Shown piece after piece: positions 1 to 36,712 of a stretch of 36,712 nt of DNA. The notes below the pieces were generated by a model, which saw only the letters and a program-made list of their open reading frames with translations, was not told where the DNA came from and searched no databases. The first letter of the stretch is position 1; each line of letters opens with the position of its first letter. Origin of the DNA: Lachnospiraceae bacterium. GTDB taxonomy: Bacteria; Bacillota; Clostridia; Lachnospirales; Lachnospiraceae. Location of the stretch: positions 1 through 36,712 of the forward strand of contig JAGAHC010000041.1 of the NCBI GenBank assembly GCA_017627275.1, given 5' to 3'. A program made the position numbers and the translations under genes.

Positions 1-90
1 CAACATTCTGCATCCGCCACTATGGCCATCCAGATAATCCATTACGACTTTAACTTTGAACTCATCTGAATACTTCTTTTTCCCTGACAT
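1..90 (-). CDS. IS3-family transposase OrfA, N-terminal fragment (runs off the window)
   Basis: Only the first 30 codons are present, starting at the ATG at 88-90 on the minus strand. The peptide begins MSGKKKYSDEFKVKVVMDYL, the usual opening of the helix-turn-helix OrfA of IS3-family elements, which binds the IS ends and is normally joined to the DDE catalytic OrfB by programmed -1 frameshifting. The coding sequence is open at the window edge. No good Shine-Dalgarno sequence is visible; a hairpin sits just upstream (97-131). Confidence 0.7.
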   Translation of the reverse strand, partial: MSGKKKYSDEFKVKVVMDYLDGHSGGCRML

Positions 91-96
91 GTTAAA

Positions 97-131
97 CCCC
101 TTTCATTAGAGGTTTTGTCTAACGAAAGGGG
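97..131. repeat. Inverted repeat inside the IS end
   Basis: CCCCTTTC (97-104) pairs with GAAAGGGG (124-131), and TTAG/CTAA extend the stem inwards past one mismatch. The hairpin lies between the IS terminus and the transposase start. In IS elements such end-proximal hairpins can limit translation of the transposase from outside transcripts, which is an inference here. Confidence 0.6.
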
Positions 132-185
132 TGCACTTCAGACCGTCTGCTCTTTTCTTCCTATTAAAATAACCGGCAATAAACC

Positions 186-554
186 TTATTTCTTCTTTGC
201 CACTTTCTTGGCAGGAGCTTTCTTTGCAACAGGCTTCTTCACGCCGCTCACCTTTTTCTGTGCGCTCTTCTTCACAGTTGCCTTTGCTGCAGGTTTCTTT
301 GCGACCGCCTTCTTCGCTGCGGGCTTCTTCGCGACTGCCTTCTTTGCTACGGGCTTCTTCGCGACTGCCTTCTTCGCTGCGGGCTTCTTTGCGACTGTCT
401 TCTTTGCTGCGGGCTTCTTCGCGACTTCCTTCTTTGCTGCGGGCTTCTTCGCGACTGCCTTCTTCGCTACAGGCTTCTTTGCAACTGCTTTTTTAGCCGC
501 AGGTTTTTTTGCTGCAGGCTTCTTTGCTGCTACCTTTTTCTTTGCTTCTGCCAT
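186..554 (-). CDS. Lysine/alanine-rich histone H1-like protein
   Basis: This is a 122-residue, very basic, low-complexity protein made almost entirely of repeats of the type [15 protein letters not shown]. It has no aromatic core and no predicted membrane segment. Such KKPAAKK proteins resemble the C-terminal tail of histone H1 and bacterial Hc1/AlgP-like proteins, and are expected to bind DNA or RNA electrostatically and stay disordered. The start at 554 (MAEAKKKV) is preferred over the in-frame ATG at 578 because AAGGAGGAGA lies at the right distance before it. It is transcribed in the same direction as the lipoprotein upstream but about 150 bp away. The repeat length could easily vary between strains. 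Function beyond nucleic-acid binding is not known. Confidence 0.75.
301..480. repeat. Six tandem 30-bp coding repeats
   Basis: Within the lysine/alanine-rich gene a 30-bp unit that starts GCGACTGCCTTCTTCGCTGC on the plus strand repeats six times head to tail (301-330 up to 451-480), with degenerate copies on both sides. Each unit encodes ten residues of the AKKP type, so gain or loss of units keeps the reading frame. Confidence 0.85.
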
Positions 555-701
555 AATGAATCTCCTCCTTATAGGCAATCAATGGTACTACTTTATTCAA
601 AAAAAAATTTACCAAAAATACAGAAAAAAATTTGTAATATGTCCTTGCAAGTCCCAGTTTAAAACACTTTTTTTAATGTGTAAAGTTTTTTCTTATGCGT
701 T

Positions 702-1697
702 TTATTCAGAAAAAACTGCAAGAAATTCCGCATCAATATTCTCTTTTGTTAAGGACTTCCACTCCACGAGAATCTCTTCTCCTCCGGTCAGTTTTTCTGT
801 CCACTTATTTTTTGTTTCTTCGTCGACCGGTGTTTCGCCGCCGCTTCCATCCGCGTCATACAGAAAATACACGATGCCGTTTTTGTTTTCATCGACGGCA
901 TCCGGGAATGCATCTTCTCCGAAGCGTCCGGGAAAGGCCCGCAGATCCCAGGGTTCCACGGTTCCAAGCACACCGTACTCCCGCGTTTCAGGATCATACC
1001 TGGTGATCATCCTCGAGCGCTCTCTTCCCGACAGTGTCACCTCTTCCTGCGCATCCGTCTCCATCACGCCGTTTGGAAACAGGCGAACCGGTGTGTGCGA
1101 AGAAAAGAGCCGCTGAAAGGATTCACTCGCCGGATCAAAGACATACGCTTCCATGACCTCCGTATACTCTTCGTCATCCTTCACATACGAAAGCATCAAT
1201 TCCTGTTTGTGATCGCCGTTGACATCAAGCAGGGCGTAATTGAGCGGCTGCGCGTTGACATTCCCTTCTTCTCCGGCAAGACGGTTTGCCGGTTCTCCTT
1301 CGATCCGGGGCAGAGTCCTCTTCACGAGCATCTCTTCCAATGCCTTCGCATAGAAACAATTCCTGACGGTTTCTTCCTGATTGGTCTGAATGACTTTTGC
1401 GGGGAATCCTTCTATTGCCAGAAGATCTGTCGGCGGAACAAGTGTGAAGCTCTTTGGTTTCTCTTCTTCGATCGTTTCTTTTTCGGTCGCTTCTTCTTCG
1501 CCGTGTTCTTCTTCGGCTGCCGCTGCTTCCGAAGAAGGAGCCTCAGCCGTTTCTTCCTCCGATTCCTCCAGGGTCTGCTGTCCCGGATTGCTCGGTCTTC
1601 CGAGCCCCGCGCCCTGATTCTCGCAGGCGGTCATCAAAAGCACGCACAGAATCAGCGCCATGAAAAACCCGATTTTCTGTTTCCGTTGTTTCCTCAT
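702..1697 (-). CDS. Predicted lipoprotein of unknown function
   Basis: A 331-residue protein with a basic N-terminus, a hydrophobic stretch and a lipobox-like LMTAC with the cysteine at residue 25, so it should be lipid-anchored on the outer face of the membrane. Residues about 40-85 are a glutamate/alanine/serine-rich linker. The C-terminal part contains LLDVNGDHKQELMLSYV, a calcium-loop-like pattern typical of secreted proteins that describe 'numeric' FG-GAP-like repeats, and a second LYDADGSGG segment near residue 280. No enzyme family is recognised. The ribosome binding site AGGGGAAG precedes the ATG. It has its own promoter candidate at 1737-1765, which overlaps the end of the ABC transporter gene. 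Confidence 0.7.
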   Translation of the reverse strand: MRKQRKQKIGFFMALILCVLLMTACENQGAGLGRPSNPGQQTLEESEEETAEAPSSEAAAAEEEHGEEEATEKETIEEEKPKSFTLVPPTDLLAIEGFPAKVIQTNQEETVRNCFYAKALEEMLVKRTLPRIEGEPANRLAGEEGNVNAQPLNYALLDVNGDHKQELMLSYVKDDEEYTEVMEAYVFDPASESFQRLFSSHTPVRLFPNGVMETDAQEEVTLSGRERSRMITRYDPETREYGVLGTVEPWDLRAFPGRFGEDAFPDAVDENKNGIVYFLYDADGSGGETPVDEETKNKWTEKLTGGEEILVEWKSLTKENIDAEFLAVFSE

Positions 1698-1736
1698 TTG
1701 CTGTCTTCCCCTCTGCCAAAAGAAAATTGTGTTTTC

Positions 1737-1765
1737 ATCATATTCTATTTTTCACGGCTCCTCAA
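1737..1765 (-). promoter_or_regulatory. Promoter candidate for the lipoprotein gene
   Basis: On the minus strand TTGAGG (1760-1765) and TATGAT (1737-1742) are separated by exactly 17 bp and lie about 40 bp before the lipoprotein start. The -35 element lies inside the last codons of the ABC transporter gene. Confidence 0.5.
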
Positions 1766-3740
1766 CCGAAAGCGGCCCCTTCGGCAGCGGGAATCCGAAA
1801 TCGGAGAAGTCAGGTTCTCTGACCTCCACGGTCGGGATCGTATAGTTTTCGATCCACTCGGCATACTCTTCGTCCACCTCTGTCCTTCCCTGGTCCGCCG
1901 TGACGTTTTCCTCTTCCCTGCCGTTTACGCCGAACTGCGTATTGTACAGCTCCGTATAGACACCGCCTCTTCCGACCAGGTCCTCATGGACGCCGCGTTC
2001 TACAATCTCCCCGTCCTTGATGACAAGGATCTCGTCGGCCGACAGGATCGTAGACAAGCGGTGTGCGATCAGGATGCTGGTCCTTGTGGCAACAAGCGGA
2101 TCGATCGCCGCCTGGATCTTGCTCTCGGAAATGGAATCCAGCGCGCTCGTCGCTTCGTCAAAGATCAGAAGCGCGGGGTCTCTGAGTAAAACGCGCGCAA
2201 TGGAGATCCTCTGTTTCTCTCCGCCGGAGAGTTTGAGGCCTCTGTTGCCGACAACCGTATCCAGCCCCTCTTCCTGATTCCTGATGAAGTCATAGATGTT
2301 TGCCTTCTCACAGGCTTCGATCAGTTCCTCTTCCGTTGCCTCCGGCTTTACATACAGAAGATTCTCCCGAATGGTCCCGTTGAACAGATAGGTGTCCTGC
2401 GTGACGACACCGATGTTCCCGCGCAGGAAGGCCAGATCCAGTTCTTTGACATTGATGCCGTCAAATAAAACTTCTCCGTCTGTCACGTCATAGAGCCGCG
2501 GGATCAGATTGATCAGTGTGCTCTTGCCCGAGCCCGAAGGTCCTACGATGGCGATGCTGTGTCCGCTCTCAAGCCGGAAGCTCACGTTTTTCAAAACCAT
2601 TCTGGAAGGCTCATAGGCAAAGTTTACGTTTTTGAATTCGACACATCCTTCCGCGCGCTCCGGGATCTTTGCGTCTTTCGCATTCCGGATCTCCACCGGC
2701 ATATCGAAGTAATCAAAGATGCGCGTAAAAAGCGCCATGGACCGGATCCAGTCCACCTGAATGTTTAAGAGCTGATTGACCGGCCCGTAGAGTTTGCCAA
2801 GCAGCGCCACGAGCACCGAGATGTCACCGACTGTCAGTGCAGCGCCGCGCTTGATCATCAGGATGCCGCCGACAAGATATAAGAGCATCGGGCCGACACT
2901 GGTGATCGTGGAGAGGACGACAAAAAACCAGCGGCCCGCCATCCGCTCCCTGATATTGAGCCGGACCATTTTCTCGTTTGCTTTTTCGTAACGCTGATAC
3001 TCCGCCTCTTCTTTCGAAAAGAGTTTCACCAGCGTCTGGCCGCTCACCGAAAGCGTCTCGTTTAAGATCCCGTTGATCTCATCGTTGCATTCCTGCGACT
3101 CCCTGGTCAGTTCCCATCTCGTCTTTCCGGCAATCCGCGTCGGGATTGTAAACAGCGGAACGATGACGATGCTGACGAGGGTCATCAGATAGTTTTTCTG
3201 CAGCATGGCGATCAGCGCAATGATCAGCGTGATGCTGTTGGACAGGATGCTCGTGAAGGTATTGGTAACGATCTGCTGCACGCCGTCGATGTCGCTCGTC
3301 ATGCGTGTGATGATGTCGCCCTGATTGTTGGAGGTAAAGAAGCGCTGCGACATGGACTGCAGATGCCGGTACATCTGATTGCGCATATCAAAGGTGATGT
3401 GCTGCGCGATCCACGTATTCAGATAGCTTTCCAGGACGCCGACGAGATTGGCCCCCACATAGACAAGCAGGGTCATCACGATGTAAAAGACCAGCTTCTG
3501 AAAATCCCTGCCGATCAGACCGTCATCAATGATGCGTCCGGTCAGGATCGCCGGAAGCATATTCAAAAAGGAAGAAACGACGATACAGCACAGCACAACA
3601 AAGAGCTGCGGCCCATAAGGTTTCAGATAAGAAAAAACACGTGCCAGCAGCTCTTTAGTAATTTTGGGTCGATTCTGTTTTTCTTCTTCCGTTAAAAACT
3701 TTCCGCCTCGCCCCATGCCGGGGCCGCCCATAGGAGGCAT
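1752..3740 (-). CDS. ABC exporter, fused membrane and ATPase domains
   Basis: A 662-residue half-transporter of the MsbA/LmrA/YheI type, the usual length plus a tail. Residues about 45-330 form the six-helix exporter domain. The ATPase domain follows with Walker A GPSGSGKST, signature LSGGEKQ, Walker [14 protein letters not shown] and the switch histidine in IAHRLST, so it should be catalytically competent. The N-terminus MPPMGGPGMGRGGK is glycine-rich, common in this subfamily. An acidic tail of about 55 residues follows the ATPase. These exporters act as homo- or heterodimers and move drugs, lipids or peptides outwards; the substrate cannot be read from the sequence. Its start lies 3 bp after the deoC stop, with GGAGAAG as ribosome binding site, so it is probably cotranscribed. 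No partner half-transporter is next to it. Confidence 0.9.
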   Translation of the reverse strand: MPPMGGPGMGRGGKFLTEEEKQNRPKITKELLARVFSYLKPYGPQLFVVLCCIVVSSFLNMLPAILTGRIIDDGLIGRDFQKLVFYIVMTLLVYVGANLVGVLESYLNTWIAQHITFDMRNQMYRHLQSMSQRFFTSNNQGDIITRMTSDIDGVQQIVTNTFTSILSNSITLIIALIAMLQKNYLMTLVSIVIVPLFTIPTRIAGKTRWELTRESQECNDEINGILNETLSVSGQTLVKLFSKEEAEYQRYEKANEKMVRLNIRERMAGRWFFVVLSTITSVGPMLLYLVGGILMIKRGAALTVGDISVLVALLGKLYGPVNQLLNIQVDWIRSMALFTRIFDYFDMPVEIRNAKDAKIPERAEGCVEFKNVNFAYEPSRMVLKNVSFRLESGHSIAIVGPSGSGKSTLINLIPRLYDVTDGEVLFDGINVKELDLAFLRGNIGVVTQDTYLFNGTIRENLLYVKPEATEEELIEACEKANIYDFIRNQEEGLDTVVGNRGLKLSGGEKQRISIARVLLRDPALLIFDEATSALDSISESKIQAAIDPLVATRTSILIAHRLSTILSADEILVIKDGEIVERGVHEDLVGRGGVYTELYNTQFGVNGREEENVTADQGRTEVDEEYAEWIENYTIPTVEVREPDFSDFGFPLPKGPLSVEEP

Positions 3741-3743
3741 CTC

Positions 3744-4400
3744 TTACTTCTCCATTTGTTTTAAGATGTTAACGATCCGGCTGGTGCCAAGACGTGAAGC
3801 GCCAAGCTCCATGAATTTCTCCGCATCCTCTAAGGAGGAGATCCCGCCGGCCGCTTTGATCTTCACCCCGGCGCCGATGTGCTGCGCAAACAGGGCGACG
3901 TCTTCAAAGGTGGCACCCGCCGTGGAAAACCCGGTGGATGTCTTGATGAAGTCAGCCCCTGCCGCCGTCACGATCCTGCACATCCTGATCTTTTCTTCTT
4001 CCGTCAGCAGGCAAGTCTCGATGATCACCTTCAGGATATGATCGCCGCAGGCTGCCTTGATCTCTCTGATCTCTTCTTCGATGAAGTCATCTTCATTCGC
4101 TTTCAGTCTGCCGATGTTGATGACCATGTCGATCTCGTCCGCGCCGTTTGCGAGCGCGTCCTTCGTCTCAAACACCTTGGTCTTCGTCGTCATGTTGCCG
4201 TTGGGGAAACCGATGACCGTGCAGACCTTCATCCGGTCCTGCACATAGTCCTTTGCCTGTTTCACATAGCAGGGCGGGATGCAGACCGATGCGGTCTGAA
4301 AGCGGATCGCGTCATCACACAGCGCTTTGATCTGTTCCCAGGTCGCCTCCTGCTTCAATAATGTATGGTCACATGCGCCCGCAATTTTCTGAATATCCAT
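3744..4400 (-). CDS. deoC: Deoxyribose-phosphate aldolase
   Basis: A 218-residue TIM-barrel class I aldolase that splits 2-deoxyribose-5-phosphate into acetaldehyde and glyceraldehyde-3-phosphate, the last step of deoxynucleoside use. The Schiff-base lysine is in DFIKTSTGF, the second active-site lysine in VKIKAAGGI, and the family segment [11 protein letters not shown] is present. Length is normal for the short bacterial form. It lies in a tight minus-strand series: the CoA-transferase gene ends 29 bp upstream and the ABC exporter starts 3 bp downstream. The usual deo partners (deoA, deoD, pdp, deoB) are absent from the window, so its link with the neighbours looks like transcriptional convenience rather than a deo operon. 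The product glyceraldehyde-3-phosphate joins the transketolase route encoded at 17860-19621. Confidence 0.95.
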
Positions 4401-4429
4401 CCCGTATCCTTTCTCTCTGTGATTCTCTC

Positions 4430-5749
4430 TTACTTATAGTTCTCTTCCGCATAGCGCATCAGTTCCTCCCGGAAATCCGGATGCGCGATCTCCGCCATCG
4501 CCGTTGCCCGCTCGAGCAGGGTCAGGCCGGAGAGTTTGGCTACGCCGTATTCGGTCGCCACATATTGTATCATACCACGCGGCGCCGATACCGTGCTCCC
4601 GCCCGGAATAAAAGGAACGATATTGGATTTCAGAGACCCGTCTTTCTTTTTGTGAGTGGATGCCAGGCAGATGAAGCCCTTCCCGCCCTTGGAGCGGAAC
4701 GCGCCTTCCAGGAAATCCAGCTGGCCGCCCGTGCCGGACAGCTGCCTTGTTCCCGCGGACTCCGCATTCTCCTGTCCCATGAGGTCCAGTTCCACGCCGC
4801 CGTTGATGCTGATGACATTGGACATCTTTGCGATCCGCTCCGGCGAATGCACGTAGTCCACGTCGCCGGGACGGAAAATATCCGGCTCATTGCGCAGCCA
4901 GTCGTAAAACTCTTCCGAACCCATGGCAAGGTTCCAGGTGGAACGCCCCGTATCGATCTCCTTCTTCGCGTTGGTGAGTTTCCCGGCTTTATAGATTGCC
5001 AGGAACGCATCGCTGATGGTGCCGGTATGGCAGCCCAGATCCTGCAGATCAGACTGTGCGATCATATTCGCGACCGTAAACGGTACGCCGCCGACGCCGA
5101 GGGAAAGCACGGCGCCGTTCGGGATCTCCTTCATCACGTGCTCCGCGATCTTGATCTCCGTCTCGGAAGGATCCTTATAGGTACGGATCGGCAGCGGCTC
5201 GTGTTCTCCTTCTACGATGTAATCCGCTTCCGAAAGATGGACTCTGTGCAGTTCATCCGGTCCCTGCAGCATCGGGAAATGCTCGTTGATCTCAAAGACG
5301 ACCGTACGCGCGTTTTCAAAGATCGTACGCCATGCATAGTTGCCGATCCCCAGGCCGCAGTATCCGTTTTCGTCCGGTCTGGACACCGGCACAAAGGCCA
5401 CGTCCACGCGGATGTGATTGCGGTACAGTTCCGGAAGATACCGCAGGATCATCGGCATAAAACGCACCAGTCCGCGGGACTGGAGCTTGCGTTCATAATC
5501 TCCGATGTGCCAGCTGTAATAGGTAAATGCCTTCTGCTCCGGGTCGCATTCCACCGCCTCGATCCACGGGCGGATGACGAGGCCGCCGCGGATCTTCACA
5601 TCCCGCAGCTCGTCCCTGCGTGCCGCAAGCGCCTTGTCCATCAGTTCCGGAAAGCCTGCTCCGAAGCCGTAATCCACATAATCTCCGGACTGTACGGCCT
5701 TTGCCGCCTCCTCCGGGGTCACCATTTTCGATAAATAATCCCGCCGCAT
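4430..5749 (-). CDS. Acetyl-CoA hydrolase/transferase family protein (butyryl-CoA:acetate CoA-transferase-like) with Gly at the catalytic Glu site
   Basis: A 439-residue family I CoA-transferase that resembles butyryl-CoA:acetate and 4-hydroxybutyrate CoA-transferases along its whole length. Typical segments are [20 protein letters not shown] near the N-terminus, [16 protein letters not shown] around residue 215, and [20 protein letters not shown] around 335. In characterised members the acyl-glutamyl intermediate forms on the Glu of an HTE motif after DLG; here residues 241-243 read HTG (codon 5021-5023, GGC), so that Glu is missing. The protein may therefore be inactive as a transferase, act as a thioesterase or binding protein, or use another residue. 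AGGAGAAG precedes the start. The OYE gene ends 9 bp upstream and deoC begins 29 bp downstream. The family call is firm; the reaction is not. Confidence 0.85.
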
Positions 5750-5758
5750 CTTCTTCTC

Positions 5759-6760
5759 CTATTGTTCAAATTCGTTTTTTGCCCAGTCCGCGTCCTGCAG
5801 CAGCGCTCTGCCGACGCCGATCAGGTCCGCTGTCCCGTTTTCCAGGAAAGAATCCGCCTCATCAAGCGTCTTGATCCCGCCGGTCAGGATGACCGGGATC
5901 TGCACCGCTTCTTTCACTGCCTTCGTTTCTTCCGCAAAGTACCCGGGCTCGTCATGGCCCTCCAGCGTAAACCGACACATCCCGCCCGAAATATCCAGGA
6001 GATCCGCACCGGCGTCTTCCAGAAGCTTTGCCGCTTTCACCGCGTCCGCGATGTCATTGCCGCCTTCGCAGTGGTCGGATGCGCCCAGACGCACGGCAAT
6101 GAGATAGTCTTCTCCCACTGCTTTCCGTACCGCCTGCAGGATCTCACAATGGAGCCGCACCCGGTTTTCGACACTCCCGCCGTAGCCGTCCTCGCGGTGA
6201 TTGGTTAACGGCGAATAAAACTGATTCAGCAGATAGGAATGCGCGGAATGGATCTCCACGCCGTCGTAGCCCGCTTCTTTTGCACGGACCGATGCTTCGA
6301 CATACGTCTGCACCAGTCGTTTCAGTTCTTCTTCCGTCAACGCGCGCGGCATCTCCTGTGCCGGCACCTTGGAAATGGACGGTTGCAGGCAGGCGCTGGC
6401 GCTCACGACCTCTTCCCCCGAGATCTCCCTTGTCGTAGCGCTCCCCGCATGATTGAACTGCGCAATGACCGGCGTATCATAGCGGTGAAAAAGATCCGTC
6501 AGTTTCTTCAATCCGGGAAGCACTTCGTCGGAAGCGATGGAAAGCATCTTCTTATTGGCCCTTCCCTGCGCACTGATGTAGGCATGCTCCGTGATGCCAA
6601 GTCCGATATGTCCGCTTTTGATGCGGGCCTCGTAATGCGCAAGCAGTTCTTCCGTGACCTTCCCCTCTTCATCCGCGATGTAGGTCGCCATCGGCGGCAT
6701 GACCAGACAGTTCTTCAGGTTTATGGTTTTGACAGACAGGCTTTCTTCGATTCTTCTCAT
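5759..6760 (-). CDS. NADH:flavin oxidoreductase, Old Yellow Enzyme family (single-domain)
   Basis: A 333-residue FMN TIM-barrel of the OYE family, which reduces activated C=C bonds of enones or enoates with NAD(P)H. Visible family segments are CLVMPPMAT near the N-terminus, QFNHAGSA, EIHSAHSYLLNQFYSPLTN, the REDGYGGSVENR loop, ISGGM and VGRALLQD. It lacks the C-terminal iron-sulfur and FAD domains of 2,4-dienoyl-CoA reductase or BaiCD, so it needs direct NAD(P)H. The start at 6760 (MRRIEESL) is chosen over an in-frame ATG 69 codons earlier, because AAAGGAAG precedes it and the upstream part overlaps other coding sequence. The start codon overlaps the stop of the 47-residue membrane ORF (ATGA), suggesting translational coupling. 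It is followed after 9 bp by the CoA-transferase gene. The natural substrate is unknown. Confidence 0.88.
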   Translation of the reverse strand: MRRIEESLSVKTINLKNCLVMPPMATYIADEEGKVTEELLAHYEARIKSGHIGLGITEHAYISAQGRANKKMLSIASDEVLPGLKKLTDLFHRYDTPVIAQFNHAGSATTREISGEEVVSASACLQPSISKVPAQEMPRALTEEELKRLVQTYVEASVRAKEAGYDGVEIHSAHSYLLNQFYSPLTNHREDGYGGSVENRVRLHCEILQAVRKAVGEDYLIAVRLGASDHCEGGNDIADAVKAAKLLEDAGADLLDISGGMCRFTLEGHDEPGYFAEETKAVKEAVQIPVILTGGIKTLDEADSFLENGTADLIGVGRALLQDADWAKNEFEQ

Positions 6761-6900
6761 ATTCTTCCTTTCTTTCTCTTCAGGAGTCCTGTCAGAAACC
6801 CCGACTGCTCCGCTTTGATAAAACCAATCTTCCCGAGAATGAATCCGATCAGGATCAGAACCGATAATACAAAGACCTGTTGCAGCACTAACAGCGTCAA
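6757..6900 (-). CDS. 47-residue membrane micro-ORF resembling the first helix of AEC (auxin efflux carrier) transporters
   Basis: A TTG at 6898-6900 opens a frame that stops at the TGA at 6757-6759. The peptide runs MTLLVLQQVFVLSVLILIGF and continues ILGKIGFIKAEQSGFLTGLL, then a basic tail KRKKGRI. The hydrophobic stretch followed by ILGKxGxI and a helix with GFLTGLL closely resembles the N-terminus of AEC-family permeases, which are normally about 310 residues. AGGGGGAG lies 11 bp upstream, a rather long spacing. The stop overlaps the OYE start as ATGA. It is either a decayed AEC gene whose remaining 85 percent was deleted, or a retained single-span microprotein; the intact coupling keeps the second possibility open. 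Confidence 0.5.
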   Translation of the reverse strand: MTLLVLQQVFVLSVLILIGFILGKIGFIKAEQSGFLTGLLKRKKGRI

Positions 6901-6918
6901 GTTTTCTCTTACTCCCCC

Positions 6919-7662
6919 TTATGCCTTTGCAGGCCATTTCTGTCCGGACGCAAGCCACAGGCCGCATCCGACGATCAAAACGCCTCCGACAAGATTGCCC
7001 GCGGTAACGGGAATCAGATTATGCAGGAGAGCCGCCATCAGTTTGGAGACCCCTTCACCAAAGGAAGATGATAAAAAGGCATCCCCGGCGAAATAATACA
7101 TATTGGCGATGCTGTGTTCAAATCCGCACAGGACAAAGGCCATCGTCGGGAAAAAGGCGGCAAGGAGCTTACCTGCCGTCTCTGTCGCCGTCGTCGCACC
7201 GTACACCGCGACGCAGACCAGGATGTTGCAGAGGATCGCCTTCACAAAGAGCGTCGGGACAGGCGCGGACATCTTTGCCGCTGCCGTCTGCTGCAGCAGC
7301 GCCTTCACCTCATCCGGCGCGATATACGCGGCGCAGAGCCCGATGAAGAGCGCGCCGATGCCGTTGCCGAGCCAGGACAGGCAGAGATTGCGCAGCAGGC
7401 TTTTCGTATCCTCTTTTCCGGCAAGGACCGGAATGATCAGCAGGTTGTTGCCGGTAAAGAGTTCCGACCCCGTCAGCACGACCATGATGAGGCCCACCGG
7501 GAAGACACAGGACGCAACGACCTTGCTGCCCGTCTCCATCGTGGCGATCTGGCTGGCATAGCCGCCAAGCGCGATGAACATTCCCGCGAAGATCGCGCCC
7601 TTCCAGAGCGTGAGCGTGCTCTTCGATAGTTTTTTAATACCTGCCTGTAAATACAGATCCAT
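6919..7662 (-). CDS. Formate/nitrite transporter (FNT) family channel
   Basis: A 247-residue, six-helix membrane protein of the FNT family (FocA, NirC, HSC), pentameric channels for small monovalent anions such as formate, nitrite or hydrosulfide. Family segments present are AGMFIALGGYASQ, LTGSELFTGNNLL, and GFEHSIANMYYF with the pore histidine, plus a C-terminal GNLVGG. Length is somewhat short for FocA because the cytoplasmic tails are brief. GGAGGAAGAAAGGA precedes the ATG. In an acid-forming anaerobe formate export is the most likely job, but the substrate cannot be told from sequence. No pyruvate-formate lyase gene is in the window. It is the first gene of the minus-strand block that continues to deoC and the ABC exporter. 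Confidence 0.9.
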   Translation of the reverse strand: MDLYLQAGIKKLSKSTLTLWKGAIFAGMFIALGGYASQIATMETGSKVVASCVFPVGLIMVVLTGSELFTGNNLLIIPVLAGKEDTKSLLRNLCLSWLGNGIGALFIGLCAAYIAPDEVKALLQQTAAAKMSAPVPTLFVKAILCNILVCVAVYGATTATETAGKLLAAFFPTMAFVLCGFEHSIANMYYFAGDAFLSSSFGEGVSKLMAALLHNLIPVTAGNLVGGVLIVGCGLWLASGQKWPAKA

Positions 7663-7966
7663 TCCTTTCTTCCTCCAATCGGTCGGCTTTTCCTACTCTT
7701 TCATATCTGCCAGGATGGACAGCATTTCTTCCTTGCGATATGGAAAATCTTCATGTTTTTATTATACCCATATTATTGACTCGAAATCACCCAGTCTCTC
7801 CATCCTATATAATCGATCCTATTCAAATTCATGGTTAATTCTAAAGATTATATCCTGTTTTATCCATAGTTTCCCGTCAAAAGAGGCCGCATCAACGGCC
7901 CCTTTACTAACAAGTATAGATTTACTCATCTACCCTGTAACCGCTTGTCAAGGACTTTTTAATACC
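7663..7966. other. Intergenic region that probably contains the left end of the mobile element
   Basis: No gene is supported here. Reading towards the FNT gene, the minus strand has a good -10 (TATAAT, 7761-7766) without a convincing -35, and about 60 bp before FNT the short tail frame RKEEMLSILADMKE ends in a stop; this may be the last trace of a disrupted host gene. Base composition falls from GC-rich to AT-rich near 7740-7770, so the boundary of the integrative element probably lies between about 7740 and 7880. No clear direct repeat with the region 16500-16580 could be found by eye. Confidence 0.45.
7883..7902 (-). terminator. Terminator-like hairpin after tnpW
   Basis: On the minus strand GGCCG, a six-base loop, CGGCC and then TCTTTTG follow the tnpW stop by about 65 bp. 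The stem is short but GC-rich and flanked by complementary A/T bases, so it can work as an intrinsic terminator. Confidence 0.5.
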
Positions 7967-8137
7967 TTACTCGATCTTTTTTGATGGATTCTTTACTTCA
8001 TCTCGAATCATGCGCTCTATTTTCTGCTGCATATCTTCCTTAGCTTTCTCGTTAAAATGAACTCTTACCCTGTAAGTTATACCGCCAATCTTCTTGAAAA
8101 TGGTCGGCACTTTCTTTTCTTCTCTTTGTTCACTCAA
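7967..8137 (-). CDS. tnpW: TnpW-like transposon-encoded small protein
   Basis: A 56-residue protein read from a TTG start at 8137; the nearby ATG at about 8143 is out of frame or stops at once. It contains PTIFKKIGGITYRVRVHF and then NEKAKEDMQQKIERMI, which match the conserved small TnpW protein found beside TnpX-type recombinase elements (recalled family pattern). GAGGGTG lies upstream as ribosome binding site. It lies downstream of the relaxase on the same strand, at the far end of the element from the recombinase, as in Tn4451 relatives. Its molecular job is not established in the family. It was too short to be obvious as a gene and uses a non-ATG start. Confidence 0.75.
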   Translation of the reverse strand: MSEQREEKKVPTIFKKIGGITYRVRVHFNEKAKEDMQQKIERMIRDEVKNPSKKIE

Positions 8138-8202
8138 TATACATCACCCTCTTTCAAGACATAAAAATAGCGATTGTCTTTCTTTTCCCGAATGACAATC
8201 GC

Positions 8203-9462
8203 TTATCTTTCAATATCGTCTTTTCTTTTAGGCTTGAGTCTCTGAAGCTCTGGATTATTCTTCCTTGCTTCTCTTTCTGCTTCTGATCGTTTCTTTGCGT
8301 CTTGCAGTTCTTGAATAATTGAGCGCTTAATAGGTTCCTTGTTGCGCTCTCTTTCCTCAGGACTACGCAAGATACCGGATAGCTTTTCTGTAATCTTCTT
8401 GGTAAAGCCTCTGAATTTCACCATGAGTCCATCAATAACTTGTTCTGCCATCTTCTTTACATCTGGTCTGTTTGGATTCTCTGGAGAAATTATGGACTTC
8501 TTGTAATTCTCGATTATCTTAAAATCTTCATTATGGGTTTCTTCTACAACTCTTTCCGTAACAACCTCCACAGCTTTCTCATAAGCGATATTTGATACTT
8601 TCTCCGCAAAGGCTTCTGTGTCAGCAATCGTAACTTCCAGATGTTCAAGTCTTGCTTCTTTCTTCTCTATCAGTTCGTCCTGTTTTTCGATTTTTTCTTG
8701 TTGCTTCATCAGAATATAATCCTGCTTTTCGAGATACTCTCGACCGCCATATTCCGGTTCCACATCAAGATTGAGTCCATGCTTTTTTGAAATATCGAGA
8801 AGAAGCGTGCGACAGATTTTATCAAAAGTTATCTTTCTGTTGTTCAGCTTTCCTTTCGGTTTTTCAGGATCCGGCAAAGGAATGTTTAATGCTTCTAGAG
8901 TCCTTTCCTGTTGAGGTGCTATCTCTCCATAACGGTTTTCAGAATCAAAGACATGGCGCTCATGGATGTGAGGAGTGGCTTCATCAAGATGGAGCGACCA
9001 GTCTAAAATATGAATATGATCTCCAAACCTTCTGTTAAATTCTTCAAAATATTCTTCTGCTATGTCTCTAAAGACTTGCGGGGGAATTGACATATCCATA
9101 TTGCCAATCTGCATGATGCTTTCTTCCGGACAAGTTCTCTTATCTTTTAGTAAATCGTCCGGGCTTCTATTCCTCTCCTGGTGCCTTGTGCGTTCATTTC
9201 TTGCATTCTGTTTTTCGCAAAAATCGAAATATCTTTCGTGATAAAACCTTCGTTCCACCTCTGAAAAGGAAGCGGTCATTTCTTCATTCTCGGGCAGCAT
9301 ATCATCGGAATAATATCCTTGATACATATCCCAATAGACATTCTGTTTTGTTCTCTCCGCATCAATATGCTCACTCTTTTCCACATCAAATCTTCGGTCA
9401 TTATGCTTTACGTTGTAGGTTCCATTTTTGCCTGATCTGCCATTATGCCTTGATAGTTTCAT
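8203..9462 (-). CDS. MobV-family relaxase (plasmid recombination enzyme Mob/Pre, tnpZ-like)
   Basis: A 419-residue relaxase that should nick the element's oriT and pilot it during mobilization. The N-terminus MKLSRHNGRSGKNG runs into KHNDRRFD with the HNDR motif I, and the metal-binding motif III is LHLDEATPHIH at about residue 150. The C-terminal half is charged and coiled-coil-like (residues about 240-300), ending in a basic tail. The start at 9462 is chosen because GGATGGTG lies before it; an in-frame ATG at 9477 is also possible, while longer upstream extension would cover the hairpin-rich oriT region and the end of the surface-protein gene. tnpW lies 65 bp downstream. Confidence 0.88.
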   Translation of the reverse strand: MKLSRHNGRSGKNGTYNVKHNDRRFDVEKSEHIDAERTKQNVYWDMYQGYYSDDMLPENEEMTASFSEVERRFYHERYFDFCEKQNARNERTRHQERNRSPDDLLKDKRTCPEESIMQIGNMDMSIPPQVFRDIAEEYFEEFNRRFGDHIHILDWSLHLDEATPHIHERHVFDSENRYGEIAPQQERTLEALNIPLPDPEKPKGKLNNRKITFDKICRTLLLDISKKHGLNLDVEPEYGGREYLEKQDYILMKQQEKIEKQDELIEKKEARLEHLEVTIADTEAFAEKVSNIAYEKAVEVVTERVVEETHNEDFKIIENYKKSIISPENPNRPDVKKMAEQVIDGLMVKFRGFTKKITEKLSGILRSPEERERNKEPIKRSIIQELQDAKKRSEAEREARKNNPELQRLKPKRKDDIER

Positions 9463-9770
9463 TCGCTTTTTCACCATCCTTTCCCATCCGATTTTCCATT
9501 TTTCTTTGATTCTCCGACTGCAAGTAAATACACAATTTAACCTAACCGTTAAGGATTTGCGTCGGATAATACCCAGTACGAAGTGACGCATAGCGCTCAC
9601 TTCACTGGGCAAGGCTCTGCCTTTGAACCGACAGGGCGCTTCGCCCCTGTACCCAGATAAAAGGCTCTGCCTCTTAACTCCGACAAACAAAAATAGTCCA
9701 TGCCTCATAAGTTGGCGCGGACTATTTCCGTTTGTTTTGTGATAATCTCTACCAGAGATTTTCACAAAAG
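9463..9770. other. Candidate origin of transfer: cluster of inverted repeats before the relaxase gene
   Basis: About 365 bp between the relaxase start and the surface-protein stop hold no gene but several strong inverted repeats. One is CCCAGT..GAAGTGA paired with TCACTTCACTGGG (9572-9609) around a 10-base loop; another is ACAGGGCG/CGCCCCTGT (about 9640-9657); two copies of AGGCTCTGCCT follow. The next pairs ACAAACAAAAATAGTCC (9683-9699) with GGACTATTTCCGTTTGT (9719-9735), and TTTTGTGA..ATCTCT with AGAGAT..TCACAAAA (9735-9769). Relaxases of the MobV family nick at a hairpin just upstream of their own gene, so this is the natural oriT position. The nic site itself is not identified. Confidence 0.6.
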
Positions 9771-9772
9771 AA

Positions 9773-9805
9773 AAGCAGCCAGATTCATCAAGAAACTGAC
9801 TGCTT
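9773..9805 (-). terminator. Intrinsic terminator of the surface-protein gene
   Basis: On the minus strand AAGCAGTCAG pairs with CTGGCTGCTT (ten pairs, one G-U) around a 13-base loop and is followed by TTCTTTTG. It lies 22 bp after the surface-protein stop codon and would keep that transcript out of the oriT region. Confidence 0.7.
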
Positions 9806-9827
9806 GATCTTCGCCATGTTTTGCGAC

Positions 9828-12800
9828 TTACTTGCTGTATCTCTTTCTGCTTATCATTGTGAACGAGATTCCAAGAAGTGAAGCTATAAGCATGATGCTC
9901 CAAAGAGCAATACTGTTATTGTCTCCTGTTGCCGGTGCTTTTGTTCCGGTATTAACGACAGGCTGTTTATTTGTGTTACTACCTGTATTTGTATTTCCTC
10001 CGGTATTGGTTCCGCTTGGATCAGTATTTCCGCCAGTGTTACCACCAGATGTACTATTAGCGACGGTTAATTTGGTGCTGACCTTGCCATCATCAAAGTT
10101 TACAGTGACGGTGTGTTCACCAACAGAAAGCTTTTGAAGGGAAGCAGCTTTTAAGGTAACAATCGTGCTTCCTTTTTTCTTATCATAATCGCTATCAGAA
10201 AGTGCCGTACCGTCGATCTCAACACCTGTGAAGTGTTTGATACAATTTTCATCGTCCTCACTACGTTTTACCGTAATGGACAGTGCATTAGTGCTTCCTT
10301 TTGTCCATGTGCTGTTTCCACCAACGGTCACGGTATAGGTGATGGTAGAAGGTGGCGTTACTGGAGCCTTAATACTTACATTATATGTGACAGTCTTACC
10401 TTCATAGGTGATAGTAAGTGTTTGGCTTGCCGCCGGTGCAGATGAATCAAAGCCACTTACCATAGCAGGCGTAACCGCTACTGTTTCATGCGTTCCATCT
10501 GACTTCTCTACATCAAGGGTAAGTCCACTTACATCAAGCGCCTCGCCAACTGTATATTCAGTTTTGCTTGCAGGCGTTTTGATGGATATCTCTGTTACAG
10601 TTATAGGCGTAACAGCTTTATCCTTCCAGATCGCCGTAATGGTGGAATCATCAATGATTTCCACTTGGTCGCCCGGCTCTCCGGCATCCCACTTATCAAA
10701 CTCTTTATCCGCAGAAGGCGGTGTAAAGGTGCATTCAGGAAGCGTCAGTTTTTCTCCTTCCATGACGATCACATCATTCATTGTTCCGCCGCCGCTATTG
10801 GGATTGAAAGAAACCGTATAGGTTGTTGCATCAGCGGCAACGATCATTACTGTATAGCTCTTTGTATCGCTTCCCGCCCCGTTGGTAGCCTTCACGGTAA
10901 AGGTGTATGGGACAGCCATTGTAGGCGTTCCGCTGATCTTTCCGTCTGCGGCGAGGGTCAGCCCTGCGGGGAGACTGCTACCGCTTACAACCTCCCATGT
11001 GATAGGTGTATCGCCCGTAGCTTCAAGGGTCTGATTATATTCTTTTCCCACCTTGCCGTCCGACAGAGTGGTGGTTGTGATAGTGGGCTTAACAGGCGTT
11101 ACCGTTCCCTCTTTTTGGAAATATACATCAACCGCGACATCGAAGTCTTTCATTATAAATTCATTTGTTGATGTAATATCCGTGTCCGTTCCGCCGTTTC
11201 CCCATTTAATAGCTTGCAGCGTGTATCCGCTGTTTGGCGTTGCGGTGACGGTTACTTTTTCTCCCGTTGCGGCAATATTTTTGCTTGCAGAAGCCGTTCC
11301 GCCCGTTTCGGAAAGAAGGGTCACGCCGTCTGTATCGTATGTCATAATGTTTACATGAACGTTATAACTTTCTTGCGCCGCCACCGTAAACTCTTTTTCA
11401 ACATCGATGACGCCCATACCAAGATTTATGCTGACTCCATCGGTGCTGTCGTTTACATAGGCTGTCATTGCGGAAGTATTGAACGGTATCGTCGATGTGA
11501 CATTTCTGACATAAATCTTAACCTTATATGTTTTGCCCGGCACAAATTTGTCCGTTGCAGAAAGTTTGATATTTGTTTCCGTGTCTGTCCAAACTGTATC
11601 GCTGATCACATATTGGTCTGTTGCCGCCGATACCGCGTCTGAAGGATTGACACCCGCCTTTGGCTCGGCAACGTTGATATAGACCGTGTCTATTGTTGGA
11701 CCGCTGTATGTGTAATTCGCCCTTACAAGCACATCCTGCGTTCCCATTTTGAAGCTGGTTGCTGCGTTGTTTGCATTTTCAAGGGTGACGCCTCCGGAAA
11801 CGACCGTCCAATCCTTAAAGGTATAATTCTCTCTTGTGCTTGCGGTGATATTCACCGTTTGCTGCGGTGGCGCGGCGCTTCTGTCTGCCGTGCCGCCATT
11901 GACGGTTATGGTGTGATATTTCGCAGACCAACGCGCATACACCGTGGTGTTGCCGGTAAACACCGTATCTGTCGTTATTTTGCTGCCGCCGTTTGGCTGC
12001 GTAAACCAGCCCATAAAGCTGTAGCCGTCACGGGTTGCTGTCGGCAGGCTTGTCAGCTTGCCATCTGTGCCTGTTGTAGCGTTTGTTGCCGAAGCACTTC
12101 CGCCGCTAGCGTTGAAGGTGATGGTATAAGTAACATTCACAGTAAACTCATCACTATCTACATATTCTGCGGCTCCGGTGCCGTACCATGCACGGTATTT
12201 ATAAACGCCCGCCTCGGAAATGTTTTCCGATGTGATTGTAGGATTATCGAGGATTTTATCCGTTGCATCGTCTTTGAATCTATGAATACTGACAGGTGTG
12301 AAGTTCGTCGCCCATGTAACGGTATGCTGCCCGCCGTTCGTAATGGTTCCACCCTGCGGTTGAGTAGTGAACACATACGAAAACACATAATCATATTCTC
12401 CCCACCATTTTGATGACAGTTGTACACCACCATACCCTGGATGTTTGTCTAACGCATGAAGTCCAATCGTATATTGTCCGCTCGGTGCATTAACTTCATC
12501 TAACATATGTTTTATATTGACAGATGTCCCTTCTACAAGTCCGCCACCACTGTTTGCACCAAATTGGTAACTCCAACTATACAATGTAGCTCCAGGGAAA
12601 GCATCCCAAGTCAAAATGCCTTCTGAGGATATAGATACATTTTGGAGAGATGATAAGTCTTTGGTTCTTGTAACCCACCCACTGGTTGCATATTCACTAT
12701 CAATATAGTTTTCGCTGGTTGCATAAACAACAAATGCGTACTGGTGTGTATCTGCAACAAAATAATCCGAAAAATCAATGCTATTTGATGTAGTTTCAAA

Positions 12801-13295
12801 ATTAATCGGATCAGCAGTATTGCCAAAAGAATCAACCCATAACCTACCTCTATATTTAGTTGCATTTGGTACAGAGTCCCACGACCCAACATTTCCGACC
12901 CATTTTAGATTTGTCGGAGTAGAAAGTTGAGGTATAGTGGAGGTATAGCTATATGGTTTCTGCCATATAGATGATATTCGAGTACCGCCATCCTCTGGTT
13001 TCTTATCCATCGCATAAAGCTTAACAGTATATGTTCCACTGCCACCTTTATTGCTATCTAGTATGCCCTTTATATTGAAAGTAGTTTCCTCCGTAGTGCC
13101 TTCATATGTTCCGACGCTCCAAAAATAGCATCCCGCACCAGAGAAGGCATCCCATGTCAAAACGCCTTCTGCGGAGAGCTGGACATTCTGCAAGGGCGGT
13201 TCACCATCCGCATACGCCACCTGCCCCGGTAGTAATCCCGCCATCATCACGAGAGCAAGAAGAATGCTCAACAGTCTTGTAATTTTGTGTTTCAC
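9828..13295 (-). CDS. Large cell-wall-anchored multidomain surface protein
   Basis: A 1155-residue secreted protein with a GTG start. Residues 1-30 are a signal peptide ending near AYADG. The N-terminal part (about 35-310) has two related modules opened by LQNVQLSAEGVLTWDAF and LQNVSISSEGILTWDAF. Then come a Listeria-Bacteroides (Flg_new) repeat with GYSFMGWFTQPNGGS at about 390-457, InlB-like divergent repeats, a putative Ig (He_PIG) domain with SLPAGLTLAADGKISGTP at about 735-815, another GW-type repeat at about 825-890, a bacterial Ig-like (Big_3) domain with YTVGEALDVSGL at about 898-975, and a Gly/Thr/Asn linker. It ends in the sorting signal APATGD, a 20-residue hydrophobic span and RKRYSK, so sortase anchoring is likely with Ala in place of the usual Leu. 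It is cargo of the integrative element; adhesion is a plausible role, the ligand is unknown. Confidence 0.85.
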   Translation of the reverse strand: MKHKITRLLSILLALVMMAGLLPGQVAYADGEPPLQNVQLSAEGVLTWDAFSGAGCYFWSVGTYEGTTEETTFNIKGILDSNKGGSGTYTVKLYAMDKKPEDGGTRISSIWQKPYSYTSTIPQLSTPTNLKWVGNVGSWDSVPNATKYRGRLWVDSFGNTADPINFETTSNSIDFSDYFVADTHQYAFVVYATSENYIDSEYATSGWVTRTKDLSSLQNVSISSEGILTWDAFPGATLYSWSYQFGANSGGGLVEGTSVNIKHMLDEVNAPSGQYTIGLHALDKHPGYGGVQLSSKWWGEYDYVFSYVFTTQPQGGTITNGGQHTVTWATNFTPVSIHRFKDDATDKILDNPTITSENISEAGVYKYRAWYGTGAAEYVDSDEFTVNVTYTITFNASGGSASATNATTGTDGKLTSLPTATRDGYSFMGWFTQPNGGSKITTDTVFTGNTTVYARWSAKYHTITVNGGTADRSAAPPQQTVNITASTRENYTFKDWTVVSGGVTLENANNAATSFKMGTQDVLVRANYTYSGPTIDTVYINVAEPKAGVNPSDAVSAATDQYVISDTVWTDTETNIKLSATDKFVPGKTYKVKIYVRNVTSTIPFNTSAMTAYVNDSTDGVSINLGMGVIDVEKEFTVAAQESYNVHVNIMTYDTDGVTLLSETGGTASASKNIAATGEKVTVTATPNSGYTLQAIKWGNGGTDTDITSTNEFIMKDFDVAVDVYFQKEGTVTPVKPTITTTTLSDGKVGKEYNQTLEATGDTPITWEVVSGSSLPAGLTLAADGKISGTPTMAVPYTFTVKATNGAGSDTKSYTVMIVAADATTYTVSFNPNSGGGTMNDVIVMEGEKLTLPECTFTPPSADKEFDKWDAGEPGDQVEIIDDSTITAIWKDKAVTPITVTEISIKTPASKTEYTVGEALDVSGLTLDVEKSDGTHETVAVTPAMVSGFDSSAPAASQTLTITYEGKTVTYNVSIKAPVTPPSTITYTVTVGGNSTWTKGSTNALSITVKRSEDDENCIKHFTGVEIDGTALSDSDYDKKKGSTIVTLKAASLQKLSVGEHTVTVNFDDGKVSTKLTVANSTSGGNTGGNTDPSGTNTGGNTNTGSNTNKQPVVNTGTKAPATGDNNSIALWSIMLIASLLGISFTMISRKRYSK

Positions 13296-13299
13296 GTAA

Positions 13300-13334
13300 A
13301 AACCTCCTTCAAGATCGCTCTCGGAAGGAGGTTT
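13300..13334 (-). promoter_or_regulatory. Leader hairpin that hides the surface-protein ribosome binding site
   Basis: On the minus strand AAACCTCCTTC (13324-13334) pairs perfectly with GAAGGAGGTTT (13300-13310) around a 13-base loop. The 3' arm is the Shine-Dalgarno sequence of the GTG at 13295, and the stem is followed by further Ts, so the same structure can be an intrinsic terminator or a block to ribosome loading. This looks like a built-in attenuator for expression of the surface protein; what opens it is not visible. Confidence 0.65.
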
Positions 13335-13375
13335 ATTGAAAGTATCAGGTATTCATCCTCCGAGGCATAATTGTC

Positions 13376-13444
13376 TCCTCAGAGGTGTTGTCCTCAGAGG
13401 TGTTGTCCTCAGAGGTGTTGTCCTCAGAGGTGTTGTCCTCAGAG
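13376..13444. repeat. 4.6 tandem copies of a 15-bp palindrome-bearing unit
   Basis: The unit TCCTCAGAGGTGTTG is repeated without change at 13376, 13391, 13406 and 13421, followed by nine bases of a fifth copy. Each unit holds the near-palindrome CCTCAGAGG, and a diverged copy CCTCCGAGG occurs at 13358-13366. The array sits in the predicted transcribed leader of the surface-protein gene, between its promoter and the hairpin covering its ribosome binding site. Confidence 0.9.
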
Positions 13445-13469
13445 AACGTCAGATCATATAGTCTTATAA

Positions 13470-13498
13470 AGGATACCACGGATAGCCCGTAAAATCAA
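13470..13498 (-). promoter_or_regulatory. Promoter candidate for the surface-protein gene
   Basis: On the minus strand TTGATT (13493-13498) and TATCCT (13470-13475) are 17 bp apart. Initiation near 13463 would give a leader of about 168 nt that carries the 15-bp repeat array and the attenuator-like hairpin. A second -10-like TATAAG lies a few bases downstream. Confidence 0.5.
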
Positions 13499-13536
13499 TG
13501 TTTTTGGGCAATTTTCCTAAATGTTTTTCTGTTTTT

Positions 13537-14538
13537 TTATCTCAAAACTAGCGGCGGGTTAGAAAGCATCCTTGCTACAGTATTCTTGTAATCCGCCACA
13601 TCCTTAATTTCTGTGATTGTCGTGACGCTGCGCCCTGCATCCTTGCTGCTGGCACCACAATGATAGACCTTTATGGAATCCGTTCCATAATCCAGGATGA
13701 TATATCGATCGTGGATTTTATCCAGCGATTTTATGAAAGTAATATCTCTGCCGGGATATTCCTTTTCAAAATCATCATATTCTGCTTTTCGAAAAGGATT
13801 CCTGCCTTTGTTATCGCTGACGATAGTTATCTTTATGTTTTTCTTTGCTGCAGCAAGATGATGAAGCGTCTTTATGCCAATATAATCATCTATGACAATT
13901 ATGCTTTTCTTGGCCTTCTTATAGATTTTTTGATATGCCATGTCCGCCCTGAAGGGTTGTCCGTTGAGGATGAGGATCTCTTCAGCGTCTTTACTGGCAT
14001 CAAACAGCTTCATGAAATCAGAGAGGTCTGCTTTGGTGACCATTGTTTTCTTAATATCTCGAATGTCTAACTCTATGCTATTTTGTCTATTGGATAGCAA
14101 ATAAAGCTCCTGATATGGCAGCAATTGTCTGTTCTGTTGTAAATAATGACGCATCTCTACAAATGCTTCCATTATTTGTATACTCGCATCAATTGCTCTA
14201 TCTGTATGCAAGCAACTTGTGAGCATTGCCACACCCTGTTCAGAATAGACATAAGGTTTATATGATCTTCCACCTTTAATTCCGACAGTTTGCATCGAGA
14301 TGCCAGATTGGCATCTCGATATTTCGTCATCTGTAAGCTGAAAGCAAAAAGAATCTGGAAATCGCTTAATATTACGCTTCATAGCCCTGTTAAGTGCGCC
14401 TGTCTCAACACCAAAATAAACAGCAATATCGCTATCAAGCATAACTCTAATGCCTCTAATTTCATATATTTGTGCTTTGACCTTTTCCTTGTCAATAGGC
14501 TCAAATATCGCTATCTCAGTTTTGTCATCATTCGCCAT
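13537..14538 (-). CDS. ORF6N-domain protein with C-terminal PLD-like domain
   Basis: A 333-residue protein. Residues about 20-105 form an ORF6N (KilA-N-like) domain, seen in IRGIRVMLDSDIAVYFGVET and KRFPDSFCFQLTDDE, usually DNA-binding and common in phage antirepressors and mobile elements. The C-terminal part (about 205-320) looks like a phospholipase-D-fold domain: FRADMAYQKIYKKAKKSI, a core IIVIDDYIG, then HDRYIILD and GASSKDAG. Only one catalytic-type histidine motif is seen, with HDR in place of HKD. The start at 14538 (MANDDKTE) is preferred because GAGG lies at the right distance and a TATAAT directly abuts the upstream ATG at 14577. It lies between the recombinase and the surface-protein gene. 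Regulation or defence of the element is plausible but unproven. Confidence 0.75.
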   Translation of the reverse strand: MANDDKTEIAIFEPIDKEKVKAQIYEIRGIRVMLDSDIAVYFGVETGALNRAMKRNIKRFPDSFCFQLTDDEISRCQSGISMQTVGIKGGRSYKPYVYSEQGVAMLTSCLHTDRAIDASIQIMEAFVEMRHYLQQNRQLLPYQELYLLSNRQNSIELDIRDIKKTMVTKADLSDFMKLFDASKDAEEILILNGQPFRADMAYQKIYKKAKKSIIVIDDYIGIKTLHHLAAAKKNIKITIVSDNKGRNPFRKAEYDDFEKEYPGRDITFIKSLDKIHDRYIILDYGTDSIKVYHCGASSKDAGRSVTTITEIKDVADYKNTVARMLSNPPLVLR

Positions 14539-14577
14539 TATCTGTACCTCATTTCTCGGTGAAAATCTTGTATTCAT

Positions 14578-14606
14578 ATTATACCGTAAGCGTTAAGCCC
14601 TATAAA
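14578..14606 (-). promoter_or_regulatory. Promoter candidate for the ORF6N gene
   Basis: On the minus strand TTTATA (14601-14606) and a perfect TATAAT (14578-14583) are 17 bp apart, with initiation expected about 30 bp before the start at 14538. It overlaps the end of the recombinase gene. This promoter makes the longer N-terminus unlikely. Confidence 0.5.
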
Positions 14607-16480
14607 CCACTTTTTATTACTGCATCTGCCTTTTTAGGCTCAACAGAGGGAATATCTGCTACTGGGATGAATACGCCTTTCTTGATATCCTCCTGCTTTA
14701 TCTCATCTTTAGCTTTGTCCATCTCAGCCTTCTTCTTGGCTTTGATCTTGGCTTCATACTGTGCCTGCCATCCTGATTCTTTCCTTCTGAGATAAGCTCT
14801 ACGCTGCTTTTCTCTTTTCTTTTCGGCAAGTAATAATTGCGCCTTTTCTTCCTCGGTTAGTTCCTTCTCAAAGTCCGGCGGTAAAAATCTGCCAACAAAA
14901 TTGAAGTAGATTTCAATCTCCTGTGTGCAGTTGATGCTGCCTTTTACATCACGTTCATGGACAAGCACTTTATCAACCAATTCTAAAAGCATAGGATTAG
15001 TAAGTTCATCAAAGTTCTCGTATTTTTGAATGAGTGCGATAAACTTCTCGGCAGAATTATTTTCAATACCTGCTTCTGCTATTTCCTTTTCCAGTTCAGC
15101 GGTTTGCTTTGTAAGACTCTGCTTCTCATTTTCATAGGCTTGTGACAGCGTAAGATAACGATCTTCCGGAAGCTTTCCAAGGATATTATCTTCATAAATG
15201 CGACATATTAATTTTTCCAGCTCCTCAAGGCGATTATTATTTGCCGTAACGACTCCCTTAGCCTTTGATATATCCACATTACTTTGAGATTTATGGGTTT
15301 CCTTTATTGTCTTGATAAAAGCTTCCTTATCAAGCTTTGAATACTCGGCAATAGCTTTAAGAAGGTCTTTGATAAGAATAAGGACATTTTCCTCTTTTAC
15401 TCTATGCTGCGTAGGGCATTTTGTGCCAACCGGAACTTTACTATAGGCTGAGCAGGTATATTGCGGAATACGTTTTCCGTTACTTGTTCTATGAACATAC
15501 ATCTTTGCTCCGCAGTCCGCACAATACATAAGCCCTGTAAGAGGATGAAGCTCGCCCCAACCATCCGGATATCTTCTTACGCTTTTTCTAATCTTCTGGA
15601 CAAGCTCAAAAGTTTCCTCGTCAATAATGGGTTCTTGCGTATTTTCAAAGATTACCCAATTATCCTCAGAAACATAATGGCTCTTTTTATCCTTGAAATG
15701 CTTTTGTGTCTTGAAGTTTACTGTGTGACCTAGATACTCTTGTTTAGATAAGATGGAGACAATGGTACTTGATCCCCAATTATATGGATCCTTAAATGTT
15801 TTATTCTTATTTAGACCTTGGCCGTATCTTGCCATATGAACGGCAGGGATTTCAACTTTATCTTCTCTTAGGATTCCGGCTATCTGATATGGCCCATTCC
15901 CTTCTATTGTGAGCCTAAATATTCTTCTGACTACTTCCGCAGCTTCTTCATCCACAATCCATTTATTGCCGTCTTTTTCATCTTTTAGATAACCATAAGG
16001 ACAATTTGAAGCCACATGCTTACCGGAGAGTCCTTTAGCTTTGAAAACTGACTTTATCTTCTTACTGGTATCCCTTGCATACCACTCATTCATGATATTT
16101 CTAAAAGGGGTAAAATCATCTTCACCTGTAAAGGTATCGACATTATCGTTGATGGCGATAAGGCGAACATTCTTCTTGCGAAGATATTCCATGAATTCAC
16201 CAACTTGAAGATAATCACGTCCGACACGACTCATGTCTTTTACAAGGATAATACCGACATTATCATTTGATACTTCATCCATCAAGGACATAAAGCCCGG
16301 CCTATCGAAACGTGTTCCACTTATTCCATCGTCTGTGAAATGTGTAGGGGATGGGAAGCCATGATCCTTGGCATAGGCAAGTAACTGCCTCTTTTGATTT
16401 ACAATCGAATTTGATTCACCTTGAAGTTCATCGTCTCTGGATAGGCGCTCATAAAGAGCGGTTATTTTGACTTTGTTCAT
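14600..16480 (-). CDS. tnpX: Large serine recombinase, TnpX/TndX-like
   Basis: A 626-residue large serine recombinase that should cut and rejoin the element ends without a transposase of the DDE type. The resolvase catalytic domain has the nucleophile Ser14 in YERLSRDDE, the arginine-bearing DGISGTRFDRPGF and MSRVGRDYLQVG. The recombinase domain (about 165-290) and a zinc ribbon with CADCGAKM and a later CSAY..C pair follow, then a long coiled coil (about 395-500) and a C-terminal DUF4368-like part. GGAGATTATTCTT precedes the ATG. It lies at the right end of the element, reading inwards, as in Tn4451 relatives. All catalytic parts seem intact, so the element may still be mobile. Confidence 0.92.
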   Translation of the reverse strand: MNKVKITALYERLSRDDELQGESNSIVNQKRQLLAYAKDHGFPSPTHFTDDGISGTRFDRPGFMSLMDEVSNDNVGIILVKDMSRVGRDYLQVGEFMEYLRKKNVRLIAINDNVDTFTGEDDFTPFRNIMNEWYARDTSKKIKSVFKAKGLSGKHVASNCPYGYLKDEKDGNKWIVDEEAAEVVRRIFRLTIEGNGPYQIAGILREDKVEIPAVHMARYGQGLNKNKTFKDPYNWGSSTIVSILSKQEYLGHTVNFKTQKHFKDKKSHYVSEDNWVIFENTQEPIIDEETFELVQKIRKSVRRYPDGWGELHPLTGLMYCADCGAKMYVHRTSNGKRIPQYTCSAYSKVPVGTKCPTQHRVKEENVLILIKDLLKAIAEYSKLDKEAFIKTIKETHKSQSNVDISKAKGVVTANNNRLEELEKLICRIYEDNILGKLPEDRYLTLSQAYENEKQSLTKQTAELEKEIAEAGIENNSAEKFIALIQKYENFDELTNPMLLELVDKVLVHERDVKGSINCTQEIEIYFNFVGRFLPPDFEKELTEEEKAQLLLAEKKREKQRRAYLRRKESGWQAQYEAKIKAKKKAEMDKAKDEIKQEDIKKGVFIPVADIPSVEPKKADAVIKSGL

Positions 16481-16662
16481 AAGAATAATCTCCTTTCATA
16501 CCCTATGTATGCTTAATGGGAATATATTACCCGATTAAGATTATTAAGATTACTCTTTGAACTTATTACACCGGTGACCGCAAAGAAGTTTTTATATCTG
16601 TGCAAAAATTAACGAAGAACGTATAATGGCAGGAGCAAGACCACGCACGATCGGAGGGGGAA
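16481..16662. other. Right end of the mobile element and threonine aldolase upstream region
   Basis: The AT-rich stretch up to about 16570 probably includes the element's attachment end; ATTAAGATTATTAAGATTA at 16536-16552 is a small direct repeat. From 16575 on the sequence is GC-richer host DNA. TATAAT at 16622-16627 is a likely -10 for the threonine aldolase gene, about 36 bp before its start, but no good -35 is seen. The aldolase ribosome binding site GGAGGGGG lies at 16653-16660. Confidence 0.45.
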
Positions 16663-17721
16663 ATGGAGAAACTGTATTTTTTATCTGACTATATGGAAGG
16701 CGCCGAGCCGCACGCGCTGCGCGCGCTGATAGAGACCAATGAAGAGCATACGCCCGGCTATATGACGGACGATTACAGCGAACAGGCAAGGGAAAAGATC
16801 CGCGCGGCCTGCGCGTGTCCGGGTGCGGCCGTGCACTTTGCCGTCGGCGGCACACAGGCAAATGCCCTGTGCTTGAGCGCCCTGCTGCAGTCCTATCAGG
16901 GCGTGATCGCGCCGGAGAGCGGCCATATCTCGATCCATGAGGCCGGTGCCATCGAACGCGGCGGGCACAAGGTCATCACGCTCCCTTCCGAAAACGGAAA
17001 GATCTCCGCGGAGGCGATCGACGCTTACTGTGAGGCTTACTGGGCGGATGAGACGCACGACCACATCGTGATGCCGGGAGCGGTCTATCTTTCCCAGCCG
17101 ACGGAGTGCGGTACGCTGTATTCTCTCGCGGAGCTGCAGGCAGTCCGTCAGGTCTGCGACAGGCAGCACCTGCAGCTGTATGTGGACGGCGCGCGGCTTG
17201 CTTATGCGCTGGCAGCGAATCAAAACGATGTCACGCTCGCGGATCTCGCGAAGCTTTGCGATATCTTCTATATCGGCGGTACGAAGTGCGGCGCGCTCTT
17301 CGGGGAAGCGATCGTCATTCCGGACGGGAAGCGTTTCCCGCATTTCTTCTCCCTGCAGAAGCAAATGGGGGCAGTACTCGCGAAGGGAAGGCTCCTCGGC
17401 CTGCAGTTTGGCGCGCTGTTTTCTCCGTCCGAAGAGGATCCCTCGCGCATCGTGTATGACGTCGTCGGCAGGCAGGCAATCGCGCTTGCGGACAACCTGC
17501 GTGAAGCCTGCGGACGCATCGGCCTGCCTCTGCAGTACTGCTCTCCCACCAATCAGATCTTCGTTACGCTTAAGAATGACAAAATGAAGGCACTCTCGGA
17601 ACGCGTCCTTTTCGAGGTCTGGGCAAAAGAAAGCGCAGACCATACGACTGTCCGGTTCGTGACCGGCTGGGCCACGAAGGCAGAGGATGTGTCTGCGCTG
17701 ATCGATCTTCTGGAAAACTGA
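16663..17721 (+). CDS. ltaE: Low-specificity L-threonine aldolase
   Basis: A 352-residue PLP enzyme of the beta-eliminating lyase/threonine aldolase family, splitting L-threonine or allo-threonine into glycine and acetaldehyde. The opening FLSDYMEGAEPHAL, the PLP phosphate-site segment FAVGGTQANALCL, the ring-stacking His in SGHISIHEAGA, the aspartate in YVDGARLAYAL, and the Schiff-base lysine in YIGGTKCGALFGE are all present. The length is normal. A strong GGAGGGGG precedes the ATG. It is a single plus-strand gene between the mobile element and the transketolase operon, with its own -10 candidate. Acetaldehyde is also a product of deoC, so both feed the same aldehyde pool. Confidence 0.92.
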   Translation: MEKLYFLSDYMEGAEPHALRALIETNEEHTPGYMTDDYSEQAREKIRAACACPGAAVHFAVGGTQANALCLSALLQSYQGVIAPESGHISIHEAGAIERGGHKVITLPSENGKISAEAIDAYCEAYWADETHDHIVMPGAVYLSQPTECGTLYSLAELQAVRQVCDRQHLQLYVDGARLAYALAANQNDVTLADLAKLCDIFYIGGTKCGALFGEAIVIPDGKRFPHFFSLQKQMGAVLAKGRLLGLQFGALFSPSEEDPSRIVYDVVGRQAIALADNLREACGRIGLPLQYCSPTNQIFVTLKNDKMKALSERVLFEVWAKESADHTTVRFVTGWATKAEDVSALIDLLEN

Positions 17722-17761
17722 TCCTCAGATCTGCCGCATGACCGCGAGGTCGCTTCGAATA

Positions 17762-17790
17762 TTGTTGAAATTAAAAAAATGCCATAAAAT
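17762..17790 (+). promoter_or_regulatory. Promoter candidate for the transketolase-ribokinase operon
   Basis: TTGTTG (17762-17767) and TAAAAT (17785-17790) are 17 bp apart in an AT-rich stretch about 70 bp before the first transketolase gene. AAAGGAGGT follows at 17840 with a rather long 11-bp spacing to the start. Confidence 0.5.
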
Positions 17791-17859
17791 GTATCCAGAA
17801 AAAATCAAGTCAGCTGTTTTTCTCAATAACATCATGGCCAAAGGAGGTAGACAATTTCC

Positions 17860-18690
17860 ATGAATAATCAAGAACTGCGGCATTACGCAAATGAAATTCG
17901 TAAATCGGCAGTCACTGCCGTGTACACCGCACATTCGGGCCATCCCGGCGGGAGCCTTTCCTGCGTGGACATCCTGACGTATCTGTATTTTGAGGAAATG
18001 CACATCGATCCCAAGAATCCGGCCGATCCCGACCGCGACCGTTTTGTCCTTTCCAAGGGACATGTGACACCCGCGCTGTACGGTACCATGGCACACAGAG
18101 GGTATTTCCCGCTCGAAGAGTTAAAAACCTTCCGTCAGCTCGGAACACGCCTCCACGGCCATCCTTCGATGCGCTATCTTCCGGGCCTTGATATGAGCAC
18201 CGGCTCTCTCGGACAGGGCATGGCGACCGCGGTCGGCATGGCGCTGGCCGGCAAGGTGCAGAAGAAAGACTACCGTGTTTATACCGTCATCGGCGACGGC
18301 GAAAGCCAGGAAGGCGAGATCTGGGAAGCCGCCATGTTTGCCGCTGCCAAAAAGCTGGATAACCTCACGGTAATCCTGGATTACAACGGTCTGCAGATCG
18401 ACGGCACCATCGCCGAAGTCAACGATCCGCAGCCCTTCGACAAGAAGTTTGAAGCCTTCGGCTTCCATGTGGTCGTAGCCGACGGTCATGATTTTGATTC
18501 GCTGCGCGCAGCGTTTGAAGAGGCACGCAAGACCAAGGGACAGCCGACGGTCATCCTGGCAAAGACCGTCAAGGGAAAAGGCGTTTCGTTCATGGAAAAT
18601 CAGGCCGGCTGGCACGGAAAATCACCGAACGAAGAACAGTACCGGCAGGCAATGGAGGAATTGGAAAGGGCAGGTGAAGCAAATGAGTGA
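17860..18690 (+). CDS. Transketolase, N-terminal (TPP-binding) subunit
   Basis: A 276-residue protein equal to the first half of a normal transketolase. It carries the substrate and pyrophosphate histidines in AHSGHPGGSLS and KGHVTPALYG, the segment GSLGQGMATAVGMALAG, and the TPP/metal motif GDGESQEGEIWEAAMFA..NLTVILDYN. Together with the next gene it should form an active heterotetramer that moves two-carbon units between sugar phosphates in the non-oxidative pentose phosphate pathway. Split transketolases are common in Clostridia and archaea. Its last codons overlap the start of the second subunit by 8 bp, so equal production through coupling is likely. Confidence 0.93.
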   Translation: MNNQELRHYANEIRKSAVTAVYTAHSGHPGGSLSCVDILTYLYFEEMHIDPKNPADPDRDRFVLSKGHVTPALYGTMAHRGYFPLEELKTFRQLGTRLHGHPSMRYLPGLDMSTGSLGQGMATAVGMALAGKVQKKDYRVYTVIGDGESQEGEIWEAAMFAAAKKLDNLTVILDYNGLQIDGTIAEVNDPQPFDKKFEAFGFHVVVADGHDFDSLRAAFEEARKTKGQPTVILAKTVKGKGVSFMENQAGWHGKSPNEEQYRQAMEELERAGEANE

Positions 18691-19621
18691 AATGAAGAAG
18701 ATCCCAACCAGAGACAGCTACGGCGCCGCGCTGGCGGAAGCCGCAAAGGACTATCCCAACCTGATCGTTATGGATGCTGACCTTTCCTGTGCGACCAAGA
18801 CGGAAGAGTTTGCAAAGGTGTGCCCCGAGCGTTTCTTTAACGCCGGCATTGCGGAAGCCAATATGGTATGCGTTGCCGCCGGTCTTGCCGCCGCGGGCAT
18901 GATCCCCTTTGTCAGCAGCTTTGCCATGTTTACCGCCGGACGCGCTTTTGAACAGATCCGCAACTCCGTCGCCTATCCGAAACTGAACGTGAAGATCGGC
19001 GCCACCCATGCCGGCATCAGCGTCGGCGAAGACGGCGCTTCCCATCAGTGCATCGAAGACATCGCGCTGATGCGCGTTCTCCCGAACATGACCGTCTTGA
19101 GCCCCAGCGATGACATCGAAGCAAGAGCCTGCGTCAAGGCGGCGCTTGACCTTGACGGCCCGGTCTATCTGCGTCTCGGACGCGCTGCCGTTCCTGTCAT
19201 CAACGGCGCCGACTATCATTTTGAGATCGGAAAGGGACAGCTCCTCAAGGAAGGAAAAGACGTGACGATCGTTGCCACGGGCCTTCTTGTCAGCATCTGC
19301 CTCGAAGCCGCGGAACTTCTGAAGAATGAAGGGATCGATGCGGAGGTCATCAACATCTGCTCCATCAAGCCCCTGGACGAAGAGCTGATCCTTGCCTCTG
19401 CCGCAAAGACCGGCAGGGTCGTCACCGCCGAGGAACACCTCATTGCCGGCGGACTGGGCGGCGCTGTGGCGGAAGTTCTTTCTGCAAAGCTTCCCACGAA
19501 GCTGACCCGCATCGGCATGGAAGACCGCTTCGGGGAGTCCGCTCCCGCAGAAGCGCTGTTGGAGAAATTCGGCTTTACACCTGCTGCCGTTTGCGCACGC
19601 GTCAAGGAAGCCTGCCGCTAA
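18683..19621 (+). CDS. Transketolase, C-terminal (pyrimidine-binding) subunit
   Basis: A 312-residue second half of transketolase. It holds the pyrimidine domain with the activating glutamate in FNAGIAEANMVCVAAGLA, the aromatic ring site in FVSSFAMFTAGRAFEQIRN, the HAGISVGEDGASHQ segment and the C-terminal transketolase fold. The start at 18683 (MSEMKKIPTRD) is used because AGGTGAAG precedes it and it overlaps the upstream stop by 8 bp; a longer in-frame reading would only antisense-like extend through the first subunit. Ribokinase follows after 21 bp. Confidence 0.93.
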   Translation: MSEMKKIPTRDSYGAALAEAAKDYPNLIVMDADLSCATKTEEFAKVCPERFFNAGIAEANMVCVAAGLAAAGMIPFVSSFAMFTAGRAFEQIRNSVAYPKLNVKIGATHAGISVGEDGASHQCIEDIALMRVLPNMTVLSPSDDIEARACVKAALDLDGPVYLRLGRAAVPVINGADYHFEIGKGQLLKEGKDVTIVATGLLVSICLEAAELLKNEGIDAEVINICSIKPLDEELILASAAKTGRVVTAEEHLIAGGLGGAVAEVLSAKLPTKLTRIGMEDRFGESAPAEALLEKFGFTPAAVCARVKEACR

Positions 19622-19642
19622 AAGCGCGCAAAGGAAAGCACT

Positions 19643-20638
19643 ATGAAAAAAGCGCCTAAGATCCTGATCGTCGGCAGCCTCGTGATGGATACCATCATGA
19701 GCACGGAAGTATTTCCGGAACCCGGCGCCACGGTGCTCGGCGACACGTTTCGCACGGCACCGGGCGGGAAGGGCGCCAATCAGGCGGTCCAGACCGCGCG
19801 TCTTGGTGCCGACGTCACCATGGTCGGCAAACTCGGAGACGATGCCTTCGGCAGCGTTCTTCGAAACGCGCTGATCAGTGACGGCATCCATACGGAGCAC
19901 CTGATGGAGAAAAAGGGCGCATCCAGCGCCGCGGCTTCCATCATTCTGACCACCAAGGACGGCGTTGCCTTAAACAACCGCATCATCGTCGCTTCCGGAA
20001 CCAACATGATGATCACGCCGGAAGACGTCGCATTCTTAAAGGAAGAGATCGCGCAGTATGACATGGTCATCCTTCAGCTGGAGATCCCAATGCAGATCAA
20101 TGAGATCGTCGCCGCCTACGCCTTTGACAAAGGCGTCCCGGTCATGCTGAATCCGGCACCCATCGCACCGCTCTCCGATGAACTGCTGTCGCACATCACC
20201 TACCTTTCCCCCAATGAGACAGAAGCCGCATCGCTTCTTGGCATGGTCGTCCGCAGAGAAGGCGAAGGCATTCCGCACGACAAGGTTCCGCGGATCCGCG
20301 AAGTCATGCAGAAAAGAGGTATCCGCAATCTCCTGCTGACGCTCGGCGATGCCGGCGCCATGATGATCACGCAGGACGATGTTATTCTCGAGGAAAGCGT
20401 GAAGGGCATCCACGCGGTCGATCCCACGGCCGCCGGCGACAGCTTTGTCGGCGCCTTCTGCACCGGCAAATGCCTTGGCATGAGCGATGCGGAAGCCATC
20501 CGCCTTGCCAACATCATCGGCGCCATCACCGTTTCGGGCATGGGCGCACAGCCCTCCCTTGCGACGTTCGACAAGGTACGGGCCTTCGTGAAGGAGCACG
20601 GCATCGACGATGCGATCCTTCGCTACTTCGAGGACTGA
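19643..20638 (+). CDS. rbsK: Ribokinase (PfkB family sugar kinase)
   Basis: A 331-residue PfkB-type kinase. The N-terminal sugar-binding signature APGGKGANQAVQTARLG and the C-terminal DPTAAGDSFVGAFCTG, with the catalytic aspartate and the anion hole, are both present. Phosphorylation of ribose to ribose-5-phosphate fits its position as the third gene after the split transketolase, since ribose-5-phosphate is a transketolase substrate. No ribose transporter or rbs regulator is in the window. The protein is about 20 residues longer than E. coli RbsK at the C-terminus. Another PfkB sugar specificity, such as deoxyribokinase, cannot be excluded and would suit the nearby deoC. Confidence 0.88.
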   Translation: MKKAPKILIVGSLVMDTIMSTEVFPEPGATVLGDTFRTAPGGKGANQAVQTARLGADVTMVGKLGDDAFGSVLRNALISDGIHTEHLMEKKGASSAAASIILTTKDGVALNNRIIVASGTNMMITPEDVAFLKEEIAQYDMVILQLEIPMQINEIVAAYAFDKGVPVMLNPAPIAPLSDELLSHITYLSPNETEAASLLGMVVRREGEGIPHDKVPRIREVMQKRGIRNLLLTLGDAGAMMITQDDVILEESVKGIHAVDPTAAGDSFVGAFCTGKCLGMSDAEAIRLANIIGAITVSGMGAQPSLATFDKVRAFVKEHGIDDAILRYFED

Positions 20639-20654
20639 AAGCCCTGTCTACAAA

Positions 20655-20685
20655 AAGCATCACCCTTGAAAACAGGATGATGCTT
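20655..20685. terminator. Bidirectional terminator between rbsK and the GT2-flavin reductase gene
   Basis: AAGCATCA (20655-20662) pairs with TGATGCTT (20678-20685), with inner CCT/AGG pairs. On the minus strand it is followed by a TTTTTG run, so it is best as terminator of the glycosyltransferase operon, but it also closes the convergent ribokinase transcript. A second small palindrome (ACTGGC/GCCAGT, about 20722-20737) lies nearby. Confidence 0.65.
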
Positions 20686-20759
20686 AATACCGTTCCGATG
20701 TCCTCTCCTTCTCCGATGGAACTGGCGGATGCCAGTACGTTGCACGGAAAAAAGTTTTC

Positions 20760-22244
20760 TCAGCTCTTTATGATGTAAGCATCGACGATCTCTCCGTAAA
20801 TCGCATAATGCGGATCCTTATTGGCACCGGTATTCTTGCTGTCAACATCCTGCGGGTAAAGCTTTCCGGGAATGCTCTCGTCTTCAAACAATGACAGATC
20901 CTGCTTCTGCATGTACAGCACCTTGCACTCCAGGGTGAGCGGCACTTCCTTGATGGCGGGAACGGAGATCACCTCCGGATCAATGAGCGTCAGTTCCGCC
21001 TCCTTAATCTTATCGATGTCTCTGCCGCTCTGTCTGCCGCAGATCTCCAGCATCGTCGGCGTCAGCTTCTCCATCGGCACACTGACGGTGAATTCCTTAT
21101 TCTTCTGCAGCAGGCTGATCGTATGTCTGTTTTCGCGCACATACGTCACAAACACCTTTTTATTCCAGTTGATCCCGACCGTACCCCAGCCGATGACCAT
21201 GGTGTTGATCTCGTCTTCCGCCTTGGTCGTCAGGAGCGCACCGCCCGTCAATTTCCGCATGATGTGGCCGGCGTAGTCTTCGACCTGGATGTCCTTCTTC
21301 TGGATGCGTCCCGTTCCTTCTTCAGCATTCTCTTTCGAGAGTCCGGCCAGTTTGAACGCCATCCATTCCGAAGCGTATTCCGTGGTGGAGATGTGTTTTT
21401 CCCTGGCTTCCGCGTAGGAGCGGTTGAAGGGAAGCAGGACGTTCCGGATCATGTATTTCCGGCACTCCTCGGACTCCCAGAGATGGTATTTGTCGTACAT
21501 GTAATTGTAGTCGTCGTACGCGCGATAGTCTCTGGAGACCCGCGGCACTTCTTCTACCTTGTTGTCCAGTCTCTTTTCGCGGACCGCAAAGGAGACGAGC
21601 GGTTCCTTCGTAAAGACGAACTCGGGATGCGCACGCAGGATGTCAAAGTAGAGGAACATGTCAGAAGCAAACCGGCTCTTGACGTCAAAGATGTAGGCAG
21701 GCTCCGACGCACGGTAGATGGTTGCGCCTAAAGACCCGATCTCATTGCCGAGAAACAGATGCCGATAATCCTTCTGCAGCGCTTCTATGAATTCATCGCT
21801 CGCAGCGCGGTCCGTGGCCGTCTCGTCTTCCGCCCCTTCTCCCTGCCGCACGACCTCTCTCGTGCCGGAAAAGGCAAAGGCCGCCTGCGGGTTCTCGGTC
21901 AGAAGCGCCACGAATTTGCTCAGCGAATCGGTATTGGTAAAGTAATCGTCACCGGTCATGATCTTGACAAACTGCGCGTTGTCGCTTTTCATGCGGACTG
22001 CCGCGTTACGGTTCGGAACAAGGCCCGACTTTTCCGTATTGTGGACATAGTTCACGTCGATGTCGGAATTGCCGATCAGCCATTCGACCTCATCGCTGTC
22101 CGAATCGTCCGAGATGTTGATCTCGATGTTCGGGTAGTCCTGCTGCTCGATCGAATGCAGAAGTCTCTCGATCCCCGTTACATTGTTGAACGCAGGAATA
22201 CAGATCGATACCAGCGGCATTTCTTTCATTTGTTCGTTTGCCAT
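20760..22244 (-). CDS. GT2 glycosyltransferase fused to a flavin-reductase-like (FMN split-barrel) domain
   Basis: A 494-residue protein with two unrelated parts. Residues about 8-300 are a family 2 glycosyltransferase: PLVSICIPAFNN, the nucleotide-binding NISDDSDSDE and the metal motif TGDD at 97-100. This half is a close paralogue of the next gene upstream, sharing RHLFLGNEIGS, FASDMFLYFDIL and LWESEECRKYMI. Residues about 317-494 are a flavoredoxin/flavin-reductase domain: GALLTTKAEDEINTMVIGWG, VFVTYVRENRHT, VSVPAIKEVPLTLECKVLY, YPQDVD and YAIYGEIV. The junction (about 21308) coincides with where free-standing flavin reductases start, with no stop or start codon between. No known pathway needs this pair, so the fusion may result from a gene-joining deletion or have a real redox-sugar role. 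A cytoplasmic location is likely; no membrane spans are seen. Confidence 0.88.
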   Translation of the reverse strand: MANEQMKEMPLVSICIPAFNNVTGIERLLHSIEQQDYPNIEINISDDSDSDEVEWLIGNSDIDVNYVHNTEKSGLVPNRNAAVRMKSDNAQFVKIMTGDDYFTNTDSLSKFVALLTENPQAAFAFSGTREVVRQGEGAEDETATDRAASDEFIEALQKDYRHLFLGNEIGSLGATIYRASEPAYIFDVKSRFASDMFLYFDILRAHPEFVFTKEPLVSFAVREKRLDNKVEEVPRVSRDYRAYDDYNYMYDKYHLWESEECRKYMIRNVLLPFNRSYAEAREKHISTTEYASEWMAFKLAGLSKENAEEGTGRIQKKDIQVEDYAGHIMRKLTGGALLTTKAEDEINTMVIGWGTVGINWNKKVFVTYVRENRHTISLLQKNKEFTVSVPMEKLTPTMLEICGRQSGRDIDKIKEAELTLIDPEVISVPAIKEVPLTLECKVLYMQKQDLSLFEDESIPGKLYPQDVDSKNTGANKDPHYAIYGEIVDAYIIKS

Positions 22245-22262
22245 TTTCGTTCTCCTGTGACC

Positions 22263-23195
22263 TTATGATTTTTGTAATCTGCTTTTCATAAAGGATAGTA
22301 ATGTGTTTATTCTATCATGAATCCACCCGCAAATGTATTCCCCGCGGAAGATGTGATTCTCTCTCGCCTCCGCATAACCTTTGCGGTACGGGAGGATCCG
22401 TTCCCTGATCATGTAGTCTTTGCATTCCTCAGATTCCCACAGCCGGTACTTCTGATAGAGATACCGATAGTCCTCGTAAATGCGTTCGTCCATCTCCGTA
22501 AAGGTCTGCGTGTACTGGCTCTCATGGAGGCCGATCGACACGAGGGGCTCTCTCGTCCACGCAAAGGCCGGGTGGTCCTGCAGGATGTCAAAGTAGAGGA
22601 ACATGTCGGAGGCAAATCCGCTCTTTTCGTCGAACAGATACGGCGGTTCCGTATTCCTGTACAGGACGGCGCTGGGCGCGCCGATCTGGTTGCCGAGGAA
22701 CAGATGGCGGTGGTCCCTCCGGAGTCCTTCGATGAACGCATCCTCTGCCCACCGGACGGTATAGGCGTAGTCTCCGTCTTCCGTTTTCTCATACAGCTTC
22801 ACCTGCCGGGAGCCGGAAAACGCAAGATGGGCCTCAGGGTTTTCCTCCAGCAGGGAAACGAACTTCGCAAGGCTCTCTTCTTCTGTCAGGAAGTCGTCGC
22901 TGAAAAAGATCTTGATATAGTCTGCTGCCGGATCCCGCATTTGAATCGCGGCATTCCAGTTCAGGATGAATCCCTTCTTCGTCGCATTGCGGACGTAGCG
23001 GATCTTCGATCGGAGATGCTCCGGCATCGTCCGGATCAGTTCCTCGATCCGTGTATCATCGGAGTCGTCGCTGATGTTGATCTCGATATTCTGACAGGTC
23101 TGCTTTTCAATTGAAAGAAGGAGGCGTCGCACGTCCTCCGGATTGTTATAGACAGGGATGCAGATGGATACCAGGGGTTCCTTTACGCTTGCCAT
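22263..23195 (-). CDS. Family 2 glycosyltransferase
   Basis: A 310-residue GT-A-fold glycosyltransferase that transfers a sugar from a nucleotide donor. It has PLVSICIPVYNN, INISDDSDD and the metal motif FFSDDFL at about 98-104. It is the paralogue of the fused protein next to it and aligns with it end to end up to about residue 290, then ends in a short helix with SFMKSRLQKS instead of the flavin-reductase domain. It starts 5 bp after the GT17 gene stop and 18 bp separate it from the fusion gene, so all are cotranscribed. The acceptor is not readable; a cell-surface polysaccharide or glycoprotein is most likely. Confidence 0.9.
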   Translation of the reverse strand: MASVKEPLVSICIPVYNNPEDVRRLLLSIEKQTCQNIEINISDDSDDTRIEELIRTMPEHLRSKIRYVRNATKKGFILNWNAAIQMRDPAADYIKIFFSDDFLTEEESLAKFVSLLEENPEAHLAFSGSRQVKLYEKTEDGDYAYTVRWAEDAFIEGLRRDHRHLFLGNQIGAPSAVLYRNTEPPYLFDEKSGFASDMFLYFDILQDHPAFAWTREPLVSIGLHESQYTQTFTEMDERIYEDYRYLYQKYRLWESEECKDYMIRERILPYRKGYAEARENHIFRGEYICGWIHDRINTLLSFMKSRLQKS

Positions 23196-23200
23196 CAGGC

Positions 23201-24160
23201 TCAGTTCCCCTTCCGTAAGATCTTTCTTGCCAGACGTTTGAACGGCAGGAGCATTTCCTCCACCCGGTCTCTTCTTCTCTGCTTCTGCTGCCGTTTCTGT
23301 CTGTCTTCTTCGCTCTCTTCCTGCAGGATCAGGTGTGCGAGTTCTTCCCGGTGCGTACGGATATACAGGGGATAAGTCTCATCGATCTCCCTGCGGACAA
23401 ATCTTGCATCGCGCCCGAAGATGTCCTGCCCGTCGAGGAGCCTCTCCTCCACCCGGTCAAGCGTGCGGCGGTTGTTGTATTCCTGGTGGGCGGCCGAGAT
23501 GACCTTCTCCCGAACCCGCTTTTTGATGTCCGTTTCTCCGTGCCCGCCCATGTATCCGAAGTGCCATCCGCCGTTGTCCACGCGGATGCCGTATTCTTTC
23601 TTGTCGGGAAACCGGAGCTCTCCGAGCTGCCATCCCTTTTCTCTTAACAGCTGATACGAAAGCATCTTCGAACCGATCCATTTTTTCGGGTCGGCATCCT
23701 CAAAGTCGCCCGCATAGGACAGGAGCTTGCCGGACACCTCTTCCATGTTGAGGTAACAGTAAAAGAGACGCTGCGCGAAGTGGTAGACCTTGTCCTTTTC
23801 CACCCCTGCGTCCAGGATCTTTTGGATCTCCTCGGGGTTCGGGATCTCGTCCAGATCGCTGAAAATGATGATGTCATCGTCCGTGCAGTTTTGCAGGCCC
23901 CTGGTGACGGCATTCTTCTGGAACGTATCCCGCTCGTGCGTGCCGCCCTCGGGCGTATCGGTCACGGTCACATGGATGATCTTGTCCGCAAACTCGGAGA
24001 ACATCTCCTTGTTTTCCTCATAGTAATAGGGCTTTGGCAGGCCGGAGAACGTTTCGTTCGCCTCGCTGATGACAAAGTAATCCACGATCGGATCCATAAT
24101 GTGCATCCGGATCTTCAGCATATCCAGTTCATTGAAAAACTGAAAGCAATCGTAAATCAT
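23201..24160 (-). CDS. Family 17 glycosyltransferase
   Basis: A 319-residue member of GT17 (beta-1,4-N-acetylglucosaminyltransferase family). Hallmarks are MIYDCFQFFNELDMLKIR at the N-terminus, FVISEANETFSG, the GxxH-like ERDTFQKNAVTRGL, the DxD segment IIFSDLDEIPNP, and WHFGYMGG near residue 190. A basic, glutamine/arginine-rich tail of about 45 residues could bind membrane or partner proteins. The start at 24160 is chosen because it overlaps the upstream stop as ATGA; the longer in-frame extension lies entirely inside the DUF5672 gene. In bacteria the family builds surface glycans of unknown structure. Confidence 0.9.
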   Translation of the reverse strand: MIYDCFQFFNELDMLKIRMHIMDPIVDYFVISEANETFSGLPKPYYYEENKEMFSEFADKIIHVTVTDTPEGGTHERDTFQKNAVTRGLQNCTDDDIIIFSDLDEIPNPEEIQKILDAGVEKDKVYHFAQRLFYCYLNMEEVSGKLLSYAGDFEDADPKKWIGSKMLSYQLLREKGWQLGELRFPDKKEYGIRVDNGGWHFGYMGGHGETDIKKRVREKVISAAHQEYNNRRTLDRVEERLLDGQDIFGRDARFVRREIDETYPLYIRTHREELAHLILQEESEEDRQKRQQKQRRRDRVEEMLLPFKRLARKILRKGN

Positions 24161-24894
24161 GACAGCCTGTCCCTGATCCTCTGAAAGAGGCTTCGTTTTT
24201 TCGGTGCCGGCAGGAAGTTGGGGTAGTCCGCATTGGTCCCGTTCCATTTGTGGAAGCAGAACGGCGTGATCCCTTCGATCTCGGGGATCATGGTCTCATG
24301 GCCGAAGTATTTCGCGACTTCGAGCGGCGCGATCCTCATTCCTTCCGCTTCCAGGAGATGTCTGATCTTGCAGCAGAGGAACCCGTCCTCGTGATACCAC
24401 ATTTTGCCGTAGGCATACTCCCCTTCCCAGGGCACGTTTGCCTTTTTCGGAAAGTCCATCAGGCGCTTGGAGCGGATCCCGACGCTGTTACCCACGCGGC
24501 AGATGTTGCCGTCCTTATCCCGGTAGGTCGTCGTATCCCCTTCCGGCGGCAGCGGCCACGGCGCGCCGATGTAATCGTAAGCAAGGAATTCGTCCCGCCA
24601 CATTTCCGGGTGGACGATGAACCCGTCCGCATGGACGATCATTGCGAAGTCTGTCCGGATGTGGTCGCCCAGCTCATAGACCATCTTATAATTGAAGTCG
24701 TCGATGTTCTTCAGCTCTTCTGTGTGCGCATAACGAATAAACCCGGGAAGCTCCCCCGGTTTTTCATGCGTGATCAGCACCGCGTCACCGAAATCGATCC
24801 CCCGGCAGCTGTATTCCATCGCCTGTATGGTTTCCTTCACATTGACGCTCGTCATGGCGACCAGCGTCACCTGCGGCAGCTGCAGTTTCTCCAT
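24157..24894 (-). CDS. DUF5672 family protein (glycosyltransferase-like)
   Basis: A 245-residue protein of the DUF5672 family, which has a glycosyltransferase-like fold and occurs in surface-glycan clusters. Visible family segments are QVTLVAMTSVNVKETIQAM at the N-terminus, MIVHADGFIVHPEMWRDEF with the HxDG metal-like motif, YDYIGAPWPL, VGNSVGIRSKRLM and WYHEDGFLCCKIR. The start at 24894 is preferred over an ATG at 24951, because AGGAG precedes it and the upstream ATG lies in a terminator hairpin. It is the first gene of the four-gene glycosyltransferase operon. The exact reaction is unknown. Confidence 0.85.
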   Translation of the reverse strand: MEKLQLPQVTLVAMTSVNVKETIQAMEYSCRGIDFGDAVLITHEKPGELPGFIRYAHTEELKNIDDFNYKMVYELGDHIRTDFAMIVHADGFIVHPEMWRDEFLAYDYIGAPWPLPPEGDTTTYRDKDGNICRVGNSVGIRSKRLMDFPKKANVPWEGEYAYGKMWYHEDGFLCCKIRHLLEAEGMRIAPLEVAKYFGHETMIPEIEGITPFCFHKWNGTNADYPNFLPAPKKRSLFQRIRDRLS

Positions 24895-24941
24895 CTGTCG
24901 TTTCTCCTGAATTGCCTTCTTATTATCGCACATAATAAAGA

Positions 24942-24975
24942 AAGGAACCACTCTCCTCAGGGAGAGTGGTTCCTT
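24942..24975 (-). terminator. Perfect-palindrome terminator after the HPr-like gene
   Basis: GGAACCACTCTCC (24944-24956) and GGAGAGTGGTTCC (24961-24973) form a perfect 13-bp stem, extended by AA/TT, with loop TCAG. On the minus strand it is followed by TTTCTTTATT and lies 21 bp after the HPr-like stop. A closely similar element is at 32371-32400. Confidence 0.75.
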
Positions 24976-24995
24976 CTTCCGTACGTCCGTGTGTA

Positions 24996-25223
24996 TTAGA
25001 CGGCGCTCAGCATATACTCCACAAAGCGCATGGTATCGTCAGCGTTCTCCGCCTTTACTTCAACGGTGGCCTTCTCCGGGCGCATGGCGCGCAGAAGATT
25101 CACGGCGGCTTCGTTATTCACATCGACGATCTCTCTGTCGTTGAGTTTCAATGTGATCCCGCCGTTACAGCTCTCTACGATATCCATAAAGCGGTCCATA
25201 TCCTTGATGTTGTATAATTTCAT
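24996..25223 (-). CDS. HPr-like protein lacking the active-site histidine
   Basis: A 75-residue protein with the size and rough pattern of the phosphotransferase carrier HPr: ITLKLNDREIVDVNNEAAVNLL aligns by eye with the HPr core around Ser46, and TVEVKAENADDTMRFVEYML matches the C-terminal strand and helix. However the phosphorylated histidine loop (GLHARPA in HPr) is replaced by FMDIVESCNGG, with no histidine anywhere. It therefore cannot relay phosphate in the usual way and may be a regulatory relative, as Crh is in Bacillus, although the Ser46 region is also altered (NNEAAVNLL). GGAGG precedes the start. It is transcribed divergently from the AraC gene out of an overlapping promoter region. 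Confidence 0.7.
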   Translation of the reverse strand: MKLYNIKDMDRFMDIVESCNGGITLKLNDREIVDVNNEAAVNLLRAMRPEKATVEVKAENADDTMRFVEYMLSAV

Positions 25224-25302
25224 TCTTTTTCCTCCATAAATTGCCTTCTTGCGGCAATCCTTCCTTTCTTCTCTCTTTTGGTGCTATTATATGGTATAAA
25301 AT

Positions 25303-25331
25303 TTGCATCTGTTATGATATTATCCTATAAT
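25303..25331 (+). promoter_or_regulatory. Promoter candidate of the AraC regulator gene
   Basis: TTGCAT (25303-25308) and a perfect TATAAT (25326-25331) are 17 bp apart. Initiation near 25338 gives a leader of about 75 nt. It overlaps the oppositely directed promoter of the HPr-like gene. Confidence 0.6.
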
Positions 25332-25342
25332 TTCTATGACAA
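25314..25342 (-). promoter_or_regulatory. Promoter candidate of the HPr-like gene
   Basis: On the minus strand TTGTCA (25337-25342) and TATCAT (25314-25319) are 17 bp apart. It overlaps the AraC promoter almost fully, so the two cannot easily fire together. A short inverted repeat ATTGCC/GGCAAT lies in the leader just before the gene's GGAGG. Confidence 0.5.
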
Positions 25343-25370
25343 AATCTTCAAATACCAATAGAATGCGGAT

Positions 25371-25394
25371 TTTATCATATTATTTATCATATTT
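25371..25394. repeat. Direct repeat in front of the AraC gene, operator candidate
   Basis: TTTATCATATTA (25371-25382) is directly followed by TTTATCATATTT (25383-25394). AraC-family proteins usually bind direct repeats, and this pair lies in the AraC leader next to both divergent promoters, so self-regulation and control of the HPr-like gene are plausible. Confidence 0.45.
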
Positions 25395-25414
25395 TCGCAG
25401 AAAAGAGGACTGCC

Positions 25415-26323
25415 ATGATCCCGAAGAGTACATCCCTTCCCGGTGAACAGAATATGCTGGAGCGGAAGCGCCACGGTACGGCGCTTCTTCCGATCGCCAT
25501 CTATCAGCGGGACTTCCATTCGAACCCGGTTCCGCTGCACTGGCATCCGGAGCTGGAACTTGCCTTTGTCACGAAGGGCAGGATCTGCTACACCGTCGGC
25601 AGGCGGAAGTTCTTCCTGGAAGAGGGTGACGGCTTTTTCATCAACAGCGATATGCTGCATGCGGTCCCCCGGGACGAAGACTGTGCCGGCAGCATGTGCT
25701 CCGTCGTGTTTCATCAGCGTCTCATCGGCGGCAACATGGAAAGCATCTATTGGGTAAAGTATGTCACGCCACTCCTTGGCAGCAGCCTGAAATACCTGCA
25801 TCTGAAGGCGGGCAACGCCGCGCAGGCCCCGATCATTGAAGAGATCCGACGCCTGTGGGGTATTTGCTCCGAAAAACCCTACGGGTATGAATTCGAGGTC
25901 CGCAGCATCCTCTCCCGCATCGTGCTCTACCTCTGCGACCTTCAGGACACCGCGCCCACTCCCCTCTCTTCCGGGCTTGTCCGGGAGGAGAGCCGCATCA
26001 AGAAACTGCTGGATTACATCGACCGTCATATCGGGGAGGAGATCACGCTTGCCGATCTCTCCGCCCGCGTCTCGATCAGCGAAAGCGAATGCCTGCGCTC
26101 CTTTAAGGCAGCCACCGGAACGACGCCCATCCAGTACATCAAGCAGCTCCGCATCGAAAAGGCCGTAGAACTTTTGGAGTCGACCAATGAAAAGATCGTC
26201 GACATCGCGGTAGCCTGCGGCTTCCAGGATATGAGCTACTTTGCGAAGACTTTCCGGCAGATCAACGGCTGCACACCCCGCAAATACCGTGCCCTGTCCG
26301 GGAAGCAGAAAACTTCTTCCTGA
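25415..26323 (+). CDS. AraC family transcriptional regulator with N-terminal cupin domain
   Basis: A 302-residue regulator. Residues about 30-110 are an AraC-type cupin that binds a small ligand (HWHPELELAFVTKGRICYTV, FLEEGDGFFINSDMLHAV). Residues about 195-295 form two helix-turn-helix units (EEITLADLSARVSISESECLR and VDIAVACGFQDMSYFAKTFRQ, ending PRKYR). AGAGGAC precedes the ATG; an internal ATG at MLERKRHG is a weaker alternative. It is divergent from the HPr-like gene and lies 52 bp before the HD-GYP gene. Sugar-related ligands are common in this cupin class, but none can be assigned. Confidence 0.9.
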   Translation: MIPKSTSLPGEQNMLERKRHGTALLPIAIYQRDFHSNPVPLHWHPELELAFVTKGRICYTVGRRKFFLEEGDGFFINSDMLHAVPRDEDCAGSMCSVVFHQRLIGGNMESIYWVKYVTPLLGSSLKYLHLKAGNAAQAPIIEEIRRLWGICSEKPYGYEFEVRSILSRIVLYLCDLQDTAPTPLSSGLVREESRIKKLLDYIDRHIGEEITLADLSARVSISESECLRSFKAATGTTPIQYIKQLRIEKAVELLESTNEKIVDIAVACGFQDMSYFAKTFRQINGCTPRKYRALSGKQKTSS

Positions 26324-26375
26324 GCGGTTTTTCTTCATACAATCTTCATCTAAAATGTGCTAACATTACATAAAT

Positions 26376-28274
26376 ATGAATCATTATTCAGACATCGAGA
26401 TCCTGAAACAGTATATCGATCGCACCAAGGAGATCCTTGAACTGTCCTCTCCGCAACTCACGGGAGTCGAAAACGGGGAAGAATATCGGCGCCTGCTCCT
26501 TCGCTCCTTTACAAAGATCGGAGAGCTCGCCAAGGAGAATAACCGTATCCTCAACAAGCATTTTTATCCGCTGATTCAATCCACTTCCAGGCTGACAAGC
26601 GAAGACATTCTGACCATGCGGGATTTTACCTCCTCTCTCATGGATGCCACCAGCATGGAGAACATCGACCTGCCGCTTATTTATATGCAAACCGAGCGCA
26701 TGCTCAGAGAAGCAAACGCCCGGGGAGATCTGCGCGATATCATCCTCGCGCTCGACAGCATGGTCATCGCTTCCTACATGATGTTCAACCTGACCTACCG
26801 TCTGTATCCGGAGTTTTCCTACTGCTTTAACTACAGGGACAGCGGATTCGATGCCGCGATGAAACTGCTGGAATACCTTCCGCCCGAGAAGTTTGTGCTT
26901 CTCCCGGACGATGAATGCAAGGAGCTGGTCCTCATCAACTCCCGGTATGTCCGCTGCATGTTCGAATGGGAGAATAAAGAAGACCGTTCCTACTGGAACG
27001 AAAACGATCTGAAACTCATGCGGCGTGCCTTATCGCTCGCCGACGATCCGTTTTACAGAAACGAAATGCCAAACTACAGCTGGGACGTCCATGTATTCCG
27101 CACGCTCCAATATCTTGCGGACTTTACAGAAGATCATAATAAACACGGTTTCAACCGGGAACAGCTGGAAGAGATCTACAGCTACACCAAAGAAATGGTC
27201 TCATTTTTACAGGGCCATGAAGAGCTGGCAAAAGGCTGCCCGCAGGTGGAACAGGAACTGTATCTCCTGCGCAACAGTTACCTCGCCGGTCATAAATCGA
27301 AGGAAGTGTACAAGCACGAACTGTGTGATCTCATGTCCTTAAAGGATCCCACCGACATCACCGCCCGCGGAATGTTTATCAACTTTACCATTCCCTACGA
27401 ATACATCCTGACACTCGACAAGGATCATCTGTCCGCGGAAGAAGCAGAAATGCTCCGCACGATCTACAAGGACATCGCCCGCTACGCCTACCGGCTGCCG
27501 AAGACCGGCGTCCTCTCCTTTATGCTGACCTTCCTTTCCGATGTGCTGCGGCATTTCATCGAAGTGCCGGGCGGCATGGACTTTGAGACCCTGTGCCTCG
27601 ATCTCATCGCCGTCATGCATCCGCCCTCTTATGTGCACACCCTGAGCGTTTCCAACTTCTGCAGTTTCCTCACGACGCGGCTCCTGGAAAAAGATCCGGA
27701 GAAGTTTGTCGGGATCCTTGATACGAAAAGCGTCGAGGATGTTCTGCAGAAAAAGCAGGAGATCGTGCAGTTTTCCTATCACGGGGCACTCCTGCATGAC
27801 ATCGGAAAACTCTTCATCGTGGAGACGATCATTACCTACGGCAGAGATCTGCCCGAAGAGGAATTCGAACTGATCCGGACGCACCCGGAAATCGGCGCAT
27901 CCCTTCTGAACCAGTTCCCGGATACCGCGCCGTACGCGGAGTTTGCCCGCGGCCATCACAAGTGGTTTGACAACAGCGCCGGATATCCGAATGGCTTTGA
28001 TATGCTTCACGCGAAGAACCGTACGCTCGTCTCCATCCTGACCGTCGCCGACTGTCTGGATGCCGCAACGGACGCGGTCGGGCGCAGTTACAAAGACGGG
28101 AAGTCCCTGGACGATGTTATCGCCGAATTAAAAGAGGCGAGCGGCACCCGCTACGCCCCTTATCTGACTTCGATTTTGAATGACGACGATGTTTATCCCG
28201 GACTGCAAAAGCTTCTGCAGGAAGGAAGGGACGGAAACTATCGCAAGGCATTCTCCGTGCTGAAAGAACTCTGA
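26376..28274 (+). CDS. HD-GYP-like phosphodiesterase with long uncharacterised N-terminal region (paralogue 1)
   Basis: A 632-residue protein. The C-terminal part is an HD-GYP-like domain, the class that hydrolyses cyclic di-GMP: HDIGK at 474-478, RTHPEIGASLL, GHHKWFDNSAGYP with the GYP-type triad at 536-538, and VADCLDAATDAVGRSYKDG. The classical HHE is HHK. The first roughly 430 residues match no family I recognise; they are shared with the gene at 30236-32137 (ILELSSPQ, SFTKIGELAKENN, ENIDLP, LVLINSRYV, DDPFYRNE, FRTLQYLADFTE, LSFMLTFLSDVL, AAMHPPSYVHTLSV) and probably form a helical sensor. No Shine-Dalgarno sequence is seen; a TAACAT box preceded by TG lies only 10 bp before the ATG. Its stop and that of the convergent aldo/keto reductase gene are one base apart. 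Confidence 0.85.
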   Translation: MNHYSDIEILKQYIDRTKEILELSSPQLTGVENGEEYRRLLLRSFTKIGELAKENNRILNKHFYPLIQSTSRLTSEDILTMRDFTSSLMDATSMENIDLPLIYMQTERMLREANARGDLRDIILALDSMVIASYMMFNLTYRLYPEFSYCFNYRDSGFDAAMKLLEYLPPEKFVLLPDDECKELVLINSRYVRCMFEWENKEDRSYWNENDLKLMRRALSLADDPFYRNEMPNYSWDVHVFRTLQYLADFTEDHNKHGFNREQLEEIYSYTKEMVSFLQGHEELAKGCPQVEQELYLLRNSYLAGHKSKEVYKHELCDLMSLKDPTDITARGMFINFTIPYEYILTLDKDHLSAEEAEMLRTIYKDIARYAYRLPKTGVLSFMLTFLSDVLRHFIEVPGGMDFETLCLDLIAVMHPPSYVHTLSVSNFCSFLTTRLLEKDPEKFVGILDTKSVEDVLQKKQEIVQFSYHGALLHDIGKLFIVETIITYGRDLPEEEFELIRTHPEIGASLLNQFPDTAPYAEFARGHHKWFDNSAGYPNGFDMLHAKNRTLVSILTVADCLDAATDAVGRSYKDGKSLDDVIAELKEASGTRYAPYLTSILNDDDVYPGLQKLLQEGRDGNYRKAFSVLKEL

Positions 28275-28275
28275 T

Positions 28276-29130
28276 TTATTCCTCGATCATTTCTATGGTC
28301 TTTTCCGGCGTCTCCGCAAGGCCGACTGCCGGCGCATCCTTGTCAAGCGCGGCAAGTTTTTCCATTTCGTCCGACGTGAGTTCAAAATCGAACAGGTCTA
28401 TGTTCTCCCGCACACGTTCCTCGTGGGACGACTTCGGAATGATAATGACATCGCTTTGAAGGAGGAACCGCAGAAGTACCTGCGGCACGCTTTTGTTATA
28501 CTTTTCGGCAATGGCTTTGACCACGGGTTCTTCAAACATCTCCTTCATGGTCGCCTTGCCCAGCGGCCGGTAGGCCTCATGCGCGACATCGTACCGGTTC
28601 ATCCACTCCTTCGCCTTCTTCTGCTGGCAATACAGATGGGTCTCGATCTGGTTCAGCGCCGGCTTCGTATCGTTAAAGCGGATCAGGTCGATCAGTCTGT
28701 CCGGTTCCATGTTGGAAACGCCGATGACGCGGATCTTTCCCGCCGCATAGTATTCTTCCAGCACGCGCCATGCCGCGTAGACGTTTCCGTACGGCCAGTG
28801 CAAAAGGACCATGTCCAGATAATCCATTTTCAGATCGAGCAGTGCCTTGTCGATACTCTTCCTGCAGGCCTCCGTTTCAAAGTCCGTGAACCACACCTTG
28901 GTGGTCAGAAAGATCTCTTCTCTCTTTGCGTATCCTCTGCTGATGGCTTCCCGGATCCCCTCGCCGACAGGCACATGGTTGTCGTACATATGCGCCGTAT
29001 CGATCAGGCGGTAGCCGTCGCGGATGGCGCCGCAGATGACATCCCTGCACGCCCCCGGATCCGTCATCATGTAGGATCCGTATCCGACCATCGGGATCTC
29101 GACGCCGTTGTTCAATGTCTTATAGATCAT
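28276..29130 (-). CDS. Aldo/keto reductase
   Basis: A 284-residue NADPH-dependent (alpha/beta)8 oxidoreductase of the AKR5-like group. The catalytic tetrad is complete: Asp and Tyr in LIDTAHMYDN, Lys in FLTTKVWF, His in VLLHWPYG. The NADPH-binding end is IIIPKSSHEERVREN. These enzymes reduce aldehydes or ketones, e.g. methylglyoxal or 2,5-diketogluconate; the substrate cannot be told. GAAGGAGG lies before the start. The phosphate acetyl/butyryl-transferase gene is upstream on the same strand (123 bp) and may be cotranscribed. Confidence 0.92.
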   Translation of the reverse strand: MIYKTLNNGVEIPMVGYGSYMMTDPGACRDVICGAIRDGYRLIDTAHMYDNHVPVGEGIREAISRGYAKREEIFLTTKVWFTDFETEACRKSIDKALLDLKMDYLDMVLLHWPYGNVYAAWRVLEEYYAAGKIRVIGVSNMEPDRLIDLIRFNDTKPALNQIETHLYCQQKKAKEWMNRYDVAHEAYRPLGKATMKEMFEEPVVKAIAEKYNKSVPQVLLRFLLQSDVIIIPKSSHEERVRENIDLFDFELTSDEMEKLAALDKDAPAVGLAETPEKTIEMIEE

Positions 29131-29148
29131 CGTTTGTCCTCCTTCGAA

Positions 29149-29235
29149 TCAGGAGATCGTCCTTGGCCGGCATCCGCCACCCCGTTTCTCCGCAGACAAA
29201 GGTGGGTAGCCCCAGATGATACAGCCGTCTTCCAT
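29149..29235 (-). CDS. Possible 28-residue peptide between ptb and the aldo/keto reductase
   Basis: An ATG at 29233-29235 follows CGGAGG with a 9-bp spacing and opens a 28-codon frame, MEDGCIIWGYPPLSAEK and an arginine/glycine-rich end. A different frame of the same stretch, without its own start, reads INYGRRLYHLGLPTFVCGET and continues to a TAA at 29120-29122, which looks more protein-like and may be the tail of a lost gene. Which of the two is meaningful cannot be decided here. Confidence 0.25.
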   Translation of the reverse strand: MEDGCIIWGYPPLSAEKRGGGCRPRTIS

Positions 29236-29252
29236 AATTAATAGCCTCCGTA

Positions 29253-30185
29253 TTACGCGAAGTAACCCTCATTCTTCATGGCCGCACAGGCTGCCAGTGA
29301 CAGATAGGCCTGTTCTTTGCTGTCGCTTCTGGAGGTGATGGCGATCGGGATCTTGGCTCCCATGAGCATGCCGCAGCCAAACGCGCCGGCATTGCGTTCC
29401 AGAACCTTGACCATGAGGTTGCCGGTCATCAGGTTCGGCACCACAATGCCGTCAAAGTCGCCGCAGTATTCGCAATCATAATTCTTCAGCCGTGCCGCCT
29501 CAGCGCTGACGATCAGGTCGTAAGCGATGGGGCCGACCAGGTTGCAGTTTGCGATCGGATTCTCATTATGTTCTTTGACGATGGTCTGCGCTTCCACCGA
29601 TTCACGGATGTGGAAGCTCGGCTTGTCGACCATCGAAAGCAGGGCGATGTTGGGCTTTTCGATCCCGAAGATCTGCAGTGCCTTTGCCATGTTGGCAACG
29701 ACCTTTTTCCGCTCCTGCTGAGACGGCTGGATAAGCAGTGTCACATCTGACACGGCAAGGAGTTTCGGATAATCCGGCACCTTCAGCACGACGACGTGCG
29801 TCAGCAGCGCCTTTTCCTCGACCAGGTGATTCGCTTTATTGAGTACAGGAAGAAGGAAGTCTCTGGTCTGCGTATTGCCGCGCATCAGGCAGTCCGCGCT
29901 GCCGGCATTGATCATTTCAATGGCGTACTGGACGGCGTTGGTGTCATTGGAGACCGGCTGTAAGTCAAACTGCTTGTCCCCGAATCCCAGCTTGTCGAGC
30001 ACCTCCTGGATCTTTTTGTAATTGCCGATCAGAATCGGATCGACGAACCCGTCCGCCTGCGCTTCAAAAACGCCCTGTAAGATGTTCTCGGAATTGGCGC
30101 CGGCCACTGCCACGCGCATCGGTTTTCCGTTTTTCTTAGCCTTCTCGATGATGCCTTCGAATTCCGCCATATGTGTCGTTCCCAT
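29253..30185 (-). CDS. ptb: Phosphate butyryltransferase / phosphate acetyltransferase family protein
   Basis: A 310-residue member of the PTA/PTB family, which exchanges CoA and phosphate on short acyl groups. Landmarks are VAVAGANSENILQGVFEAQ, ADCLMRGNTQTRDFLLPVLN, TLLIQPSQQERKKVVANM, FHIRESVEAQTIVKEH and DGIVVPNLMTGNLMVKVLE. The short length and lack of extra domains fit phosphate butyryltransferase better than long Pta, but acyl specificity cannot be set. A buk (butyrate kinase) partner is absent. AGGAGGGAAG precedes the ATG; TATAAT at 30224-30229 is a -10 candidate inside the end of the HD-GYP gene upstream. The CoA-transferase-like gene at 4430-5749 belongs to the same metabolic theme. 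Confidence 0.85.
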   Translation of the reverse strand: MGTTHMAEFEGIIEKAKKNGKPMRVAVAGANSENILQGVFEAQADGFVDPILIGNYKKIQEVLDKLGFGDKQFDLQPVSNDTNAVQYAIEMINAGSADCLMRGNTQTRDFLLPVLNKANHLVEEKALLTHVVVLKVPDYPKLLAVSDVTLLIQPSQQERKKVVANMAKALQIFGIEKPNIALLSMVDKPSFHIRESVEAQTIVKEHNENPIANCNLVGPIAYDLIVSAEAARLKNYDCEYCGDFDGIVVPNLMTGNLMVKVLERNAGAFGCGMLMGAKIPIAITSRSDSKEQAYLSLAACAAMKNEGYFA

Positions 30186-30223
30186 GTTTCTTCCCTCCTG
30201 TATAAAAATCGTGTTTCGCCGCT

Positions 30224-30229
30224 ATTATA
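30224..30229 (-). promoter_or_regulatory. -10 element candidate for the ptb gene
   Basis: On the minus strand TATAAT lies about 40 bp before the ptb start, in the last bases before the stop of the HD-GYP gene. No good -35 is seen. Confidence 0.35.
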
Positions 30230-30235
30230 TCACAG

Positions 30236-32137
30236 CTATTCTCTTCTTTCCTCGTGCGACAGGAACTCATAGGCCCTGCGGTAGTTCTCGTCCCTGCCGT
30301 CCGTGAGGATCTTTGTGATGTCCCGGTAGACCTCCGGTTTTTCAAGCAGTTCCACCAGATACGGCGCGTAGCGCGTACCTGCCGAAAGGCTGACCTCCCG
30401 CAGAAAGTCATCGAGCATGATGCCGTTCTTATAGCTGCGGCCGACCGTGTCGGTCGACGCATCAAGGCAGTCCGCGCAGGCTACGATGTCAATGATCGTT
30501 TTTTCAGGTGCCGTCATGCCGGACGGTTCGGTCGGATACCCTGCCGTTCCGTCATACCATTGATGATGCAAAAGCGCGACATTCGCGTAGGGCGCTGTGC
30601 TCTCATACGAGGACAGGACATAGGCCCCGATCGACGGATGCGCGCGGATCAAGTCGAATTCCTCCGAGAACAGATTTCGTCCGTAGTTGAGGATCGTCTC
30701 CATGACAAAAAGTTTGCCCACATCATGGCAAAGCGCCGCGTGATAGGCAAAATCAACGATCCTTTCTTCCGCAGCAAGGACTTCCGCAACATTCAGGCAG
30801 TCAAGCACGCCGATAAATTCCATAGGTCTTGTCTGAATCAGATGCCTGGTAATGCAGCGGGTAAACTCCGCGACGCTTAAGGAATGCACGTAGGTCGGCG
30901 GGTGCATCGCCGCCATAAGGAGGAGACAGACCTCTTCAAACTCCGGGGCGCCCGGTACCTCCACATACGATTTTAAGAAGTCCGAAAGGAAGGTCAGCAT
31001 GAAAGAGAACGACCCCTTCTTCGGCATCCGGTGAACATACCAAATCAATTTCCGGTAGAACTCGTTCAGGTTGCTGGCGTCTTCCGGTGTAATGTTATTT
31101 TTATCCACCGCGAACAGATACTCGCTGAGCGCAAGCGTCTGGAGCATGTTGCCGTGCAGTGTAAATACAGTATCGTCACCTTCACGGATCAGGTCACCGA
31201 TCCGATTTCTGTATTCTTCGGCAGAGATCCTGTCCGTCAGCCTCGAAATGCGCAGTCTGTAGAGTTCGATCAGATTCCGCGGGCAGTACTTTTCGTAGAC
31301 TGCCTCGTTGGATTTCCACAGCGCGACCAGTTCCATCGTCTCCTCATAGACCCCCTCCAGCTCCGTTTTTGAAAGTCCGCGCACGTTGTAAAGCTCGGTA
31401 AAATTCGTGATGTACTGGAGCGTTCGAAAACGGTGATACTCCCAGTCATAGTCCGGCGCCGCCTCCCGGTAGAACGGATCGTTTCCGAGCTCGAGCGCGC
31501 GATGCATCTGCGCCAGATCATGCTCGTTCGTCTCCGCGCAGTAATGATCGCTCCGGTCATAGAGCGCGCTGATATAGCGGGAATTGATCAGGACAAGATG
31601 TCTGGAGTTTTTGTCCTTGAGTTTCGCGAACCTGTCCTGCTCCAGATAGGTAAGGAGCTGTTCCGCGGCTTTGAGCCCCTCATCGCGGTAACGGTAGCAG
31701 ATGCCGTAAACGGGCACGAGCCGCTGCGTCATATGGAGCATCGCGAATGATGCTTCCACCATAGAGTCCAGAGCGCAGACCTTTACGTCGTCATCATCCT
31801 GCAAAAGCGCGTCGTCCAGCAGCCGCTTTGTCTGCCGATAACGCATCGGAAGGTCGATATTCTCCGCCTGATAGGCATCCAGAAGAGAATGAGAAAACGC
31901 GTCGAGCGCTTCTTTGTCTTCGTTCGCCAGCGGATCCTGCGAATGCATAAGCGGCAGCCAATGCGTGCGGAGGATCTCATTGTTCTCCTGTCCGATTCTT
32001 CCGATCTTCGTAAAATTGCGCAGCAAAGCCAGCCGGTATTCCTCCGCGTCCTGCATGTCCTGCACCTGCGGAGAGGACAGCTCCCGGATGTCCAGTGTCT
32101 GGTCGATATAGAGTTGTAAGGATTCGTTTCTGTCCAT
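30236..32137 (-). CDS. HD-GYP-like phosphodiesterase with long uncharacterised N-terminal region (paralogue 2)
   Basis: A 633-residue paralogue of the protein at 26376-28274, aligned from end to end. The HD-GYP part has HDVGK at 471-475, RAHPSIGAYVL, LHHQWYDGTAGYP and CADCLDASTDTVGRSYKNG, so metal-binding residues seem retained, with HHQ in place of HHE. It should hydrolyse cyclic di-GMP or a related nucleotide. The shared N-terminal 430 residues have no recognised domain; conserved blocks are IRELSSPQV, NFTKIGRIGQENNEIL, AENIDLPMRYRQTKRLL and LVLINSRYISALYD. There is no membrane span or signal peptide. The ATG lacks a Shine-Dalgarno sequence and follows a TATAAT by only 12 bp, so the mRNA may be almost leaderless. 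The ptb gene lies 51 bp downstream. Confidence 0.87.
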   Translation of the reverse strand: MDRNESLQLYIDQTLDIRELSSPQVQDMQDAEEYRLALLRNFTKIGRIGQENNEILRTHWLPLMHSQDPLANEDKEALDAFSHSLLDAYQAENIDLPMRYRQTKRLLDDALLQDDDDVKVCALDSMVEASFAMLHMTQRLVPVYGICYRYRDEGLKAAEQLLTYLEQDRFAKLKDKNSRHLVLINSRYISALYDRSDHYCAETNEHDLAQMHRALELGNDPFYREAAPDYDWEYHRFRTLQYITNFTELYNVRGLSKTELEGVYEETMELVALWKSNEAVYEKYCPRNLIELYRLRISRLTDRISAEEYRNRIGDLIREGDDTVFTLHGNMLQTLALSEYLFAVDKNNITPEDASNLNEFYRKLIWYVHRMPKKGSFSFMLTFLSDFLKSYVEVPGAPEFEEVCLLLMAAMHPPTYVHSLSVAEFTRCITRHLIQTRPMEFIGVLDCLNVAEVLAAEERIVDFAYHAALCHDVGKLFVMETILNYGRNLFSEEFDLIRAHPSIGAYVLSSYESTAPYANVALLHHQWYDGTAGYPTEPSGMTAPEKTIIDIVACADCLDASTDTVGRSYKNGIMLDDFLREVSLSAGTRYAPYLVELLEKPEVYRDITKILTDGRDENYRRAYEFLSHEERRE

Positions 32138-32149
32138 AGGCCGTTCTCT

Positions 32150-32155
32150 ATTATA
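32150..32155 (-). promoter_or_regulatory. -10 element directly before HD-GYP paralogue 2
   Basis: TATAAT on the minus strand ends 12 bp before the ATG, so transcription would start about six bases before the start codon. It overlaps the stop codon of the decayed regulator fragment. Confidence 0.5.
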
Positions 32156-32397
32156 ACCCAGATTCGTCGGACATTCTTCCCAATCCGAACTTTTTCATAC
32201 GGTACTGCAGGCTCTGCCGCATCAGCCCCAGTTCTTTCGCCGTATTCCGGTGAAGTTCCCTGTCGACGTGTTCCTGATCCAGGTCAAAGACGACAGCGCC
32301 GATGACTTCGTTGTCGCGGAAGACGGGAAACGCATTGTTCAAGGGTATCGTACTGCTGGCGTAATAAAAAGGGACCAGTTTCCTCAGGGATAGTGGT
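32151..32397 (-). pseudogene. Remnant of a sigma-54-type (RocR-like) activator
   Basis: An open stretch of about 80 codons has no good start. It contains FYYASSTIPLNNAFPVF and RDNEVIGAVVFDLD, the end of a PAS-type sensor domain as in RocR-like activators, and shortly after that AKELGLMRQSLQYRMKKFGL, the C-terminal Fis-type DNA-binding helices of the same proteins. The central sigma-54-interacting AAA+ domain of about 240 residues is missing, so an internal deletion has joined the two ends. The frame is in phase with the stop codon of the HD hydrolase gene upstream. Promoters of the -24/-12 type that it may have served were not found nearby. Confidence 0.7.
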
Positions 32398-32400
32398 TCC
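32371..32400 (-). terminator. Terminator after the HD hydrolase gene, relative of the 24942 hairpin
   Basis: On the minus strand GGAACCACTATCC, loop CTGA, GGAAACTGGTCCC and then TTTTTATT follow the stop codon directly. The stem has two mismatches and one G-U pair. The sequence is about 25/30 identical to the perfect hairpin at 24944-24973. Confidence 0.7.
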
Positions 32401-33056
32401 TACAGCACCCGCTGGCCGTTGACGACGAGCGCGAACTTGGCGTCGAAGATCCGGGCGGCCCGCGAGCACATGTTCATGCGGCTTAAGAAGATATCGAAGT
32501 ATTCGTACATGGTGCAGATCTTCTCGTCGACCTTCAGGTCGAGGATGATCTTTCTCTTGTCCATGTCGTATTCCAGCTTGGTCTTGGTGACGGCGTAGTT
32601 TACGCGGTCGTGGATGTCGAAGAGGACCGGGTCCTTTTGGCGCACGCGGCTACGGCGGACGTCGGTCTTATCGGCGATGATGATTGCCGCCGTCACCGGG
32701 TCGGAGGCGACGCCGGTGGACTCGTCGTGGTTGGCGATGGCAGAGACGATCTGGACGCGGTCGCTGACGGAAAGATCCGTCTCCTTCAGGATCTCATTGG
32801 CAAGGATGGCGCCGTACTCGGCATGGTGACTCCGGTTGATGACGTTACCGATGTCATGCATGAAGCCGGCGATCAGGGCAAGCTCTTTCTCCTTCTCTCC
32901 GTATCCGAAAACCTCCAGGATCTCCGCCGCCCTTTTGGCGACCAGCTTGGTGTGAGCCGTCGAATGATCCGTATACCCGAGAAAATCCAGGATATCGTTG
33001 CCCTTCTCATAATAGGCAAGAATGTCTTCGTTCTTTTCGATCTCCTTAAACTTCAT
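32400..33056 (-). CDS. HD-domain phosphohydrolase
   Basis: A 218-residue HD-superfamily protein. The metal ligands are visible as HTKLVAKRAAEI (first His), FMHDIGNVINRSHHAEYG (HD pair and following histidines) and AIANHDE, and a second ADKTDVRRSRV segment follows. Such proteins hydrolyse nucleotides or their derivatives; the substrate is unknown. It lacks the GYP motif and is therefore not a c-di-GMP phosphodiesterase of the HD-GYP type. GGAGGAAG before the ATG lies in the end of the upstream ABC remnant, whose stop codon (33057-33059) directly abuts this start, so the two were once coupled. A strong terminator follows. Confidence 0.85.
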   Translation of the reverse strand: MKFKEIEKNEDILAYYEKGNDILDFLGYTDHSTAHTKLVAKRAAEILEVFGYGEKEKELALIAGFMHDIGNVINRSHHAEYGAILANEILKETDLSVSDRVQIVSAIANHDESTGVASDPVTAAIIIADKTDVRRSRVRQKDPVLFDIHDRVNYAVTKTKLEYDMDKRKIILDLKVDEKICTMYEYFDIFLSRMNMCSRAARIFDAKFALVVNGQRVL

Positions 33057-33203
33057 TTACGCTTCCTCCGTTTCCAGTCTCTGTGTTTTATTATCGAGCG
33101 CGGAAGTGGCTTCGTCAAACAGCAGAAGATTCGGCCGCGGCGCGATCGCCCGCGCAATCATGATCCGCTGCTTCTGGCCGCCGTAAAGAGTTGCCCGGAA
33201 AGA
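33057..33203 (-). pseudogene. Remnant of an ABC transporter ATPase domain
   Basis: About 48 codons read [20 protein letters not shown] and [16 protein letters not shown], i.e. signature (with Tyr for Ser), Walker B and D-loop of an exporter-type ATPase. It stops a few residues later, before the switch histidine, and the Walker A part and membrane domain are absent. Upstream the reading frame goes through non-homologous sequence and a terminator hairpin; another frame there reads [20 protein letters not shown], perhaps a piece of a former membrane segment. The signature resembles peptide/bacteriocin exporters, which is only a guess. Its end is directly joined to the HD hydrolase start. Confidence 0.75.
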
Positions 33204-33287
33204 GAGATGCAGATAAAGCATACGGCAATCCCGATCAGCGCCGACTGTCTGCCTCCCGTCCTTAACCTGTGCGGCTGTCAATAATAC

Positions 33288-33327
33288 GGCCCCGTATGCG
33301 CCGCGAAAGTGCCGCGCATACGGGGCC
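33288..33327. terminator. Strong 14-bp terminator hairpin between the SDR gene and the ABC remnant
   Basis: GGCCCCGTATGCGC pairs perfectly with GCGCATACGGGGCC around a 12-base loop. The plus side is followed by ATTTTTT and the minus side by GTATTATT. It lies 25 bp after the SDR stop on the minus strand. Confidence 0.75.
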
Positions 33328-33352
33328 ATTTTTTACGTGTTATTCAAACGGA

Positions 33353-34111
33353 TTAGAAGCTCGTCCAGCCGCCGTCGACCGCGAGGATCTGTCCGCTGAC
33401 AAAGCGGGAATCGTCGCTGGCAAGGAACAGCGCCGCATTCGCGATGTCATCGCCTTCTCCCATGCCGGGCATCAGCTGCTGCACGCCCTGGATGCGCTGA
33501 TAACCATCCATATCGGGCATGCCCATCGCCTGGCCGATCTCGGTATTGATGCCGCCCGGCGCGATGCCGTTGCAGCGGATCTTTTCGGCACGGTATACGA
33601 ACGCGGTGTGGCGGATCATGGCATTGACCGCCGCCTTGGATGCGCCGTACACAACGCCCGCGGCCTGGTGCTTCGCGCCAACGGAGGATACCGTGATGAT
33701 GTTGCCGCCGTTCCCCTGTTCCAGGAATACCTGCACCGCTTTTCTTGTCGCGGCCATCGGCCCGTATACATTGATTCCCATGACGTACTCGTATTTTTCG
33801 TCCTTGAAGGTCCCGGCTGCCGCCATATCATCCATGACGCCCGCATTATTGACCAGAACGTCCAGCTTGCCGAATTCGGTGACCGCCTTATCGATCATGG
33901 CTTCGCAGTCTTCCTTTTTGGAAACGTCCCCGGTAAAGGGAACGATCTTCCCCGCCTCTCCTGCAAGACTATCCGCCAGCGCTTCCAGACGTTCCGTCCG
34001 TCTGGCGACCGCGACGACGCTTGCGCCTTCTTTTACAAAGAGTTCCACGATGCTCTTCCCCATGCCGGAGGAAGCACCTGTTACGACGATGGATTTTCCT
34101 TCCAGTTTCAT
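33353..34111 (-). CDS. SDR family NAD(P)-dependent oxidoreductase
   Basis: A 252-residue classical short-chain dehydrogenase. It has the cofactor motif VTGASSGMGKSI, NNAG at about 90, the catalytic Ser in TVSSVGAKH and the YxxxK pair in YGASKAAVNAM, plus the C-terminal VSGQILAVDGGW. ARRTERL after the second strand suggests NADP. Closest in feel to FabG or glucose dehydrogenase-like enzymes; substrate unknown. The start at 34111 is chosen because AAAGGAAAT precedes it. It is divergent from the TPR-GGDEF gene and has a good promoter. Confidence 0.92.
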   Translation of the reverse strand: MKLEGKSIVVTGASSGMGKSIVELFVKEGASVVAVARRTERLEALADSLAGEAGKIVPFTGDVSKKEDCEAMIDKAVTEFGKLDVLVNNAGVMDDMAAAGTFKDEKYEYVMGINVYGPMAATRKAVQVFLEQGNGGNIITVSSVGAKHQAAGVVYGASKAAVNAMIRHTAFVYRAEKIRCNGIAPGGINTEIGQAMGMPDMDGYQRIQGVQQLMPGMGEGDDIANAALFLASDDSRFVSGQILAVDGGWTSF

Positions 34112-34173
34112 TTTGATTTCCTTTCCATGACTGACTGATCCCAAGCGGATCTTTTGATCAAGCTACCGAGAAC

Positions 34174-34203
34174 ATTATATCTCCTTTCGTAAAAAACGAT
34201 CAA
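34174..34203 (-). promoter_or_regulatory. Promoter candidate of the SDR gene
   Basis: On the minus strand TTGATC (34198-34203) and a perfect TATAAT (34174-34179) are 18 bp apart, about 60 bp before the SDR start. Confidence 0.6.
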
Positions 34204-34218
34204 AAAAAGATTATCTGA

Positions 34219-34224
34219 TATAAT
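34219..34224 (+). promoter_or_regulatory. -10 element of the TPR-GGDEF gene
   Basis: A perfect TATAAT lies 34 bp before the gene. No convincing -35 is present, although the region 34190-34205 would overlap the -35 of the divergent SDR promoter. GAAAGGAA serves as ribosome binding site. Confidence 0.45.
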
Positions 34225-34257
34225 GGAATCGGTATCACATCGATTCGAAAGGAATGT

Positions 34258-35796
34258 ATGGATATTTCCCGGTACTCCGAAAAGACAAGGCGTCTCATCG
34301 CGGAGATAGAGCATGAGCCGGATCCCACCGGCCGGCGGTTTGCGCGTCTCCTTGCCGCGCTGAAAAAATGCGCGCAGATGGAAAATGACAATTCGCTGTG
34401 GGGATTCTGGTATTTTAACCGCGCCGGCGCCGCACATGAACAGGGAAAGCACGCTGAAGTCTACACGAATTGCCAGAAAGCGCTGACGGTCCTGCTCAGG
34501 AGCACCGACCGCGCGCTCACCGCCCTGACATACGATCTGTTTGGTGTGGAAGCGTACCGTCTGGGCTGCCTTGACGTCGCCCAGCACTACTTCCAGGTGA
34601 CGCAGACCTTTATCGAGGGCGACGATATGCTGCTGACACGCGGCATCCTGGAGACAAATATCAGCGACCTCCTGATGGATATGGGGGATCTTCCGCGGGC
34701 CTGCCGTCACAAAAAAACAAGTATCGAAATCTTTCGCCGCTGTCCGTACGACGGGACCATCCCCGCAAGGATCGCACTCGTCACAGCGAACTGCGCCATG
34801 TTGCAGCTCTATAGCGGGAAGCCCGCGGAGGCGAAAAAGCTCCATAAGCAGGCGGAAAGACTCCTGCAGCAGCACGCTTTGGAAGAGGACGAGACGCTTG
34901 CCAGGTGGCTCCTGCTTTTAAGAGCGCATATCGCCTTTATCGATCACGACGAAAAACAGACGGATCAAACGCTCCGGGATGTCATCCGGGAGATCGTTTC
35001 AGGACCCTCTTTCGGGATGTACCGGAAGTACCTTTATCAATACTGCCGCCTGCTGATCGAAGCAAAGGAATGGAAGAAGGGCGATCTTCTTTTGGAGGCA
35101 ATGGTCAAAAACACTCTGGAAGACACACCGGCTTATGAAAGCTTTCGTCTGGCACAATTGTTCCTCGATCATTCGCGGGCGATCGGAAGCAAGGCGAAAA
35201 TGCTGGACGGCTATGAAAGAAGAAACCGTTTTTACGGTCTTTATCAGAAAGACAGGAACCGCATCTATCACGAGTCGATCGCGCTCATGCGCGTAACGGA
35301 CGACCTGCACAGAGAACAGTACCGGACACAGCAGGAAAACGCGCGGCTGTTACGCATCGCGGAAACGGATGCGCTGACGGGGATCCCGAACCGCTATGCC
35401 TTGAACCGCGTGCTGGAGGAGGTCTTTGAGCGGTCGCTCGAAACCCGGACCCGTTTCGGGATCGGCATGATCGACATCGATGATTTCAAGCAATACAACG
35501 ACACCTTCGGTCATCAGGCCGGAGACGACTGCCTGCGAAGCACCGCCCGGGCATTACAAAGCATCGCTAAGGAGCACGGTACGTTCCTGGCCAGATACGG
35601 CGGTGACGAATATGTTCTGATCTATGAAGACATGCGGGACCGGGAGATCCGGGAAATGGAAAAGCGGATGCATGAAGCGCTTCCGGTCAGCGTCTCTCAC
35701 GGCTTTTATAATGCCGTCCCGGGTCCCGACAGCAGGCCGTGGGACTTTTTCTCCAAAGCCGACCAAAAACTGTATTCCGTAAAGCGAAAGCGGTAA
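34258..35796 (+). CDS. Diguanylate cyclase with N-terminal TPR-like helical region
   Basis: A 512-residue cytoplasmic protein. The first roughly 340 residues are all-helical with TPR-like repeats (LWGFWYFNRAGAAHEQGKHAE, TALTYDLFGVEAYRLGCLDVA, ILETNISDLLMDMGDLPRA). The C-terminal 150 residues are a GGDEF domain: ETDALTGIPNRYALNRVL, MIDIDDFKQYNDTFGHQAGDD and the active-site RYGGDEY. An RxxD inhibitory site is not seen five residues before the motif, so product inhibition at that site is unlikely. It should make cyclic di-GMP, opposing the two HD-GYP proteins nearby. A second TPR gene starts two bases after its stop. Confidence 0.9.
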   Translation: MDISRYSEKTRRLIAEIEHEPDPTGRRFARLLAALKKCAQMENDNSLWGFWYFNRAGAAHEQGKHAEVYTNCQKALTVLLRSTDRALTALTYDLFGVEAYRLGCLDVAQHYFQVTQTFIEGDDMLLTRGILETNISDLLMDMGDLPRACRHKKTSIEIFRRCPYDGTIPARIALVTANCAMLQLYSGKPAEAKKLHKQAERLLQQHALEEDETLARWLLLLRAHIAFIDHDEKQTDQTLRDVIREIVSGPSFGMYRKYLYQYCRLLIEAKEWKKGDLLLEAMVKNTLEDTPAYESFRLAQLFLDHSRAIGSKAKMLDGYERRNRFYGLYQKDRNRIYHESIALMRVTDDLHREQYRTQQENARLLRIAETDALTGIPNRYALNRVLEEVFERSLETRTRFGIGMIDIDDFKQYNDTFGHQAGDDCLRSTARALQSIAKEHGTFLARYGGDEYVLIYEDMRDREIREMEKRMHEALPVSVSHGFYNAVPGPDSRPWDFFSKADQKLYSVKRKR

Positions 35797-35798
35797 CG

Positions 35799-36712
35799 AT
35801 GGATTTCACACGCTACGATCAAACCATACAGGAATTATACCGGCGACAGAAAAGCTATCTGCAGATGGCGGATCCGAAGGTGATCTCCGTCATCCGGAAG
35901 CTGTTGAAACACGCGCGCGATCTGCGGGACGAAGAGCTGACCGGCTACGCCTATCACTCTCTTTCCTTTGCGGAGTACTTTATCACGGGGCGCTATGATG
36001 CCTTCTTAAAATACGCAAGGCTCGCCGCGGAGCACCTGTTCCGCTGCGAGGACCGGTCCGAACTTATGCATGTGTACTATCTTGTCGGCATCGACGCCCA
36101 CAACAAGGGACTGCACGATATTGCCTATCATCTCTTTCTGACAGCGCGGAACATCGCGGAGGAGACAGGACAGACCACGTCTGCCGCCATCCTGGATGAA
36201 GATATCGGTCACATCCTGCTTTTGATCGGTGACTACAAAGAAGCCCGCGTCTATCTGAAAAACAGCCTGCGCATCGTGCGCAGGAATCCTTCCCATCCCC
36301 ACTACTACAACAACGTGACCAGCTGTTTTATGAACGACGCGGAGGCCTGCCTCCGCCTGGGACTCATCAGGGAGGCACAAAAAGACTACGAAAAGACCGG
36401 GCAGTTTATGGAAAAGCATCCCAATGCCTTCCAGCCGGATGCCAGGATCAACTTCGCGCTACTCGGCGTCAAGATCGCGGTCGTCGATCAGGATGGCGCT
36501 CTGGTCCGGACACGGTTTGAAACGCTGCTCGAACAGATCGGACAGATCCCGCAGATCGGCATTTATATCAACGATCTGCGTCAGCTGACGGATCTTCTGA
36601 TCCGGGCAGGGGAGGTCTCCCTTGCCGGCAGACTTGTGAAGGCACTGGAGAAAAAGCCCATCGCCGACGACGCGGCCGAACCGCAGCGCCTTCTTCTCGA
36701 AGCGAAACTCGC
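35799..36712 (+). CDS. TPR-repeat protein, probably a second diguanylate cyclase (truncated by the window edge)
   Basis: The ATG at 35799 opens a frame that remains open for 304 codons to the end of the window. It starts MDFTRYDQTIQELYRRQK, parallels the start of the upstream protein (MDISRYSEKT), and shows helical repeats such as AYHSLSFAEYFITGRYDAF and IGHILLLIGDYKEARVYL. The same organisation as the preceding TPR-GGDEF gene makes a C-terminal GGDEF domain likely, but it lies outside the window. The two genes are only 2 bp apart and should be cotranscribed. No strong ribosome binding site is visible, in line with coupling. Confidence 0.75.
   Translation, partial: MDFTRYDQTIQELYRRQKSYLQMADPKVISVIRKLLKHARDLRDEELTGYAYHSLSFAEYFITGRYDAFLKYARLAAEHLFRCEDRSELMHVYYLVGIDAHNKGLHDIAYHLFLTARNIAEETGQTTSAAILDEDIGHILLLIGDYKEARVYLKNSLRIVRRNPSHPHYYNNVTSCFMNDAEACLRLGLIREAQKDYEKTGQFMEKHPNAFQPDARINFALLGVKIAVVDQDGALVRTRFETLLEQIGQIPQIGIYINDLRQLTDLLIRAGEVSLAGRLVKALEKKPIADDAAEPQRLLLEAKL

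Follow-up and report, generated by a model that had tools for sequence, protein, structure and literature searches.

A gene at positions 20760-22244 on the minus strand of the analysed window, a Lachnospiraceae stretch of 36,712 nucleotides, joins a GT2 glycosyltransferase to a flavoredoxin-like flavin reductase in a single frame of 494 amino acids. We consider it most probably to be a young, lineage-specific gene fusion whose reductase is well preserved and whose glycosyltransferase half has changed or become redundant, and we would put the probability of this reading at about 0.55. Both enzyme families are known; their pairing is a new combination, seen once. The source genome is a draft of 1.74 Mb in 116 contigs (98.8% complete, probably metagenome-assembled), of which the window is contig C32. 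Since the fusion is known from this one genome, the join rests on one consensus.

One frame, two domains and the junction between them

The frame comprises 494 codons, starts with ATG and contains zero internal stops. Glycos_transf_2 (PF00535) covers residues 13-126 of the encoded protein (E 8e-15; 55.6 bits against a cut-off of 23.3), and Flavin_Reduct (PF01613) covers residues 333-444 (E 2.2e-11; 44.6 bits against a cut-off of 27). Both matches pass the curated Pfam cut-offs, and the two domains that an initial annotation had read in a single frame are thus borne out. The predicted product is one polypeptide of approximately 56 kDa.

The halves meet within residues 291-314 (21303-21374, minus strand), a stretch containing the end of glycosyltransferase homology, Met295, an AAGGA motif and the ATC codon 314 (21305-21303). 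The match to an unfused paralogue encoded directly upstream extends to residue 299 of the fusion and leaves 14 further residues of the paralogue; a protein of that length would therefore end at about residue 313, where the reductase begins. Stand-alone reductases, in turn, align from residue 314/315 through the end of the fused protein. Such a layout supports the junction of the initial annotation, which had placed the start of the reductase at about 317, as well as its statement that a paralogue ends where the fusion begins: this paralogue exists, and its end would fall where described. In our reductase alignment (A2), 28 of 34 stand-alone proteins start one column after I314 (at Q315), five start at I314 and one starts a column earlier, each start being set at whichever ATG lay closest to the anticipated position.

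At codon 314 the fused gene reads ATC; in this column, the most similar stand-alone protein (locus L006) has its ATG. The AAGGA motif, which resembles a ribosome-binding site, ends nine bases before this codon; as about 4.9% of codons in the ORFs of this genome have a 5-nt match of this kind upstream by chance, the motif is suggestive only. The only in-frame ATG codons nearby are those of Met295, upstream, and Met329, already inside the domain. In another frame, a TGA can be seen by eye 16 bases before codon 314. Judged from these letters, the junction is consistent with two formerly adjacent genes, the first of which lost its stop and the second its start.

The join might also be an error of assembly or consensus, or a frameshift confined to one strain, with the two genes remaining separate in the living population. 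We regard this as unlikely, although far from negligible: the fusion appears in a single draft genome, and the out-of-frame stop lies at a distance from codon 314 that is ordinary for the stop-to-start spacing of operons. Composition is also somewhat uneven on the larger scale. The tetranucleotide distance of the whole window (0.127) lies inside the range of 11 other stretches of the genome (0.076-0.165), and the first two of its three 12-kb pieces lie above that range (0.192 and 0.183), the fused gene being in the second; the GC content of the window (0.514) is below that of all 11 stretches. A contig foreign to this genome might give such values as well; the relatives of the glycosyltransferase module described below belong to the same genus and family. 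Against a single indel stands the absence of a reductase ATG: after an error of this kind alone, the reductase would still have a start codon. GC content and codon usage, moreover, remain similar across the join. The GC content is 0.537 in the glycosyltransferase half and 0.529 in the reductase half, with third-position values of 0.72 and 0.75, while codon usage is ordinary for the genome throughout (percentiles of 77 for the glycosyltransferase, 44 for the linker and 86 for the reductase, with reference pieces drawn from 77, 113 and 108 ORFs, respectively). Finally, a random misjoin would rarely fall within the approximately 25 codons that separate two full-length domains.

Unequal histories of the two halves

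The glycosyltransferase half (residues 1-290; 21375-22244, minus strand) is a divergent tandem copy, and the unfused paralogue next to it (310 aa; 22263-23195, minus strand) is a member of a conserved positional module. From 36 matches, we retained 19 after leaving out those of the window itself and those longer than 360 aa; these relatives have lengths of 284-349 aa and share 33-44% identity with the fused half. The alignment and tree were built on 17 of them plus the two window copies. In this tree of 19 rows, the fused half and the paralogue were sisters (support 99/97), the end branch of the fused half (1.10) being 2.8 times longer than that of the paralogue (0.39). By this topology, the glycosyltransferase half stems from a tandem duplication of 22263-23195 within this lineage, and the order given in the initial annotation, with the fusion following the duplication, is upheld.

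The two copies also differ in what they have kept. In a leave-one-out comparison, each row was judged by the columns that the remaining rows conserve to at least 94%. The fused half deviates at 8 of 43 such columns and the paralogue at 1 of 43; a single row, that of locus L074, deviates at more (11 of 49). The changed positions of the fused half are Y19, W79, Y92, P172, S173, G220, Q225 and T227. D46, D47, D99, D100 and D195 are invariant across all 19 rows, the fused half included. Going by GT2 enzymes such as SpsA, we take the conserved aspartates to be the nucleotide-sugar and metal site, and the later one to be the base. The GT2 part fell below the cut-off of every NCBIfam model among those listed.

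The reductase half (residues 315-494; 20760-21302, minus strand) gives a different picture. It keeps 37 of the 37 columns conserved in 34 stand-alone relatives; the separate reductase genes found in the genomes searched encode 157-181 aa. The closest of the stand-alone proteins comes from the same genus (genome G029) and is 61% identical. Of 54 matches, 51 were listed; A2 took 34, and a quick tree took 48 plus the window. In this tree, the reductase half groups among stand-alone proteins of the genus and family (support of 81 for the set of 15 rows), falls in no starred set, and has an end branch of 0.53 against a tree median of 0.21. Its family profile matches the flavoredoxins 3bnk (E 1.8e-13) and 2d5m (E 3.8e-13), and it meets the Pfam cut-off of the flavoredoxin/flavin reductase family (PF01613; PDB 3bnk, 2d5m and 2r6v), from whose members it differs in having no start codon of its own and in sitting behind a glycosyltransferase. 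Two other Flavin_Reduct proteins of the genome (contigs C4 and C15) do not match the fused protein at E <= 0.001, which leaves the reductase half as the one member of its subfamily detected in this genome. Keeping in mind its intact conserved positions, we believe that it is probably a working FMN-binding reductase.

Such an imbalance might also mean that the reductase is additionally, or mainly, made as a protein of 200 aa from the in-frame Met295, the glycosyltransferase half being a duplicate in decay that is transcribed as a leader. Met295 precedes codon 314 by 19 codons, and conserved residues are lost in the glycosyltransferase half and not in the reductase half, as this scenario would have it. 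Nevertheless, we consider it rather improbable: by eye, no good ribosome-binding site precedes Met295, the stand-alone relatives of A2 (with the nearest ATG taken as their start) have no such N-terminal extension, and the glycosyltransferase half is still a complete frame with its invariant aspartates.

Distribution of the fusion and its genomic surroundings

With the whole protein as query and every candidate stretch scored, the 61 other genomes of the genus yielded no fused gene. Nor did one appear elsewhere in samples of 392 genomes at the level of the order, 397 of the family, 391 of the class and 398 of the phylum, sets that overlap and include the source genome. Here, the best three to four candidates per genome were scored and those at E <= 1e-30 or 1e-25 listed, so that this search would overlook a fusion whose halves are more divergent. 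In the loci examined, the relatives carry the halves as separate genes. Four of 150 loci longer than 3 kb match both halves, and all four are the window itself; among the loci compared, no other one shows this reductase beside this GT2. In an established two-domain enzyme, the pair of domains would be expected to recur across species, and the sets searched yielded it in this genome only. The initial annotation had tied its case to the recurrence of the fusion in another genome; that search has now been run and found none in these sets, and the observation of two domains in one frame stands in itself.

A scan of named genome contigs returned two loci, one of which (L036) begins at a contig edge inside the reductase and gives no answer on the fusion for this reason. 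Three long frames were considered as further candidates. That of L058 was rejected, as a flavodoxin-like gene precedes the reductase with stops between them, and that of L061 was rejected because it amounts to 193 aa; the extension in L057 was judged by eye, the usual ATG giving 178 aa. Viral contigs contained no relative, and none of 11 matches in plasmid records reached a coverage of 80%. No fusion of a glycosyltransferase and a flavin reductase was found among the open-access literature matches listed; where the two terms occur in the portion of PMC3423927 concerned, they name separate genes.

The surroundings of the stand-alone reductases were followed in ten loci (L110-L119). None of them matches the glycosyltransferase genes of the window at 1e-6. 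Pfam scans of 40 of their approximately 113 frames gave 34 with a match and no glycosyltransferase family, and no neighbour gene was common to the loci among the frames scanned. In one locus (L116, 5708-8300, genome G002), the reductase closely follows the genes for UbiD and a UbiX-like flavoprotein, which possibly hints, from a single locus, at the reductase family as a supplier of reduced FMN.

These data bear on the idea that the protein is a coupled two-domain enzyme, with the flavin domain acting as a redox sensor or reducing a cofactor or acceptor that the glycosyltransferase uses. By their sequences, both domains seem able to fold, with the catalytic aspartates and the conserved reductase positions present, and the changes in the glycosyltransferase half, falling at specific conserved clusters, could represent a new acceptor site instead of decay. 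Still, we find the idea very doubtful, since no second genome with the fusion turned up in the searched sets, glycosyltransferases are missing from the 40 frames scanned at the reductase loci, and the literature matches listed hold no precedent. For the same reasons, and because the glycosyltransferase half is the part that is losing conserved residues, the redox-gated glycosyltransferase or flavin-linked acceptor suggested in the initial annotation finds no support. More doubtful still is a specific version, in which a reductase dimer would hold two glycosyltransferases and either gate them by the redox state of FMN or reduce a flavin- or quinone-like acceptor that is glycosylated at a remodelled site (172-173 and 220-227).

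The other side of the fused gene leads into a row of genes that lie close together, all on the minus strand: the fused gene, the paralogue, a GT17-like glycosyltransferase adjoining the latter (23201-24247, taken from the first start codon of the frame, with matches in several relatives beginning at residue 24-29) and a DUF5672 protein (24157-24951). The trio DUF5672-GT17-GT2 (22263-24951 in the window) recurs in related polysaccharide clusters with its order mostly kept. It is complete in L102, L104 and L106-L109, with an 806-aa gene in between in the case of L106, while GT17-GT2 is seen in L103 and L105. These module relatives come from the same genus and family and are 61-81% (DUF5672) and 61-74% (GT17) identical to the window. 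At the eight loci, the single GT2 shares 38-44% identity with the fused half and 43-53% with the paralogue. The fused half shares its aspartate pattern with these GT2 proteins and differs from them in having an extra C-terminal domain, 8 of 43 conserved positions changed and a second copy in tandem. PDB relatives of the GT2 part include chondroitin synthase 2z87 and SpsA 1h7l. Ten neighbours scanned in L102 and L106 comprised two ABC transporters, GT11-like, CotH kinase, DUF3431 and Bac_transf proteins, and four without a match; the source genome has four Bac_transf genes elsewhere.

Relatives of the GT17-like gene occur in 27 of 62 genomes of the genus. Among the six closest modules (63-74% identity), the next gene is one close, unfused GT2 in five (G012, G016, G028, G068 and G074), which further supports a fusion that followed the duplication. 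In the sixth (G064), the next gene shows no similarity to the window proteins compared, and in G068 a distant glycosyltransferase (27%) follows the close GT2. Of the modules at 48-56%, the comparison took in L148.

Several other genes of the window deserve a comment. On the minus strand, an ORF6N-domain protein lies beside a large serine recombinase with Resolvase, Recombinase, Zn_ribbon_recom and DUF4368 domains (13537-16480), probably as part of a mobile element. Convergent to the fused gene (17860-20638, plus strand), two frames that by eye represent a transketolase in two parts precede a PfkB sugar kinase identified with Pfam; of the 61 other genomes of the genus, only one contains a relative of this kinase at E <= 1e-60. 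A repeat surface protein of 1155 aa with InlB-type B repeats and Big_3 (9828-13295, minus strand) closes with a PATGD-like motif, a run of hydrophobic residues and a basic tail, resembling a sortase signal by eye.

A scenario for the origin of the fused gene

Taken together, the sister relation, the branch lengths, the uneven residue loss and the missing start make the young gene fusion our preferred scenario. Counting against it are its occurrence in a single draft genome, the chance frequency of the AAGGA match, the small share of stand-alone reductases (5 of 34) that start in the ATC column, the long end branch of the reductase half and the greater number of departures in L074. In an initial step, a DUF5672-GT17-GT2 polysaccharide module would have undergone a tandem duplication of its GT2 gene in this lineage. 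The second copy would then have lost its stop, so as to read in frame through an apparent former ribosome-binding site and into a flavoredoxin-family reductase gene that no longer has a start codon of its own. The product would be one polypeptide with two separately folding parts. Reductases of the flavoredoxin family are usually homodimers, and such a dimer would pull two glycosyltransferase domains together. The order of these events, as well as FMN binding, dimerisation and what selection keeps, is what we infer from these observations.

The glycosyltransferase half retains its catalytic aspartates, and its acceptor use has probably been altered or weakened, given the changes at conserved positions around 172-173 and 220-227; the original job would be done by the upstream paralogue. 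Coupling between the halves is not needed to explain the data. The recent gene-fusing event that the initial annotation had offered as its other option fits better than a coupled function, even though in no other locus compared does this reductase stand beside this glycosyltransferase, which makes the unfused neighbour state of the two genes a presumed one.

A functional glycosyltransferase coupled to redox state would be new to biochemistry, but these data do not lead in that direction. If the fusion is real and the protein is made, it would be a young example of unrelated enzymes joining, in which one half stems from a fresh tandem duplicate, the halves evolve unevenly, and the old ribosome site is perhaps still readable in the linker.
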